This document shows, piece by piece, positions 1 to 64,000 of a stretch of DNA of 64,000 bases. Origin of the DNA: Owenia fusiformis (Eukaryota; Annelida; Polychaeta; Sabellida; Oweniidae); assembly GCA_903813345.2 (NCBI GenBank), contig CAIIXF020000004.1, positions 11,492,196 to 11,556,195 on the forward strand, given 5' to 3'. Numbering within the stretch: position 1 is the stretch's first letter; each line of letters begins with the position of its first letter. The notes under the pieces were generated by a model. It saw nothing but the letters and a program-made list of their open reading frames with translations. It was not told the origin of the DNA and did no database searches. The translations under genes and the position numbers were made by a program.

Positions 1-301
1 TTCTATTATGTTGCTACCTAAGTTTGGTTTCATAACAAATAAGTATGTAATGTCATAACTAGTAAATAAAATCAAGAAAAATGGAAGGCTTATAACAAAT
101 AAGAATAGAAGACCATTTTCCTTCACTCAAAACCGATCCAAAAACGGATTCCTTCTTTCAGATGGCTAAATATTGTCAAAGTGGCTTGTTTTTCTTGAGT
201 TTTCTGAGTTAACAAATACTATGGAGTAAATGATTTGATTGCGAAGCACATTACATGATTGACATCACAAATATAGAAAGTAAACATTGTGACACACTTA
301 C

Positions 302-553
302 CAGGAGGTGGTGTGGTTGGTAAGGTAGTAGGGGGTGGGGGAAGACCTACACAACACGAACGTGATTTACGCTCTATTGAAGCTCCAATACAGTTTTGTG
401 GTATTGCACCAGGAGTTCGTTTGCCTCTGCAGATGCACTGGCGGGTTCGATGACAAGGCACTGTTCCTGGTATTGGGCAGGAAGGAGCCCAAGGTAATCC
501 ATTACTGACACATGTTCCGTAGACCCATGTTCCCCAAACACTCCAGTTACATA
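302..553 (-). CDS. Divergent fifth TSP1-like exon
   Basis: This 252-base phase 1-1 exon starts CNWSVWG, like the other modules, but then diverges. It has extra cysteines (CHRTRQCIC, SRSCC) and a Pro/Thr-rich tail. Donor CTCCTG|GTAAGTG is strong; the acceptor (ATTTAAAG) has a poor pyrimidine tract. It probably belongs to the same gene. The next exon would lie left of position 1. Confidence 0.6.
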
Positions 554-3500
554 CTTTAAATGAAAATTCCAATTAGTCTGTTTTCTAAGTAATAACTTGC
601 TCTTTGATAAGTAACTATAAATTGTAAATTAAAATTTTTGTAAAAATTATTAAAAGAATAAAAAGTAAAAATTTTAATCAATAATTGAACTTTATTTTGT
701 AATGTACTAGTAGGTTGGTCCAAAAAGTAAACCCCTGCAACAAGCTATATTTCAATTACTACTTGCATTAATGGGCTGCTATTCTCACATGTTTTAGAGG
801 AAAGTCTAAATTATGTGTGTACCATAAAGATCACCGAATCTTAAGTCGGAGTATGTGCTATCAATGCTCCATGGTTCTGGATAACTGCTGATAACTGTTG
901 TTCTAGGTGAATCCTCATAGGTTTCATGTGGATGTGAATTGGCTTTGTATCTAATGTTTTTTGAACAGTTAACAACTTCAGCATTTGCATTACAGATTAC
1001 AGCAGTTGTGCAGAGCTGGCTGTAGTGCATTGATTGAGCACATCACCCATTTATCATATAGTACTTAGCATCATTATCAATATTGAACAATTTAGCACAT
1101 TATATGCAGTAATTCTGAATGAAAACGTAACGGAAAACGTACCTGAGGGAGGAGGCAGTTGAGGACAAACTGGAAACTGTGGATTTATACAAGACACAAC
1201 ACGCTGGTTTATAGGAGACCCAAGACATTCTGAATCACCAAAATTCGAAACCGAGTACAACTTAGTTCTAGTCTGTGTTTCTGTTCGTGTTCCTGTACCG
1301 CATGTCACTGAGCAAGTGCCTTGTTGTGTGACGCTCCAAGTACTCCATCTACACACTGTCGAAAAAGAGAAAAAAGATCGAAATTTAACCTTTTTGCTCT
1401 TCCATTTAGCCATCACTATTCAATATCAATGTTTGAACTTAAACTAACCTCGTCTTTGCGAAGGCGGTTGAGGACATACTGGAAACTGTGGATTTGTACA
1501 AGATACGACACGCTGGTTAATAGTCGACCCAAAACACTCTGGATTCCCAGCATTCGAAAACGAGTACAACTTAGTCCTAGTTTGTGTTTCCGTTCGTATT
1601 CCTGTGCCGCATGTCACTGAGCAAGTCCCTTGTTGTGTGACGCTCCAAACACTCCATCTACATACTGTATAAAACATATATTTAAACTTTTTTCAATTAA
1701 AGTTCGAAAATTAACTTTTTTCTCTTCCATTTGGCCATCATTTTTCAATATCAATGTTTGAACTTAAACTAACCTCGTCTTTGCGGAGGCGGTTGAGGAC
1801 ATACTGGAAACTGTGGATTTGTACAAGATACGACACGCTGGTTAATAGTAGACCCAATACATTCTGGATTTCCAAAATTTGAAAACGAGTAAATCTTAGT
1901 CCTAGTTTGTGTTTCCGTTCGTATTCCAGTGCCGCATGTCACTGAGCAAGTCCCTTGTTGTGTGACGCTCCAAGCACTCCATCTACATTCTGTATAAAAA
2001 CATATTATATTAACATTCATTAATTAATTTTATTTATTATATACATTTTATTATTAAACCTTTTCAATTGGGTCTTTCGTTTGGGTATCCGAGATATTCT
2101 CATATCATAAAATATGGAACTTTGTAACATTTCTAATGCAAAACTAGCAAAAATATGTCCCTGCATTGGAAGTATCAATAAAGGCTAAGCCCTAAGTTGA
2201 GCACTTATGTAACCTTTGATAAAGTGTATGAAGTATGTACTTTGTATGAGGTATTTTGCCACTTATGTTAGAGACATGAAGATTTAAGGAAGAACCCGTG
2301 GAAGAAAGATTATGCACGTCGTGTAGTAATAATTCAGTTGAAACAGAAATATATATTCTATTCCATTGATTTGTAATAAATATGATGACCTAAGAAAAAC
2401 ATAATTTGATGAGGCAAATTTTTAAGATGTGGATAATGAAGTTAGCAAAATTGAATTTCGTTTTAGGAAACACACTTGTAATTTTTTTTAATTTATCAAA
2501 ATGGCTTTCTTGCGGAGAAGGCAATTCATTTATTATTATGATATTATTTTATTAATTTCCATGTATTAAATTTGTATTTGTTATTGTTTACAGTGGTTGA
2601 TAAGCCCTTAATTTGTTGAATTTTAAGATTGACAACTTTAAATAAATAAATAAATAAACTAAACTAAACTATTAGATATATATGTCCGAACTTTAAAACT
2701 AACCTCGTCTTTGCAGAGGCGGTTGGGGACAAACTGGAAATTGTGGATTCGTACAGGATACGACACGCTGGTTAATAGTTGACCCAAAACACTCTGGATT
2801 TCCGGTATTCGAAAAAGAGTACAACTTAGTCCTAGTTTGTGTTTCTGTTCTTGTTCCTGTACCGCATGTCACTGAGCAAGAGCCTTGTTGCGTCACACTC
2901 CAGGCACTCCATCTACATACTGTCAAAAAGATCAACACGTGAAACACAGTCTGTCATTAGCTTATTCAGGTATCAGACATAAAATAACCTTCAAAAGGCT
3001 AACGTAAGTACAAAAAAGCATATGAAATCTTAGATATATTATACACTCAAAATCTCGAATTAAAATTTCGAAAAAATAAAGATGTGCGAGTCTGTAATTA
3101 AATGATTATCAGGCACCTCGCAGTGTAATAAAGGCATGTATACCGATCACAATCCAAGTTACGACATAAAAATTCAATGATAATATGGAATATCTAGCAC
3201 ACGATTATTTATAGCACATTAATTTGATGGTATAATTAGGGCGTTTACCACCTGCAAACCAAGTTGTAATGACCCTACTCAAGAAAAGGTTAATGATTTA
3301 CGCAAGTTATACGATACTAACCTCGTGTTGTTGGAGGTGGAGGAGGGGATGGAGGGGGACTTGAGCCTGATGCACATTTATTCATACAAAACTCAAGCAC
3401 AAATGTTGGTGGCTTATCTTCAGTTCTAATGCAACTATTCCAGCAGGGACCACCACAGGTATAGCCCTACAAAAGGACATTGACAAGGAAATATATTAAT

Positions 3501-6500
3501 ATTTATTATTCATATGATCATTCAGCTGTAGGTTATTTGCTTGTTACAGAACAAATAGTAGCAAAATCGATTTGTTTTTTGCATATGCCTGGGTCACATT
3601 TGCTCTTCATCTGCCGGCGCCCGGGCGATTGGGTATTTGGTTCAGGTTTGAACAAAATACTCAATCGACCGGGCGCTGGGCGATAAATCAGAGCAAATGT
3701 GACCCAGGCATTACATAGGGATATACACTACTCGTACGTATGTTATTTTGGTTCCCATTATTGTATGAAGTTTGCAATTAGTATTTTTATATTTCTCCTT
3801 GAATATAAATCGGTTAATCTAAGCTATGCATATCGCCTGCGAATTATACCCATTTACCCTCCTGGCTACTTTTATGAGGGGGTACTATGATAATCATCAA
3901 TAATTTCTGTTATATTCATTCAATCATATTCATATTTCCAGGGATTATGTATCTATATATGATTAGTTGCTATGACAAGTTTGATCATGATTGGTCCAGT
4001 GGTTGCCATAACAACACAACTTAAGTGCGAAAATGGTAAATATTTTGGATAAATCACCAGATCTTTAAAAGGTACATGACAAAGGTAAAAAGGCTATAAC
4101 AGGGCCAATAATTTTTGTTACAAATAATGTCAAATCTGCTTTCTTTTGTTTGCACTACATGTATGGCGTCATGATTTACGATCTCCTTTGTTAATTACCT
4201 TCAAACTATACTAGTAAGAGATTGTCCCATTATTTCCACATTGTTATAACTATTAATCACATGACCAAAATTATGTATCTGATTGGCTCTGCTGCCTACC
4301 CAAACGGATATGACAAGGTGGGCCTAAATCCTTTTCCTCATTTTGCACTTTTAACAATGTGGCACTGAATATCTCCAAAAGGAGATGAGATCCATTGAAT
4401 TGGACCTCAGAAATGAATTCCCCGTGAAAAATTGATAAAGATATAGTATACTTATTTCAAAACCTGTAAAAAGTGAGTTATAACAATGTGGAAATAATGG
4501 GACGATATGCCCTTTCGTTGTTTCTGGTATACACATTTTTAAATTCCACACGAACGGGCAGAATTATGGTCCTCTTTAGAACTCCCTTACAGCTGTTTAC
4601 CTGGCCGATTGAATTTAAAGGTATTCGGAAATAATGTAATTAGGTTCCTCGGAAAGTGAACTGAGAGCGGGACCGTAACCCCGGGGTCGAGATATTACAC
4701 GCTCACGTACAGGTTCTCTCAGGGGCGTTACAATACCCGGGAATTTATCGGTTCGTCCAGTACTTGTTTGTGATAGCGCCCTCTGTAGGTCACTGTGCTT
4801 ATAGCCTACAGTAATACGGGGTAGGATATCGGGAATTCGGTCAGTTTCTATCCGTCGATTTCGCTATGAATTGAAGCAAGTGTGACCACTTTATCCACTT
4901 AAACAATTTGATAATTGATTAAATCTTTAAACAAAATCGATAAACACGTTATACACTTCCTATCTCCTTAGAAATTAGCATGTATTTATGGATTGTGTTT
5001 TCGAACAAGGCTCGACCCACACCAATAGGGAAATCCTTATGCTAATTAGTATGACGTCATATTTTCCTGGGGAATCCTAGATTTCAAAGCCTCAGTCTGT
5101 TATTGTGTCAAATGTAAACGCTCTTGGGACGCTCTTTTGCAGACAGAAAATTGACAGATTAGCTTTTAACTTTCAGCTTTGATGTTTAAATATTCTGTAT
5201 TTCTACCGGACTTCTTGCTGAATATCATATAATGTTATAACTTGATTTGGACCATTGCCTGATTGATCATTCTGAAATTTTGATTGTGATTCATGATTGA
5301 TTGGCAAGAAAAATAATTCCTATTGTTTTCCAGCGAAGTCAAAATGTTACAGCATGAGTTATAATGTCGAGTTTGCATCATGTTAAATTCTGCTAGTGAT
5401 TAGAAGTCCATGCACAAGCATACACATAAGAGACAGACACACCCAGGCTCCAGGCCGTGGATGGAAATATAAAACTATTTAAGGCACAAACTGGTATTAA
5501 TAGACCGATATGTAGTGTCTGCCATGTATCGAAGGTAAACCAATCTGTATTATTAATGTTTCTTCTATCAATACATGGATTGTGCAATAGAAAAGCAATG
5601 GCACAATCAAAAATGTGCATATCAATCGTGAATATCTCTCGGTTCAAAGCTTATTTCCAACAGAATCGTGTCAAAATATGTGTCTGAGTAACAGTTATAC
5701 ATTATAAGATCGCAAACTCTTACCAATTATCAGCCGAATGGCTCATTTTCAACGAAATGTCCTTAAGACAACAGCCCTTGGTCGCGCCTGAGACCAAAAA
5801 CTACTTCAAATAGCCCTCCCCTAATTATATTGGATAATCACATTTATGCGTGCGCGCGCAGCTCATCCAATGAACGAAACGCCACTTCCCGCTGTAATCA
5901 CCGGGTATTGATCTTTCCCTTGGTTCTCTCAAAAAACGTGTAACTTGACGTCTCTATTATTGGAAGCAATGCACGTAGATGGTGAAGCCCTGTATTTGCA
6001 TGAATGTCCTCTCTGTTCATGCCTCTAACGTTCATTTCTCTCTAACGAGAGTGAAATGTTGTTTTATTTACAAATGACGATAATTAATGAAGAGAAGCTG
6101 TCTGTTTAAAAATAGATGTAATATAAAAGCAAACAGTTCAAGACATACATTTTAATGTACGTGGAATAAATAAAAAGTGCAGATGAATATAATTTAGTAA
6201 ATACCTGTTTTAGTGCACAGATGGATTTACACTTTTTCTTTCCAAGTCCTTCTTTTCTGCAAAGTTTTACACAAGGCTTAAAGACTCTAACTCTAACTTT
6301 TTTAACAGCTTTATACCTTGTAGCAATTCCCTCCGAGACTAGAAATAGAAATGTTGGTATTACGACCTGTTCCGTGTTGGTAATTCTGGCCATTTCGCCA
6401 ACAAAGTAAGTGTTGTATATTTTGGACACTAAGTAAAATTAGTACCGATAAAAAGCAAAACACTGCCACCAAAATATTGCTTTTAAAAATTGATAAAGTA

Positions 6501-7502
6501 AAAAGTGAGGACTTCATTTTTTATTGAGTAAGGATGGGTATCGATATGGAGAACTGAATTAAACCATGTTTTTCTCTAAAATAATTATTGTAAACATTCT
6601 GTAAAAAACGAGGTCTTTTATGTAACGTCGACTGATTGACAACAATTTAATGCAAAAATAATTTATAAATATTTTATATAACTGTTTTTTTTTGTTAACA
6701 TTTTCTGTTTTTTAGTGCAATTGTTTTTTGCTCCTTTTTACCATTTCTTGAGAATGAAATAATTATATTTCCGAACATATGATACCAAGAACAAAGAAGT
6801 GTCCGATGTGTTTTCTAAAACAATATAGAGAAAAGTATATCTATTTCAAATTATATTGTTACCATTCAAAATGTTTTGATGACTGGTTTAAGAGAAACGT
6901 GTGTTCAAAAAGTTCGCCATATCGATACCCATCCTTTAGTAAGACGAAACAATCGATAACGCTAAACTCAAAATTATGATACAATAGTAACACCGCGCAC
7001 AGAGCTGATACTATATAATAAAATAGCGTATAAGGTGGAACAGTTATTCCTACTTATAACTCGAAATAGATTATTATACAATGATGACATCTCGCAAATT
7101 TAAAGATTGAAACTATTGTTGAAATTTGATAGTTAAAAATGTGGAACAGTTATTCCTACTTATAATTCAAAATTATGAAATAAATTATAATACAATGATG
7201 ACGTCTTGCAAATTTTAAGAGTTGAAACTATATTATAGTCGAATTTGATTTTTCCCGACTTATAATTCAAATATATGAAATAAAATTAAGATACCATAGT
7301 AACGCCTGGAAAACTTGACACTTGAAACTTGAAAAGTTGACACTGTTTTTAAAAACTTAAGTAAAAACAGAATCATGAAACTCAAATGAATAAGATAATA
7401 ACCATCTAAATCATTATATGAATAAATTACAAGTAAAACCCTACCTAGCACTGCCACCACTATGGCTAGAATGGCCACAAGTAAGTTACCACGAAGCATC
7501 AT
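302..7502 (-). CDS. Secreted multi-TSP1 protein, 3' end outside window
   Basis: Eight exons were read from splice signals and agree in phase: 7502-7445, 6338-6205, 3466-3322, 2919-2704, 1989-1774, 1664-1449, 1355-1143 and 553-302. The last has a GTAAGT donor, so the gene continues past the left edge. The predicted order is signal peptide (residues 1-19), a basic Cys-rich segment (20-64), a CxxxC-rich segment with a proline-rich tail (65-112), then TSP1 modules at 113-184, 185-256, 257-328, 329-399 and a divergent one at 400-483. The modules show WSxWS, CSVTCGTG and six cysteines, as TSP1 domains do. From the first TSP1 module on, exons are symmetric phase 1-1, the usual form for shuffled extracellular modules. 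TSP1 repeats generally bind matrix, glycans or cell surfaces; the specific role is unknown. Start chosen at the first of two adjacent ATGs before the hydrophobic stretch. Confidence 0.75.
1143..2919 (-). repeat. Four near-identical TSP1 exons (tandem exon duplication)
   Basis: TSP1 exons at 2919-2704, 1989-1774 and 1664-1449 are each 216 bases; that at 1355-1143 is 213. They share almost all residues, including QRVVSC and PQFPVCPQ. Between 1380-1450 and 1710-1775 even the flanking intron text matches, so the last duplications copied exon plus intron in a unit of about 325 bp. This implies recent unequal crossing-over or gene conversion. The intron after the 2919-2704 exon carries a LINE fragment. 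Confidence 0.75.
2230..2671 (+). mobile_element. 5'-truncated LINE 3' end
   Basis: A broken frame around 2290-2375 reads EERLCTSC ... SVETEI ... LFH, followed by YDDLR. This is the conserved Cys/His tail found at the C-terminus of many CR1/L2/Rex-type LINE reverse transcriptases. The segment ends in AAATAAATAAATAAAC repeats, a usual LINE 3' tail. It lies between exons 2919-2704 and 1989-1774 of the TSP1 gene, in the opposite orientation. Confidence 0.6.
3322..3466 (-). CDS. Exon 3 of the TSP1 gene: CxxxC motifs and proline-rich linker
   Basis: The acceptor TTTTGTAG and donor CACGAG|GTTAGT bound 145 bases, phase 0 to 1. Six cysteines occur as CGGPC, C, CMNKC, continuing the CxxxC style of the previous exon. 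A Ser/Pro run (PPPSPPPPPP) follows and links to the TSP1 array. The phase-0 start matches only exon 2, which supports the join. Confidence 0.65.
3583..3717. mobile_element. GC-rich palindromic MITE
   Basis: The two ends are inverted copies: ATGCCTGGGTCACATTTGCT and its complement near 3696-3715. The inner arms share CGCCCGGGCG/CCGGGCGC text. At about 130 bp with no coding capacity it is a miniature inverted-repeat element. Related GC-rich sequence lies near 21240-22297. It sits just beyond exon 3 in intron 2 of the TSP1 gene. Confidence 0.6.
4224..4503. mobile_element. Short TIR element (MITE), about 280 bp
   Basis: The ends are near-perfect inverted copies about 28 bp long, beginning GTCCCATTATTTCCACATTG and ending in its complement. 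There is no coding sequence. The target duplication could not be fixed. It is in intron 2 of the TSP1 gene. Confidence 0.6.
4504..6204 (-). other. Rest of TSP1-gene intron 2, no gene seen
   Basis: This AT-rich intronic stretch has a slightly GC-richer patch near 4660-4780. Open frames on both strands at 5390-5690 overlap each other, lack codon structure and have no recognisable domain. I see no supported feature. Confidence 0.5.
6205..6338 (-). CDS. Exon 2 of the TSP1 gene: basic Cys-rich segment
   Basis: A strong acceptor (TTCTATTTCTAG) and a donor (ACAG|GTATTT) bound 134 bases, phase 1 to 0. The encoded segment is very rich in Lys and Arg and carries a C-x3-C-x9-C-x3-C pattern (CVKLC ... 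CKSIC). Paired CxxxC motifs are typical of small disulfide-linked helical hairpins. I do not recognise a named family. Confidence 0.65.
7036..7345. repeat. Three ~106-bp tandem repeats in intron 1 of the TSP1 gene
   Basis: Units begin near 7036, 7141 and about 7246. They share GGAACAGTTATTCCTACTTA (first two) and ACTTATAATTC with CAATGATGAC text. They lie about 100 bp from the signal-peptide exon. The third copy is degraded. Nothing suggests coding. Confidence 0.6.
7445..7502 (-). CDS. Exon 1 of the TSP1 gene: signal peptide
   Basis: The exon encodes 19 residues plus one base: two methionines, Leu-Arg, then a hydrophobic core LLVAILAIVVAVL. It ends in GCTAG|GTAGGG, phase 1, which matches the phase-1 start of the next exon at 6338. 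It is typical of a secretory signal exon. The upstream promoter and 5' UTR were not identified. Confidence 0.7.
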
Positions 7503-9864
7503 GTTCAATGTTGCGTGATTTGCACCCAGAACTCACGGGGGTTATATAGTAATAGGAACAATAGATTGAAATCATCAAATTTATCAGTTTCTACCAGTCT
7601 CAACATTGATAAAATAGGACAATATTATGAACAATAATAAAAGATATATCACATTGAAATGTGCTGAAAAGGCAAGCGTGTATTGAATTTACCCATGGTC
7701 AACACGTCTAAAGGACTGTTGACTTTATGGTCTTTAATCATACTAACCAGGCGCATTCTGGAACAGTGTTAGTTGTATTTTACGGATTTATCGCCTTTGA
7801 TAGCATAATTCAATGTCAAGACCGAGGCCCGACGATTATGTTTCCTTTCAATTGTCTGACCGTGATAAACTGAAAATGTGATAATTGTATATCCGTTACA
7901 ATATGTACGTGTCTGGCAATACATATGGTATGTATTCATCAGTTGTATTCGATATGAGCTGTGAATAATGACCCATGTCTCGATCATAATGCGCTGATTC
8001 AACAGCGCAGATTATTGAAACAAATATTCAATAAAGAAATAAATATATCAAAATTCAATACATCGAAAGAAGTGATAAAAATTATCAGCTGTTTATAAAG
8101 TCTAATAGTGAAACACTAAACCTTAGAATGACGCATTTCATCATCTCAAAAATGTCAATAAAGTATATCACTCCTTCCATCGAATCTTTTAAACTGTTGA
8201 AATTGTTCATTCACCCCCCCCCCTATCACACCAAACTAGTTCTCAACCGTTCTTTCCAGTTCTTGCCATATATAGAGATGTCGTGATTACAAAATTCGAA
8301 TTCAAACAGCCGCCATTTTGTTAACTTCAGAGTTTGAATCGCGAGTTTTGGTCTTATTTCCAATAAAAATTACATTCAAGAAGGGGTCGAGATATTGGTT
8401 CGAATCTTTCGGAATGTTGACTATGAATTAATAGTCAGTTATGATTTCAGAACAACCTTGGTACAACCTTGATATAAGATCTATTATCTGCATGTTTGTG
8501 TTATATGTCGTCAATAAAAATGTTCTAGTCTACCTATTTTCGAGTTGGATGAGCGTTTGAATAAACAAATGAATACAGTATATTGTCTCTCCTTGTCCAG
8601 CATTGAAATTAATTTCCAGTAATTGATTATTTTTTTCAGTAAGGATTTGTTCAGCTCTTGGTGGATAGATAAAAACAAGTAATGGAAAGTCCCAGATGCT
8701 CCACGCACATTTAAGGAGAATGATTTGGGTCAAACTAGTATGGAATTTATTTTGTATCAAAATTGGACAACACATGATCCATTAGGAAAAGTCGAACCAT
8801 ATGACACTCGAACTATAACATGTGATTCGACACTCGCATCATAATATGCGAAATACGCATCATCATATGCGAAACTCGCATCATCATATGTGATTTTTAT
8901 TTTATGTTATAGCAACAGTTGATTTTCTTACATAACTTATTTTCATTCACACACTGGTTCTATCACGTGTCACACAAAGAGTTACACTTGACTCGAATCA
9001 CTTTGCAAAAATCCAAAGCTTGAAATGTCGCCCGGATTGTGTTATAAATAGCATATCAAATACTGAAAGAATTACACACAGATCAAAGTAAATTTCGAAA
9101 GAACGTATCAATTTTACACACGCATTGAGTTCAAACTCGCAAAAGATGGTTTCCCGCTAGCATAGGCTGTCACAAACAACTAGCACCTCACATAGGGTGT
9201 GAGATTTGAAGTCACGTGACATTTACATCCTGGTTTCTACAATACGGCGCCCTCCATAGAAAGTCAAAAGTCACACGAGATTTCAAAAAATCCCAAACAA
9301 AATCTAGAAGATCTCTAGCAACCATATAATGTTACATCAAGGTGTGTGATATTCACATCATGGATTGTGAACGGAAAACGTTTGTGTGGGCCGTATAAGC
9401 ATTTGTTCGACTTGTGTACTCTGTTCGATGTCATTTTCAAACAATGCATTCACAAATACGCATTTACAAGTGTGATTTTACTAAACAGTGTGTAGGTGTG
9501 TGCAAACTCGAACAAACCGTGTATGAAATAACACGGATTGTGTTTGTATTCTGCTAGACGCTATTCAATGTGTTAGATAATATTACACAAATATAATATG
9601 TTCGATTTTGATACAATTTTAACACCATTAACTAGAGGGTTTATGTTTGTGTTTATGTCCTGGCTGTAGATTATCATTTAACAAACGTAGCCATGCCTGT
9701 CTTTACTTTTTGAGACTGAGACCATTGTTAAATAGTTTCAATGTTTTTCTAAGAAAATAGATCTTATGATCGTCTGGAGAAATTTTGACGGAACTTGTGA
9801 ATATTGAACAGCTTTCATTCGAGTTTACAACACAGCAAAATATAACATTATTTTGTACTTCTTC
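7503..9864. other. Intergenic region between the TSP1 and lectin genes
   Basis: This should hold the TSP1-gene promoter and the downstream flank of the lectin gene, but no TATA box or initiator is convincing. At about 8830-8892 there are three 21-bp tandem units built on CGCATCATCATATGCG, each nearly palindromic. A C13 run lies near 8214. No gene was seen. Confidence 0.5.
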
Positions 9865-9870
9865 TTTATT
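9865..9870 (-). terminator. Poly(A) signal of the lectin gene
   Basis: AATAAA on the minus strand lies 47 nt downstream of the lectin stop codon (TGA at 9919-9917). Its position and spacing fit a polyadenylation signal for this gene. Confidence 0.65.
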
Positions 9871-9916
9871 TCATATAAATCTTATATCTTATTACAGTAT
9901 AGGACTTATAGTCGAA

Positions 9917-10144
9917 TCAGTACGTTATATCAACAACACCACCTTTCGGGACATATAAACACTTCCCTTTAATCTTCAGCCATTTAGCAGTACTAACTGT
10001 CTGTGCGACAAAGTAATGTTTTGAATATGTCGTCAACACCTTTCTGCCTCCTGGAGGAATGACCCATCGATGGACTGGATCTGCTATCCCTTTGCTGTTC
10101 ACCCATATCAATACAACCGACGTGGACAGTTTGTTATCAAAACT
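9917..10144 (-). CDS. VHL beta-like terminal exon
   Basis: The acceptor TTCATTGTAG opens a phase-0 exon of 75 codons ending in TGA. It reads SVVLIWVNSKG, WVIPPGGRK, TTYSKHYFVAQ, CLYVPKGG, VVDITY. Against human VHL the matching landmarks are VVLPVWLN, LPPGTGRR, SYRGHLWLF and LFVP. The VHL alpha (elongin-binding) domain is absent, so an E3-ligase role is not expected. Family assignment rests on spaced motif matches, not a computed alignment. Confidence 0.65.
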   Translation of the reverse strand, partial: SFDNKLSTSVVLIWVNSKGIADPVHRWVIPPGGRKVLTTYSKHYFVAQTVSTAKWLKIKGKCLYVPKGGVVDITY

Positions 10145-13100
10145 CTACAATGAAAATAGAAGAAATTACTTAGTACCATTTGCATTCGTTCGATTTCGCT
10201 TCTTAAAAGAGATCTTCGTCTTCGGTAGTTTATAACTAGACTCTGCACGCAGGGTAAGAAATGACCCGTCTATAGACTAGATCCACTCTGCCATTGTCTT
10301 CACCAATATCAATACAACCAACTTTACTTGGACAGTTATTTAATAATAAAGTGAAAATATAAAGCTAAACCTCGAGGATTTAGCGAAGTTCAGTTGACTT
10401 ATATTCTCTTGGGAACCACAGATTTTTTATAAATACTTGATCGATTTGAGTAATATACCTGTGTTAGCTGTGGACTTGATACTGATTTCTCTCCAGAGGG
10501 CCCGTTACAGACTTTGTCTACTGTAAACAATCAAAAATGTATTAATAGACAGGTTCCAATTCTAATAATTCAAGTTTTTGAGGCATTTTTTAGAAAAAGC
10601 AACAGACCTATTTTTACTCGATCAGTTTTTCATGCTGATAAAGATATTAAAAGATGACAGCTCAACGGGGTGGTCACGACACTGAATTTTGGCATGTTTA
10701 CCCCCCTAGGAAAATATTCTAGGGGTACTATGAAACTAGTTCATAACTCAAAGGATATATGAGCTATTGTTCTGAGTTGTACACCATACATTGCTAGTAC
10801 AAATATGAATACTATCCTAAAGTTATAGGTTGATACCCCTATTGGTCTCAAAAAAATACAATAAACAGGAAATAGATACACAATTTTTGTCTTGCCAATT
10901 TTATATTTGTAGCTTCAAGCAAAATATGACAGCTTTAACAGTTCATAGTAGTATTCTAAAATCATTTCCAAGCTATATTGGGTATTGTAATACATCTATT
11001 TTAGTTATGAAGTACTATTTTGTAATTTTAATATGACTTTATAGTCCCCTACCCCTGGAAAATTGAAGAAAGTGGATGTGGTGAATTTAATCATTTTGCA
11101 GCATTAAGTTAGAAACATGTATTGATAGACACCAAATCAATAAATCTATACCATCATCAAATGTTAGGTGACATTCTAATTCATTTATTACTAGAATATA
11201 GGACTTAAGATATTTTATATGTAAGTTTTCAATTTAGTACATATATCATAATGAAATCTAGTGTAATCACATACTAGAGAGCACATTGACATAAAGTCCA
11301 AACATTATAATCATCAATTGATCTCATTTGAGCAACTAGACTATGGTGGTCACCATGCACAAGTAATGTGCTACAGTGCCCTATGTACTAGGGCACGAGT
11401 CATTTGAGCCATATATACCTCCTGGTATATACCTTTACAACCCATTCAGAAGGGTCATTTACAATGTGCAAAACATGGCAAAAGTTCCGTAAAACTGTTA
11501 GTTCTCATCATCTGACCATATAGCAGAGTCCTCATTAAGCCATGATGCATCACAGCCAGATGTTAGAAAAGTAGCTAAGAATCTTTTTTATTAACCAAAG
11601 ATGACTTTCCCACCGATGTTGCATCACACTGTACTGTCAACTGTACATGTTGCTTTCAATTTAGATCAATCAACATAGATCTGATTCTGCATTTAAATAC
11701 CAAGACTTCAGTTTACTTCAACTGTCATGACTAAAGCATTTGATAGTATTTACATAATAATGTTATAAAGGAGCATGTAGGTTATCGCAAACAACTTCAG
11801 ACAATGGTCCTTTTTCCATATAGCTTTGAAATCTCGTTAAGGTCTTGTTTTTAATGAGATTTTAGGAGATCTGCATTTTTAACCATTAAAAACTAATGTT
11901 TTCTTCCATCTGATGGCATATTTGAATTATGTGAGTAATTCTCTATCAAAACAACTTTGATTTGCACTGTAATTTACCATTATTCAAATTCTAATGATTT
12001 ACTGGTTGTCTAAAAAAGGTCGGGCTAAATCCCCATTGACACAATGCTGAAAAACCTTAAAAAGTTCATTTACTCTTCCAAGGATCATAATTTTAATGCG
12101 AAATCACAATCCACATGTCAATAAGATCATAAAGTTACATTCCAATGATGTTTTAAGTTGATCCAAATGGAATTACTTCTTAAATCAAGAAATTAAGTGA
12201 CTCTGGCAATACATTTACATGTATTCTAGCCCTACCCAAGCTCTACCAATACCCATGATGCCATCTATTTTTCATTTATATGGAAAAAGGTCAATTCTAA
12301 CTTGAATTATTAATATTTTCTGACCATGAAGTGATATTAAAGGGAATGGCCCAATCAACATACATTTTACTAAAAATGATGACCTAGTTTTTACCAAAGA
12401 TGCAAGCTTTAATTATATTGTTGAATGCATAATTAGAATATGCTTTGAGACATGTTCTATTTCCTAAGAGGAAAAGTAGATTGCTCCAGGGACTTTAAAG
12501 ACACTGTATTTGGATGACCAAAATGAACTGAAACCAATGGATAGCATGAATTTTTTCAAAGGGGAAATAACATGGGGAACACTAATCTTAGGGGAATTCA
12601 GTTTTCGTTTCAAGAGCTATTTGATATATTAAAATAAAGAATAGTAATGCATGAAACATTGTTAAAATGATTGCATTTTTGGTGAAAATGAGGTCAACAA
12701 CTTTGAAAAAATATATTGATGGGTTGATTGTAGTGAAATATCTCCAAGTCCGATTGACTTTATTATCCCTGTATACCTGTCTTCATGATCAGGAAATAGT
12801 CATAATCAAAGATATAACTGTCTGAAATTGTTTGTGATAACTTACCTGAACATTTGCAGGTCAAATCAGGAGTGACACAATTTATTTCCACCAAATTTTA
12901 CGATAGTATTTTCTTCATAAGATAGAGTGTCACTTGTGAAATTTATTGATTGACCTGAGATCGTATCATATCTTTATGAAATAGAAGCGAAATAGCCATA
13001 TTGAACTTTAATGAATGTTGTTTGCCACTTTTCGACAATTTCGTCAAAATTTGGGGGTTTTGGGGGAGGGGTACAATTAGGTTAAAAAATTCACCTGATT

Positions 13101-16100
13101 CAGACTATCCTTAAATGAGCACTGATTCACACGAGAGCATAACTTTTCCAAAACATGTTAGTGTTATTTTTGGAACACTTACATTAATGTTTCGTCTAAT
13201 TTTCCCTCAGAGTTTCCTCATCATTGTCTTAGGCCATATTTGTTGAGATATATGAATGTTCATTATTAAAATCTTGCCTTCCTTTGCAGTTGGAGAAGAC
13301 TCGGCATTAGGTGTTATAAGTCCCAGACCACGATAAATAAAAAATAACAACACAATGACATAGAACTGATAAACGTTTTCTCTTGTGCGTGTCAGCCATC
13401 GGTCTACCAAATTAATTGCTATTCAGTGGGAAGAAACTCATTTTTCAGTTTCCATTTTAATTTCCTGACAAATAGAGCGATCATCCCAGCATTTTTTCTA
13501 TGATCTATATATCTATGTGCCTTAGCAACTTCTGTTTTAGAGAACAATAAAACAATAGAAAAGATTACTTTACCATAATTCTAATCATCCCACATTGTAG
13601 ACATATTTAGAATTAAAAATATGAAGAGAATGACAAAACCTCTTAAAACACATTTCTTAGGAAACAAATAGTGTGGTATTCTTGTTACTATGGCAACATA
13701 GTTTTTTTTATTTTTGTCATTTTTGTCATACAGATTACCTATCATACCAGGACCAAATCCTGAAAATTTGAATTCAGTATCTTCATTAGTATCTAAGATA
13801 TATAGGCTTCTTATAGTATCCCCTGCAGATTTCATCGGAGTATAAGGAAAATGCTCTGAAGAGGGATGCCCAAGGATGCCACTTAACAGTTCTGGTATTT
13901 TTGAGGTCCCAACCCTCTATTCATGGGAATAGTTAACCATTGTAAAGGTACTCATGGTTAACTGACAGAATTGATTGTATCTTCAACTAAGAAGTCAATA
14001 AAATGTTAAAACCAGAAGAAAACCACACCAACTTTCTTCTATTTACCAGGGGTAGGGCATTATAAAGTCATATTAAAATTACAAAATAGTACTTCATCAC
14101 TATATAGATGTATTACAATATCAAACATAGCTTGGGAATGTTGTTAGAATACTGCTTTGAGCTGTTAAAGTTATCATATTTTGCTTGAAGCTACAAATAT
14201 AAAATAAACAAGAAAAAAATGACAATAATTGCATATTTTTTTCTAATTAATTGTATTTTTCCGAAACCAACGAAGATATCAACCTATAACTTTAGGATAG
14301 TATTCATCTCTGTACTAACAATGTATGCTGTAGAACTCAGAACAATAATTTATATATCCTTCAAGTTATGAACTAATATTATAGTACCCCCTAAGATAAT
14401 TTCCTAGGGGGGTAAAAACGCTAAAATGCAGTGTCGTGACCACCCCGTTGAGCTGTCATCTTTTAATATCTTTATCAGCATGAAAAACTGATCCAGAAAA
14501 AATAGGTCTGTTGCTTTTTCTAAAAAATGCCTCAAAAAGTCTTTCCCTTGAGATATTCTGAAATTGGAACCTGTCTATAATATGCAATGTTATCAAAGAA
14601 CAAGTTTTGTTTGTTAAATATATCACAAGTGGATTGTTGCTCCCTTAAACGGAAGATCGAGGTTTAAGACAAGCATACGATCCACGATTGGTGCATTTTA
14701 CAAATTGAGTGAGATGCTTATGTCCTTTTATATGAATATTAATGCCTACATTACTTTTGGAAATCATTGATATGTGAGACTTAAATGTAAAGTTGTTTTA
14801 ATTGCATATGGACATTGCAATAGTAAATGCTTGCAATACCTTTAGATTTGCACTTCCACTCAATCTCTACATATTTGTGTATCATTTCACATGGATCTCC
14901 AACTATTCCTTTTATTCGCAGTGAGTCTACTATACATTTGTTTTTTCCATTACACCACTTTTTAAGGAGCGGAAACGTCTTATCTTCGCTGGTACAGGCG
15001 GTATCCCGATAAAACCAGGAATTCATCCTATTTAAACAAAGGAGATTACAAATGCTCGAATTGCAAGCGCTTAAGTTAAAAGGAAAGGGGGTGTGGTTCC
15101 CCGGTGTGGTACACGTTGTACTGAGTAATTTGTGGTAGTTTACAAGTTTTGTATTTGCGCGAACATACAGCTCTAGTTAAGCGTGGAATTCACTGAAATA
15201 AAAACATTTTTCATCCAGGCATGGGGGCTCATATATCATCAACGTTATCATATAGTTTTCATGACAAATCACTTAAGGCCACATTTACTAATCTTCAATA
15301 ATGTGTTCTAAAATACTTAATATCTTGCTAAATATAAAATTTAATTTATTTTGCGCTATAAACGTATATTGTCTTAATTAACTACTTTATAGTGTGCTCA
15401 AGTATCGCCATACTTACCATAGGCCCGGAAAAATGTATAAAAAACCAGGTCGAAATCCCTTAGAAAAGAGATTTCTTTAAAGGACTCAGACTCGATTTTT
15501 ACAAATGTTCCCGGCCTATGCCACTTACAATGGGTTCGAGCATGTGTGTGTATCCTTCCTACCAAAATCAGCGTTGACGATCTTTATCTTTGATCCCCTG
15601 TTTTGACATTGTAATATGGTTGTACCACCTTCACAGAGGACTGTGCGTGGGGGAATTATAGGAGCTAAACCGGGGGGCACTGGGACACTCCTTCGACCTT
15701 TAATATAAATCAACACATGTTTTAATGGCAATCATCTATAAGTTATATCGTTGCTTTGAATCGAATTCCGTTTGTGTCATTTTCACTGTTATTAATAATG
15801 ACACAAACGGAATTCGATTCAAAGCAACGAGTGCGGCAAACGTCAAAATGGAGTGCGTCGTGGAAGAACTAAAACATGCACAATCTAACATCTAAAGCGG
15901 CATGTACAGATCATTACTCTCAGGTGTTAACGACGCAAATTATCAACGTAATGACTAATGCGTGTGTAACTTCATCCTCCGAACGCAGGAATCCGGATCG
16001 TTTAATCAAAGGAACATAAATGGTGATGTCTGGAGTTTTGCGTTCGGGTAATATGGTGTAGCTTAAACTGAACGATATACTTGCAAGCTAGCGCCCAATC

Positions 16101-19100
16101 CCGCGAATTTATATGAATGCTGAAATAAGAATAAATGAATTTTCTTTGTGAATGGTATATGTGATAAAATCTGAAAATAGTATCACTATTAAAAAGATGA
16201 ATTGATAACTATGTCGATAACAGAGGGCACATCATTACCTTTACATTCCCACTCTACTTCAACGTAACTGATCTTTGTTATACATGGGTCTCCGACTATT
16301 CCTACTATAGTCCTTTGGTCGACGACGCACTTTTCTTTTCCATTGCAAATACTCTTCAGAAGAGGGAATGTTTGGTCTTTACTTGTACACGATGTGTCAG
16401 AATAAAACCCCGAGCCAAATCTATTGGATATAAGAATACAAGTTACACAATAGCTGTGTTTGCTTCGACATCCGGGTATGAATTCAAATTTTTAATCTCG
16501 AAACAAAAACCAAATCATCATTTCATAATGAAAACGAAAGATGATATATTGTATGTATTTCATGTATTTTACTTTATTTCGGACACATAACAATGTCTAC
16601 TTAGTTGCAAATGATGATGAAGGAGTACGATAGCGTTAGGGTACTCTTTATATTTCAGTATATATAGAACCCTACGATTGAGAAAAGTCTGAATTCTTAT
16701 AAGATACAAATAATTTTGTTTTGATTTATACTTTGTTAAAGTGAACAATACCTCATGATCACGGTTTGACATTGGTTTATCCCCCTTATTTTCCATATTT
16801 GAAAGTCTTATCAGTTATCACCGGAATGTTATAAAAACAGTTCGACCTTCGACCTGCACCTTCGACCTTCACCTTCGACTTACAGGGTGTCAAAAAAGCG
16901 GGCCAAAAAGAAAGTTATAAAAACCCTTCGACCTGCACCTTTGACTTATTGACGTTTTATACTCAGTTATGCATGCAGTTAGTAAACGATGTGAAAATGA
17001 AAACAGTTCTTGAATTCAAGCAAATGATTTCCATCGATCGATTCTTTTTTTCTTCGTAAATTGGTAAAAGGTTACCTGCATGAAAATACACTGGAAGTCG
17101 TGGTGTCGCTACAGTAAACAAGAGAATGATAATCTTTATAGTCTCCAATCGATGCGGGAATGTTGATCGATCATGTATATAATATTTCTACGGCTGCAAG
17201 AGGAGGGGGGAGGGGGCGGGCGACTAGTCAAATTTTTTTACAGGGGGGGGGGGGGTGCCGGTGAAACTCAAAATACCTACCCAATTAATTTTTAAAAAAC
17301 AAGACCCACTTCCGGCGATTTTTTGAAAAACAGTACCTATACAGTTTTAGGATTTTTCAAAGAGTAGACCCTAGGGATTTTTTATCATATCTAGTGTTTT
17401 TTCTTCAAAATGGGACCCACACCTAGGGATTTTCCGGTGAAAAAGTGACCCGTCCCCATACACAGGCCTGTCAACTTGGGAACACCTAACACGAGTGACT
17501 TGCAAATGTTGAACTGCACCTTTGTTCAAATTTTGGACACCTTGGTCCAAATCTGAACACCTTGGCCACATTTTGAACACCTTGGTTTAAATTTTATTGC
17601 ATATAATCAAAGTTTGGACACCTCAAATTTTTCGCGCTCGCGAACTGTTATCAGGGGCGGGGGGGGGGGGGGTAGGTAGGTACGAAATATTTAAAGCAAA
17701 ATGCGGGACATATACGGTATCCGCGTGAAAATTCCGAACGAAATGCGTTCCTTTTCGTCGTTCGGTTTTGTGGTGTATTGCCGATCATTTTTGAAAATGT
17801 TTTTGCAAGAATATTTTTGCTGGACAATATGCGTATTTGCGTGACATACTCTGTCACGTAAAAAAAACTGGCGTGACTTCAAATTTTCCAGCAAATGCGT
17901 GACAAATACGCAAATTGCGGGACAGTTGGACGGCCTGCATACAGTACAGCCAATATGTGGTACATTTTGGCTGCAGGCCTGCTAGTCACGTCTGAGACAT
18001 GGACTCCCCCATGGACTTGAGTGAATGTTTCTAACGTATTTCCTAATAGGCCTACTTATATAGGTGTTTACAATTATATGACTTATATGGAAATCCTTGT
18101 ATGGAAATATTATATAGTTTCGAAAGAAAATATGACTTTTGCGTGGTCAGAGATCGGCAAAAATAGCTTCTATAATATTTTCTTTTTGGACACCGTGTAG
18201 GTCGAAGGTGTAGGTCGAAGGTGCAAGTCGAAGGTCGAAGGGTTTTTATAACATTCCGTTATCACCTTGTCATATGCATTTGAGATATATACTTACTCTG
18301 GCTTCGTGCATGTGTGTTTGTTTTTCCTACCATAGTCTCCACTGCGGACATTTATCACAGTTCCAAATGCTTTGCATTTTAGAGTTGTCTTTTCATCTTG
18401 GCATATAAATGTACGCTTCACTATAACAAACATTAACAAATTGTTAGCAAATATCACTTTAGTCCCACAAGATAGTACAGAAATGGTCGAAGAGGTCAAA
18501 TAACTTGCCATTCACCTAAGAGGATATTTTACTACAAGTATGGTCAAAGAAGTCAATAAAGTCATGGGCCTTTGGGGACAGTAGACAAATGGCCGAAGAG
18601 TTGAACCATTCTCTATTTGATCTCCATGATAGTACAGAAATGATCGAAGCGGTGCACTTTCTAGCTGATGGCCAAAAAGGTTTTACAACTACTTTTCATT
18701 AAACATACTTGATAGTACAACGATGGTCGAAGAAAGCAATAACTTACCCTTGATTTAAGATGATAGTACAACGATGGTCGAATAAAGCAAAAACTTACCA
18801 TTGGCTTGAGATGATAGTACAACAATGGTGGAAGAGAACAACAACTTACCATTGGCTTGAGATGATAGTACAACAATGGTCGAAGAAAGCAATAACTTAC
18901 CCTTGGCTCGAGATGATAGCACAACGATGGTCGAAGAAAGCAATAACTTACCCTTGGCTTGAGATGATAGCACAACAATGGTCGAAGAAAGCAATAACTT
19001 ACCTTTGGTTTAATATGATAGTACAACGATGGTCGAAGAAAGCAATAACTTACCCTTGGCTTGAGATGATAGTACAACAATGGTGGAAGAGAACAACAAC

Positions 19101-20446
19101 TTACCATTGGCTTGAGATGATAGCACAACAATGGTCGAAGAGAACAACAACTTACCATTGGCTTGAGATGATAGTACAACAATGGTCGAAGAGAACAACA
19201 ACTTGCCCTTGGCTTGAGATGATAGTACAACAATGGTCGAAGAGAACAACAACTTGCCCTTGGCTTGAGATGATAGCACAACAATGGTCGAAGAGAACAA
19301 CAACTTACCATTGGCTTAAGATGATAGTACAACAATGGTCGAAGAGAACAACAACTTGCCCTTGGCTTGAGATGATAGTACAACAATGGTCGAAGAGAAC
19401 AACAACTTGCCCTTGGCTTGAGATGATAGCACAACAATGGTCGAAGAGAACAACAACTTACCATTGGCTTAAGATGATAGTACAACAATGGTCGAAGAGA
19501 ACAACAACTTGCCCTTGGCTTGAGATGATAGTATAACAATGGTCGAAGAGAACAACAACTTGCCCTTGGCTTGAGAAGATAGTACAACTATGGTCGAAGA
19601 AAGCAATAACTTACTCTTGGCTTGAGAAGAAAGTACAACGATGGTCGAAGAAAGCAATTACTTACCATTGGCTTGAGATGATAGTACAACAATGGTCGAA
19701 GAGAACAACAACTTGCCCTTGGCTTGAGATGATAGTACAACGATGGTCGAAGAAAGCAATAGCTTACTCTTGGCTTGAGAAGAAAGTACAACGATGGTCG
19801 AAGAAAGCAATTACTTGCCCTTGATTTAAGATGATAGTACAACGATGGTCGAAGAAAGCCATAACTTACACTTGGCTTGAGAAGAAAGTACAACGATGGT
19901 AGAAGAAAGCCATAACTTACACTTGGCTTGAGAAGAAAGTACAACGATGGTCCAAGAAAGCAATAGCTTACTCTTGGATTGAGAAGAAACTAAAACGATG
20001 GTCGAAAAAAGCAATAACTTACCCTTGGTTTAAGATGATAGTACAACGATGGCCGAAGAAAGCAATAACTTTATCTTGGCCTGATAATATAGTACAACGA
20101 TGGACACAGAAAGCAATAACTTACCATTGGCTTGAGATGATAGTACAACGATGGTCGAAGAAAGCAATAACTTACCCTTGGCTCGAGATGATAGCACAAC
20201 GATGGTCGAAGAAAGCAATAACTTACCCTTGGCTCGAGATGATAGCACAACGATGGTCGAAGAAAGCAATAACTTACCCTTGGCTTGAGATGATAGCACA
20301 ACAATGGTCGAAGAAAGCAATAACTTACCTTTGGTTTAATATGATAGTACAACGATGGTCGAAGAAAGCAATAACTTACCCTTGGCATGAGATGACACGA
20401 TAAGGAAAGCTACCACGAACAGGTATCCAGGTGTACATATTCTTTC
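9917..20446 (-). CDS. Secreted double-SUEL lectin with a C-terminal VHL beta-like domain
   Basis: Seven exons join with matching phases: 20446-20380, 18420-18297, 16420-16239, 15697-15529, 15027-14840, 10520-10459 and 10144-9917, giving 339 residues plus an unseen N-terminal Met exon. Order: signal core (LFVVAFLIVSS), SUEL lectin 1 (about 24-124), SUEL lectin 2 (about 135-243), short linker, VHL beta-like domain (about 250-339). Both lectin domains show the family landmarks: GDYGRK/ADFGRK, HTC, GDPC and a final YVEVEWEC/YVEIEWKC. SUEL domains bind galactose or rhamnose. The last domain resembles the substrate-binding beta sheet of VHL (SVVLIWVN, IPPGG, TYSKHYFVA, LYVP). VHL beta domains normally act inside cells, so pairing with a signal peptide and lectins is odd. 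Translation start is unresolved because the first exon seen begins at an acceptor (TTGTTTCAG) in phase 0. Confidence 0.75.
10256..10362 (-). pseudogene. Decayed partial copy of the VHL-like exon
   Basis: This ~107-bp stretch repeats the 5' part of the VHL-like exon and its acceptor (original at 10055-10163), for example AATATCAATACAACC and TTGGACAGTT against GTGGACAGTT. It has diverged and has no usable acceptor AG at the matching place. It lies in the last intron, so it is a local tandem duplication that lost function. Confidence 0.6.
10459..10520 (-). CDS. Linker exon between lectin and VHL-like parts
   Basis: This 62-base exon (phase 1 to 0) lies between GTTTACAG and ACAG|GTATAT. It encodes VDKVCNGPSGEKSVSSPQLTQ in two pieces of low complexity; the SSPQLTQ end aligns with the start of the VHL beta domain (NSREPSQ). 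A 4-kb inserted element ends only 25 nt upstream of its 3' splice site. Confidence 0.6.
10546..14577. mobile_element. 4.0-kb non-autonomous element with ~540-bp terminal inverted repeats
   Basis: The ends are inverted copies (TAGACAGGTTCC ... GGAACCTGTCTA) and the similarity continues inward to about 11085 and 14020, including a shared GACAGCTCAACGGGGTGGTC block. TAA flanks both sides (10543-10545, 14578-14580), a 3-bp target duplication as made by PIF/Harbinger-type elements. No transposase was recognised. Minus-strand open stretches at 13207-13835 include hydrophobic segments but no known family. The element fills nearly the whole intron between the second SUEL domain and the linker exon. 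Confidence 0.7.
14840..15027 (-). CDS. SUEL lectin domain 2, second half
   Basis: This 188-base exon (phase 2 to 1, acceptor TTTAAATAG, donor AAAG|GTATTG) encodes FYRDTACTSEDKTFPLL, CNGKNKCIVD, GIVGDPC and HKYVEIEWKC. It is closely similar to domain 1, second half, with all framework cysteines kept. The following intron carries the 4-kb long-TIR element. Confidence 0.75.
15529..15697 (-). CDS. SUEL lectin domain 2, first half
   Basis: This 169-base exon (phase 1 to 2) starts with a Pro-rich linker (SVPVPPGLAPIIPP) and continues with TVLCEGGTTILQC, IVNADFGRKD and HTC. The donor is ATT|GTAAGTG. Its acceptor is TATTAAAG. A perfect 34-bp inverted repeat lies about 50 bp upstream, in the preceding intron. 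Confidence 0.75.
15748..15830. repeat. Perfect 34-bp inverted repeat (hairpin)
   Basis: Arms 15748-15781 and 15797-15830 are exact complements separated by 15 nt. In the lectin pre-mRNA this would fold into a long perfect hairpin about 50 nt upstream of the exon that starts at 15697. The arms contain GAATTC and no coding sense. Confidence 0.8.
16239..16420 (-). CDS. SUEL lectin domain 1, second half
   Basis: This 182-base exon (phase 2 to 1, acceptor ATCCAATAG, donor AAAG|GTAATG) encodes CTSKDQTFPLL, CNGKEKCVVD, VGIVGDPC and ISYVEVEWEC, the conserved second half of a SUEL domain with the DPC motif and closing WxC. The split between half-domains is the same as in domain 2, which supports ancestral domain duplication. 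Confidence 0.75.
16823..18257. mobile_element. 1.4-kb TIR element with 9-bp target duplication (Mutator-like)
   Basis: The element begins GGAATGTTATAAAAAC and ends in the exact complement. Both sides are flanked by GTTATCACC (16814-16822, 18258-18266). A 9-bp duplication is typical of Mutator-like elements. Just inside each end are tandem TTCGACC/GGTCGAA heptamers. The interior has G-runs near 17195-17260 and 17655-17670 and short repeats of ACACCTTGGT (17535-17590). No transposase is seen, so it is non-autonomous. It sits in the intron that splits SUEL domain 1. Confidence 0.75.
18297..18420 (-). CDS. SUEL lectin domain 1, first half
   Basis: This 124-base exon (phase 1 to 2, acceptor TGTTATAG, donor CAGA|GTAAGTA) encodes the first half of a SUEL domain: FICQDEKTTLKC, then INVRSGDYGRK and HTC. 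The GDYGR segment matches the ANYGR signature of rhamnose-binding lectins. It joins the exon at 16420 in phase 2. Confidence 0.75.
18465..18710. repeat. Degenerate outer units of the 51-bp array
   Basis: Diverged pieces of the same repeat (GATAGTACAGAAATGGTCGA near 18470 and 18632, GGTCAAAGAAGTC near 18540) extend to within about 45 bp of the first SUEL exon. They are older than the regular units and show that the array spans the whole of intron 1. Confidence 0.65.
18711..20394. repeat. 51-bp minisatellite, 33 units, filling lectin intron 1
   Basis: Units recur every 51 bases with no length change from 18762 to 20343. On the minus strand each contains CATCTCAAGCCAAGG followed by GTAAGTTATTG (or GCAAGTTGTTG), matching the end of the signal-peptide exon (CATCTCATGCCAAGG|GTAAGT) and its intron start. 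Roughly three quarters of the units keep GTAAG; the rest have GCAAG. Because 51 is a multiple of 3, long frames with a 17-residue period appear on both strands; these are by-products. Confidence 0.85.
20380..20446 (-). CDS. Signal-peptide exon of the lectin gene
   Basis: The acceptor TTGTTTCAG and donor CCAAGG|GTAAGTT bound 67 bases, phase 0 to 1. The encoded stretch LFVVAFLIVSSHAK is a hydrophobic core followed by a small-residue cleavage-like site. There is no in-frame ATG, so the Met codon must be in an upstream exon not identified here. The last 16 bases of this exon and its donor are the seed of the adjacent 51-bp repeat array. Confidence 0.6.
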
Positions 20447-23068
20447 CTGAAACAATGATTTTATCAAATCATATTTGGTGACATGCCATATTGAATAGTG
20501 GAAAAAATATTTAAAATACCAAAACTAACTGTTTTGCGACCAATTTTTTCTAAAACAACAAACTGATTAAATGTACTCATATATGAATATCCTTTTCATT
20601 TATGTTCTCTACTTTCAGTATTTAATGTATAAATGAACATATGTATTGATATTGATATCGCTTAGCCTAACTTAACAAAATACAATGTGTACTAGTGTAG
20701 TAAGAATATATACAAACCATTTCCCTAAAGTGGATCCAAAGATGAAGAGTAGATGATTCACGAGACACATTTGTCCTTTATATGATTTTTTATAATTTTA
20801 AGCAACGAATCAAAATACTTTATCACGGATTATTTAATCACGTGATAAATGTTAACAGGACAGTTATTCTACCGGTCCTGTTTCAAGTGCTTTGCTCACA
20901 TCCCGTGAATGGGATAATAAAAAGGACGTCATGTATAGGCGTTTCCGAGAATTCCTTACTTATCATACAGCTGTTTATCCATGCCTATCCGGTTTAATGA
21001 AAATGTATATTTCTGTGGTTGTATTTGCATATTGAGGTTTGTACAGTGAACTTTATCCACATACATCAGTAAGCATTTAAAGCTACTTTTATGAGTTCTA
21101 TGATTTCTAGAAATAATTCTAAATTCTAATAATTCTTGACAATGTAATTATTTTCCACCCACTTCATATGTAAAAGATAGAGAGAGAGACTCAACTTCGC
21201 CACACTATGCGTTGAAATTAACATCGCTTATGCCTTGTGCACATAGGCTCAGATTTTCACTACGGCGCCCGGGCATCGTATGGGCGCCGGGCGATGATCG
21301 AGCACCATCGGCCGATTTTTAGACATCGCCCGGGCGCCGGTAGAGTTTTATCGCGGAGATAAACGTTGCCGATGAGTTGGCGATTTTTTTTCAGCCAAAC
21401 TCATCGGTACCTATCCGGCTGTGTCCCGTACGGTCATCGCACGATTATCTTACGACTCCCGGTGGCATCGTAAGGTCATCTAGAGATTTAAAATTTAAAT
21501 AAATTTTACACACTGATTTGTTCGATAATTCTCAATTATTAATATTATATAAACATTGTAAATATGATAAGTTTAGGAAATATAATTGCCCAGAACTTTT
21601 TTCTAAAATATAAAACACGAATTGTATAACGAAATATATTGTAAAACAATAACACATTTGGGTCATTGTGTGGGTGGATCTTTTCGTCCTTATTAGCTGC
21701 TTGTCAGTCTTGGCATTAAATCCCGATGAACAGGATGATTGATACCTTTTTATCCGTATATTCGATTCAATCATGCAAATGCCATTAAAAATCATTGGAA
21801 AATGTCACGTTCTGTGAGTATAGTTTTTACAAAGGCCACACTTTTCGAGAGTCTAGCTATCTTACAATAAATCAGATGATATGATTATTTTCAATAAATT
21901 AATATTATGAAGTTCAACATCATAATGTTATAGAATGTAGCTCATACAAAGACAAGTCTATAGTCGATGCAAAACGATTGATTTTGGAAACTGAAATGAA
22001 AGAAACTTTTCTATGAATTCAATATATGTATACTGTCGCTGCAGAGGCTCTCTGGTGTTATGAAAATCGACCGATATTCTGGCGAGTGCATACGGTCATC
22101 GACAGATAGCCTTGCGATACTCTTGCAATATCCTATGGATTTAGTTGTTTGCGGGCGCCTAACGGTGCCTGTACTAATGTGACCATACTCACGGCGAAAT
22201 CAAGACATTGGGGAAAAGTCACCGGCGCTTGGTCGATTAAGAAATCGGCCGATGACTACTCATCGGCCGGCGCCCGGCGCCTATGTGACCTAGACATTAT
22301 GTAGTTCGATGTAGCTCACATTAAAAGCAGTTATAACGTTTGTTCCTGGATGTTATTAGACAAATATCCATGGTTGAGTACAGATTTTTCAAATGAATGT
22401 TAAATGATAAAAACGCAAAATATTCTATGAACAAATTACAGTGTGGTAAAGATAATAGGGAGGTTAAGCTATACGTTTTTAAGAAAATTTGTACGCGCAT
22501 ATGCATGCATAAGTTCTCCCTGTATAGCAATACAATGAGAGCCAGGACTATTATAGATGGCAGTTCACTACTAGGTTGTTCTTCACATCTGGCCCATTGG
22601 TTTGTGTGTAAATATTGCTGTTTTAAAACTTCAAATTCACTACACATATCAAATAAATATCATATTTCCTTCATTATTTTATTTAAAAACATGTTTAAAG
22701 ATTCAAAATCAAAGGGTTTTTGATATTTTCAATCACATTTATCTTGGGAGATTTTTGGAGCAATTTTTATAGTTGTGATAAGTTAATGGCAGAGTTTCAC
22801 ATACAATTAAATTCTCTTAAAGACGTGAAGCTTGATATTGTATCATGATTCATCCGAGCTTTATTATCGGCGAATTGATCCCTATTTCAAATTAATTGAA
22901 CATTGTTTATATCAAGTCTGAATATGCTAGATGCATTGATGTCATTGCAAGAGTGTCATATAAATATGTGTTTTGATTGAATGGCGACACTCTGAAATGA
23001 CAATCTCAAGTTTTCAATCATAAATTCTAGATAACACGATTGTTAGTGATTCGCGTCACATAGGGATC
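20447..23068. other. Intergenic region between divergent lectin and secreted-protein genes
   Basis: The two flanking genes point away from each other, so promoters of both should lie here, together with the missing lectin Met exon. No convincing TATA box was found. GC-rich blocks with GGCGCCCGGGC text occur at about 21260-21480 and 22080-22297, the second ending GCGCCTATGTGACC. They look like arms of a degraded element related to the GC-rich MITEs elsewhere. Open frames on both strands at 22320-22720 overlap and are not credible. Confidence 0.5.
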
Positions 23069-25535
23069 ATGCTTTGGACGCTTTTAGGGATACCGCTACT
23101 TATTTGTAAGTATAAATCTTGTATAATATCTGAAACAAGAATTTCTCGATATACATGTATTCTATACATTACAGCCGTAAGCGTTTGTTAAAACCGGGGA
23201 ATCTATAAATTAAAATAAATGTATATTTGTTTTGATGAGATTTGAAGCGACCTATAGAGTTACAAGAATATGTAGTCTAAACATTTATATATTAAGGATA
23301 TAGTTAAATATTCAATTTTGATAATTTTTTAAACGCTATAGGTGTGACCACAACAAGGTGTGATGCGCACGTTAAGTGCTCGTTGTCTGGGGGCGAGTCC
23401 GCTTGTTTCTATGCATACGGGAACGCTGGTGTGACGTATACGCTCCTGGAAGACAAAACAACGGGTACTTATCGAATAGAGGAGTTTCTAAATGATTTTG
23501 AAATCTTGCTAATTCTTCGTTTTTTTCATGAGATTTAAAGAGATTTGCACATTTTACCTCTAATGACTTACTTTTCTTTCTTTTTAATAGCATATTTGAA
23601 TTCAGTGATATGTTTCCTACAATAATAGCTTTGATTTACACATTTATGTCATTTAAATCATTCTCCATGACATTTTAAAAGAACTTGGGCCAATCTTCCA
23701 TTGATGTTATGCTAAAATTCTTTAAAACCATGGTTTAATCGTATGACAACCAACATTTTCATGTTTAATCACAACATGTTCATTGACAGGGTCATTTAAT
23801 AGTATGCCATTAAAGTTTCAGACAGATTTAACTAGAACTCTTTGATAAATCATGAAATTAAGTGACTATTGCAAGCTTTTAGCATAGAACTCAAAGGAAG
23901 GTTGGCCCAAGATGAACAACGGTGACATCTATTATGTCAGCTTTGTTCAGCTTTATTCAGCTTTATTTAGCTATTTAGAAACTATACTTAACCTAATCTA
24001 TGTCATATCTTACTTGCATTAGCTATATAAGCTTCTTGTTCTTGTATTATCCAAGTATTATTTAATATTTTAAAACACTATTTGCATGGGGGAAGTGTTG
24101 ACGATCTGACCAAATACATAATTTTATATTATCATTGCATAAATGGGATAATTCTGTGATCCTGTTTCAAAGTGTTTCTACAAATGATTTGAAATTGTAT
24201 ACCCAAATCATGAAGATATAAACACCAACAATAACATTAAATTTTGCATTTCAAAATTATAAACGCCTAAATCGTTCGCTACAGGAACGAAAGTGGAAGC
24301 AACATTCATGAGTTTAGCGGAGGGAAACAAAACCTTACAAGAACCAGCTGTGGACAAAGTTCGCTTTGTTAATAAACGCATTGAAATGAACGTTTCAATG
24401 AAGAAAATCTCGATACAGGATATATCAACTGGTCATGTGACTAATTATGCATGGGATGCTATTGGATACGGAAACAATGGCGTCACTTCCGCTCCGGATG
24501 GTATTACGTTTGCATCCCAACACCATGGACTTGAGATCAACGTACCTGGAAGCTTGACACTGCGATTTAGGCGGTCTATCAACCAATTTGATTTTGTTGT
24601 GAAGAATATTGAACTAAAATCTTTAGGAGGCTTCAGCGGTATGTATAAATATAGTATATATTTTGATCTTGGTCATAATTTCAACGATGCACAAGCACTG
24701 TATTTCACGAAAATAAGGATGTACATCAACTGTAAACAATGCTTATGGATGAGTGTAATTAACAAGTATTTACATTAAACCAAAATAATACGCTGGAAAA
24801 GTATCAGTAGGTCTACCTTTCAAGCAAGTGATGATCTTAATAATGTTACGATTTTAGGTGAGGTGTGCACGGCGAGGTTTAACACTGCAATCAAGGCCGG
24901 GCTGGAGCATAGAGATAATTCACATCTGGCGGGAGAATTGTTGGTGTTGGACACATTCCTCGTACCAGCCAAATTGAAGTTTGGTAGGTATTGGTGACGT
25001 TATTAGTTGTCAATTAATTGTAATTATATAAGGGAAAAAAATCAAAAATAAAGCAATTAGCTAGAATGTCGGGAAATTTAAAATAAAGATATTAATATTA
25101 TTTAAATCAAGTTCATTTATTTCAGAGAATAATGATTTATTTTCGACTTCCATTTTTAAATGTAATCTTGATTGCTGGTAGGATAACTGGTGAAACGTCG
25201 AGAATAAATCACTATCTCTGAAGTTAATAAACTTAAGCTAGCTATTTAATTAATATATTGCCAGAAAGGTAAATCTACACAGAAACAGCAATGTAGTTAT
25301 TGAAGAGTGTAGTATTGTTATTGAAGAGTGTAGTACCTAAAGAGGAGCAAACGTCCATAAGTGTGTTGTTGGATAATATAATAACCACATTTTGTTATGA
25401 ATAACTTGATGCTATTTTTGCCCATGGACATATATGTGCACATTTCTTGTAGGATGTTATACACCGTTTAAACAAGAAGAGAAAGACATCACATACCTTC
25501 TGCTACAACGTCATCGTCTGCCTGCGCACGCATAA
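23069..25535 (+). CDS. Unrecognised secreted protein, 240 aa, five exons
   Basis: Exons 23069-23105, 23342-23464, 24285-24638, 24858-24983 and 25453-25535 join in phase 1 throughout and total 723 bases ending in TAA. Exon 1 encodes MLWTLLGIPLLI, a signal-peptide core, with donor TT|GTAAGT. Acceptors include CGCTACAG, GATTTTAG and TTCTTGTAG. The mature part has cysteines in CDAHVKC, SAC, EVCT and CYTPF, and a Gly/Asn-rich middle (GYGNNGV). The all phase-1 structure is usual for extracellular module genes. I do not recognise the family. It diverges from the lectin gene, 2.6 kb away. Intron 2 carries a repeat also found inside the 4-kb element of the lectin gene. Confidence 0.7.
23540..23945 (+). 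repeat. Dispersed repeat shared with 11865-12275
   Basis: This intron segment and the interior of the 4-kb element at about 11865-12275 share ordered text: AGATTTGCA/AGATCTGCA, GCATATTTGAATT, CTTTGATTT, and GAAATTAAGTGACT. They are diverged copies of one repeat family, not coding. Confidence 0.55.
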
Positions 25536-25717
25536 TAACGGCCACGTGATAAAGCTTCCATGTCGTTCTTTTCGTATTTTAAAATATTGAAAATGACAAG
25601 TACATTGAGTAATTGTTAAGAACAACTAAGCACCAAGCCGATTGGAAAGGAATCATTTTAATGGGTTGTATTCGTGGATTATCCTTGAAATAATTTTTAT
25701 AATCTCTGAAATATTCA

Positions 25718-25723
25718 TGAATA
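25718..25723 (+). terminator. Possible poly(A) signal of the secreted-protein gene
   Basis: AATAAA lies 183 nt after the stop codon at 25535 and is the first canonical hexamer downstream. It is a plausible end of the 3' UTR. Confidence 0.45.
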
Positions 25724-27073
25724 AATTGAAGCTGTTGAATTCTACTCACTTTTTTGTATTGTGCATTCGATGTGATTAATAACAGTTTTCATTGGAACGA
25801 CCCTACTCCACATCATCATCTAATAGTGCTGTACGAAGTGGTTTCAACAATACTGAACAGCGCAGGTCGAGCATACAACGCTACAGCGCAGTTTGAGTAA
25901 CTGTAATGTGTAACACCCGTTATAATAGCGCTTTTCCGGATATTTATAAGATAGGAATGAATGATCTTGCTATTTTTAAATTATCAGGTATTTCACGTTT
26001 ATTTTGTCATTTTAGACAACAGAAAGGCAATGCCTCGATTTTCTGTTTCATAATACTGGATATTATTATTTCTCTGTGGTGATAATCAGCATGCGATTGG
26101 TCAGTCATGTACCATGTGACTTAAAATACCTCAAGGTATTCCATCCTTGTATAAGTCATCGATATGAAAGATATATTTTTAGAAAAATGAATACAGGTAT
26201 TCAACGAATGTGACGTCACATGTACAGACTACTGTGAACATGTGGCTTTTTATCCAATTCTCGATTTTTGAGACACTATATAGTAAATGAATTAATATTG
26301 TTAAACGGTTAATATGTATGAAATACTAAAACAAATATTGAATTCTGTTTTCGTGCACGTCCCTTTGGAATACACCCTCAGAAATATATACAGGTATCGA
26401 TTGCACTAAACAGTATTTTCCATCAGCCGTTGATGGTGTATTATTATTAAAATGGTATAATTGAGTATATCTACAGTACTATGAACACATCACATTTTAC
26501 AGGTTAATTAAGAAAACTTTATTAGTTTGGAATAATTAAAGTGATTTAATCATTTCATCATAACATCTAATTTTTGAACCCTTTTGTTTGGAAACATGCC
26601 AACATTAATTTAGTAATTAACAAAATTATGGTCCCGTAATATTTGTGGAATATAGTATCAATTTTTTATAAAAATGTAAAAGCATAATTGCATAGTGTTA
26701 ACAAATAATTACTTAGACGTTATATTTTCCTGAGGCTGTCACTTCGTGTAGTCTCTGAGCAATTCGTTCAGTGCTATCGTGCCTCAATACTTCTCAACCT
26801 CAGTAGTTTTGTGACTTAACATATTTTAAAAATATATCTATTTTGCGTCTTGCCAGTATCAATAACGCATAATAGTTGTTTTGTTAAATGTTATTTTCTT
26901 ATATCAAGGAAAAGCTTTTGCAAGAACAAAATTAAGTTATTTTGCAAAGAATTGCTAGAATGAGCGATTGGTTTGAACAGATCCAAGGCATCGATGACAT
27001 ATACAATATCAAGATTCTCTCTACACCAGAATCAGCAGTGAATATATATGAATAAAAAAGTTGAGGTGGAATA
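25724..27073. other. Intergenic, no gene seen
   Basis: AT-rich sequence between convergent genes. Fragments such as AATACAGGTATTCAACGAA near 26190 resemble the palindromic element at 38270-38425. No exon with supporting splice sites was found. Confidence 0.45.
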
Positions 27074-27186
27074 TCAAGGCGGAGAATCAAAACGATGCAT
27101 GGTACAGCTGCGGACTGTGACTCCCGAAACTGTCCAACGCAGTTCAGCACCATTGAAATGGAAGGACATGTCAGTCCCAGTCATGT
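27074..27186 (-). CDS. Terminal exon of the ATP-grasp gene
   Basis: A strong acceptor (AATATTTTCCAG) in phase 1 leads to 37 codons: MTGTDMSFHFNGAELRW, then VSGVTVRSC and a TGA stop. A decayed copy of this exon at 35185-35290 shows that it belongs to a duplicated gene unit. No AATAAA was found close downstream. Confidence 0.6.
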
Positions 27187-30100
27187 CTGGAAAATATTAA
27201 ATATATTTTCTTTGGTTTCTTGGAGATGGCCCTTACATGTTGCAAAGAGGGACATCGCAATTAGCAAGTTGCCGTTCGCAGTTGCATGAGCTGCTAGAAT
27301 GATTACTACACTGTCGTTATTGTTATTCCAGCGGTCTGCACGAGATATCAACTCCTCTACAGTGATTGTCAAGTGATTTGATTCGTTATACATCGAATGC
27401 GGGAACCCTTTATCCGCCATACCATCAATCATTGACATATGCTGGTTTGATCCTGAAAGCCTAGGATTTATATCGACCAAGAATAGCTCTCTGTTACGTG
27501 TTTCCATGACGTCAAAACAAACGTAACCAAAGTAACCCATCTCATGGAGCTTTTTAAAACAGGCTGCAAGAAGTTTATCATGCGAAAGTTCTCAGCTTCA
27601 TCTTCCGGAGTCTTACTATAAGTTCCACCATTCCAGACATCTGTATTACTAGCAAAAGTTTGACTGCTGAAACCACCGATATTGACAGAGCCATCTTTAT
27701 GGATATATGTTTGTACAGAGCGATCAGCTATTGTATCAGTCAGAAGTTCTTGATACATTAATTCTTCTTTCCATCCTTGTTTCTTTGTCCATTCTTCATA
27801 TTCGAAAATTTCCCGATCAGTTGTTGCTATCTTAACACCACGTTGACCTTGAGAAATCGGAACTTTGATGACACACGGAGCCCTAACGCTTTCTTTACTG
27901 ATAACGTTTGGTTGTTTGATTTTGATTTTTGGGATGAAGAACTTGGAGTAGATCTCATATAACATATCCGGATCAATTGCGAGTTTCTCGACTGGTAGTT
28001 GTTCAGAGGGGAGTAATGTAAATAAGGAGCCATCATCAATCGAAGCAAGATTGTCATCGTTTAGTATCCTGATATCCGTACATTCCTCATAGTAAGGCAT
28101 CCACCTTCTCCAGTGAACCTTAAGGAAATCGAGATTTCTTGGGATCTCGAACGCCATAACAGGAACGCCAGAACCGACCGTTGCTAATGTCTTCATAACC
28201 TTGACAGCAGCCGTATCAAGTGAATACATCGGGAACTCCAATGTTTGGTACTTCTTGAAATTCTTTAATGGATAGTTTGTATTAAGCGGAGAGCTTGGGT
28301 ACAAGGGGAGAATGACAGGATTTTCGATATCCTGTTTTAGGAATACTCCAAGTCTGCATCCGGTTAGCCTTCCTTCAGCAATTATTGGAATATCTTCAAA
28401 AGTATCATTGTTGTTTTCTATGTATAGTGTATTACAGTATTTTCCCTTACTACCTTTAAGTAATCGGCGGTCGGCACTTTGTTCATGACATCTGAAAGTC
28501 AAAAGTAAAATTGCGCATTATTTGTAAAAAGTGTATCCATGTACTTATATGATATTGCTCGGTGACATAAGAACTGTATTTGTGTATGCCCGCGGTGCTA
28601 GTGAATTGCGTAGTGAGGCTTGATGAGGTTTCCCCCGGGGTATCACTAAAAGAACAATAAGGCATGCAATGCAAATTACAAGCTTATGTGTTTTCAATAA
28701 AAATAGTTTATCCAAGCGCACCTACACTCACATAATTCTTTTGAAAGATATCACGGGTTATTGCAATGGAACTCTTGCGGTGCAGACATGGTTGACGCGT
28801 AAATAGCAGATTAAGTGCGCTTGAATGAACTGCTCTTGATGAAAACGTGTGAGCATGTAATTTGCAACGAATGGACCCATTGTTCTTTTTCGTGATACCT
28901 AGGGGGAATTCTTATTAACATATACTTATTATGCAATGCACTAGCCCGCGGGCAATTCAAAAATGCAGCCTTCCTGCATGTCCTGTACTTGATCATTTGA
29001 TTTAAAAGAATTGCGGATTAATCCTGTCAGATATGAAAGCGAGTAATAGCAAACCAAGTAAAACACGTCTGGTTTATTGAAAACCCGGTTATTAGTTTGA
29101 GCATTAACTTCTAAGACATAGAAGATACATTAAATGCAATCACGCTAAGTAATTTGTTTCATTATTATTTTGTAAATGGTTTATTTATGATCATATTATA
29201 CGTATGATTCATCAAGTTTAATCTTATCAAGTTTAATCTTTATATCGTATAAGTGATGTTAATTTGTTTCATCCTTTTAATGACAACCCAGAAAACAAGA
29301 CTTTCTGTAAGCTTCTATTAAGAGAAAACAATTACAAAGAAGACACTCAAACAAAGTCCAGTGAGCTATCTTAATTTGTTCTGCAGATTTTAATACAAGC
29401 ACATACTGTAATATACAATGATGCGACTGAATGAAAACTCAGATCTGTATATACTTCAGGTACAAACAAATGATTAATTTCCTTTCCAATATGTATTGAT
29501 TTTGAAATATTAGCTCAATTTAAAGTAATATCATATGGGTAACATGCTGTAAAACCTAGTATTTTATCAATGATAATATCTATATTTCCTTTTCTTGGAA
29601 GCAGGCATGTTTATAACATTTATCCCCATCGTGGTGAACCATGACATCTCATTTCTTCCCAGTTCTGAGGTGCCATGATATAAAGAGCTAGATTTGATGA
29701 TCCAGGAGAGTCCAAAATTGAGGATTTTTTAGATCTTTTATCCCAACTCAAAGTCATAAAGTGACTACCCCCCTCAGTTTAGCCAACAGACGAGGTGACA
29801 TCTTTACATCACTTAAAGAACTATGTAATAGATATCTATTAATTATACCCATCATGACTTTTATAAAAATAATTATCCTTCTTTGGGTAATTTAAAAATG
29901 ATTATACCCATCATGACTTTAAAAAAAATTATTATCCTTCTTTGGGTGATTTTAAAAATGATTATACCCATCATGACTTTTATGAAAATTATTGTCCTTG
30001 GTTAGGTAATTTTAAAAATGATTATACCGATCTTGACATCTATAAAAATAATTACCCTTCTTTGGGTAATTCTAAAAATGATTATACCCATCGTGACTTT

Positions 30101-31970
30101 TATAAAACTTGCTGGTTTTTGCACGTTTTTGAAAACCCGTTTTGAAACGAAAATGACGTCATTTGTATAATGGACGCTGGTTGACATATATCATAATAAA
30201 TTTGAACCAATGATATACCAAATTAAATATTATTAAATTTCCTATCCACTGGTATATAACATTTTATGTTTTCATCAATAAAATCAATGTTTAATTTTGA
30301 AATACGAGTATCCCATTTTTTGGACCACCCTGTTTTTAACGCAATGGGGGACGTTTGACATCAAATGTATTCAATCCCTTACAAAAAGATTGTATCACAC
30401 CTCTCATTCATTAGACTTTTGATTTCATTGCTAGATTTCTTTTTTTTCTTTATGATGTTTAAACTCCTTTTAGAGTCCATTGACTTTTATACTTTGTGTC
30501 ATTAAGTTTAAGTGTCAATAGGTGCTAGCGAACATTAAACGTTAAGAATTCTATGCCTATTCAATGCAATTTACAAAAAAAACTTTATCAATTTCTAGAA
30601 GAGCAAGAGTGTAGTGATTCTCCAAGGGCAATTGGTGTTAAACGTTCAAGCATTTTATGAATTCCTCACTTCAGCAACCGGCAGGTAATCCATTCTGTTA
30701 CAAAGGCGTAACGTCGGTTGGAGACTCCAGAAGAGTTCCCATAGGTGGCCATTATCACATTTTACCCTGTATCTTATTAACGACTAGTATCCAAGCCTAG
30801 TGCAGCATACCACAGTGTTCGGGAGAGACTCGCCTAGCCTGCTATAACAATCTTACCATGGGTTGCCCACCGATTTTTTGAGATAAATAATTTTGAAGAC
30901 GCTAACCCCCTCTATCGTCAGATTTCTCAGAGAATTTTGGTAAAATCACCAATGTAAAAATCACTTCGCCACCAGCTTAAAATAAAATTTCCCACTGAAC
31001 TTTGACATGTTTTCAGATAAATTAGGACGTACCTTATAAATATTTAGTCCCGATTCACTTCCAAAACGCCAGATGGCGCTCCAATTGGGTAGGAAAAGAG
31101 AAAAATGACTTTTTATACAGAAAACCAAATCACGGAGGACTATATCCATCTTAATAATCAGGTTAGGACCAGCTCTTAAAACGAAATAGAATAACCTCAT
31201 GGTCTAATTCATAATCGAGAATACAATCTAATATAGTTATTTAGATTAGTTTCGTGTATAATTACTTGGTCATCTTGTAATTCTATCTAGAAACCGATGG
31301 GAGATGAAAACACGTTAACCACATCTAATAATGTTTATTTATCCATATGTGCTAAGCTATTGTTTTAAGTTTCAAACTTAATTATTACCTTTCGTAGAAG
31401 GCTTTTCCTATGTATGTATGCACTGGCGGATCCAGGGCGGTATGGTGGGCCCAGAAAAATCTTAGGCCAAAAACATTTTTTTGGCGTCAATTAGTGGGCC
31501 TGTTTGGGCATTACTTGGCCTTTTTGTGCCAAATTTTTAAAGAAATGGGCCTAAATTTTTCAAAATTCGTATACAATTTGGGGATTTGGCCGGGGACCCG
31601 AATAATTTTCTGATTTGAAATGTACCCTCTTCCCCATTGTTAGCTTCTGGATCCCCCAGTGATATCTATGTACGTATCTTTTATTCTCGATCAGATTTTC
31701 ATATCAAGTACAGTTTTATATTACATTGGTATTACACTTATATATTAGTGTTAAAGACAATAAAATAAAAGTGCCACAGCATACTTACAATTCGACAATT
31801 CTCTCCGTGTATTGACTTTTGTATAAACGAATGCAATACTTTTGATCATAAAGTTAAAAAAAGTAACAGAATTAAGGCGATCACTGGTGTACATTCGACA
31901 TTTATTTTACAATAAAGCATTATAAAATAGTATATAGTGTCAATACTTACTGATTGTTCTGAGTTGCCAT
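27074..31970 (-). CDS. ATP-grasp domain protein, three exons, with one frame break
   Basis: Exon 1 (31970-31951) encodes MATQNN plus two bases before CA|GTAAGT. Exon 2 (28491-27237) carries the body, and exon 3 (27186-27074) ends in TGA after an intron of only 50 bp. Phases agree except that exon 2 is one base short: 1255 bases where 1256 are needed. The frame shifts near 27580-27585, after EDEAENFR. The expected protein is about 462 aa. ATP-grasp features include IKVPISQGQRGVKI (nucleotide loop), LMYQELL and the metal-binding LFLVDINPRLSGS. ATP-grasp enzymes ligate a carboxylate to an amine or thiol using ATP; the substrate here is unknown. The break may be a real mutation or an assembly error. 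No signal peptide, so probably cytosolic. Confidence 0.7.
27237..28491 (-). CDS. Main ATP-grasp exon
   Basis: The acceptor GACTTTCAG opens the exon in phase 2 and the donor GCAACAT|GTAAGG closes it in phase 1. After the frame change the downstream part reads KLHEMGYFGYVCFDVMETRN, then VDINPRLSG, as expected for an ATP-grasp C-terminal lobe, so both frames belong to one gene. The other exons are 28-bp to 3-kb away on either side. Confidence 0.7.
28570..28985. mobile_element. Foldback MITE in ATP-grasp intron 1
   Basis: The sequence 28570-28735 returns in inverted, diverged form at 28800-28985 (GCCCGCGGTGCTAGTGAATT against CACTAGCCCGCGGGCAATTC). A related arm occurs at about 38045-38210, in the matching intron of the partial duplicate. 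Confidence 0.6.
29842..30104. repeat. 60-bp tandem repeat, about 4.5 units
   Basis: Units start near 29842, 29901, 29961, 30021 and 30081, each beginning ATTATACCCATCATGACTTT (with small changes) and containing CTTTGGGTAATTT. The period of 60 gives a 20-residue repeating plus-strand frame with no other sign of coding. It lies in ATP-grasp intron 1 and abuts a mariner-like fragment. Confidence 0.7.
30105..30325. mobile_element. Solo arm of a mariner-like MITE
   Basis: This stretch matches the right arm of the element at 32324-33129 (GTTTTGAAACGAAAATGACG, ATCCACTGGTATATAACAT, and the end TTTTTTGGACCACCCTG). The left arm is missing. Confidence 0.6.
31421..31663. mobile_element. Short element with GGCGGATCC ends
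   Basis: The ends CACTGGCGGATCCAG and CTGGATCCCCCAGTG are inverted copies 240 bp apart. A similar short element with CACTGGCGGATC and GGTCCGCCCCTGTG ends is at 50555-50743. No clear target duplication or coding sequence. Confidence 0.45.
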
Positions 31971-32323
31971 TCCAAACAAAAAACTTTACTTCAATCTGAA
32001 CTTCTGATTAAAATACTACTTGTATACATGTATCTACATGTGGTGATCGATCTAATATATAAGTTGGCAACGGTGACTTGACAGCATCACCTGTCGCGAT
32101 GCAACTCGAAAGTTCATCAATCATCCAGACATATTCAAATTATTTATTTTGAAATCCTAATAGACCCCTATATCAACCGAAATAATAGTTAATAAGTTAT
32201 CTAGTTAAAATCTTTAATTTGTTTGATTCATCTATTGATTCCTGCAGAAATGAAAATAGAAATATAAAAAAACGAGTCAGAAATGTAAGTTTTTCATCGA
32301 ATTTGTTAAGATATTTACATATA

Positions 32324-33129
32324 AAGGGTGGTCCAAAAATGGGACACTCATATTTCAAAAACAAATATTGATATTATTGATGAAAACATATTATATAGCA
32401 GTGGATAACGAATTTAATTATCTTTAATTTGGTATATCATAAGTTAAATTTTTTATAATGTCTGTAATCCAGCTTCATTTTAGTTTCAAAACGGTTTTAC
32501 AAAACTTGCAAAAACAAAACTGATCAATATGTCCACCATTTTGATCAATTATAGCCCTCAACAGCATAATGTATATGAGTGTATCATGTATATCATGCTG
32601 TTGAGACAATGAATTCCACTTCTCAACAATTCTGTCTGAATAGATGTAAGGGGTTCATGGTACACCACTTCTGTTAGTTCTCACCATACGTGGCAGTGAT
32701 TAGGCCTGGCTAAACTCCAAGTGGACCTTGGATTTTCCTTTGTTTCAGCTAAGGGTGGTCTAAACAGGGAAAATCCAGAGTTCACTTTGTTGGGCCATGT
32801 GTCTCATACGCATATCAATGATGCTATTGACCAGTTTATGCTAGAATTGAGGGCGATAATTGATCAAAATGGTGGATAAATTGAACATCTGTTTATGTAA
32901 ATAAAGATAAAAAACTTAGTATTTGCAAGTTATGGAAAAACTGTTTTGAAACAAAAATGATGTCATTTGTATTATGGATGCTGTTTGACAGACATAATAA
33001 TAAATTTGGATATACCAAAATAAAGATAATTAAATTCCCTATCCACTGATCTATAATATGACATGTTTTCATCAATAAAATCAATATTTTCTTTTGAAAC
33101 ACAAGTGTCCCGTTTTTTGGACCACCCTG
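32324..33129. mobile_element. Mariner-like non-autonomous element, 806 bp
   Basis: Ends AAGGGTGGTCC and GGACCACCCTG are inverted and flanked by TA on both sides, as in Tc1/mariner insertions. The inverted similarity extends about 200 bp inward, including CAATATTGAT and GATCAAAATGGTGG. No transposase frame is present. It lies just upstream of the ATP-grasp first exon. Confidence 0.65.
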
Positions 33130-35184
33130 TAGGACACATACATGTATTGTAACATGGCCGAACATCCTATTACATCACATTACCTCAATAAACAAAGCAT
33201 TAATCATTAATTCCAGAAAAAATACCTTGAGTTTTGCAGTCGTCTACTAGGAAAAAGTGTAGGAAAGTCAGAGAATTTCAGTTTTTAATGACTTTGTATA
33301 GGTGTTTACGATTTCATAAGTACTGTAGCATGGCCTAACGTCGAGAAAATTGGCTAAAGTTATCATTTTTCAATTCAAAAATATAAGTTTATTTGCCAAA
33401 ATGATTGAATAAGTAGCTAGATTACATAAGAACAGTTTTACGATAGCATTGAATATTATAATCACAAATTAATGCATCACACTCGGTTTCATCATGATCA
33501 AATTGTTGGCGAATGGGCAACAACCACTCATTATCTTGAAATCTCTTATATAAACAAAGTGTTCTTACCTTTACTTACAAAAAAAAAGTAAACACCCCTG
33601 TTAATGATCTTATCCCAGGCACTGGATTTCGTTTACATTACGTACTTCGCAACATATCTGATCATTTTAGTAAAAATGGTGACCTTACCCTACGGAAATG
33701 AAGCTGCGGCTTATTCGGCGCGCGATACTTCAACGCCCAGTCTCTGTGGAATTGATTGTACTTTGTATAGAAAACAAATGTAAACCCTTTGACCCCTTCA
33801 GATCTGTACACAGGTTTACGCCTTTGACATAAATGAATATGAAGTCTAGATATCAGCACGTATAACACATCCTCCTTCAAACTACTTCATTCATGCTTAA
33901 ATTCAGAAATTATATAAAAATACCATCTTGATCCATCGAGGTATTACATATGACTGAAGGAATACACTGGTTTAACAGTATGATAAAAAACTATATACCC
34001 TTGCTGCAAGGATGCGTATAACACAATATAATCATTGGCTTATAAGGCACAACCTTTAAACTGTTCCACTGAGAAATATCAAAACGTCGCGTGATCACAA
34101 TTGTCAACTAATTCATAATATGTTAAAAACAAGGCTCCAAACGCCGTTCTACATTTGAAGATGTTAAGTAATAGAATGGGAAAATTAAGATCTTTGTGGA
34201 AAGGGGTGGGGTATTTTAACACAAGTATTGAGGTATGGTCTTAATCCATGATTTTTTGGGAGTATGTTCCAACACTTCAGCAATCAATTATTTCACTCTT
34301 ATATGACCTTTATCTTTTATACAAAACGCAATATACGCTCCGTGTCACAATATGTATGTATATAAATTGAATGGAACAATAAACTTAAACTTAAAACTTA
34401 GTATGTTATTTTCTTAAATCATGCGCTGATCAGAGATGACATTCCATTGACTTTCGACCTTTTTGTTAGATTGTATTCAAAAATATGTCAAATTATGAAA
34501 GATGTAATTTCCACACTTAAACATCGAGACATAATTTTCTTTGAAAAAACAGCAAAATATTATACCTGTACTGACTAAAGGTATTTCATCTGAATAAATG
34601 TTTTAGAATAGAGGCATGTTCGTGATGACCTTATGAACTAACAGTCAGTTACTGAAATATTCTATAGCAAATGTTTTTGAAAAATATAATATTTATTTCA
34701 TTGTGAGACATACAGTGTACTATAAACTAAGTCTTAATGGCCCAATTGATAATGACGATAGGAGTATTGTAATAAAATGAAACATAGGCTGACATTTGAA
34801 AGACCGAATTATAGAATATCCATTGTGCTTCTTAGGCTCTAAAATTAAACATATCTTTCAATTGCAATGTCAAAGTACACGGTGCTTAAAACATCTATTC
34901 GTTCTTTGAATTGACAATAAAAAATAAATAAGAAAGTACTCTCCTTTTCACCATTATTGCAATTTCATTTGATCAATACATAAGTACAAGTCAAACATTC
35001 AAGTAAAAGTGAATATTCTATGAGAAAAATACTTTACATTGTCCCATTGGCGGCTAGATATCCTATTTACTAGCACTGGCTTTCATTTCACTTGAAAAGC
35101 CTATGATACTAGTATAGTATAGCAACTGTACGTTTTTATTTTTGTTTATATTCGAAGATGGCAGCACTGTTTCATTAGCACTTT
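33130..35184. other. No gene seen
   Basis: AT-rich sequence without a supported exon. Near 34330-34400 the text GAATGGAACAATAAACTTAAAC followed by repeats of the same type looks like a LINE 3' tail, but no coding remnant was recognised beside it. Confidence 0.4.
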
Positions 35185-35290
35185 ATCACGGTGGGGAACC
35201 CAAACGATGGCACATCTGCGGACTACGACTCACGTAATTTAAAACTAAGTCACAACGCACCTCTATTGCTCTACAATGGACTAAGTGGAC
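35185..35290 (-). pseudogene. Decayed copy of the ATP-grasp terminal exon
   Basis: On the minus strand this stretch aligns with 27074-27186: GTCCATT, GGTGCGTTG, GAGTC.TAGTCCGCAG, CATCGTTT, CCACC.TGATA. The frame is lost. Together with a second first exon at 41012-41031 it marks a duplicated ATP-grasp locus. I see no copy of the main exon between them. Confidence 0.55.
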
Positions 35291-35725
35291 AAACGATTTC
35301 GATGAAGTGGTAGAACTCTCCTTACTCAAATTAGAATTTCTCAAATCGCAGCCCATCGATTTTCAAAGAATTTCAGAGAAAACATCAGCAAAACAGAAAA
35401 AACATCTACCTTCATGTCAAAAAAATGTCAACAAAAATATCCCACGAAAATCAAAAGTTCTGCTCTCTTACATAGCTGGAGTGCCAAAACGTCATCATAT
35501 TAATGTACATTGACCAATTCCCCACTACCAAGCTCATCCATCCGCAGAAAATAATCCCAAATATTTTACCGTTCACTGATATGATCACATGTTTCCCAGT
35601 TATTCTGGGCATTATATGTCTGCAAATTAGAGTATTCTATCCAAAGATGATGCTGTAGTATACCACTGAAATCCCCAAACAGCAGGTTTTGAATAGAACT
35701 ACTTTCCCCATACCAAGAACTAACA

Positions 35726-36211
35726 CCCCAGTCACATTTCCTACGGCGACCTTGCGGTCTATCATTTTTGCGGCCAGTAACATTTCTACGCTCGCCGTGG
35801 AATTTCTGCGCTCTCATACTTTTGCAGTCACATTTCCCACGGCAGCCGCACGGTGAATTTTAAATTTCTGTTGATAAATAATACTTTTTTCATTTTATGT
35901 ACATCGGGACAATTTATAAATGTTATTCATAGTGCTAGGATGTAATATCAAATGAAAAGTGATCGTGAAACATTGACAAATAATGATTCAATCTTGTTGA
36001 GCCAGTTGATTTCTACGGGGACCTCAGAAATGAACAAATATTATAACTCCGAGTTATAATTTCTACGCCTTCCCTGCGGCCTGTAAAAATCTGCATTCGC
36101 CGTACGGAGGCCGCAAGGCGAGCGTAGTTTTTCTACGCTCGCCGCAGAAATTCACCGATTTAATTGATCTGCGGTCGACTTGCGGCCGCCGTGCGACAAA
36201 TGTGACTGGGG
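35726..36211. mobile_element. GC-rich TIR element, 486 bp
   Basis: Ends CCCCAGTCACATTT and AAATGTGACTGGGG are inverted (14-15 bp). Internal arms are GC-rich with CTACGCTCGCCG and CTTGCGG repeated in both orientations, standing out from the AT-rich surroundings. No coding sequence. Confidence 0.65.
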
Positions 36212-36237
36212 TTTAAACAAACCGAGTAAAGATAGTA

Positions 36238-37211
36238 CGAGGGTTGATTCAAAAGTTCCGAACCATTTCCTCTAAAAATCTTAATACTTCATGGAAATTG
36301 TTCATATTTGGCCACAACCACCCCATATATAGTAGTTTCATTTTGTGTAAAAATATGCAATAAATTTGACCAGCAACATAGGTATCTGGTTACCATAGTA
36401 ACATGACAACAGTGTATGTGGAGCAAGAGTACGACATGTTGTAGAGGTGGAAAAAAGTTGATTCTAAAAGAGTGTTACAGGGTACCAACTTTCAAATGTG
36501 TCAGTCATGCCTGCCTATTAACCAATTATTTTTTCAATTTGGCCATATCTTATTGTTAGTTCTTGATTTAATTTCGCAAAATAGTTTCTTATCCCCTTAT
36601 ATACACTTAGTATATCTGCTGACCCTTTGATCAAACACATCTTTAAATTCACCATCACCTGTCCCAGAAAGCCACTCAAGAACAGCAATACTTCATTTAA
36701 TGTTCAAAAGCATGTCTTGTAATTTGTACTTCAGGTCACTATAAGATAAACGTCAGAGGGAGGCAGATATAGTGAGAAGGATGCAAGGGTAAGCCAAGGC
36801 ATGTGCATATTTTCATTGACGATTGAGTAAGTATTGAGGTATGGAATTGCGCATTGTCGAAATCGAACTGGATTTTATGTTTTAATTTGACTGCTTTTGG
36901 CGCAAGGCATTCTCCTGGTCAATGACATCACAGTTGCCAACTATAGCTTGTATGATATCAGATCACACATATAGCATTGGTCTAATGAAAGAATAATTTA
37001 TTAATAGGCATAGCTAACAAATTTGAAATACATTTGGTACCCTGTATAGTGTATACAGCCTTCAAGTGTCAACTTTTTTCCAACCCTACAACGTGTCGTT
37101 CTCTTGCTCCGCATACCCTGTTGTCATGTTGCTATGGTAACCAGATACCTATGTTACTTGTCAAATGAATTGTTTAGAGCAAACGGTTCGGGACTTTTGG
37201 ATCAACCCACG
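36238..37211. mobile_element. Mariner-like foldback element, 974 bp
   Basis: Ends CGAGGGTTGATTCAAAAG and CTTTTGGATCAACCCACG are inverted and flanked by TA. The inverted similarity continues about 250 bp (GGTATCTGGTTACCATAGTA against GCTATGGTAACCAGATACC; GGAGCAAGAG against CTCTTGCTCC). There is no transposase. It is inserted 26 bp from the GC-rich element on its left. Confidence 0.7.
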
Positions 37212-37280
37212 TACACACAGTAACCGATCTACCAGCTGACTCAAAGTTCGTAGCCATTTTCCTATTGTCACAGTTATAAA

Positions 37281-37684
37281 GTGGCTCATCATACAACGTA
37301 CTTTATGCCTTTAAATCTGGAATAAGCCGGGCTCACACATCTGCAGAGCCTGCAGGTTTAGAGGACCCCTATCAGTCTTACTTGGTTCGAAACATTCTAG
37401 ATGCAGCTAAGAGACAGGAGAATAAACCAGTTGTGAAGAAAGAACCTTTCACTCCAGATATGTTTTGCAAAATGGTAGACTCTTTATCACACCAAAGTTC
37501 TCTCAAATATTTAAGAAATGACAATTTGCCTTTTGGAATTCGCAGGTTTTTGCATTACAGCGAATGTACTAGCTCAGATCATTTTTTGGTGGCATTTCTG
37601 AAATATACAGAGAAGGAAATTCAGTTGTCGTTGCCAAAACGAGTAACTCTACTTGTCAATATGCTCTTTTACAGCGTTTTTTAA
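37281..37684 (+). mobile_element. Tyrosine-recombinase fragment (Crypton or DIRS/Ngaro kin)
   Basis: The frame reads SYNVLYAFKSGISRAH, GLEDPYQSYLVRNILDAAKR and KKEPFTPDM. This is the N-terminal core-binding part of tyrosine recombinases widely scattered in invertebrate genomes. The catalytic half is not present, so only a fragment remains. I cannot tell a Crypton from a DIRS-type origin. Confidence 0.55.
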
Positions 37685-38268
37685 GCGCTGAGCCCAACAA
37701 ATGAGTTAGGGCATTATCATTTAAGCACTTGTTACAGGTCAAAGGTCAAAGGTACAAGATTCCAGAAGTTCTAGAATGTGATAAATTCTAGAAATACACC
37801 TTGATTGGACATCTCTTGTCACATGATTTAATCTTTTAAGTGCTTACAATGTTCTGGGATTTTCTAGATGGTTAAAGGTTAATGAGTCATAGTTTTGTTG
37901 ACAAGATATTATAACACTGTGACCTTGACCTTGGTCTCAGTACTGTGGCTGAGTTTGATGGAATCGTTCATATGTGAGGGGGCCTTTACCGCGTGTGTAA
38001 ACCGCGTCGCCTAGTTGCTAGTGCAAGTGAGTGTGAGTGTGAGTATGAGTGCGCTTGGTTGAACTATTTTTGTTGAAAACCCATGAGCATGCGATTTGCA
38101 CTGCAAGGCTTATTGTTCAACTTTAGTGATACCTCAAAAACTCACAAACTCATTAAAATATTATGCAATTCACTAGCACCGTGGGCATACAAAATTACAG
38201 CCCAAATAACTGAACACTGGTTATAAATACTAAATTGAACAATATTGGAGGACTATCAATGAACTTGG

Positions 38269-38425
38269 AATATTGAACAAATATTTCACTCTATTGAGGT
38301 GAATATCTGTACATCTTTCACAAGTGATATTCCCAAGCCCGAAGGGCAAGTGGAATATCACCTTGTGAAAGTGCTACAGGTATTCACCGAAAATAGAGTG
38401 AAATATTTGTTTTATTATATCACTG
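38269..38425. repeat. Palindromic repeat, ~157 bp
   Basis: Two arms of about 70 bp mirror each other (AACAAATATTTCACTCTATT against AATAGAGTGAAATATTTGTT; CTTTCACAAGTGATATTCC against GGAATATCACCTTGTGAAAG). Related text recurs at 39690-39810, so the two may bound one inserted element in the duplicated ATP-grasp intron. Confidence 0.55.
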
Positions 38426-38519
38426 TCTAGCTAAACATCCCTAATATTATTAAGTTATAGGTTAATATTGAAATACATATATTTCAAATTTGAAAAATAA
38501 AGTACAATAAATGTCAAAC

Positions 38520-38732
38520 TTTGAATGGTTGTCTTTGTCTTTGAATTGAGTTCAGATTTTGGCACGTTTTCTAAGTCCATATGAATATCAGATGCTTTCA
38601 TCCAATCATGAAACACTTTTATAGATCTTTTAGTCGACCTTTTTGTATTGTCTGCATGTGCACTCTCTAATAACATCAACTTTTCGTTTTCAGATATTTT
38701 TACGAATCTACTCGGTTCGTCTGCAATTTTGA
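38520..38732 (-). mobile_element. Crypton-like recombinase N-terminal fragment
   Basis: The minus-strand frame reads IADEPSRFVKISENEKLM, SAHADNTKRSTKRSIKVFHDW and DLENVPKSELN. The NTKR..K....F..W segment and the following EL are typical of the DUF3504/Crypton-derived tyrosine-recombinase family. Only the N-terminal part is seen. Confidence 0.5.
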
Positions 38733-39947
38733 CTTACACTGAACTAAATTATTTACACTGAACGAAAACAAATTCTTTGAAAATTCCCGGGAGCGTGGGA
38801 TATCGCTAGATATCTCACGGTTGTCTTATCTGATTAGCATTGCCATTGAATATCGCCAGATATCCCACGACATGTGACCCGGTTTTGATCAATCATACTG
38901 TCGCTAGTAGCTAGATAGTGATATAATAATATATGATATCGAACATTTGCAGACTATCATCAATTTGTGGACTATCATCAAACATTTGTGGACTATCACC
39001 AAACATTGAATTCTCACGAACATTATTGGACTACTTCTCAAGGATTATTATATCTATCAACATCAATTAATAGACGATGAGTTGTCTCATTGATTGGACA
39101 TCACTTTAGCATCAAATTATATTTTACATATTATTGTTATCTCATTTGGTTTTTCAAGAATATAGTACTGTATAGGCCTATTGTTATATTTTAATTGCTG
39201 TTTTTTATTTCTGTTATATTTATGGTAACACACTTCAAAGAGGATTTTTGCCAGAACATACAACACGCAATTATCGTATACAACAGTTAGAGAAATTATC
39301 CATAGCTATAGTATGTAAAGACGATTGGACTAGATCCAATTTTGGGCGTTCACTCATTACATTAAGGCGGTGCAACTGCCGCAGCCAATTGTTAAGTTTT
39401 AGATCGTAATTTTAAACGCTATGGGCGTTGGAAATCAGAATCCGCCAAAGATGGCTACGTAAAAGATGATTCAATACACATGTTAGGTGTAACAATGAAT
39501 TTGGGTTTATAAATTGATCATTGTAATTCACTATTTGGAGAACTACCTCTTTCTCTAGTTTTCTGTAAAGCGACCGCAAGCCATTTGCTTATTCTGAAAG
39601 ACGATGTCATGTTTTTCTTGTAACGGGCTGAAAAGTATGGTATAGAATTTGTTTTTACATTAATGTGAGTGAGGAATATAACAGTGAATGATAAAACAAA
39701 TATTTAATTCTATTTTTTGGGAAATACCTGTGACACTTTCACAAGCTGTTATTATACTAGCCCATTCAGAAAGATGGACAGGTATTCACCTCAATGGAAT
39801 TAAATGACTATGTGTATACATATGAGTATTGATTAAGACATAGAGAGTACTTAAACGGGATAACGCTACAAGTTATTCATTTCATTTAATAGTTCGGTGT
39901 AGGAATGATCATAATCCACATAATTCACCAAGTTTATTTTATTTCAG

Positions 39948-40255
39948 TGATGTTAATTTTGTTTCATCCTTTTAATGACAACCCTGAAAACCAGATCTTA
40001 TTGGATGAAGAGTAAACAATTAAAAAGAAAACGCTTAAATGAAGCCCAGTGGGTCATCTTAATTTTTGTTGCAGGTGTTCGTACTTGCATTTACATACCG
40101 AAACATAAAACATATAACTGAAATGATAACCTACTGACCTGTATATTTCCCAGTTATAAACGGATAATCATTTCCTGTACAATAATTAATTTTGAAATAT
40201 GTTTTTTCTAATAGTGATATGGGTAACGTACCTGTTATTTAGATTTAGATTCATT
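39948..40255. repeat. Segmental duplicate of 29255-29560 (ATP-grasp intron 1)
   Basis: The two stretches align in order: GTGATGTTAATTTTGTTTCA, CCTTTTAATGACAACCC, AGCCCAGTG, TCTTAATTT, GATATGGGTAAC. They lie at comparable positions relative to the two first exons (31970 and 41031), so they belong to one duplicated segment rather than to a random repeat. Confidence 0.6.
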
Positions 40256-40624
40256 TATTTCTCTTTACCCAATTTAGGGCATTGGAGTCTCGAGTACAAT
40301 TACATCAGTATAAATTAAAAAGAATGTTAGAAACATATTTACATTATTTCTAATAAACATTTCAACCAGTTTACTAAAAAACCAAACCTTATATTATATA
40401 TCTACCTTTCTTCGCATTAACAACACCATTTTTCAACATGATAACAAACAATCTCTACACCATAGGCAAACATTTTTTAAAATAAAAGATGTATAACTAA
40501 TGATCAATACATTTCCCTTCTTTATAAAAATTGCCAGTTTGATTAACAACTTTCTTTTCCTGGTACCCAAACTTCAAGGTATTGACATTATTACAGGTGC
40601 GACGAGGTATTTCGTGAATATGTT

Positions 40625-40848
40625 TTAACTTATCTCGAGTTTATTAGCTTTAACTGTAACTTATTTAGAGTTTATTTGATATTCCTGTAACTTAAATTAG
40701 ATTTTATTAGCTATTCACGTAATTGATTTAGAGTTTATTGGCCATCCACGTGACTTTATTTAGAATTTATTAGCTATTCACGTAACTTTATTTAGAATTT
40801 ATCACGTTACTTAATTTAGAGTTTATTAGCTTTACACGTAACTGTTGG
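40625..40848. repeat. ~38-bp degenerate minisatellite
   Basis: Six or so units of the form GTAACTTATTTAGAGTTTATTAGCTATTCAC with small changes. It is in the duplicated intron, about 160 bp from the second first exon. No coding sense. Confidence 0.6.
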
Positions 40849-41011
40849 CTATAAGATATGAAAACTGTTTTCAATATATAGAAACTGGTACTTTTAACAT
40901 TTAATTACACACGAGTACACAACTAATAACATAACTAACGACTACTTGTTGCAAAATGCATCTAATTATTTAATTATAAGCCTATAAAATACTATAGATT
41001 CAAAAACTTAC

Positions 41012-41031
41012 TGATGGTTTTGTGTTGCCAT
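41012..41031 (-). pseudogene. Second copy of the ATP-grasp first exon
   Basis: ATGGCAACACAAAACCATCA followed by GTAAGT reads MATQNH plus two bases, the same length and phase as the exon at 31970-31951 (MATQNN). Upstream sequence is also similar. With no main exon downstream before the decayed last exon at 35185, the copy is probably a dead remnant, though the exon and donor are intact. Confidence 0.55.
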
Positions 41032-41462
41032 TCCTAACAAATAGATTTACTTTACTTCTTCTTGAACCTCTTTTTGAAACACTACTATCAATATGTTACA
41101 TGGCGATCAGACTTAATTATATGGGAAGTTGGCAATGGTAACTGAACAACTAAATTCACCTGCCGTGGTGCAAATTAAAAATTTATTAATAATCGAGACG
41201 TTTTTCACTTATCTATTTTGAAATCCTAATTGACCCATATGTCAGGTAAACTTAAGTTCAAATCATTTTTATTTGTTTTAATTTGTGTTTTATTAATTCA
41301 AACAAAAATACCGGTTGATTTTTACATAATTGTATTATATAATATGTAGGAATTAACCGCATATTTCTGCTTCTATTATGACTGTGGCCAAATGACTGGC
41401 TAAAGTTTAATCCAGAATCTGTTGTAATTCAACGATTCAGCAATGCAAACGTGGTTTAATTT

Positions 41463-41650
41463 TTGAATGAAACAGAAGATGAAAATACACTTGGTGTTAG
41501 TAAAACCAAATTTGACGTGAAAATTCTGAAGGCCTACTTGGCAACAAACTGGGTGAAATCAGAGAGATTTGTGAAATTGACAGTGTTGAATTGTAAAATA
41601 ATTTATCAGGATTTTTGTCAACGCCAGACAACACAACGGAGAACAATATC
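41463..41650 (+). mobile_element. Weak recombinase-like fragment
   Basis: The frame KTKFDVKILKAYLATNW, then in another frame REICEIDSVEL and LSGFL, recalls the N-terminal domain of Crypton/DIRS-type recombinases. The evidence is only this short pattern. Confidence 0.25.
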
Positions 41651-41795
41651 ACTTTAAGATCATTATTAGATATTGATTTCATATACAGTTTTTAGAGTTT
41701 TAAAAAACAGTAAATGTTAAGAATGTTTAAATTGAGATAAAATATTCATGTTTTAATTGAAATCATTACACTAAGTTTTCATAGCATTCAAAGCA

Positions 41796-42124
41796 AAATG
41801 AAGCCTCATAATCTACTAGGTATAGGGTAAATCAGTTAATCGAATGCTGGGTGTTTGATACATGGTATAACCCTCGAGAGATACAAGATGTCTACACTCG
41901 GTCCCTACTGTCCCTCTGGTAGATATATTGTATTTCCCCCCAGGATATACCCTATATCCAAAATGAAGCCTTTTAATCTACTAGGTATAGGATAAATCAG
42001 TTAATCTAATGCTGGGTGTTTGATACATGGTATAACGCTCGAGAAATACAATATGTCCACACTCGATACATACTGTCCCTCTGGTAGATATATTGTATTT
42101 CCCCAGGATATACCCTATATCCAA
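41796..42124. repeat. 165-bp tandem duplication
   Basis: Two adjacent copies start at about 41796 and 41961 (AAATGAAGCC ... AATCTACTAGGTATAGG ... CAGGATATACCCTATATCC). They differ at about a dozen sites. Confidence 0.7.
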
Positions 42125-42512
42125 AACCTCCCATTTAATAATCCTCATATATATATATGAGCTCAGACTACCCATACAATTCATTGCCAAACGAATTAAT
42201 TAAGATGCAACCAAGGAGGATTGTAAGCCGTTATTCAAACTCGATACTTCGTTGCCCGGCTTGGACCAATTTGGTAACAAAACTACTCATATTTTGAAGA
42301 CTAGAACTGCCAATGAAACTTGAATATTACCGTGAAATTCGTAATGTACGAAATACTTTGTCCAAAGAGAAATTTACAGAAATGCTTTTACTAAATTGTT
42401 CCACGCCAGGCAATGGAGTACTCGAGTTTGAATAATGTGTGCCAATTCAAGTTGAGATGCGACTTGTTTTTTCCCATCTATAATGAAGACATTCTATTCA
42501 GGGGTTGCCTTA

Positions 42513-45500
42513 TAGTGGGGCAAGTTAGCTGTTCAATTGCACTTGCTATATATAAAGCACCATTTTTTTACCAAAGTATCCTTAATACATATAGATTTAA
42601 TATTTAACGAAGTGGTAATGAAAAGTGCCCCCATTTAATAATAGCAGCCCTTGAAAATTTTGCATTTTTACATTGAGCCCCATGTTAATTTATCAATCTT
42701 CTAAGGACCCCCTGCAGAACAGTTCTAGAGTAATAAAGCCAATATTCCCAGTATGTTACAATTATATGATTATCTTCAAAATAAGAAGGGTTAAATTTTT
42801 TCTTTTGCCTAGTTCCAAAGATATTGGCCTTTGGATTTTGGAAAATTCCCATTGACTCCCATTATAAACCGCTATCAATATGGCTTTAATAAAATATCCT
42901 TTTCTCAAAAAGTTTACTATGGAATTTTCTGATATTGCAGATTTCTATAGTTAATATGTTGACTTAAAAAAAATCAAACAGACACATTTCTAATAATTTC
43001 TTATTTTTGAAATATTAAGCTGTTAAGTTGCACATGAAACTATAAAAAACCTATATTGAGCCCAATGTTAATTTAGCTATCTTAAAAGGACTCCCTGCAG
43101 AACAGTTCTAGAGCAATAAAGCCCATATTCCTAGTATGTTACATTAACATAATTATCTTCAAAACAAGAGGGGTTAAATTTTTTCTTTTCCCTGGTTCCA
43201 AAGATATCGACATTTGAATTTTGGAAAATCTCCATTGGCTGCCATTATAAACCACTATCAACATGGCTTTACTAAAGTGTCCTTTTCTCAAAAAGTCCAC
43301 TATGAAATTTTCTAATATTGCAGACTTCTATTGTTAATATATTGAATTTAAACAAATCAAACAGACACATTTCTAAAAATTTCCTATTTTTGAAATATTT
43401 AGCCATTAGGTTGCACACGAAACTATAGAAATCCTATATTGAGCCCCATGTTAATTTATCAATCTTCAAAAGACCGGCGCCAGAGCAGTTCTAGAGTAAT
43501 AAAGCACATATTGCTGGTTTATTCCAATAACATGATTATTTCTAAATTAAGAAGGGTTAAATTTATATTTTTTCCTAGTTTCCAAAGATATGGGCGTTTG
43601 AATTTTGGAAAATTCCTATGACTCCCATTATGAACCGTTATCAATATGGCTTTACTTAAATGTCATTTTCTCAAAAGATTTACGATGGAATTTTCTAATA
43701 TTGCAGATTTCTATAGTTAATATATTGACTTAAAAGAATCAAACATGCACATTTCTGAAAATCTTTTTATTAAGCCGTTAATAAAAACTATAAAAAAACT
43801 AATTGAGCCCAATGTTAATTTAGCGATCTTCAAAGGACCCCCTGCAGAACTGTCTAGAGAAATGAAGCCCATATTCCTAGTATGCTACAATAACATAATT
43901 ATCTTCAAAATAAGAAGGATTAAATTTTTTCTTTTTGGCTAGTTCCAAAGATATTGACGTTTTGAATTTTGGAAAATCTCCATTGGCTGCCATTATAAAC
44001 CACTATAGATATGACTTTACTAAAGTGTCAATTTCTCAAAAAGTTTACTCTGAAATTTTCTAATATTGCAGATTTCTATTGTTAATACATTGAATTTAAA
44101 AAATCCAACAGACACAATTCTAAAAAATTCTTACTTTTGAAATATTTTGCCGTTAAGTTGCACACAAAACCATAGAAAACCTATGCCCCATGTTAATTTT
44201 AATCAATCTTCAAAAGACCACCCTCAGAACAGTTCTAGAGTAATAAAGTCATATTGCTATTGTGTTACAATAGCATGATTATCTTCAAAATATAAGAAGG
44301 GTCAAAACATTTTTTCTTTCCTAGTTCCAAAGATATTGGCGTTTGAATTCTGAAAAATGTCTATTGGCTGTCATCATACACCGCTATAAATATGCCTTTG
44401 ATTAAAGTGTAAATCCTATTTCTTTTAACTTTTTACGGTCTTTGCTTTACATGTTCTTCAAGATTACATACATTTTTTAATACAATGAATTACTAAAACG
44501 TAATAATAAGTCTTGATAAGTCCCTGATAACTAAACTCATGTTATCATCACATCGTAAATGCTCTGAAAATGATTTTAATCACATATTTTGAAAATAAAT
44601 ATACGGTACAATGTTTGACCCAATGTTTAGGACTTAATATCAGAAACTTACGCCAACAGCATCCCCTTTCAAGTAAAAAAGATATATTGATGTCTTTCAA
44701 GTTTGTAAACTAAATGTTGTTTTATTCATACTTAATTGTTTCAAAAGATAAAATGAATCCCTGTCAACATGTACAATGATTATTTCATTACAAATAGCAA
44801 AAATCGTGCATGTTATAATTTTATTTATTTATGGAATGAACTCCTTCAAAGAAATCCATAGGCAAAATAAATTGAAGTCGGATTATAAAAAATAATCCAA
44901 AATAGCAGAAAATAGCAGACATTTTCAATTGAACGGCCATATTGGAAATTCCCTCTCTAGCAGAGGTCTTACAGCTATTAGTGCAATAATGGCATAAGCC
45001 TAAAACATTTTGCCAGTATTTCAGTAAGTTATCACTTAATTCAATATATTTACTATAGAAGTGTGCAATATTAGAAACTTCCATAGTTGACTTTTTGAAA
45101 AAAGGACACTTTAGTAAAGCCATATTGATAGCGGTTTATAATGGCAGCCAATGGGGATTTTCCAAAATTCAAACGGTAATATCGTTGGAACTAGGCGAAA
45201 GAAAACACTTTACCCTCTTTATTTTAAAGATAATCGTATAGTTGTAACATACTAGGAATATTGGCTTTTTTACTCTAGAACTGTTCTGCAGGAGGTCTTT
45301 TGAAGATTGATGATTAACATGGGGCTCAATACAGGTTTTGTATAGTTTTATGCGTAACTTGATAGCTAAATATTTCAGAAATAAGAAATTTTTAGAAATG
45401 TGTCTGTTTGATTTTTTTAAATTCAGTGTATTAACTATAGAAATCTGCAATATTAGAAAATTCCATAGTAAACTTTTTGAGAAATTAACACTTTAGTAAA

Positions 45501-46265
45501 GTCATATTTATAGTGGTTTATAATGGCAGCCAATGGAGATTTTCCAAAATTCAAACGTCAATATCTTTGGAACTAGGCTAAAGAAAAAATTTAACCCTTC
45601 TTATTTTGAAGATAATCATATAATTGTAACATACTATGAATATTGGCTTTACTACTCTAGAACTGTTCTGCAGGGGGTCTTTTGAAGATTGGTGAATTAA
45701 CATGGGGCTCAATACAGGTTTTGTATAGTTTTATGCGTAACTTGATAGCTAAATATTTCAGAAATAAGAAATTTTTAGAAATGTGTCTGTTTGATTTTTT
45801 TTAATTCAATATATTAATTATAGAAATCTGCAATATTAGAAAATTCCATAGTAAACTTTTTGAGAAATTAACACTTTAGTAAAGCCATATTCATAGTGGT
45901 TTATAATGGCAGCCAATGGAGATTTTCCAAAATTCAAACGTCAATATCTTTGGAACTGGGCAAAAGAAAAAATTTAACCCTTATTATTTTGATGATAATC
46001 ATATAATTGTAACATACTGGGAATATTGGCTTTATTACTCTAGAACTGTTCTGCAGGGGGTCTTGAGAAGATTGATAAATTAACATGGGGCTCAACGTAA
46101 ATGTGCAGAATCTTCGAGGGCTGCTATTATCAACTGGGGCCACTTTCCAATACCACTTCGTTAGATATCGAATATATATGTATCAATGATACTTCTGTCA
46201 AAAAAGTTTGCTTTATATATAGCAAGTGCAATTCTAGGGTTTTATTGTCCTAACTGATCCCACTA
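42513..46265. mobile_element. 3.75-kb foldback element with satellite-filled arms
   Basis: The ends TAGTGGGG and CCCACTA are inverted and flanked by TTA (42510-42512, 46266-46268), a 3-bp target duplication. About 130 bp of unique terminal sequence (for example AATTGCACTTGCTATATATA) is followed in each arm by tandem ~380-bp units. Units on the left start near 42673, 43055, 43439, 43805 and 44190. On the right, three or more run in the opposite direction (46095 to about 44900). The middle, 44430-44820, is unique and AT-rich. No transposase was seen. Scattered small open frames are satellite artefacts. Confidence 0.75.
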
Positions 46266-46905
46266 TTATCAAATGACTTATTATGAAACATGACGGGATA
46301 ATTGCACAAGTCTACGTATTTATTGACAGGCGATCGGTCATCCATTGACTTCTTGAATCATTAACAGAGTGGTTATTTTATTATTTATGAAGAGGAGATG
46401 TGGCCTATCCAGCGTCATCAATCTTTCATTCATAGTCGCCTGATCCAATGATTGATGTAATGATTTCTTGAAGTATATAGGCCTGAAGTGTCACTCTATT
46501 TAGAGTCGAGGTGGCATTTTGTGTAGCGCCATCTATATAACCAACCATTCATTCAAGGGGTCTCTCATACACTGACTTTTGTGAATTAGAATCATTAATG
46601 GAACAATTGCTTTAAAACGTTAACGCAGAGTGATCCCTAGAACCAAGTCTTGATGGGGGAAATATATCTTCAACATCCTCATGTTTTCCCCATCTATTCT
46701 GAAATAAAAAAATATATATCTGCTTAAAATGCATGATGTCTGCTTATGTTTTCGAAACCCAAAACCCTTAAAATTATAAAATTCGAATTCAAAGTTATTG
46801 TCGTCAACCTTTTAATATCATACTATAAAATTGCATATGCTTGTCACATCAACATGGAGGTGTCTTGATGATTGACGTCATGAGAGTTGGCATATGCTAT
46901 TTTTG

Positions 46906-47012
46906 GCTCACACAGTGAGCCTATGGGATCAACCAGGCGTCCGTCCGTTGGTCCCTCTGTCCGTCCGTCTGTCCGTCCGTCCGTCCGTCCGTCCGTCCGT
47001 CCGTCAACATTG
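46906..47012. repeat. (CCGT)n microsatellite in a dispersed repeat
   Basis: TTTTGGCTCACACAGTGAGC is followed by about twenty CCGT units with a few changes, then by AT-rich sequence to about 47930 without genes. Such CCGT tracts next to a short palindrome (GGCTCACACAGTGAGCC) look like the head of a dispersed repeat. The class is unknown. Confidence 0.6.
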
Positions 47013-48137
47013 GCCGCACAAATTAAAACTGCTATTCGGATTGAGTCACATGCACTTTCATTTTATGCATATCCATAATGCCTATTTGACCTATCATCGC
47101 CATTTCCCAAGTTGGCCCGGTTTCCGAGAAATTGCTGATTTTGACGTCAAAAAGTCAAAATTTTTGTAAATACTAGACACTTCAAGTTCAAGTAGAACTT
47201 TCAAATAACTTGTAGTAGTTGATGTATATGCAACCTATGTCCTCTGAAGATTTCAAAGCTCTTGGAATTACAGTTTTTGGTGTTTACTCTATAAACTTTG
47301 ACAAAAAGTAGGACTTAGTCGTTTTCAGGAAACTTTCTCATATATAAAGTCAATGGCAGGTTTTGTGATCGACAAGTTTCTTAAAGTTTGCCTCATACTT
47401 GATCATTTCTTGCAATGAATTACATCATTACTAGATTTAAGCATTCCCTACATATTGCTCGATATATGTCAGCTTCATATTTTTACAGTTTTTGAGATAT
47501 TTGACATAAAAAAAACAGTAAAAATAAGTTATTATTCAACTTGCTTCAATTTGACCAAATTTTTTTTGAAAATCATTTACAAATTGCCAGGAGTTCAAAT
47601 CTGACATTAGTTTTAGGATTTGACCTTTAGTTGACCTTCAGTGACCTTCGAAAGGTAAAAAAAGTTGATTTTTCAAATTGATTTTTGGATGTAAATTTGG
47701 GTCAGCTTAATCACAAAAGACCTTACTGAGCTCTGAATAATAAGTAAAATTTTCAAGGTCAAAGGTCATCAAACTAGGTCACACAACTGTGCTATCTAAG
47801 TTTCTCAAAGTTCGAGACTACAAATCCAAATCAATATTCTTGTTTGAAAGTCAGGATGTACATTCCTCTGAAGGTTCCAAACTGTGTGACCACAGGACCG
47901 TGGGTCCTATTTTTCAGAATTGGACTGAATGTTAAAGCTTTTGCCGCTTTTGAAAGGTAAGGTAAGGTAACGGCCGTGAATGTTGTTCATATCAGTCTTT
48001 CTCGGGAAATATTAAGGGGGATTTTCTTAGCAAGATCTTTCTCGGGGAATAAGGGGGATTTTCTAAACACTTAAATCAATATTAAATGAAACTTCGAAAA
48101 TAAAGATGAGATATCCCCTGATTTGTTAACAGCCGTG
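47013..48137. other. No gene seen; probable body of a dispersed repeat
   Basis: The stretch has no open frame with domain or splice support. Its text (GGTCAAAGGTCATC, TTTGACCTTTAGTTGACCTT) has the short direct repeats usual in old non-coding repeats. Confidence 0.35.
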
Positions 48138-48139
48138 AA

Positions 48140-48336
48140 CCAAGGAGGATTGACTCCCAGAATGCAACATCGATATTCTGCCCCATATGTAGTATCGTGA
48201 CGTTCAACCTTATTTACACGTAACATGCAGTTCCGCCTTTTTAAAACCTGTCACGTGTGTGTAAATAAGGTTAAGGTCACGATACCATATATGGGGCAGA
48301 ATATATGTTGCATTCTGGGAGCCAATCCTCCCTGAC
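48140..48336. mobile_element. Palindromic MITE, ~197 bp
   Basis: Two ~80-bp arms mirror each other: AGGAGGATTGACTCCCAGAA and TTCTGGGAGCCAATCCTCC; CTGCCCCATATGTAGTATCG and CGATACCATATATGGGGCAG; both meet at CACGTGTGTGTAAATAAGG-type text. AAGGAGGATTG also occurs near 42212. No coding capacity. Confidence 0.7.
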
Positions 48337-49141
48337 GGTGAACATCGAAATGTTCACTCTGGGGCAATTTTAAAGATTTGATTTTTACTAAATTGACTCA
48401 TCAAGGTCTGGCTTTTTGCCAATTTTGATAGATCTTTTGAAAAATTAGAAAATGGAACAAATTAAAGTAAAACTGACTGTTGGTAGTCTCTAGTTGTTAA
48501 AATGTATTAAATCATTCAGATGTTTTTCCTCTTTAGAATGAAAGGCAATATATTCATAACGAATTACAATTACGCCGTCTGAATTATAAGGGGAATATAT
48601 ATTTGTTTTACTCATTTGATTTAATGTTTTATTAATTTCATTTGAAGCTTTTCCTATGTCGCCCTTTGAGTTTATTGATTCGATAGTCATTGCGTTTTAT
48701 TTCATTCAACTCAGATTTTTAAGTCGCAAATTATCATAATAAATAGAAGAATTCATGTATGCCTAGTAAATACAGATTACCAGTTTTGATCTGAAAGGTT
48801 GTTTCTTACGCTTTTAATGAGACATACATTGTATATAGGAATAAGATTCTGGACACTTCATTGTATAACGTCTAGAATATAGAATTGTTTATTTATTTAG
48901 ATATATATTTGACGGATTAAATGTACTTTCAGCAAATGTATTATATTCTATTTTCTGATGTTGCCATTTAGAAGTCTTGATATTTCACTGTTTGCGAATT
49001 TTGATTGTAAAATTGATAGCATTCACCATACAAATGTAATAGTAACTAGTTCCTCGCATGCTTTCCTTATTTTTCTCGATATTCATGGTTATTGGTTGAC
49101 ATGTTGATTTTATCAATACAAAAATAGTTATATTCATATGA

Positions 49142-49147
49142 TTTATT
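49142..49147 (-). terminator. Poly(A) signal of the NHL gene
   Basis: AATAAA on the minus strand, 37 nt downstream of the TAG stop at 49184-49186. Spacing is suitable for this gene. Confidence 0.6.
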
Positions 49148-49183
49148 CTAATTTTATGATGACTTACCTACAAGAGACCAGAT

Positions 49184-50062
49184 CTACGGCTTATATTTCA
49201 CGACAAATGCTTCACATTTTTCTAAACCCATTGTTCCTACCAGCAGGTTGTCATCTGTGTCCATTGCGAGACACCATGGATACTTCAACCCTTCACTTTC
49301 TGACAGTACGTGTCTGATGAAGTTGCCATCAGGTGAGAGTAACTGCACTCTGTTGTTACCATAGTCAGCTACTAGGATATTCCCAAGTGTGTCTACACAA
49401 ACACCAAAGGGATCATTCAGTGCATTCTCTCCACAACCACCGTATCTGAACACTTCCTCACCATGACTGTCTACACATCTGATGTTATTAGTGTCAGATT
49501 GAGATATTATGATGTGATCCTGTTTAGTCACTGCTATGAATGTGCCGTAACCACTGTCGAAAAATCCAGATGGTGTGGTGTGTTCTTCCTTTCCAGACTG
49601 CCAGTTGATGAACACTAAGGACGCGTTGCTGCCATCCGCAATCATCATCTGACCAATACTATTCACTGCAAGAGCTTCAGCTTTGATTGTATCTTGTAAT
49701 GGTATGTCTCGTTTGTGGTCACCTGATGTGTTAAACACTTGCACCGTCCAAGTGTAATCACGTCTCCTACACAGCACTGCCACACCCTTACAATCAGGGG
49801 TTGATATCACGCTATATGGTTCACCAGTTGTGTTCAGTGTTTTCATTATTTTGAGTTGTTTGTTGCAAAGGATTGCTTCATTGTTGCCATACAATGACTC
49901 CACAATCATCACTATACCAGTAGTACCTGCAGCAGCCAGGGAGCAAATATCGATGTAGCCATAAAACTCTTTTCTTTGTAATGTCTTTGGTTTGTATTTC
50001 CGAAATACTTCAATCTGCTGCTGCCACTGTGTTATAGCCGCATAAACATCATCCTTTAAATC
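49184..50062 (-). CDS. Terminal exon encoding an NHL-repeat propeller (TRIM-NHL-like)
   Basis: The acceptor TTATTTTGCAG opens a phase-0 exon of 292 codons. It begins with a short helical stretch (DLKDDVYAAITQWQQQIEVF) and then a beta-propeller with NHL signatures such as LNDPFGVCVD, ILVADYGNNRVQLL, LKYPWCLAMD and NLLVGT. Large TRIM-NHL families with RING, B-box and coiled coil upstream are common in molluscs, and this could be the C-terminal half of one. No RING or B-box exon was recognised on the minus strand up to 53.6 kb, so the upstream part is either far away or missing. Propellers of this type bind protein or RNA. Confidence 0.65.
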   Translation of the reverse strand, partial: DLKDDVYAAITQWQQQIEVFRKYKPKTLQRKEFYGYIDICSLAAAGTTGIVMIVESLYGNNEAILCNKQLKIMKTLNTTGEPYSVISTPDCKGVAVLCRRRDYTWTVQVFNTSGDHKRDIPLQDTIKAEALAVNSIGQMMIADGSNASLVFINWQSGKEEHTTPSGFFDSGYGTFIAVTKQDHIIISQSDTNNIRCVDSHGEEVFRYGGCGENALNDPFGVCVDTLGNILVADYGNNRVQLLSPDGNFIRHVLSESEGLKYPWCLAMDTDDNLLVGTMGLEKCEAFVVKYKP

Positions 50063-53000
50063 CTGCAAAATAAATATCAAACAATCTGAACTAAACATAA
50101 AATATATGTGTAATATTTGCCTGTGTAATGTTATGTGTTATGTTTATTATGTTATCAAAATTGCCATTGATTACTTTGATTTATAAAATGCTATTTCAAA
50201 TGAAATAAATGAAATGCACCAGTCATGATAATTTGTTCCAGAAAATATTTTTATTTTCTAATTAATTTTATGCATTCGACACTGTAAGTACTCTGAGAAA
50301 TATCATAAGGTTGCATAGAATCGTTATTGAATAATACAAAATTTTCTTTTGTTTTTTCGTGCAATGAAGTGCATTGCAAGATATAGCATGAAATCTCAAA
50401 CAAGCGGACTAAACAACTTAAAATTTGTAAGATGGGCCTTGTCCATGAACTTTTGAACATCTATAATTTTGGATTTAGAGAAATAAAAATAATTCCTTGC
50501 TTAGTGCTGCTTCCCAAAAGTTAAAATCGGTTTTCATCCAAAGTATTTAATGATACACTGGCGGATCTGGGGGCCTGCCCGCCCCCCTCATGACAGGGCC
50601 TTGTAAGGCCTTATTTTTTAATTTCAGCCCCAAAATTTGGACCCACTTTTGAGTTTTAAGGGCCCAAAATTTTTTTCGGAACTTTTTTCTCTGACCGGAA
50701 ATTTGCCCCCCCTCCTTTTTGATTCACAGGTCCGCCCCTGTGATATATCGGGTGAGCATAATAACGGGCTATATTTCGATAACTGTCACTAAAATTACCG
50801 TACCGTGACCAAGATAAGTTAAGTAAAAGTTAAGTTTCACGTTTTTAAGAGAACCTATACGCGAGGTGTGTGTTACATTTCAATCCATTTTTCTAGGGAC
50901 CTAATTACAATTATTTTCCGTATTGTAGATGACTGTAATTCTGAAGTTCACGTACAAGTTATTTAGAACGTGTTTCTTCACCTCCCTATTAACTACCAAG
51001 CAAGTCCGAATACAGCCTGACGTAGCCTTACAATTTGTGAACGATTACATCAAGCATTACAAAGTAACACCAAGTATTCTCTCGGTGTCTAAATGTGACT
51101 TTGAAGAGTAAACTAAATACAACCCTAGATCATGCCTTAAACATGGACATTTAAATACTTATATACTGTACTAATTTCAAATTAAAGCATGAAAAGCCAT
51201 GGACATGTGAATTGAAGGAGTGAAATTTAAAATTAATGCATATTTTCTTTTCCCGAACGGTTAACCGGTAAGTAGTTTCAATACCAGTACATGCTCAATT
51301 CCGTAACGAACCGGTGTGAAAGAAATCATGGTCCCCCAGGGATAATGGTCCCCTTCTAAACGGCCCTTACAGGCCCCGATTGTGTATAATATAATAAGGG
51401 AAAGAGGTCACCATATAAATCAATGAAGAGTAGGACCATAATTTGGTAAGACCTCCCCTTCCCCTCCTACCCTTTTACACCTGTATTATCAGAATTACCG
51501 CCAGTCTCTAATTAGTTGCTACATTGCTCTATTTTGTACTTTTCATTTGAGATTGCACGCAATTTAGACAGATGATCGCGTCCATGGCAAACGAAAACGA
51601 TCCATACTCAATAAGCTAGTGAAAAAATGTTAATACACAATCTACCAAGAAGACGGGAGACATATTATCTTGAAATGTCCAGAATATGTGTATTTGATTT
51701 TGGTCTCATGAACAGAAATCTTAATAAATTGAATATAAGGGAGTTAAAAAAAGGTTTGCTACCCACCTGGTATAACAAGTGGTGTTTGGTACCATATTGT
51801 AGGAAAATATGTCAGCTAACTGAAAATATATGTTGTGAAATTTGGTTCCGCGACCAAACATGAATAAATTAACGAATTAATTAGCATGTAATTAATTATC
51901 TTTTAATTGAAGTAGCACTACCAGAGGCTTAATACGATTAAATGGTTTGCATGACTATACCTACCCTTTGGATGTTTTATGAGAAAATGCTTGTTTAACA
52001 ATAGTAAACCAAACTGGGAACAAAAATCCTTTGTATTTTTAAGAAATTATCATCTGAATACTGAATGACGGAAAAATATTATATTTTTCTACCATGCCTT
52101 TTTTATTGCTAGGATTAGAAATAAGTTGCACCATAATATAACACATATTAGTATTTTAAGATGATCTACCAGGACTGTTTGACAATTTGATATGAATATT
52201 TTCCTTATCGAACATCTTAAAATAATTTTTTTATCACTCATTAGTGCCCTAACCCCCAAAAAGAGTATAAAAGTGGGTGTGGCAAAATAACATACACACA
52301 GAGCAAATAATCATATTCTAAAGAACAGATATGATTTTATGTAACATTTTTACATGCCAACTATGCTAATACCCTAATTACAGCATATCAATTAAATATT
52401 AACGATTAACGATTAACGATTAATAATGACGATTATATAATAATAATGATAATGCTAATAATAAGGTATGTTAAGACAGTTAAGACACAGCATTAAAATA
52501 TGGTTAAGATTCTTGGTTTCAGTGGCCATTTAGAAAGAAGCCTAGGGCTACAAAGATGATCAATAAATTAATTAATTAATATTCATATTTTTGTTAGGAC
52601 GATTAAGAATTTAATTGCTGGTCATATACAAATTATCAGAACCTGTTTAAATTGAGGGTGTCATACGGATTATTTATAGAAGCAATCTAGAAACAATTAA
52701 CTATGTTTTAACATGTTCATAAAATATATTTAAGATAACTTGTTTCATTCATCTTTTATAGGTATGTGACATAACAATGATTATTGTAATACACACTCAA
52801 TGATCAAAAGCATTAGAAACCCATTGTATGAAAGCCTGAAGCTGATTACTATCTACATTGAATAGGATGAACCTCTTTGATATTCAAATCTTTTGTTATA
52901 TTGTGGTCACTGCATAACTGTACTATGGGAAATCTTAATCCTAAGCCCTTTCAGATGTTCTCACTACCTCTTGGTAGTGAACATTTATTAGGAAAAGCAT

Positions 53001-53663
53001 GGTGCCCCTGGATTAGACATAGAACAAAGAATAGGGATTTTTGTAGCATATATGTACATCCTGTTATGTATATCACATTGTAATTGGGAAGCATACCTTG
53101 CTTTATCTTCAAATGACCAAATGATGTCTGATTTGTTGCTAATTTGTCTTAAGCAGTGAAAAGATTTATGAAAACATAAGAAAAGGTAAGTGTGAATATC
53201 TTCATTGATATAAATTATGTTTATGTTACCTCAGGCTAAATTTAATATAAATCCAAATGTATACATGAAAAAATATTAATATGACATCAAAACTAAGTAA
53301 TTAATGTATCAACAGTTTTTGTATTAAGTGGATAAAATCTCATTAATAATCAATCATACAGGTATATAGTCTATTTAAATTCTCTTGGTAACGACCCATT
53401 GGGTGATACATATTAAGATTGATAGGGAACTTCAATGGACAAAGTGTGCAATCAAAGTACTATAGTAACAGGTAGATATTTATTATCCATATAGCTAAAT
53501 GATATATCTCCTCCATAGTAATACTAATTCGTTTTACTGAATAAGCATTTCCTTTAATAGAAAATAGCAAATATCTAGATCTTTATGTCAGATATTCAAT
53601 CAATTCAAAGCTGATACACTGTCCTTTATTTATTATCACAGATCTGATGGATGAATAAAGACA
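50063..53663. other. No gene seen
   Basis: Long AT-rich stretch. It holds a short inverted-repeat element at 50555-50743 (CACTGGCGGATC ... GGTCCGCCCCTGTG) and an ATTAACG microsatellite near 52400. Open frames at 51627-51863 and 52877-53083 have no domain, no splice support and no homologue that I recognise. Confidence 0.45.
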
Positions 53664-56600
53664 ATGGATCTTGGGTGTGGCAACTCTAGCACAATGAGTG
53701 ACCCTGAGACAGAGCCAGTTCCAAAAAAGATGAAGCCAGCTCCACCTAATCCTAAAAACTGTATTATATGCATGCATTCATTGAAAAATAAAATAAAGGG
53801 CCCCTTTGTGAGAACCCCTAAGACAGAAGGCCTATCATCAATTATAAAATATGCAACTTTGTACAAAGACGAAGTATATGACAATTTGCTTCCGTTTAGA
53901 AATGACATTTTAAGTCAAAAAATATATGTATCATTTCATTATGGGTGCAGGTCACGCTATACTAGTAAAAGTAACATACCCCCAGTATTTCAAAATACCT
54001 TTTCTGAAGATCAGACGGCGTCTACCTCAAGTTCAGTTCGTCAGTCTGATAGGGTTCAATGTATCAGTGGGTGTAGCAAAACATCAACACGTAAATACCC
54101 ACTAACAAAAATCACAACTAATGAGGGGGAGAGCACAAGGCAAAGAATACTCACAGCTGCCAATGAAAGAAATGATAACCTGATGGTTGGGCGGTTGACT
54201 GCCCATACTGATTTATTTGCATGTGATGTCCAATATCATAGGACTTGTTACTCACGGTATGTAAATATACGTAATATAAAAGCAGCAATCAATAAACAGT
54301 CAACATCCTCAGGTTCTGATTATGACTTATAACCACTACATTTATTCCCGAGTTGCTTTATGATTTTGTGACATGGTGTACGAATGAAAGTTCATTTAAA
54401 GATGTAAGTCGCATAAACGAGGGTACTGGTACAAATCCAAAGAAGTTTGATATGAAGGTTGTCAGTATCTGCCATTGCATAATAGCTTTGTCAAGAAATG
54501 CTTGGACTCTATTATCAATGGCGCTTGGAATAAAGCTTCAACATGACCATGGTAGTAAACAACTCATAGATTGTCTGAATGTATTGGGGTTTTGCACTTC
54601 CTACAATGAAATTAGAGCTTTTACAACATCAGCTGCAAAGACAGTGATAGGAAGATCAGATATTTATGTACCAAGTGGCATCCAAATACCAGATAAGGAT
54701 ACAGTTGGACATGTGGACGCATCAATTGATAACTTTGACCAGAATGAAGATACGCAATGGTACTTTATCAAAAAAAAAGCCAAATGAAAGATGAGGGAAC
54801 AAGCATACCATGTCAATCTAGCAAGTCGTTGAGCACTCAAGATATTAACAAATATGAGGATCAAACACTGTCAAAATATATCAAACCCCCCAAAAGATCA
54901 AACCCTGGCCCTATCTCAGATGTTGCTGATATTATGCAAGACAAACCAACAGCAGCAATATTGGAAGCAAAAAGATCTGACTCAGTTTGGAAACTACTAA
55001 GGATGATTAACCAAGACAAAGAACAAAATATCCCAGTATGGGCTGGGTTTATAGCAGCCTTAGAAGAGCACAGTATCCCAACATCTATAATTAGGTACCT
55101 GCCTTTCATTAATGCATCACCAAGTGATTTATCAACCATATATACACATAGCCGTAGGCAGCGGGGGTTTGGTGGGTTCGAACGAACCCCCGATCAGGAT
55201 TTTCCAAAATATCATTTTGCGGAAAAAATGCATATAACTAGAAACATTAATTACTGTGCTATTTGAAAACTACATATATGAGCAGTAAATGAATTGATAT
55301 TTGTTCTGGTGAACACGAGAGCCTTGTTTTGTTAAAAACATGTCATAGTGAAGTTACACTTCCCTCAAAACGTTTGGCAACCTTAGGCACGGGGTGATAT
55401 TTAATTTTGGCAAGACCCCAGAGCACGAGCTTTTATATTTAGAAATAACAATCATTTCGCACAATTAACTTATTAACTTAAAGGCTGCTTCTTCTCAGAC
55501 AAAATAACCCATTTTGGGCAATGGCTAAACTATTCCTTTGTAGTAATTTTGTTTTAAGCCAGTTCTGGTCCATACGAAGTTATTGAAAGCTATTGAAAAC
55601 AATGCAGACGTCCCATACTCTGAATGATTTTTACAACATTGACGAATAAATATCTTGAATAGTCGTAATATTGATGAAACACATGTTCTTTCAAATGTAC
55701 TGTTGAAATGTCTTTGTTTTGTTTTATTTCAGTTAAAATTTAAAATATTTCTTTGGACGTCCCTGGGGCTGGCAAGTCCCCGAAACCAATCGCGTTAAAT
55801 AATTAAAAACATTATGAAATGAATTATTTAAAAGAGTATATCATTTATAATGTTAAGTATTTTTGAATGTTAGATTCAAACACAAAATACTTTCTCTTCA
55901 GAGGCGCATTAAAATATATTTTATTTCTTCAATCTCTTAAAAACTACAATATCCACAATATATCTCACTGTTTCATAACCCAATTTAATTCTTCTCTAAA
56001 AACTTCTATAAAAACTGCGCAATTCTTGAAAACATTGGCTTTTATACCTAACCTCGAGATCAGGGGTCATTAAAATCAGAGATCATATAGGTCTAGCAGT
56101 TGATCCAAGAATCAGAGATCATTGAGGTCTCACCTTATTGATCCTAAGAAAGGTCGTTGATATCTCACCTCGCTGATCTCAAATTCAGAACAACAAGCTA
56201 GTCTAAAAATAGATTACTATACTGCGCAATAGCTCAGATCTCAATGTTAGAGAAATATATAATAATATGTATTTTGAAACATATGTTGTGCTTTAAAAGA
56301 AACATATTAAGTTTATGAAATATGAAAACCTTAGTAAGAGAATGCATGCAATGTATTCTACAATAAATACAAGCATTTGCTCAAATTTATTCATTCTTTC
56401 ATTTGTTCAGTATTGACTTACCCATCACTTATCCAAAGAAAAATCAATCATTGCAAAAAATGATTTTGTTTTTTCAGATACACTCCCAGACTCCACTCAT
56501 CTAAAAGATTGTATAGAATTCAAATTGTTATCGTTCCAGTTTACTTGCTCTCCATTTTCATGTTAATGTCATGATATGTTTAGCGAATAAATTACATAAT

Positions 56601-57193
56601 AAAAAACATTGAAAAATCATATTTTATTAATCTTCAAATAATGAAGGCCTAATTTGTTATCAAGCCGTCTGAAGTTCTGAACTTAAGAAAAAACGTTTTA
56701 TATTCGTACGGTCGCTTGTATTTATATATTATTAATATCCACCAAAACGTTTTTGTTATCAATTGCGGTTGATCTGCCCTGGGGGACTTACCACTGAGCT
56801 CTGCTCTGAAATTAACAGTATTCTTGTTCAAACCACCGTAAAATCTACCGTTATTATTTGGAAATTCTGAAAAATTGAAGTCTTCCCGCATTGCCCTTGT
56901 AATATTCCATTAGCAACCCGAAAATAAATAGGTGTCGGCAGGTCTGTGACAGTGGTTATTGCGTACTTAGTAAGTAACTAAGTAAGCTGGCGTGTAATCA
57001 GTCAACACTGGGGAGAATCGTGAAGCAAAAACACAGTGTTCAACTACCACATGTTCTACTGTAGTTATAAAAACACTGAAGTGTTCAAATTGTTTGTCTA
57101 GCTGTTTATGAAAGAGTTCCATGAATGTTGTGTAAGAAAAACATACTTTATTATTTATTCATTGAAGTGTGTCAAAATCTATGCAAAATCAGT

Positions 57194-57432
57194 TTTTAAT
57201 CTACCGCAAAAAGTACCACATTTTTTCAAAATGTTCCGCAAAAACTACCGCATTTTTCTAATCTACCGTAAAACTACCGCATTTTTCGAATTCTTCCGCT
57301 GAACTAGTTTTTTTCAAAAATCTACAGCAAAAACTTCCGCATTTTTTTTAAATCTACTGTAAAACTACCGCATTTTTGTCGAAAAATACCGCAAAAACTA
57401 CCACATTTTGAAAAAATCGACCGCAAAAAATT
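57194..57432. repeat. Short degenerate tandem repeats
   Basis: About a dozen copies of AAAACTACCGCATTTTT with changes, alternating with CTACCGTA. They lie inside the 3.2-kb element. Related text occurs inverted at 56810-56890, where a minus-strand frame MREDFNFSEF ends in CTCAGTG|GTAAGT, a possible small exon without other support. Confidence 0.5.
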
Positions 57433-57599
57433 GTGGATTCGGGGCAAATCAGAGGCTACAAGATTATTTTTGAAAATCATTTTTACGTCCTGTGTTATTT
57501 CAATGGGAGAGGTTTCTTGATAAAGCCTATTACTTTCAGACTTTGCTTAACGTAAATAAAGACATCATTTGTGTTCGATAAAATTCAAATTCAATTATC

Positions 57600-57752
57600 G
57601 ACTTAAAGTGTGCGCCAAAGTTTAAAACTGCGCAGGCGCACCGCTCTCGCTAACCTATATAAAGCGATTACCGAGTACAGGCTTCAGAGGTAAGCCAGGA
57701 AGGTGAACAATCTTCGTTCCGTGTTGATTCCCCGTATAATCGTAACCAAGTA
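57600..57752 (+). promoter_or_regulatory. Promoter-like block with TATA box and first-exon donor
   Basis: A GC-richer patch (CTGCGCAGGCGCACCGC) precedes TATATAAAG at 57656-57664. About 90 bp further is AACCAA|GTAAGTT, a consensus donor. The spacing resembles a TATA promoter with a short untranslated first exon on the plus strand, pointing toward the downstream half of the broken gene. It lies within the inserted element. No downstream coding exon of its own was found. Confidence 0.4.
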
Positions 57753-59084
57753 AGTTTCACCATTGAAATTAAAAATTACTATTAGATATACTTTGTAGAT
57801 GTTATTTATGAAGCTATTGAGTGTATGCATCAATCAAATGGCTCATTTTAAACATATCAAAAGTATTTGTGTTTTGTTTCCCAGGGAATTGTATTCCCAT
57901 ATAGTACACACATAAATAGTGTACATTATGTACTTGAATAGCCTGGTTTACATAAATTGAAGGGCATGCTGATTACATGCACACGAGTACATGAATGAAG
58001 GCCTGATATTGATATAGCTTGCATACCTAAACAAAAAATAAACTCTTCTAATCCCCTAATGTAAACACGGCGGTAAACGTAGCCCGATTTATCGGGGGCT
58101 TTAAGCTAGTGAAGGCATTAGAATGAATTATATTTCCCCTCCCAAAATAGTTTTATCTTTACAAATTATGCATATAAGAATTCAAACTTCAAGATGCAGC
58201 TTTAATACATAATCCAATGGGTTAGCTAAGGTTGCCAGACTTTTGGGTGGAGTGTAATTGTACAAATTGCATTATTTGAGGAATCCCAATAAAGGGGGGG
58301 GGGGGTTGTGAATAATTAAAAATAGAACCCCCGGTCACCAAATCCTGGCTACGCCACTGATACAGCACTATTAGTACTGGCCAACATTGCCCTCAGTCTT
58401 CAGCAAGAACACATACTTGTCACTGCAGATCTGGCAATCTACAGTAAGGCCCAGCAAATATTATGGAGTCACCCAGAAGCTTTGAATGGTAAGGTTACAA
58501 TGAGACTTGGTGTAATGCACCTACAAATTGCGCTTATTGCAAGTATTGGAAAGCTTTTTGCTGATGGTGGACTACTCCATATTTTAACAGAATCGGATGT
58601 TTTTGCACCAGCAAGTGCCAAAGAAATGCTACAAGGTAAACACTTAGACAGAGGAATAAGGGGACTCAAACTAGCTTACGAAGCACTTTCTAAACTAAAT
58701 ATAGAGTCAGCAGAGGCCTGGTATGCATAAAAGGATGAAGCTCTGCTATCTGAAAAACTGAAAGATCTTCTTCAACGTCTAGAGATAGCTTTTCATGAGA
58801 GTCAACTGGACAAAGTCAAAATGCTCATTGAAGGTATGGAACAGGAAATAAAAGCAACTGATGAGAAGCTCTTACTATTTAAAAGAGAAGGAAGACAAAG
58901 ATCAAAAACATTTGAATACTGGGCTACTTTCCTCGAAGGGTGTGAAATCTTATTTAGAAACTTCAGAGCTGACCGTTCGGCAAATTTTTAACTCCATCTT
59001 GATTCGATTGCTGAAGCAATTCCCTGGTTTTTTGCAGCAGGAAAAATAAATTATGCAAGATATACACCTATTTATGTCCTGGAA

Positions 59085-60638
59085 ATGAAACAACTAGAAA
59101 AGCTTCACCCTGAATCATACAAACATATGAGGGAAGGTGGATTTGTTGTAAGACGATCAGACTCGACCCGTTTCAATTGTGTCCCAACAGATCAGGCACT
59201 TGAGCAAACAATTAACAAGGAAGCAAAAAGCTCAGGAGGAATCATAGGTTTCATACGATCTAAGAGTGCACTTATCAGATGGCTTGTGACCATGCATATA
59301 ACTGCTGAGTATGCTGAGAGAGTGAAAAATCTTACAGTACCAGTTAGCACGACGGCTATTCACAGTGACATTGGAAAAAGTAGAATGGCCAGAGATGAAA
59401 GTGACCTACTAAAAATGAAGTCAATCATCACTGACATTTTTCAAAATCCCTTTGACATGGAGACTGTTCCACCAAATCTAATTAACATAGGAACGGGCCA
59501 AATAGCACCCCTTGAGATTGAAAAGGATCTAACTGAATGTCTCGACAAGGCCAAGAAACACCAAGAAAAGTTCATAGTACACCGGCTCTTGGAAGATACA
59601 GCACACTTTTGGGATCCAGATAAAAGACTTGGCATAAAGACCTTTTCAGACACAAAGAAAAGTACCATTACTGTTGCTGGAAAAAGGATTGCCATAGAAT
59701 CTGAGGTTTTATTTAGAAGATTGCTTTTGGTTTCAAAGGACCGTGATGTAGATTTACAACAAGTGCTGAAGCATGAGCTCACTACAGTGCCACCTTCATT
59801 GTTCAATGATGATGGAACAATGAGAAAAACTGCTAAGTGTGAATTAGCAAAGAGACTGGAATCATATGCTGGAGTGACCGAAGTTTTGGAAGACCTTAAA
59901 GAAGGAAGTAGTAGTTACATCTTTGATGGGATGGCTCTGCTGAAGTCGATGAACGAAAAACTTTTCAAGACTTATGAGGAACTGGTGGATGCAGTTTTAA
60001 GGAGAATCCTCAAGTTTCTTAAAGGCAGTACTGATGCACTAACAGTAATATTTGATAGATATGATAATACCAAATCTATCAAATTTGCTGAACGTGAGAG
60101 ACGCGGCAACAATGATGAGTCAACTACCCATATAATTGCTGCTGGAAGGAAGGTGCCTAACTTTAGAAGATTCTTGAAGAATCCAGCGAATAAAACAAAT
60201 CTTGCTAACTTCATTTGTAAAATGCTAGTGGTCATAACTCCTCAATACCTCAAAAAGGGACAGAGTGTACTTCTTGCCGGTGGTTTCCGAAACAAAGACA
60301 AAATTTTAAAGCTGACAGCAAACGGTGATCAATACCTTCCCCATCTTGCATGTAGTCATGAAGAGGCTGATACAATGCTCATTCTACACACTATTGAAAA
60401 TGCAAAACAGCACCAGCGTATTATTGTCAAATGTGATGACACAGATGCGTTTGTCATTCTAGTGCATTACTTTCAGACTCCATATTTGACAGACAGATTC
60501 GAAGTTTTTATGCACACTGGACGTGCAAACAAGGAAAGATACATCCCCATTCATACAATTGCAAATGGACTTGATGAAGGTATGTTAGTCTACTTTACTG
60601 GCCCACCTTGCTGTAACAAGGAACCAAAAAAACATTAA
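59085..60638 (+). CDS. Longest open part of the broken gene (PIN/XPG-like C-terminus)
   Basis: This is 517 codons without a stop, the longest credible frame in the window. It starts at a Met inside NYARYTPIYVLEM and so is not a natural start. It carries GFVVRRSDSTRFN, the AEQTINKE-like LEQTINKEAKSSGG, and the acidic EEADT/DDTD motif about residues 425-460. The last ~20 codons (after the possible donor at 60578) do not look like the family and are probably intron. Whether it is expressed is unknown. Confidence 0.55.
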   Translation: MKQLEKLHPESYKHMREGGFVVRRSDSTRFNCVPTDQALEQTINKEAKSSGGIIGFIRSKSALIRWLVTMHITAEYAERVKNLTVPVSTTAIHSDIGKSRMARDESDLLKMKSIITDIFQNPFDMETVPPNLINIGTGQIAPLEIEKDLTECLDKAKKHQEKFIVHRLLEDTAHFWDPDKRLGIKTFSDTKKSTITVAGKRIAIESEVLFRRLLLVSKDRDVDLQQVLKHELTTVPPSLFNDDGTMRKTAKCELAKRLESYAGVTEVLEDLKEGSSSYIFDGMALLKSMNEKLFKTYEELVDAVLRRILKFLKGSTDALTVIFDRYDNTKSIKFAERERRGNNDESTTHIIAAGRKVPNFRRFLKNPANKTNLANFICKMLVVITPQYLKKGQSVLLAGGFRNKDKILKLTANGDQYLPHLACSHEEADTMLILHTIENAKQHQRIIVKCDDTDAFVILVHYFQTPYLTDRFEVFMHTGRANKERYIPIHTIANGLDEGMLVYFTGPPCCNKEPKKH

Positions 60639-63264
60639 AACGTAAACATAAACCAATTAGTCACTTCACTATGAAAGTGGGGGTGTTAGCAAATGTATAT
60701 TAGCAGAATACGCAGCTGTGTGCAGGGACTAACACAATATCAGTGGTCATTTACTGTGTCAACTTAGTAACCCTTGCATATCGTGCTCACTCAAGTATTG
60801 AATAATTTTTTATGATCTAAATGTTTGTGGTTTATAAAAGAAATGTGATATATTTTAGTTAGAAATACATTAATTAATATATTCATTCAAACAGCACTAG
60901 AAGCGGGAAGAAAGAGCAATGGTGACAAAATGCAGACAGAATTTTCCGTAAGGGTTTCAAACATTTCTGGACACAATCATACATGTACTTCATGTGTACT
61001 GTTATTTTTAGTGCTGTATTTATAGATATAATTTCACCTATTAAAATCATATTTTCCAGCAATGCCTTCAAATCCGGAACCACACCCATATCACATTTTC
61101 TTCAATAACTCTAAACATGTGTAAACATTGACCATGTGCATATAAATTCAGATTTCACGAGCTCTTTCCTATTCGAGTACCTCATACACCCCTGCATGGA
61201 TTTGAGTTGGATTCGCCTTTTATACGTGAGCCGACACACTCGCAAACGCTGATTGGATAAAGATTGCGAGAATCTTTAAATGCCACGCTCACTTTGGATT
61301 ATTTAGAGGGGGTGGGTCAGAGAAAATAAATTTAAAAATATTTCTGACTGAGACTCAATCATCATTCCAATTTTAATGCATGCAGGACATATATATGCAA
61401 TTTTCTAAACCTTAAATCAATGCTATTTTTGCAGCATAACTTGCTTACATAGCATTTTTTCGTTAACGAGCCCCCCAAAATAGACACAAATTAGCAAATA
61501 TTGACAATCACATTCTGTTTCCATAGCAACCATCATACCTATAGTCACCAATTTTTTACCAGTTATTAATGACATATATGTGCATATATTCTGAAAAAAA
61601 TGTGGTCATTCATAATGTTTTTGTAAAGTTATTAATTGTTTTCTATGTACCCCCTACTTTTGTCATGTGGGGGGTATAAATATTGATTTTTTCCTAAACG
61701 CTGTAAAATTTTGCTTAATTATTGCCAAATTGTGGTGAGAATTACAAATTAGGATGTAACTAGTGTGAGGGACGTTTTTTCCAAAATAAATAAACAAGAG
61801 AAATTTATAAAATATTTTATATTATATCATGTATTATATCAGTCAACTTCCTTATTGATCATGTATTGATCATGTATAATTTGTACAACTACCTTAACTG
61901 CTATGTTGCACAACTACCTTAATGTTCAACTGCTCTATTGCACAACTACCTTTACACAACTGCTGTTGTTGTACAACTACCTTAAAAGATAAATTACAAA
62001 AGAGTGACAACTACCTTAATCCATGAAAGTGTAGAACTACCTTAATTCATAAAATGTAAAACATTACAAAAGAGTGACCAGTCTGCCAGTGCAGTACTGT
62101 TGGTGGAATGCCTAAAAATATAAAATTCACACCATAAATTGATATGTAGCAATAAAGTAAAATGTCATTAAAATGCAGATTAATGTTTAATTGATAAAAC
62201 CATATTTGTGATGGGGATTAAGTAATATATGAATGAATCTTTATTTCCCCACACAATGCCTGAAGCATTATATAAACATCAAAACACATGAAGCATTACT
62301 TGTTCAATATGGTCAATAGGGTCAAGTTGACCTTACAAAATGTCGTATTGACCTTCCACATACTACAAATATAAATCAAATAACAAGAGTGGAATTTTAC
62401 CTGACAATAAAGCTACTTGGACTGTGAGTGTGGGCATATGGTAAAGTAAGTCAGCTAGGAACTAACCTAAAAATGTACATTTGAACCTAAGTGAAAATGT
62501 AAACAAAGGAATGAAATCCAATATGGCTGATGTTGAAATTTGCAAAATATCTTGAGTCTTTCCTTAAACTTCTAATAACTTCAAAATTACAAACGGTATA
62601 TAAAAAATACCTATTTCAACATAGAGATTATATATTAATCTTTAAAACTAACTATATGAATAATATACTGAGACAATATAACTTGTTTAGAAATTGGACA
62701 AAGTATGGAAAAATATTTACCACATCCAGAAGATTCAAAAGCAGGCCCAACACTAAAGTACATGATCATGTGACCTAGATCATGTGATACAATAGTTACT
62801 AAACCTTTTTAAAGGTGGCATATCAGTACAGTCTCAGTATGTGCTGTGTTGAGAAGTAGTATACATTGGATAGGAATAATCAGTTGTACCAACAATATTT
62901 AATATTTGAAAGTATGTCACATCCACGCGGACTCGTCTTCATTTCAATAAAATGAACCTTAAACCCGGCCACAGTAAACTGATATAATAAATGTACAATA
63001 TCTTAAATGAATAAGAAAATTTAATACAAACATCAAAAACATAAGTTAAAATAATCAAATGATTCAAAATATCTTTCTATAAGATGAATAATTCTCTAAA
63101 CGCTATTAGATTGGTATTTCCTCCCATAATTAACAACCACGACCAAAAAATAGATAGTTTATAAAATTATAGATCCCACTACAGTCATGATTTTGAAAAA
63201 TGTTTTAAATTGTAGCTACTATCTTAACTACAGTAACGCGCAGAAATCAGAGTGAAATCTCAAT
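60639..63264. other. No gene seen
   Basis: AT-rich sequence. At 61880-62050 about seven degenerate copies of ACAACTACCTTAA occur at irregular spacing. A stretch near 62240 (TTTATTTCCCCACACAATGC) resembles an inverted LINE tail. No long terminal repeat matching the retroelement on the right could be recognised. Confidence 0.4.
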
Positions 63265-64000
63265 CTACTTCTGTTGATCTAAAAGTCTCCTAGACCTTCT
63301 CAGTTGAGGCACTTCTGCAGCTGTATCCTCATTAAGGAGCTTTTTGTTTCTGATCCCTTCTGGCAATTCTTTCAAATCTTCTCTATTTACAGTTTTCCTC
63401 AGTGAGTCTTCATTCTCAATTGTATATGTGTCTCCTTTCCTTTCAATCACTTTGTATACAGAATCTTCATAATAGTCTTGTATCTTGTTTCTTCCAAGTG
63501 TTCTCCTTCTTGTTAAGACTTTTCTTCCAACATCTATTTTATCTTCAATGATTGTTGGTTTCTTGTCATGTCTTTCTTTCCTTCGATCAGCATTTTGATT
63601 CATATTTTCTTCTGCATGAGCATAAGCTTCTTTGAACGTCTGCTTTTGTTTGGTTACCCAGTTATCTGCTTTATTTCCTTCAGACGACTCTTCTTCATTC
63701 TCCGAATCAAGTACTAGAGATAGTGGTAGTAATGCTTCTCGGCCAAACATCATGTAAAACGGTGAATAACCCGTGGAGCTATATGGGGTTATGTTGTAAG
63801 AATACACCAACTCCTTCAGGTATTCTGGCCATTTGTTCTTCTTCTTTGCTTCTAGTGACAACAGTAGATTGTGGAGGGTTCTGTTGAACCGTTCGCACTG
63901 ACCATTTCCTTGGGGATGGTACGGTGTGGTTCGTGACTTCTGAACATTGTATGTTTTACACAGACAGGCTACTATCTTGCTTTCAAATTTCCTTCCCTGG
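63265..64000 (-). mobile_element. Ty3/gypsy-type retroelement, integrase end
   Basis: The minus-strand frame is the C-terminal part of a pol integrase: YHPQGNGQCERFNRTL, then YSYNITPYSSTGYSPF and MFGREALLPL, and a charged tail. Read from the right edge it is open to its stop, so the part in view looks whole, but the element continues outside the window. Family: Ty3/gypsy (Metaviridae-like). The open frame suggests a fairly young copy. No LTR was identified on its left. Confidence 0.75.

Follow-up and report, generated by a model that had tools for sequence, protein, structure and literature searches.

What becomes of a gene when its 5′ splice site stands at the head of a minisatellite whose units each open at the position of that site? 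The question is raised by a SUEL lectin gene on the minus strand of a 64,000-nucleotide stretch of DNA, hereafter the window (C4:11492196-11556195 of a 498-Mb assembly). A sequence-only reading had described a 51-bp unit that holds the last 16 bases of a signal-peptide exon and its donor, is repeated 33 times directly downstream, and supplies an array of decoys for the true donor. Minisatellites that lie across exon-intron boundaries have been described in amphioxus, where they are called mirages (PMC3087553). We consider it likely, with a probability of about 0.78, that the lectin array is a minisatellite of this type and that its copied donors are passengers of repeat turnover.

The host gene, here called A, consists of five exons with AG acceptors and GT donors that join into an open frame of 243 residues. 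Its product matched SUEL_Lectin in two stretches, scoring 86.4 bits against a Pfam cut-off of 31.4. Exons 1 and 2, both of which the sequence-only reading had named, each carry an AG acceptor and a GT donor and form part of this frame. The description of exon 1 as the signal-peptide exon fared less well: the exon is hydrophobic and probably encodes a signal peptide, but no in-frame ATG occurs in it, or upstream of it as far as the first in-frame stop, so the start codon must sit in an upstream exon. When the peptide of exon 1 was searched against the genome, the only matches (two, with E up to 10) fell in gene A and in a second gene copy, B, described below.

Table 1. Features of lectin gene A and of its array (window coordinates).
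Feature	Position	Strand	Basis
Exon 1, 67 bases, hydrophobic, ERICTPGYLFVVAFLIVSSHAK plus one base, phase 1	20380..20446	-	AG acceptor, GTAAGT donor, in frame with four downstream exons
Exon 2, first half of SUEL domain 1	18297..18420	-	Frame and borders; 120/124 identical to copy B
Exon 3, second half of SUEL domain 1	16239..16420	-	Frame, SUEL_Lectin match
Exon 4, first half of SUEL domain 2	15529..15697	-	Frame, SUEL_Lectin match
Exon 5, second half of SUEL domain 2	14840..15027	-	Frame, SUEL_Lectin match
True donor AGG/GTAAGT, first of 33	20374..20382	-	U1 pairing -10.0 kcal/mol
Exon tail homologous to array unit	20380..20396	-	15/16 bases in register
Minisatellite, 33 units of 51 bp, each opening at the donor position	18710..20379	-	TRF and cutting at the donor
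Decayed older units, no GTAAG or GCAAG	18577..18649	-	blastn of consensus dimer, 46/73, E 2.5e-5
Decayed older units, no GTAAG, one GCAAG (18508)	18471..18559	-	blastn of consensus dimer, 64/89, E 3e-12
218-bp stretch with decayed units, absent from copy B	18471..18688	-	Alignment of the A and B intron ends

TRF reported the array at 18710-20395, with a period of 51, 33.1 copies and 89% matches. Cutting at the donor resolved it into 33 uninterrupted units at exact 51-bp steps (20379, 20328 ... 18747), the last of which, from 18747, retains its first 38 bases. The first of the 33 donors is the true donor, which has the strongest U1 pairing among the five scored donors of gene A. The earlier count of 33 therefore holds for the units but includes the true donor, leaving 32 copies downstream. 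About three quarters of the units had been said to keep GTAAG, and 24 of 33 do so, the others having GCAAG (8/33) or TAAAG (1/33). The array had been taken to end at 18711, but decayed units go on to about 18471, and the repeat therefore once extended to within about 50 bases of the next exon. A word count in the decayed zone (18709-18471) gave no GTAAG and one GCAAG.

A genome-wide scan for the donor segment of the unit, allowing up to three mismatches, returned at least 43 matches (repeat counts in such scans are lower bounds); all 43 lay in the two arrays, the reversed control gave none, and no third locus with the unit was found. By eye, another SUEL gene at C9:1907168 has no such array, and the donor-segment scan found no unit at the others among the 18 SUEL matches in the genome. 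When 18 of the 32 TRF rows of the window were tested for GTAAG and GTGAG, 16 of the 17 arrays besides the lectin array had neither word and one had a single word. Two arrays of a 383-bp unit, with 4.6 and 2.8 copies by TRF, lie at window positions 42672-46095. At the other end of the window, an open frame on the minus strand (1054-1416) that by eye resembles a thrombospondin type 1 repeat stands beside 1.9 copies of a 325-bp unit (1373-2005), and copies of this unit recur in the left flank. Elsewhere in the assembly, a mir-2 microRNA cluster spans about 5 kb at C3:15959502-15964738, with three matches over the cut-off and one below it; in the same search one bacterial control genome also matched, below the cut-off. 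An Rfam scan of the mir-2 locus showed this family alone. To our knowledge, mir-2 is confined to protostomes; the host is probably a protostome, and it seems not to be an amphioxus. A search for the GFP family gave no match, in a run where the control genomes gave none either, and COX1 had no match in the assembly although it matched in 8 of 14 control genomes, so that a mitochondrial contig offers no help.

Copy B lies just left of the window, with its array at about C4:11487799-11489106 and its donor 23.5 kb from that of A. Its array has 25 units, three of them of 47 bp, and the donor word is GTAAG in 20 and GCAAG in 4 of the 25. Exon 1 is identical to that of A at 64 of 67 positions (exon 2, Table 1), and exons 1-3 are open. 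Exon 4, located with exon 5 at C4:11485704-11486491, aligns in part (bases 2-120 of 169) and carries an in-frame stop and a 2-base insertion; exon 5 has lost a cysteine codon, and the second lectin domain of B is broken. In both gene copies the repeat unit spans the exon-intron boundary and the splice signal is kept in many, though not all, units. An assembly accident is an improbable explanation for the array, because the same boundary carries it at two distinct places in the assembly.

A and B may be two haplotypes of one locus that the assembler set side by side, a possibility that we put at slightly less than even and that is compatible with any of the readings discussed below. Blocks of collinear homology extend over window positions 166-20479 and over C4:11469144-11489139, the outer ends of both adjoining a run of 3000 N (11489196-11492195), and one A/B block of 4.9 kb is 98% identical. 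However, 27 differences in 561 bases of exons 1, 2, 3 and 5 (exon 4, which aligns partially in B, was left out), together with the broken second domain of B, are much for alleles, and the 56 bases with which B runs up to the Ns have no match in A. The Ns may also stand for withheld sequence and not for a gap, and the same picture would result from a genuine tandem duplication whose junction coincides with a break in the assembly. About 20 kb is found in duplicate, collinear on the two sides of an N run that ends at the window start, with kilobase insertions on each side, and the other long A/B blocks are about 87-96% identical. This block comparison covers blast rows of at least 80 bp (at least 300 bp for array-internal rows), and one table those of at least 150 bp.

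The arrays themselves record a history of copying. In A, units A1-A3 are identical to A27-A29 and units A18-A20 to A21-A23, which indicates that whole blocks were copied within the array. The last units of the two arrays, A33 and B25, are one base apart and continue into a common intron flank; the array therefore predates the A/B split. Alongside these exact block duplications stands the difference in length, 33 units in A vs 25 in B, between copies that may be alleles or paralogs.

Whether the unit derives from the exon at all was addressed by aligning the exon end with the unit consensus. In register, 15 of the last 16 exon bases agree; in the 50 other registers the number of agreeing bases is at most 10. 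The local score between exon and unit was 27 in A, against a shuffle maximum of 25, and 31 in B, against 27, so that none of 5000 dinucleotide-preserving exon shuffles reached the score of either copy. The tail of exon 1 in B is more unit-like than that of A: its last 18 bases are all identical to the end of unit B8, a match noticed after the data had been seen. An array lacking the exon-derived segment had been named in advance, for related species, as a sign that the match is fortuitous; in the array of copy B, in the same genome, the segment is present. These results agree with the proposal that the 51-bp unit holds the last 16 exon bases and the donor. They leave it very improbable that the array arose within the intron and that the exon end resembles its unit by accident, even though the likeness weakens farther into the exon than 16-18 bases from its end (22 identities over the final 34 bases in A), as an accidental match might.

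If the donors are copies, they might still have been put to use. Paired with the 5′ end of U1, 11 of the 32 copies in A and 15 of the 24 in B equal or exceed the stability of the true donor of their own array, that of B being weaker than that of A. Pairing reaches -9 kcal/mol or better in 18/32 copies in A and 15/24 in B; among the 3447 GT sites that this strand has beyond the array, 17 reach this value, which makes array A about 40 times denser per kilobase. It is thus plausible that the copies are targets of U1. As a functional ladder of decoys, they would hold U1 and slow splicing or divert it to stop-containing transcripts, with array length setting the output of lectin. In both gene copies each extension of exon 1 does run into a stop after 14 codons, the first extended frame reading GKLLLSSTIVVLSY and then a stop, as had been claimed. 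In the human ABCA7 gene, a longer intronic VNTR goes with lower expression, but the retention of one unit there does not depend on array length (PMC5954066; available portions of the paper). Conservation within the arrays also argues against such a ladder. Over 53 of the 58 units (all but the three units of 47 bp and the final unit of either array), mean heterozygosity was 0.154 in the donor window from -3 to +6 vs 0.131 elsewhere, and 80% of same-sized circular windows showed equal or stronger conservation. The corresponding figure for +1 to +6, the six intron bases, was 18%, a mild constraint that is not unusual. Columns +3 to +5 (AAG) changed once in 159 cells, but several non-donor columns are equally invariant, and column +2 is other than T in 13 of the 53 units, 12 of these being T to C changes that yield a weak GC donor. 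The comparison of donor columns and circular windows with the remainder thus lends no support to selection on the nine-base donor word and points to mild constraint on six bases. The decayed zone, where GTAAG is absent and a lone GCAAG remains, and the 9 of 33 units of A with a stop in the extension frame likewise speak against retention as decoys. Hence, the part of the decoy claim that stands is that many copies are as good U1 targets as the true donor; that they were kept for this is possible but not supported, and we regard a functional ladder as unlikely. As a separate candidate, recursive splicing at units reading AAG/GTAAG was rejected, too few units fitting (2/33 in A).

The units could, alternatively, be coding, adding signal-peptide-like segments (GKLLLSSTIVVLSSQAK) to an alternative long exon. 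A length of 51 is divisible by 3, and in A 24 of the 33 units are open in the extension frame. Yet unit 1 stops in both gene copies, the remaining stops bringing the units affected to 9/33 in A and 4/25 in B; another frame of A has fewer stops (3 vs 9), so that openness is not specific to the extension frame; and the three 47-bp units of B shift the frame. Stop counts, per frame and per unit, therefore do not support a coding array, which we consider extremely improbable. The shared stop in unit 1 may be chance or not.

A passenger minisatellite, the reading we prefer, would have arisen from a founder stretch comprising the last ~16-22 exon bases and the first ~23-30 intron bases, duplicated in tandem. 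Unequal exchange or conversion would then have reshuffled the growing array until most of the intron was occupied, with the copied donors carried along by repeat turnover. The spliceosome presumably uses the exon-proximal donor in most cases. Occasional use of a downstream donor would add n x 51 bases to the exon and, through the stop in unit 1, lead to loss or truncation of the product. Because this stop precedes every later unit, any downstream donor would give the same truncated product, and because it is met 14 codons on, mis-splicing would cost output without yielding a longer protein. The effect of the array would thus be at most a small tax on expression, with no new protein.

Repeat turnover might also reach back into the coding sequence. 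All three A/B differences in exon 1 fall in its 17-base repeat-like tail (20380..20396), with none in the other 50 bases, and two of them change amino acids, S to L and H to Q. In Fisher tests run after the differences had been noticed, p was 0.014 when the tail was compared with the rest of the exon (50 bases) and 0.043 when it was compared with the remainder of exons 1-3 and 5 (24 differences in 544 bases). It is conceivable, though doubtful, that conversion between units and the exon tail rewrites the coding exon, in which case the array would serve as an intronic store of variants for the donor and for the end of the exon that probably encodes the signal peptide.

In the portions of the literature available to us, the closest relatives of this arrangement are the amphioxus mirages. 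They have been reported in Adh3 and in the globin genes BflGb6 and BflGb9, as well as in TnC and PGBD5 (PMC3087553, PMC3902484). Like the lectin array, they are boundary-spanning repeats with AG/GT signals in many but not all units (PMC3087553); instability in length is a feature described for amphioxus. The Adh3 data and RT-PCR of globins suggest that regular splicing is undisturbed there (PMC3087553), and the BflGb6 mirage combines concerted evolution inside with divergent edges (PMC3087553, PMC3902484). In size, the 33 units of 51 bp of the lectin array compare with the 150-160-bp units of BflGb6, present 3 and 6 times in its two haplotypes, and with units of 10-72 bp in Adh3, and, unlike the amphioxus mirages as described in these sources, the lectin array fills most of its intron.

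Another parallel, likewise drawn from the available text, is offered by the VNTR in intron 18 of human ABCA7, which has a C-rich 25-bp unit in 12 to about 427 copies (PMC5954066). As in the lectin gene, the repeat opens exactly at the donor of an exon. Retention of a single 25-bp unit through a downstream donor was observed, and with increasing VNTR length skipping of exon 19 goes up and expression goes down (PMC5954066). The two differ in that the ABCA7 repeat lies in the intron, in that there is no sequence relation, and in that the 25-bp unit of ABCA7 shifts the frame whereas the 51-bp unit of the lectin array keeps it. The effects on expression and exon skipping are those measured for ABCA7. 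A model of intron gain by tandem duplication of AGGT-containing segments (PMC4974935, PMC3087553) resembles the present case, as far as the available descriptions go, in that the duplicated segment holds a splice signal; in contrast, the lectin array lies inside an intron and gives no sign of a new one. Among protostomes, intron minisatellites that vary between gene copies or individuals have been found in an earthworm metallothionein gene and an abalone TSSK1-like gene (PMC12783039, PMC6905558), and the intron minisatellite CeRep25B of C. elegans has been linked to alternative splicing (PMC4039745). These are intronic like the lectin array, but the accessible parts of the reports mention no exon-derived unit or copied donor. 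Among the matches listed in our literature search, whose coverage left out most subscription papers, there was no boundary minisatellite in a lectin gene or in a protostome.

Taken together, the array is genuine: a long mirage-type minisatellite in good preservation, hosted by a lectin gene and probably lying outside the chordates. As already documented for human ABCA7 in the available portions of that work, the length of an array can affect splicing, and in this respect the principle is not new. With two array lengths occurring naturally in a single genome, the lectin gene offers a large and clean natural test of how the spliceosome would choose one donor from 33 similar ones at 51-base spacing. 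Should the host be a protostome, minisatellites at splice boundaries would extend beyond the chordates, where the cases that we met in the accessible literature lie.
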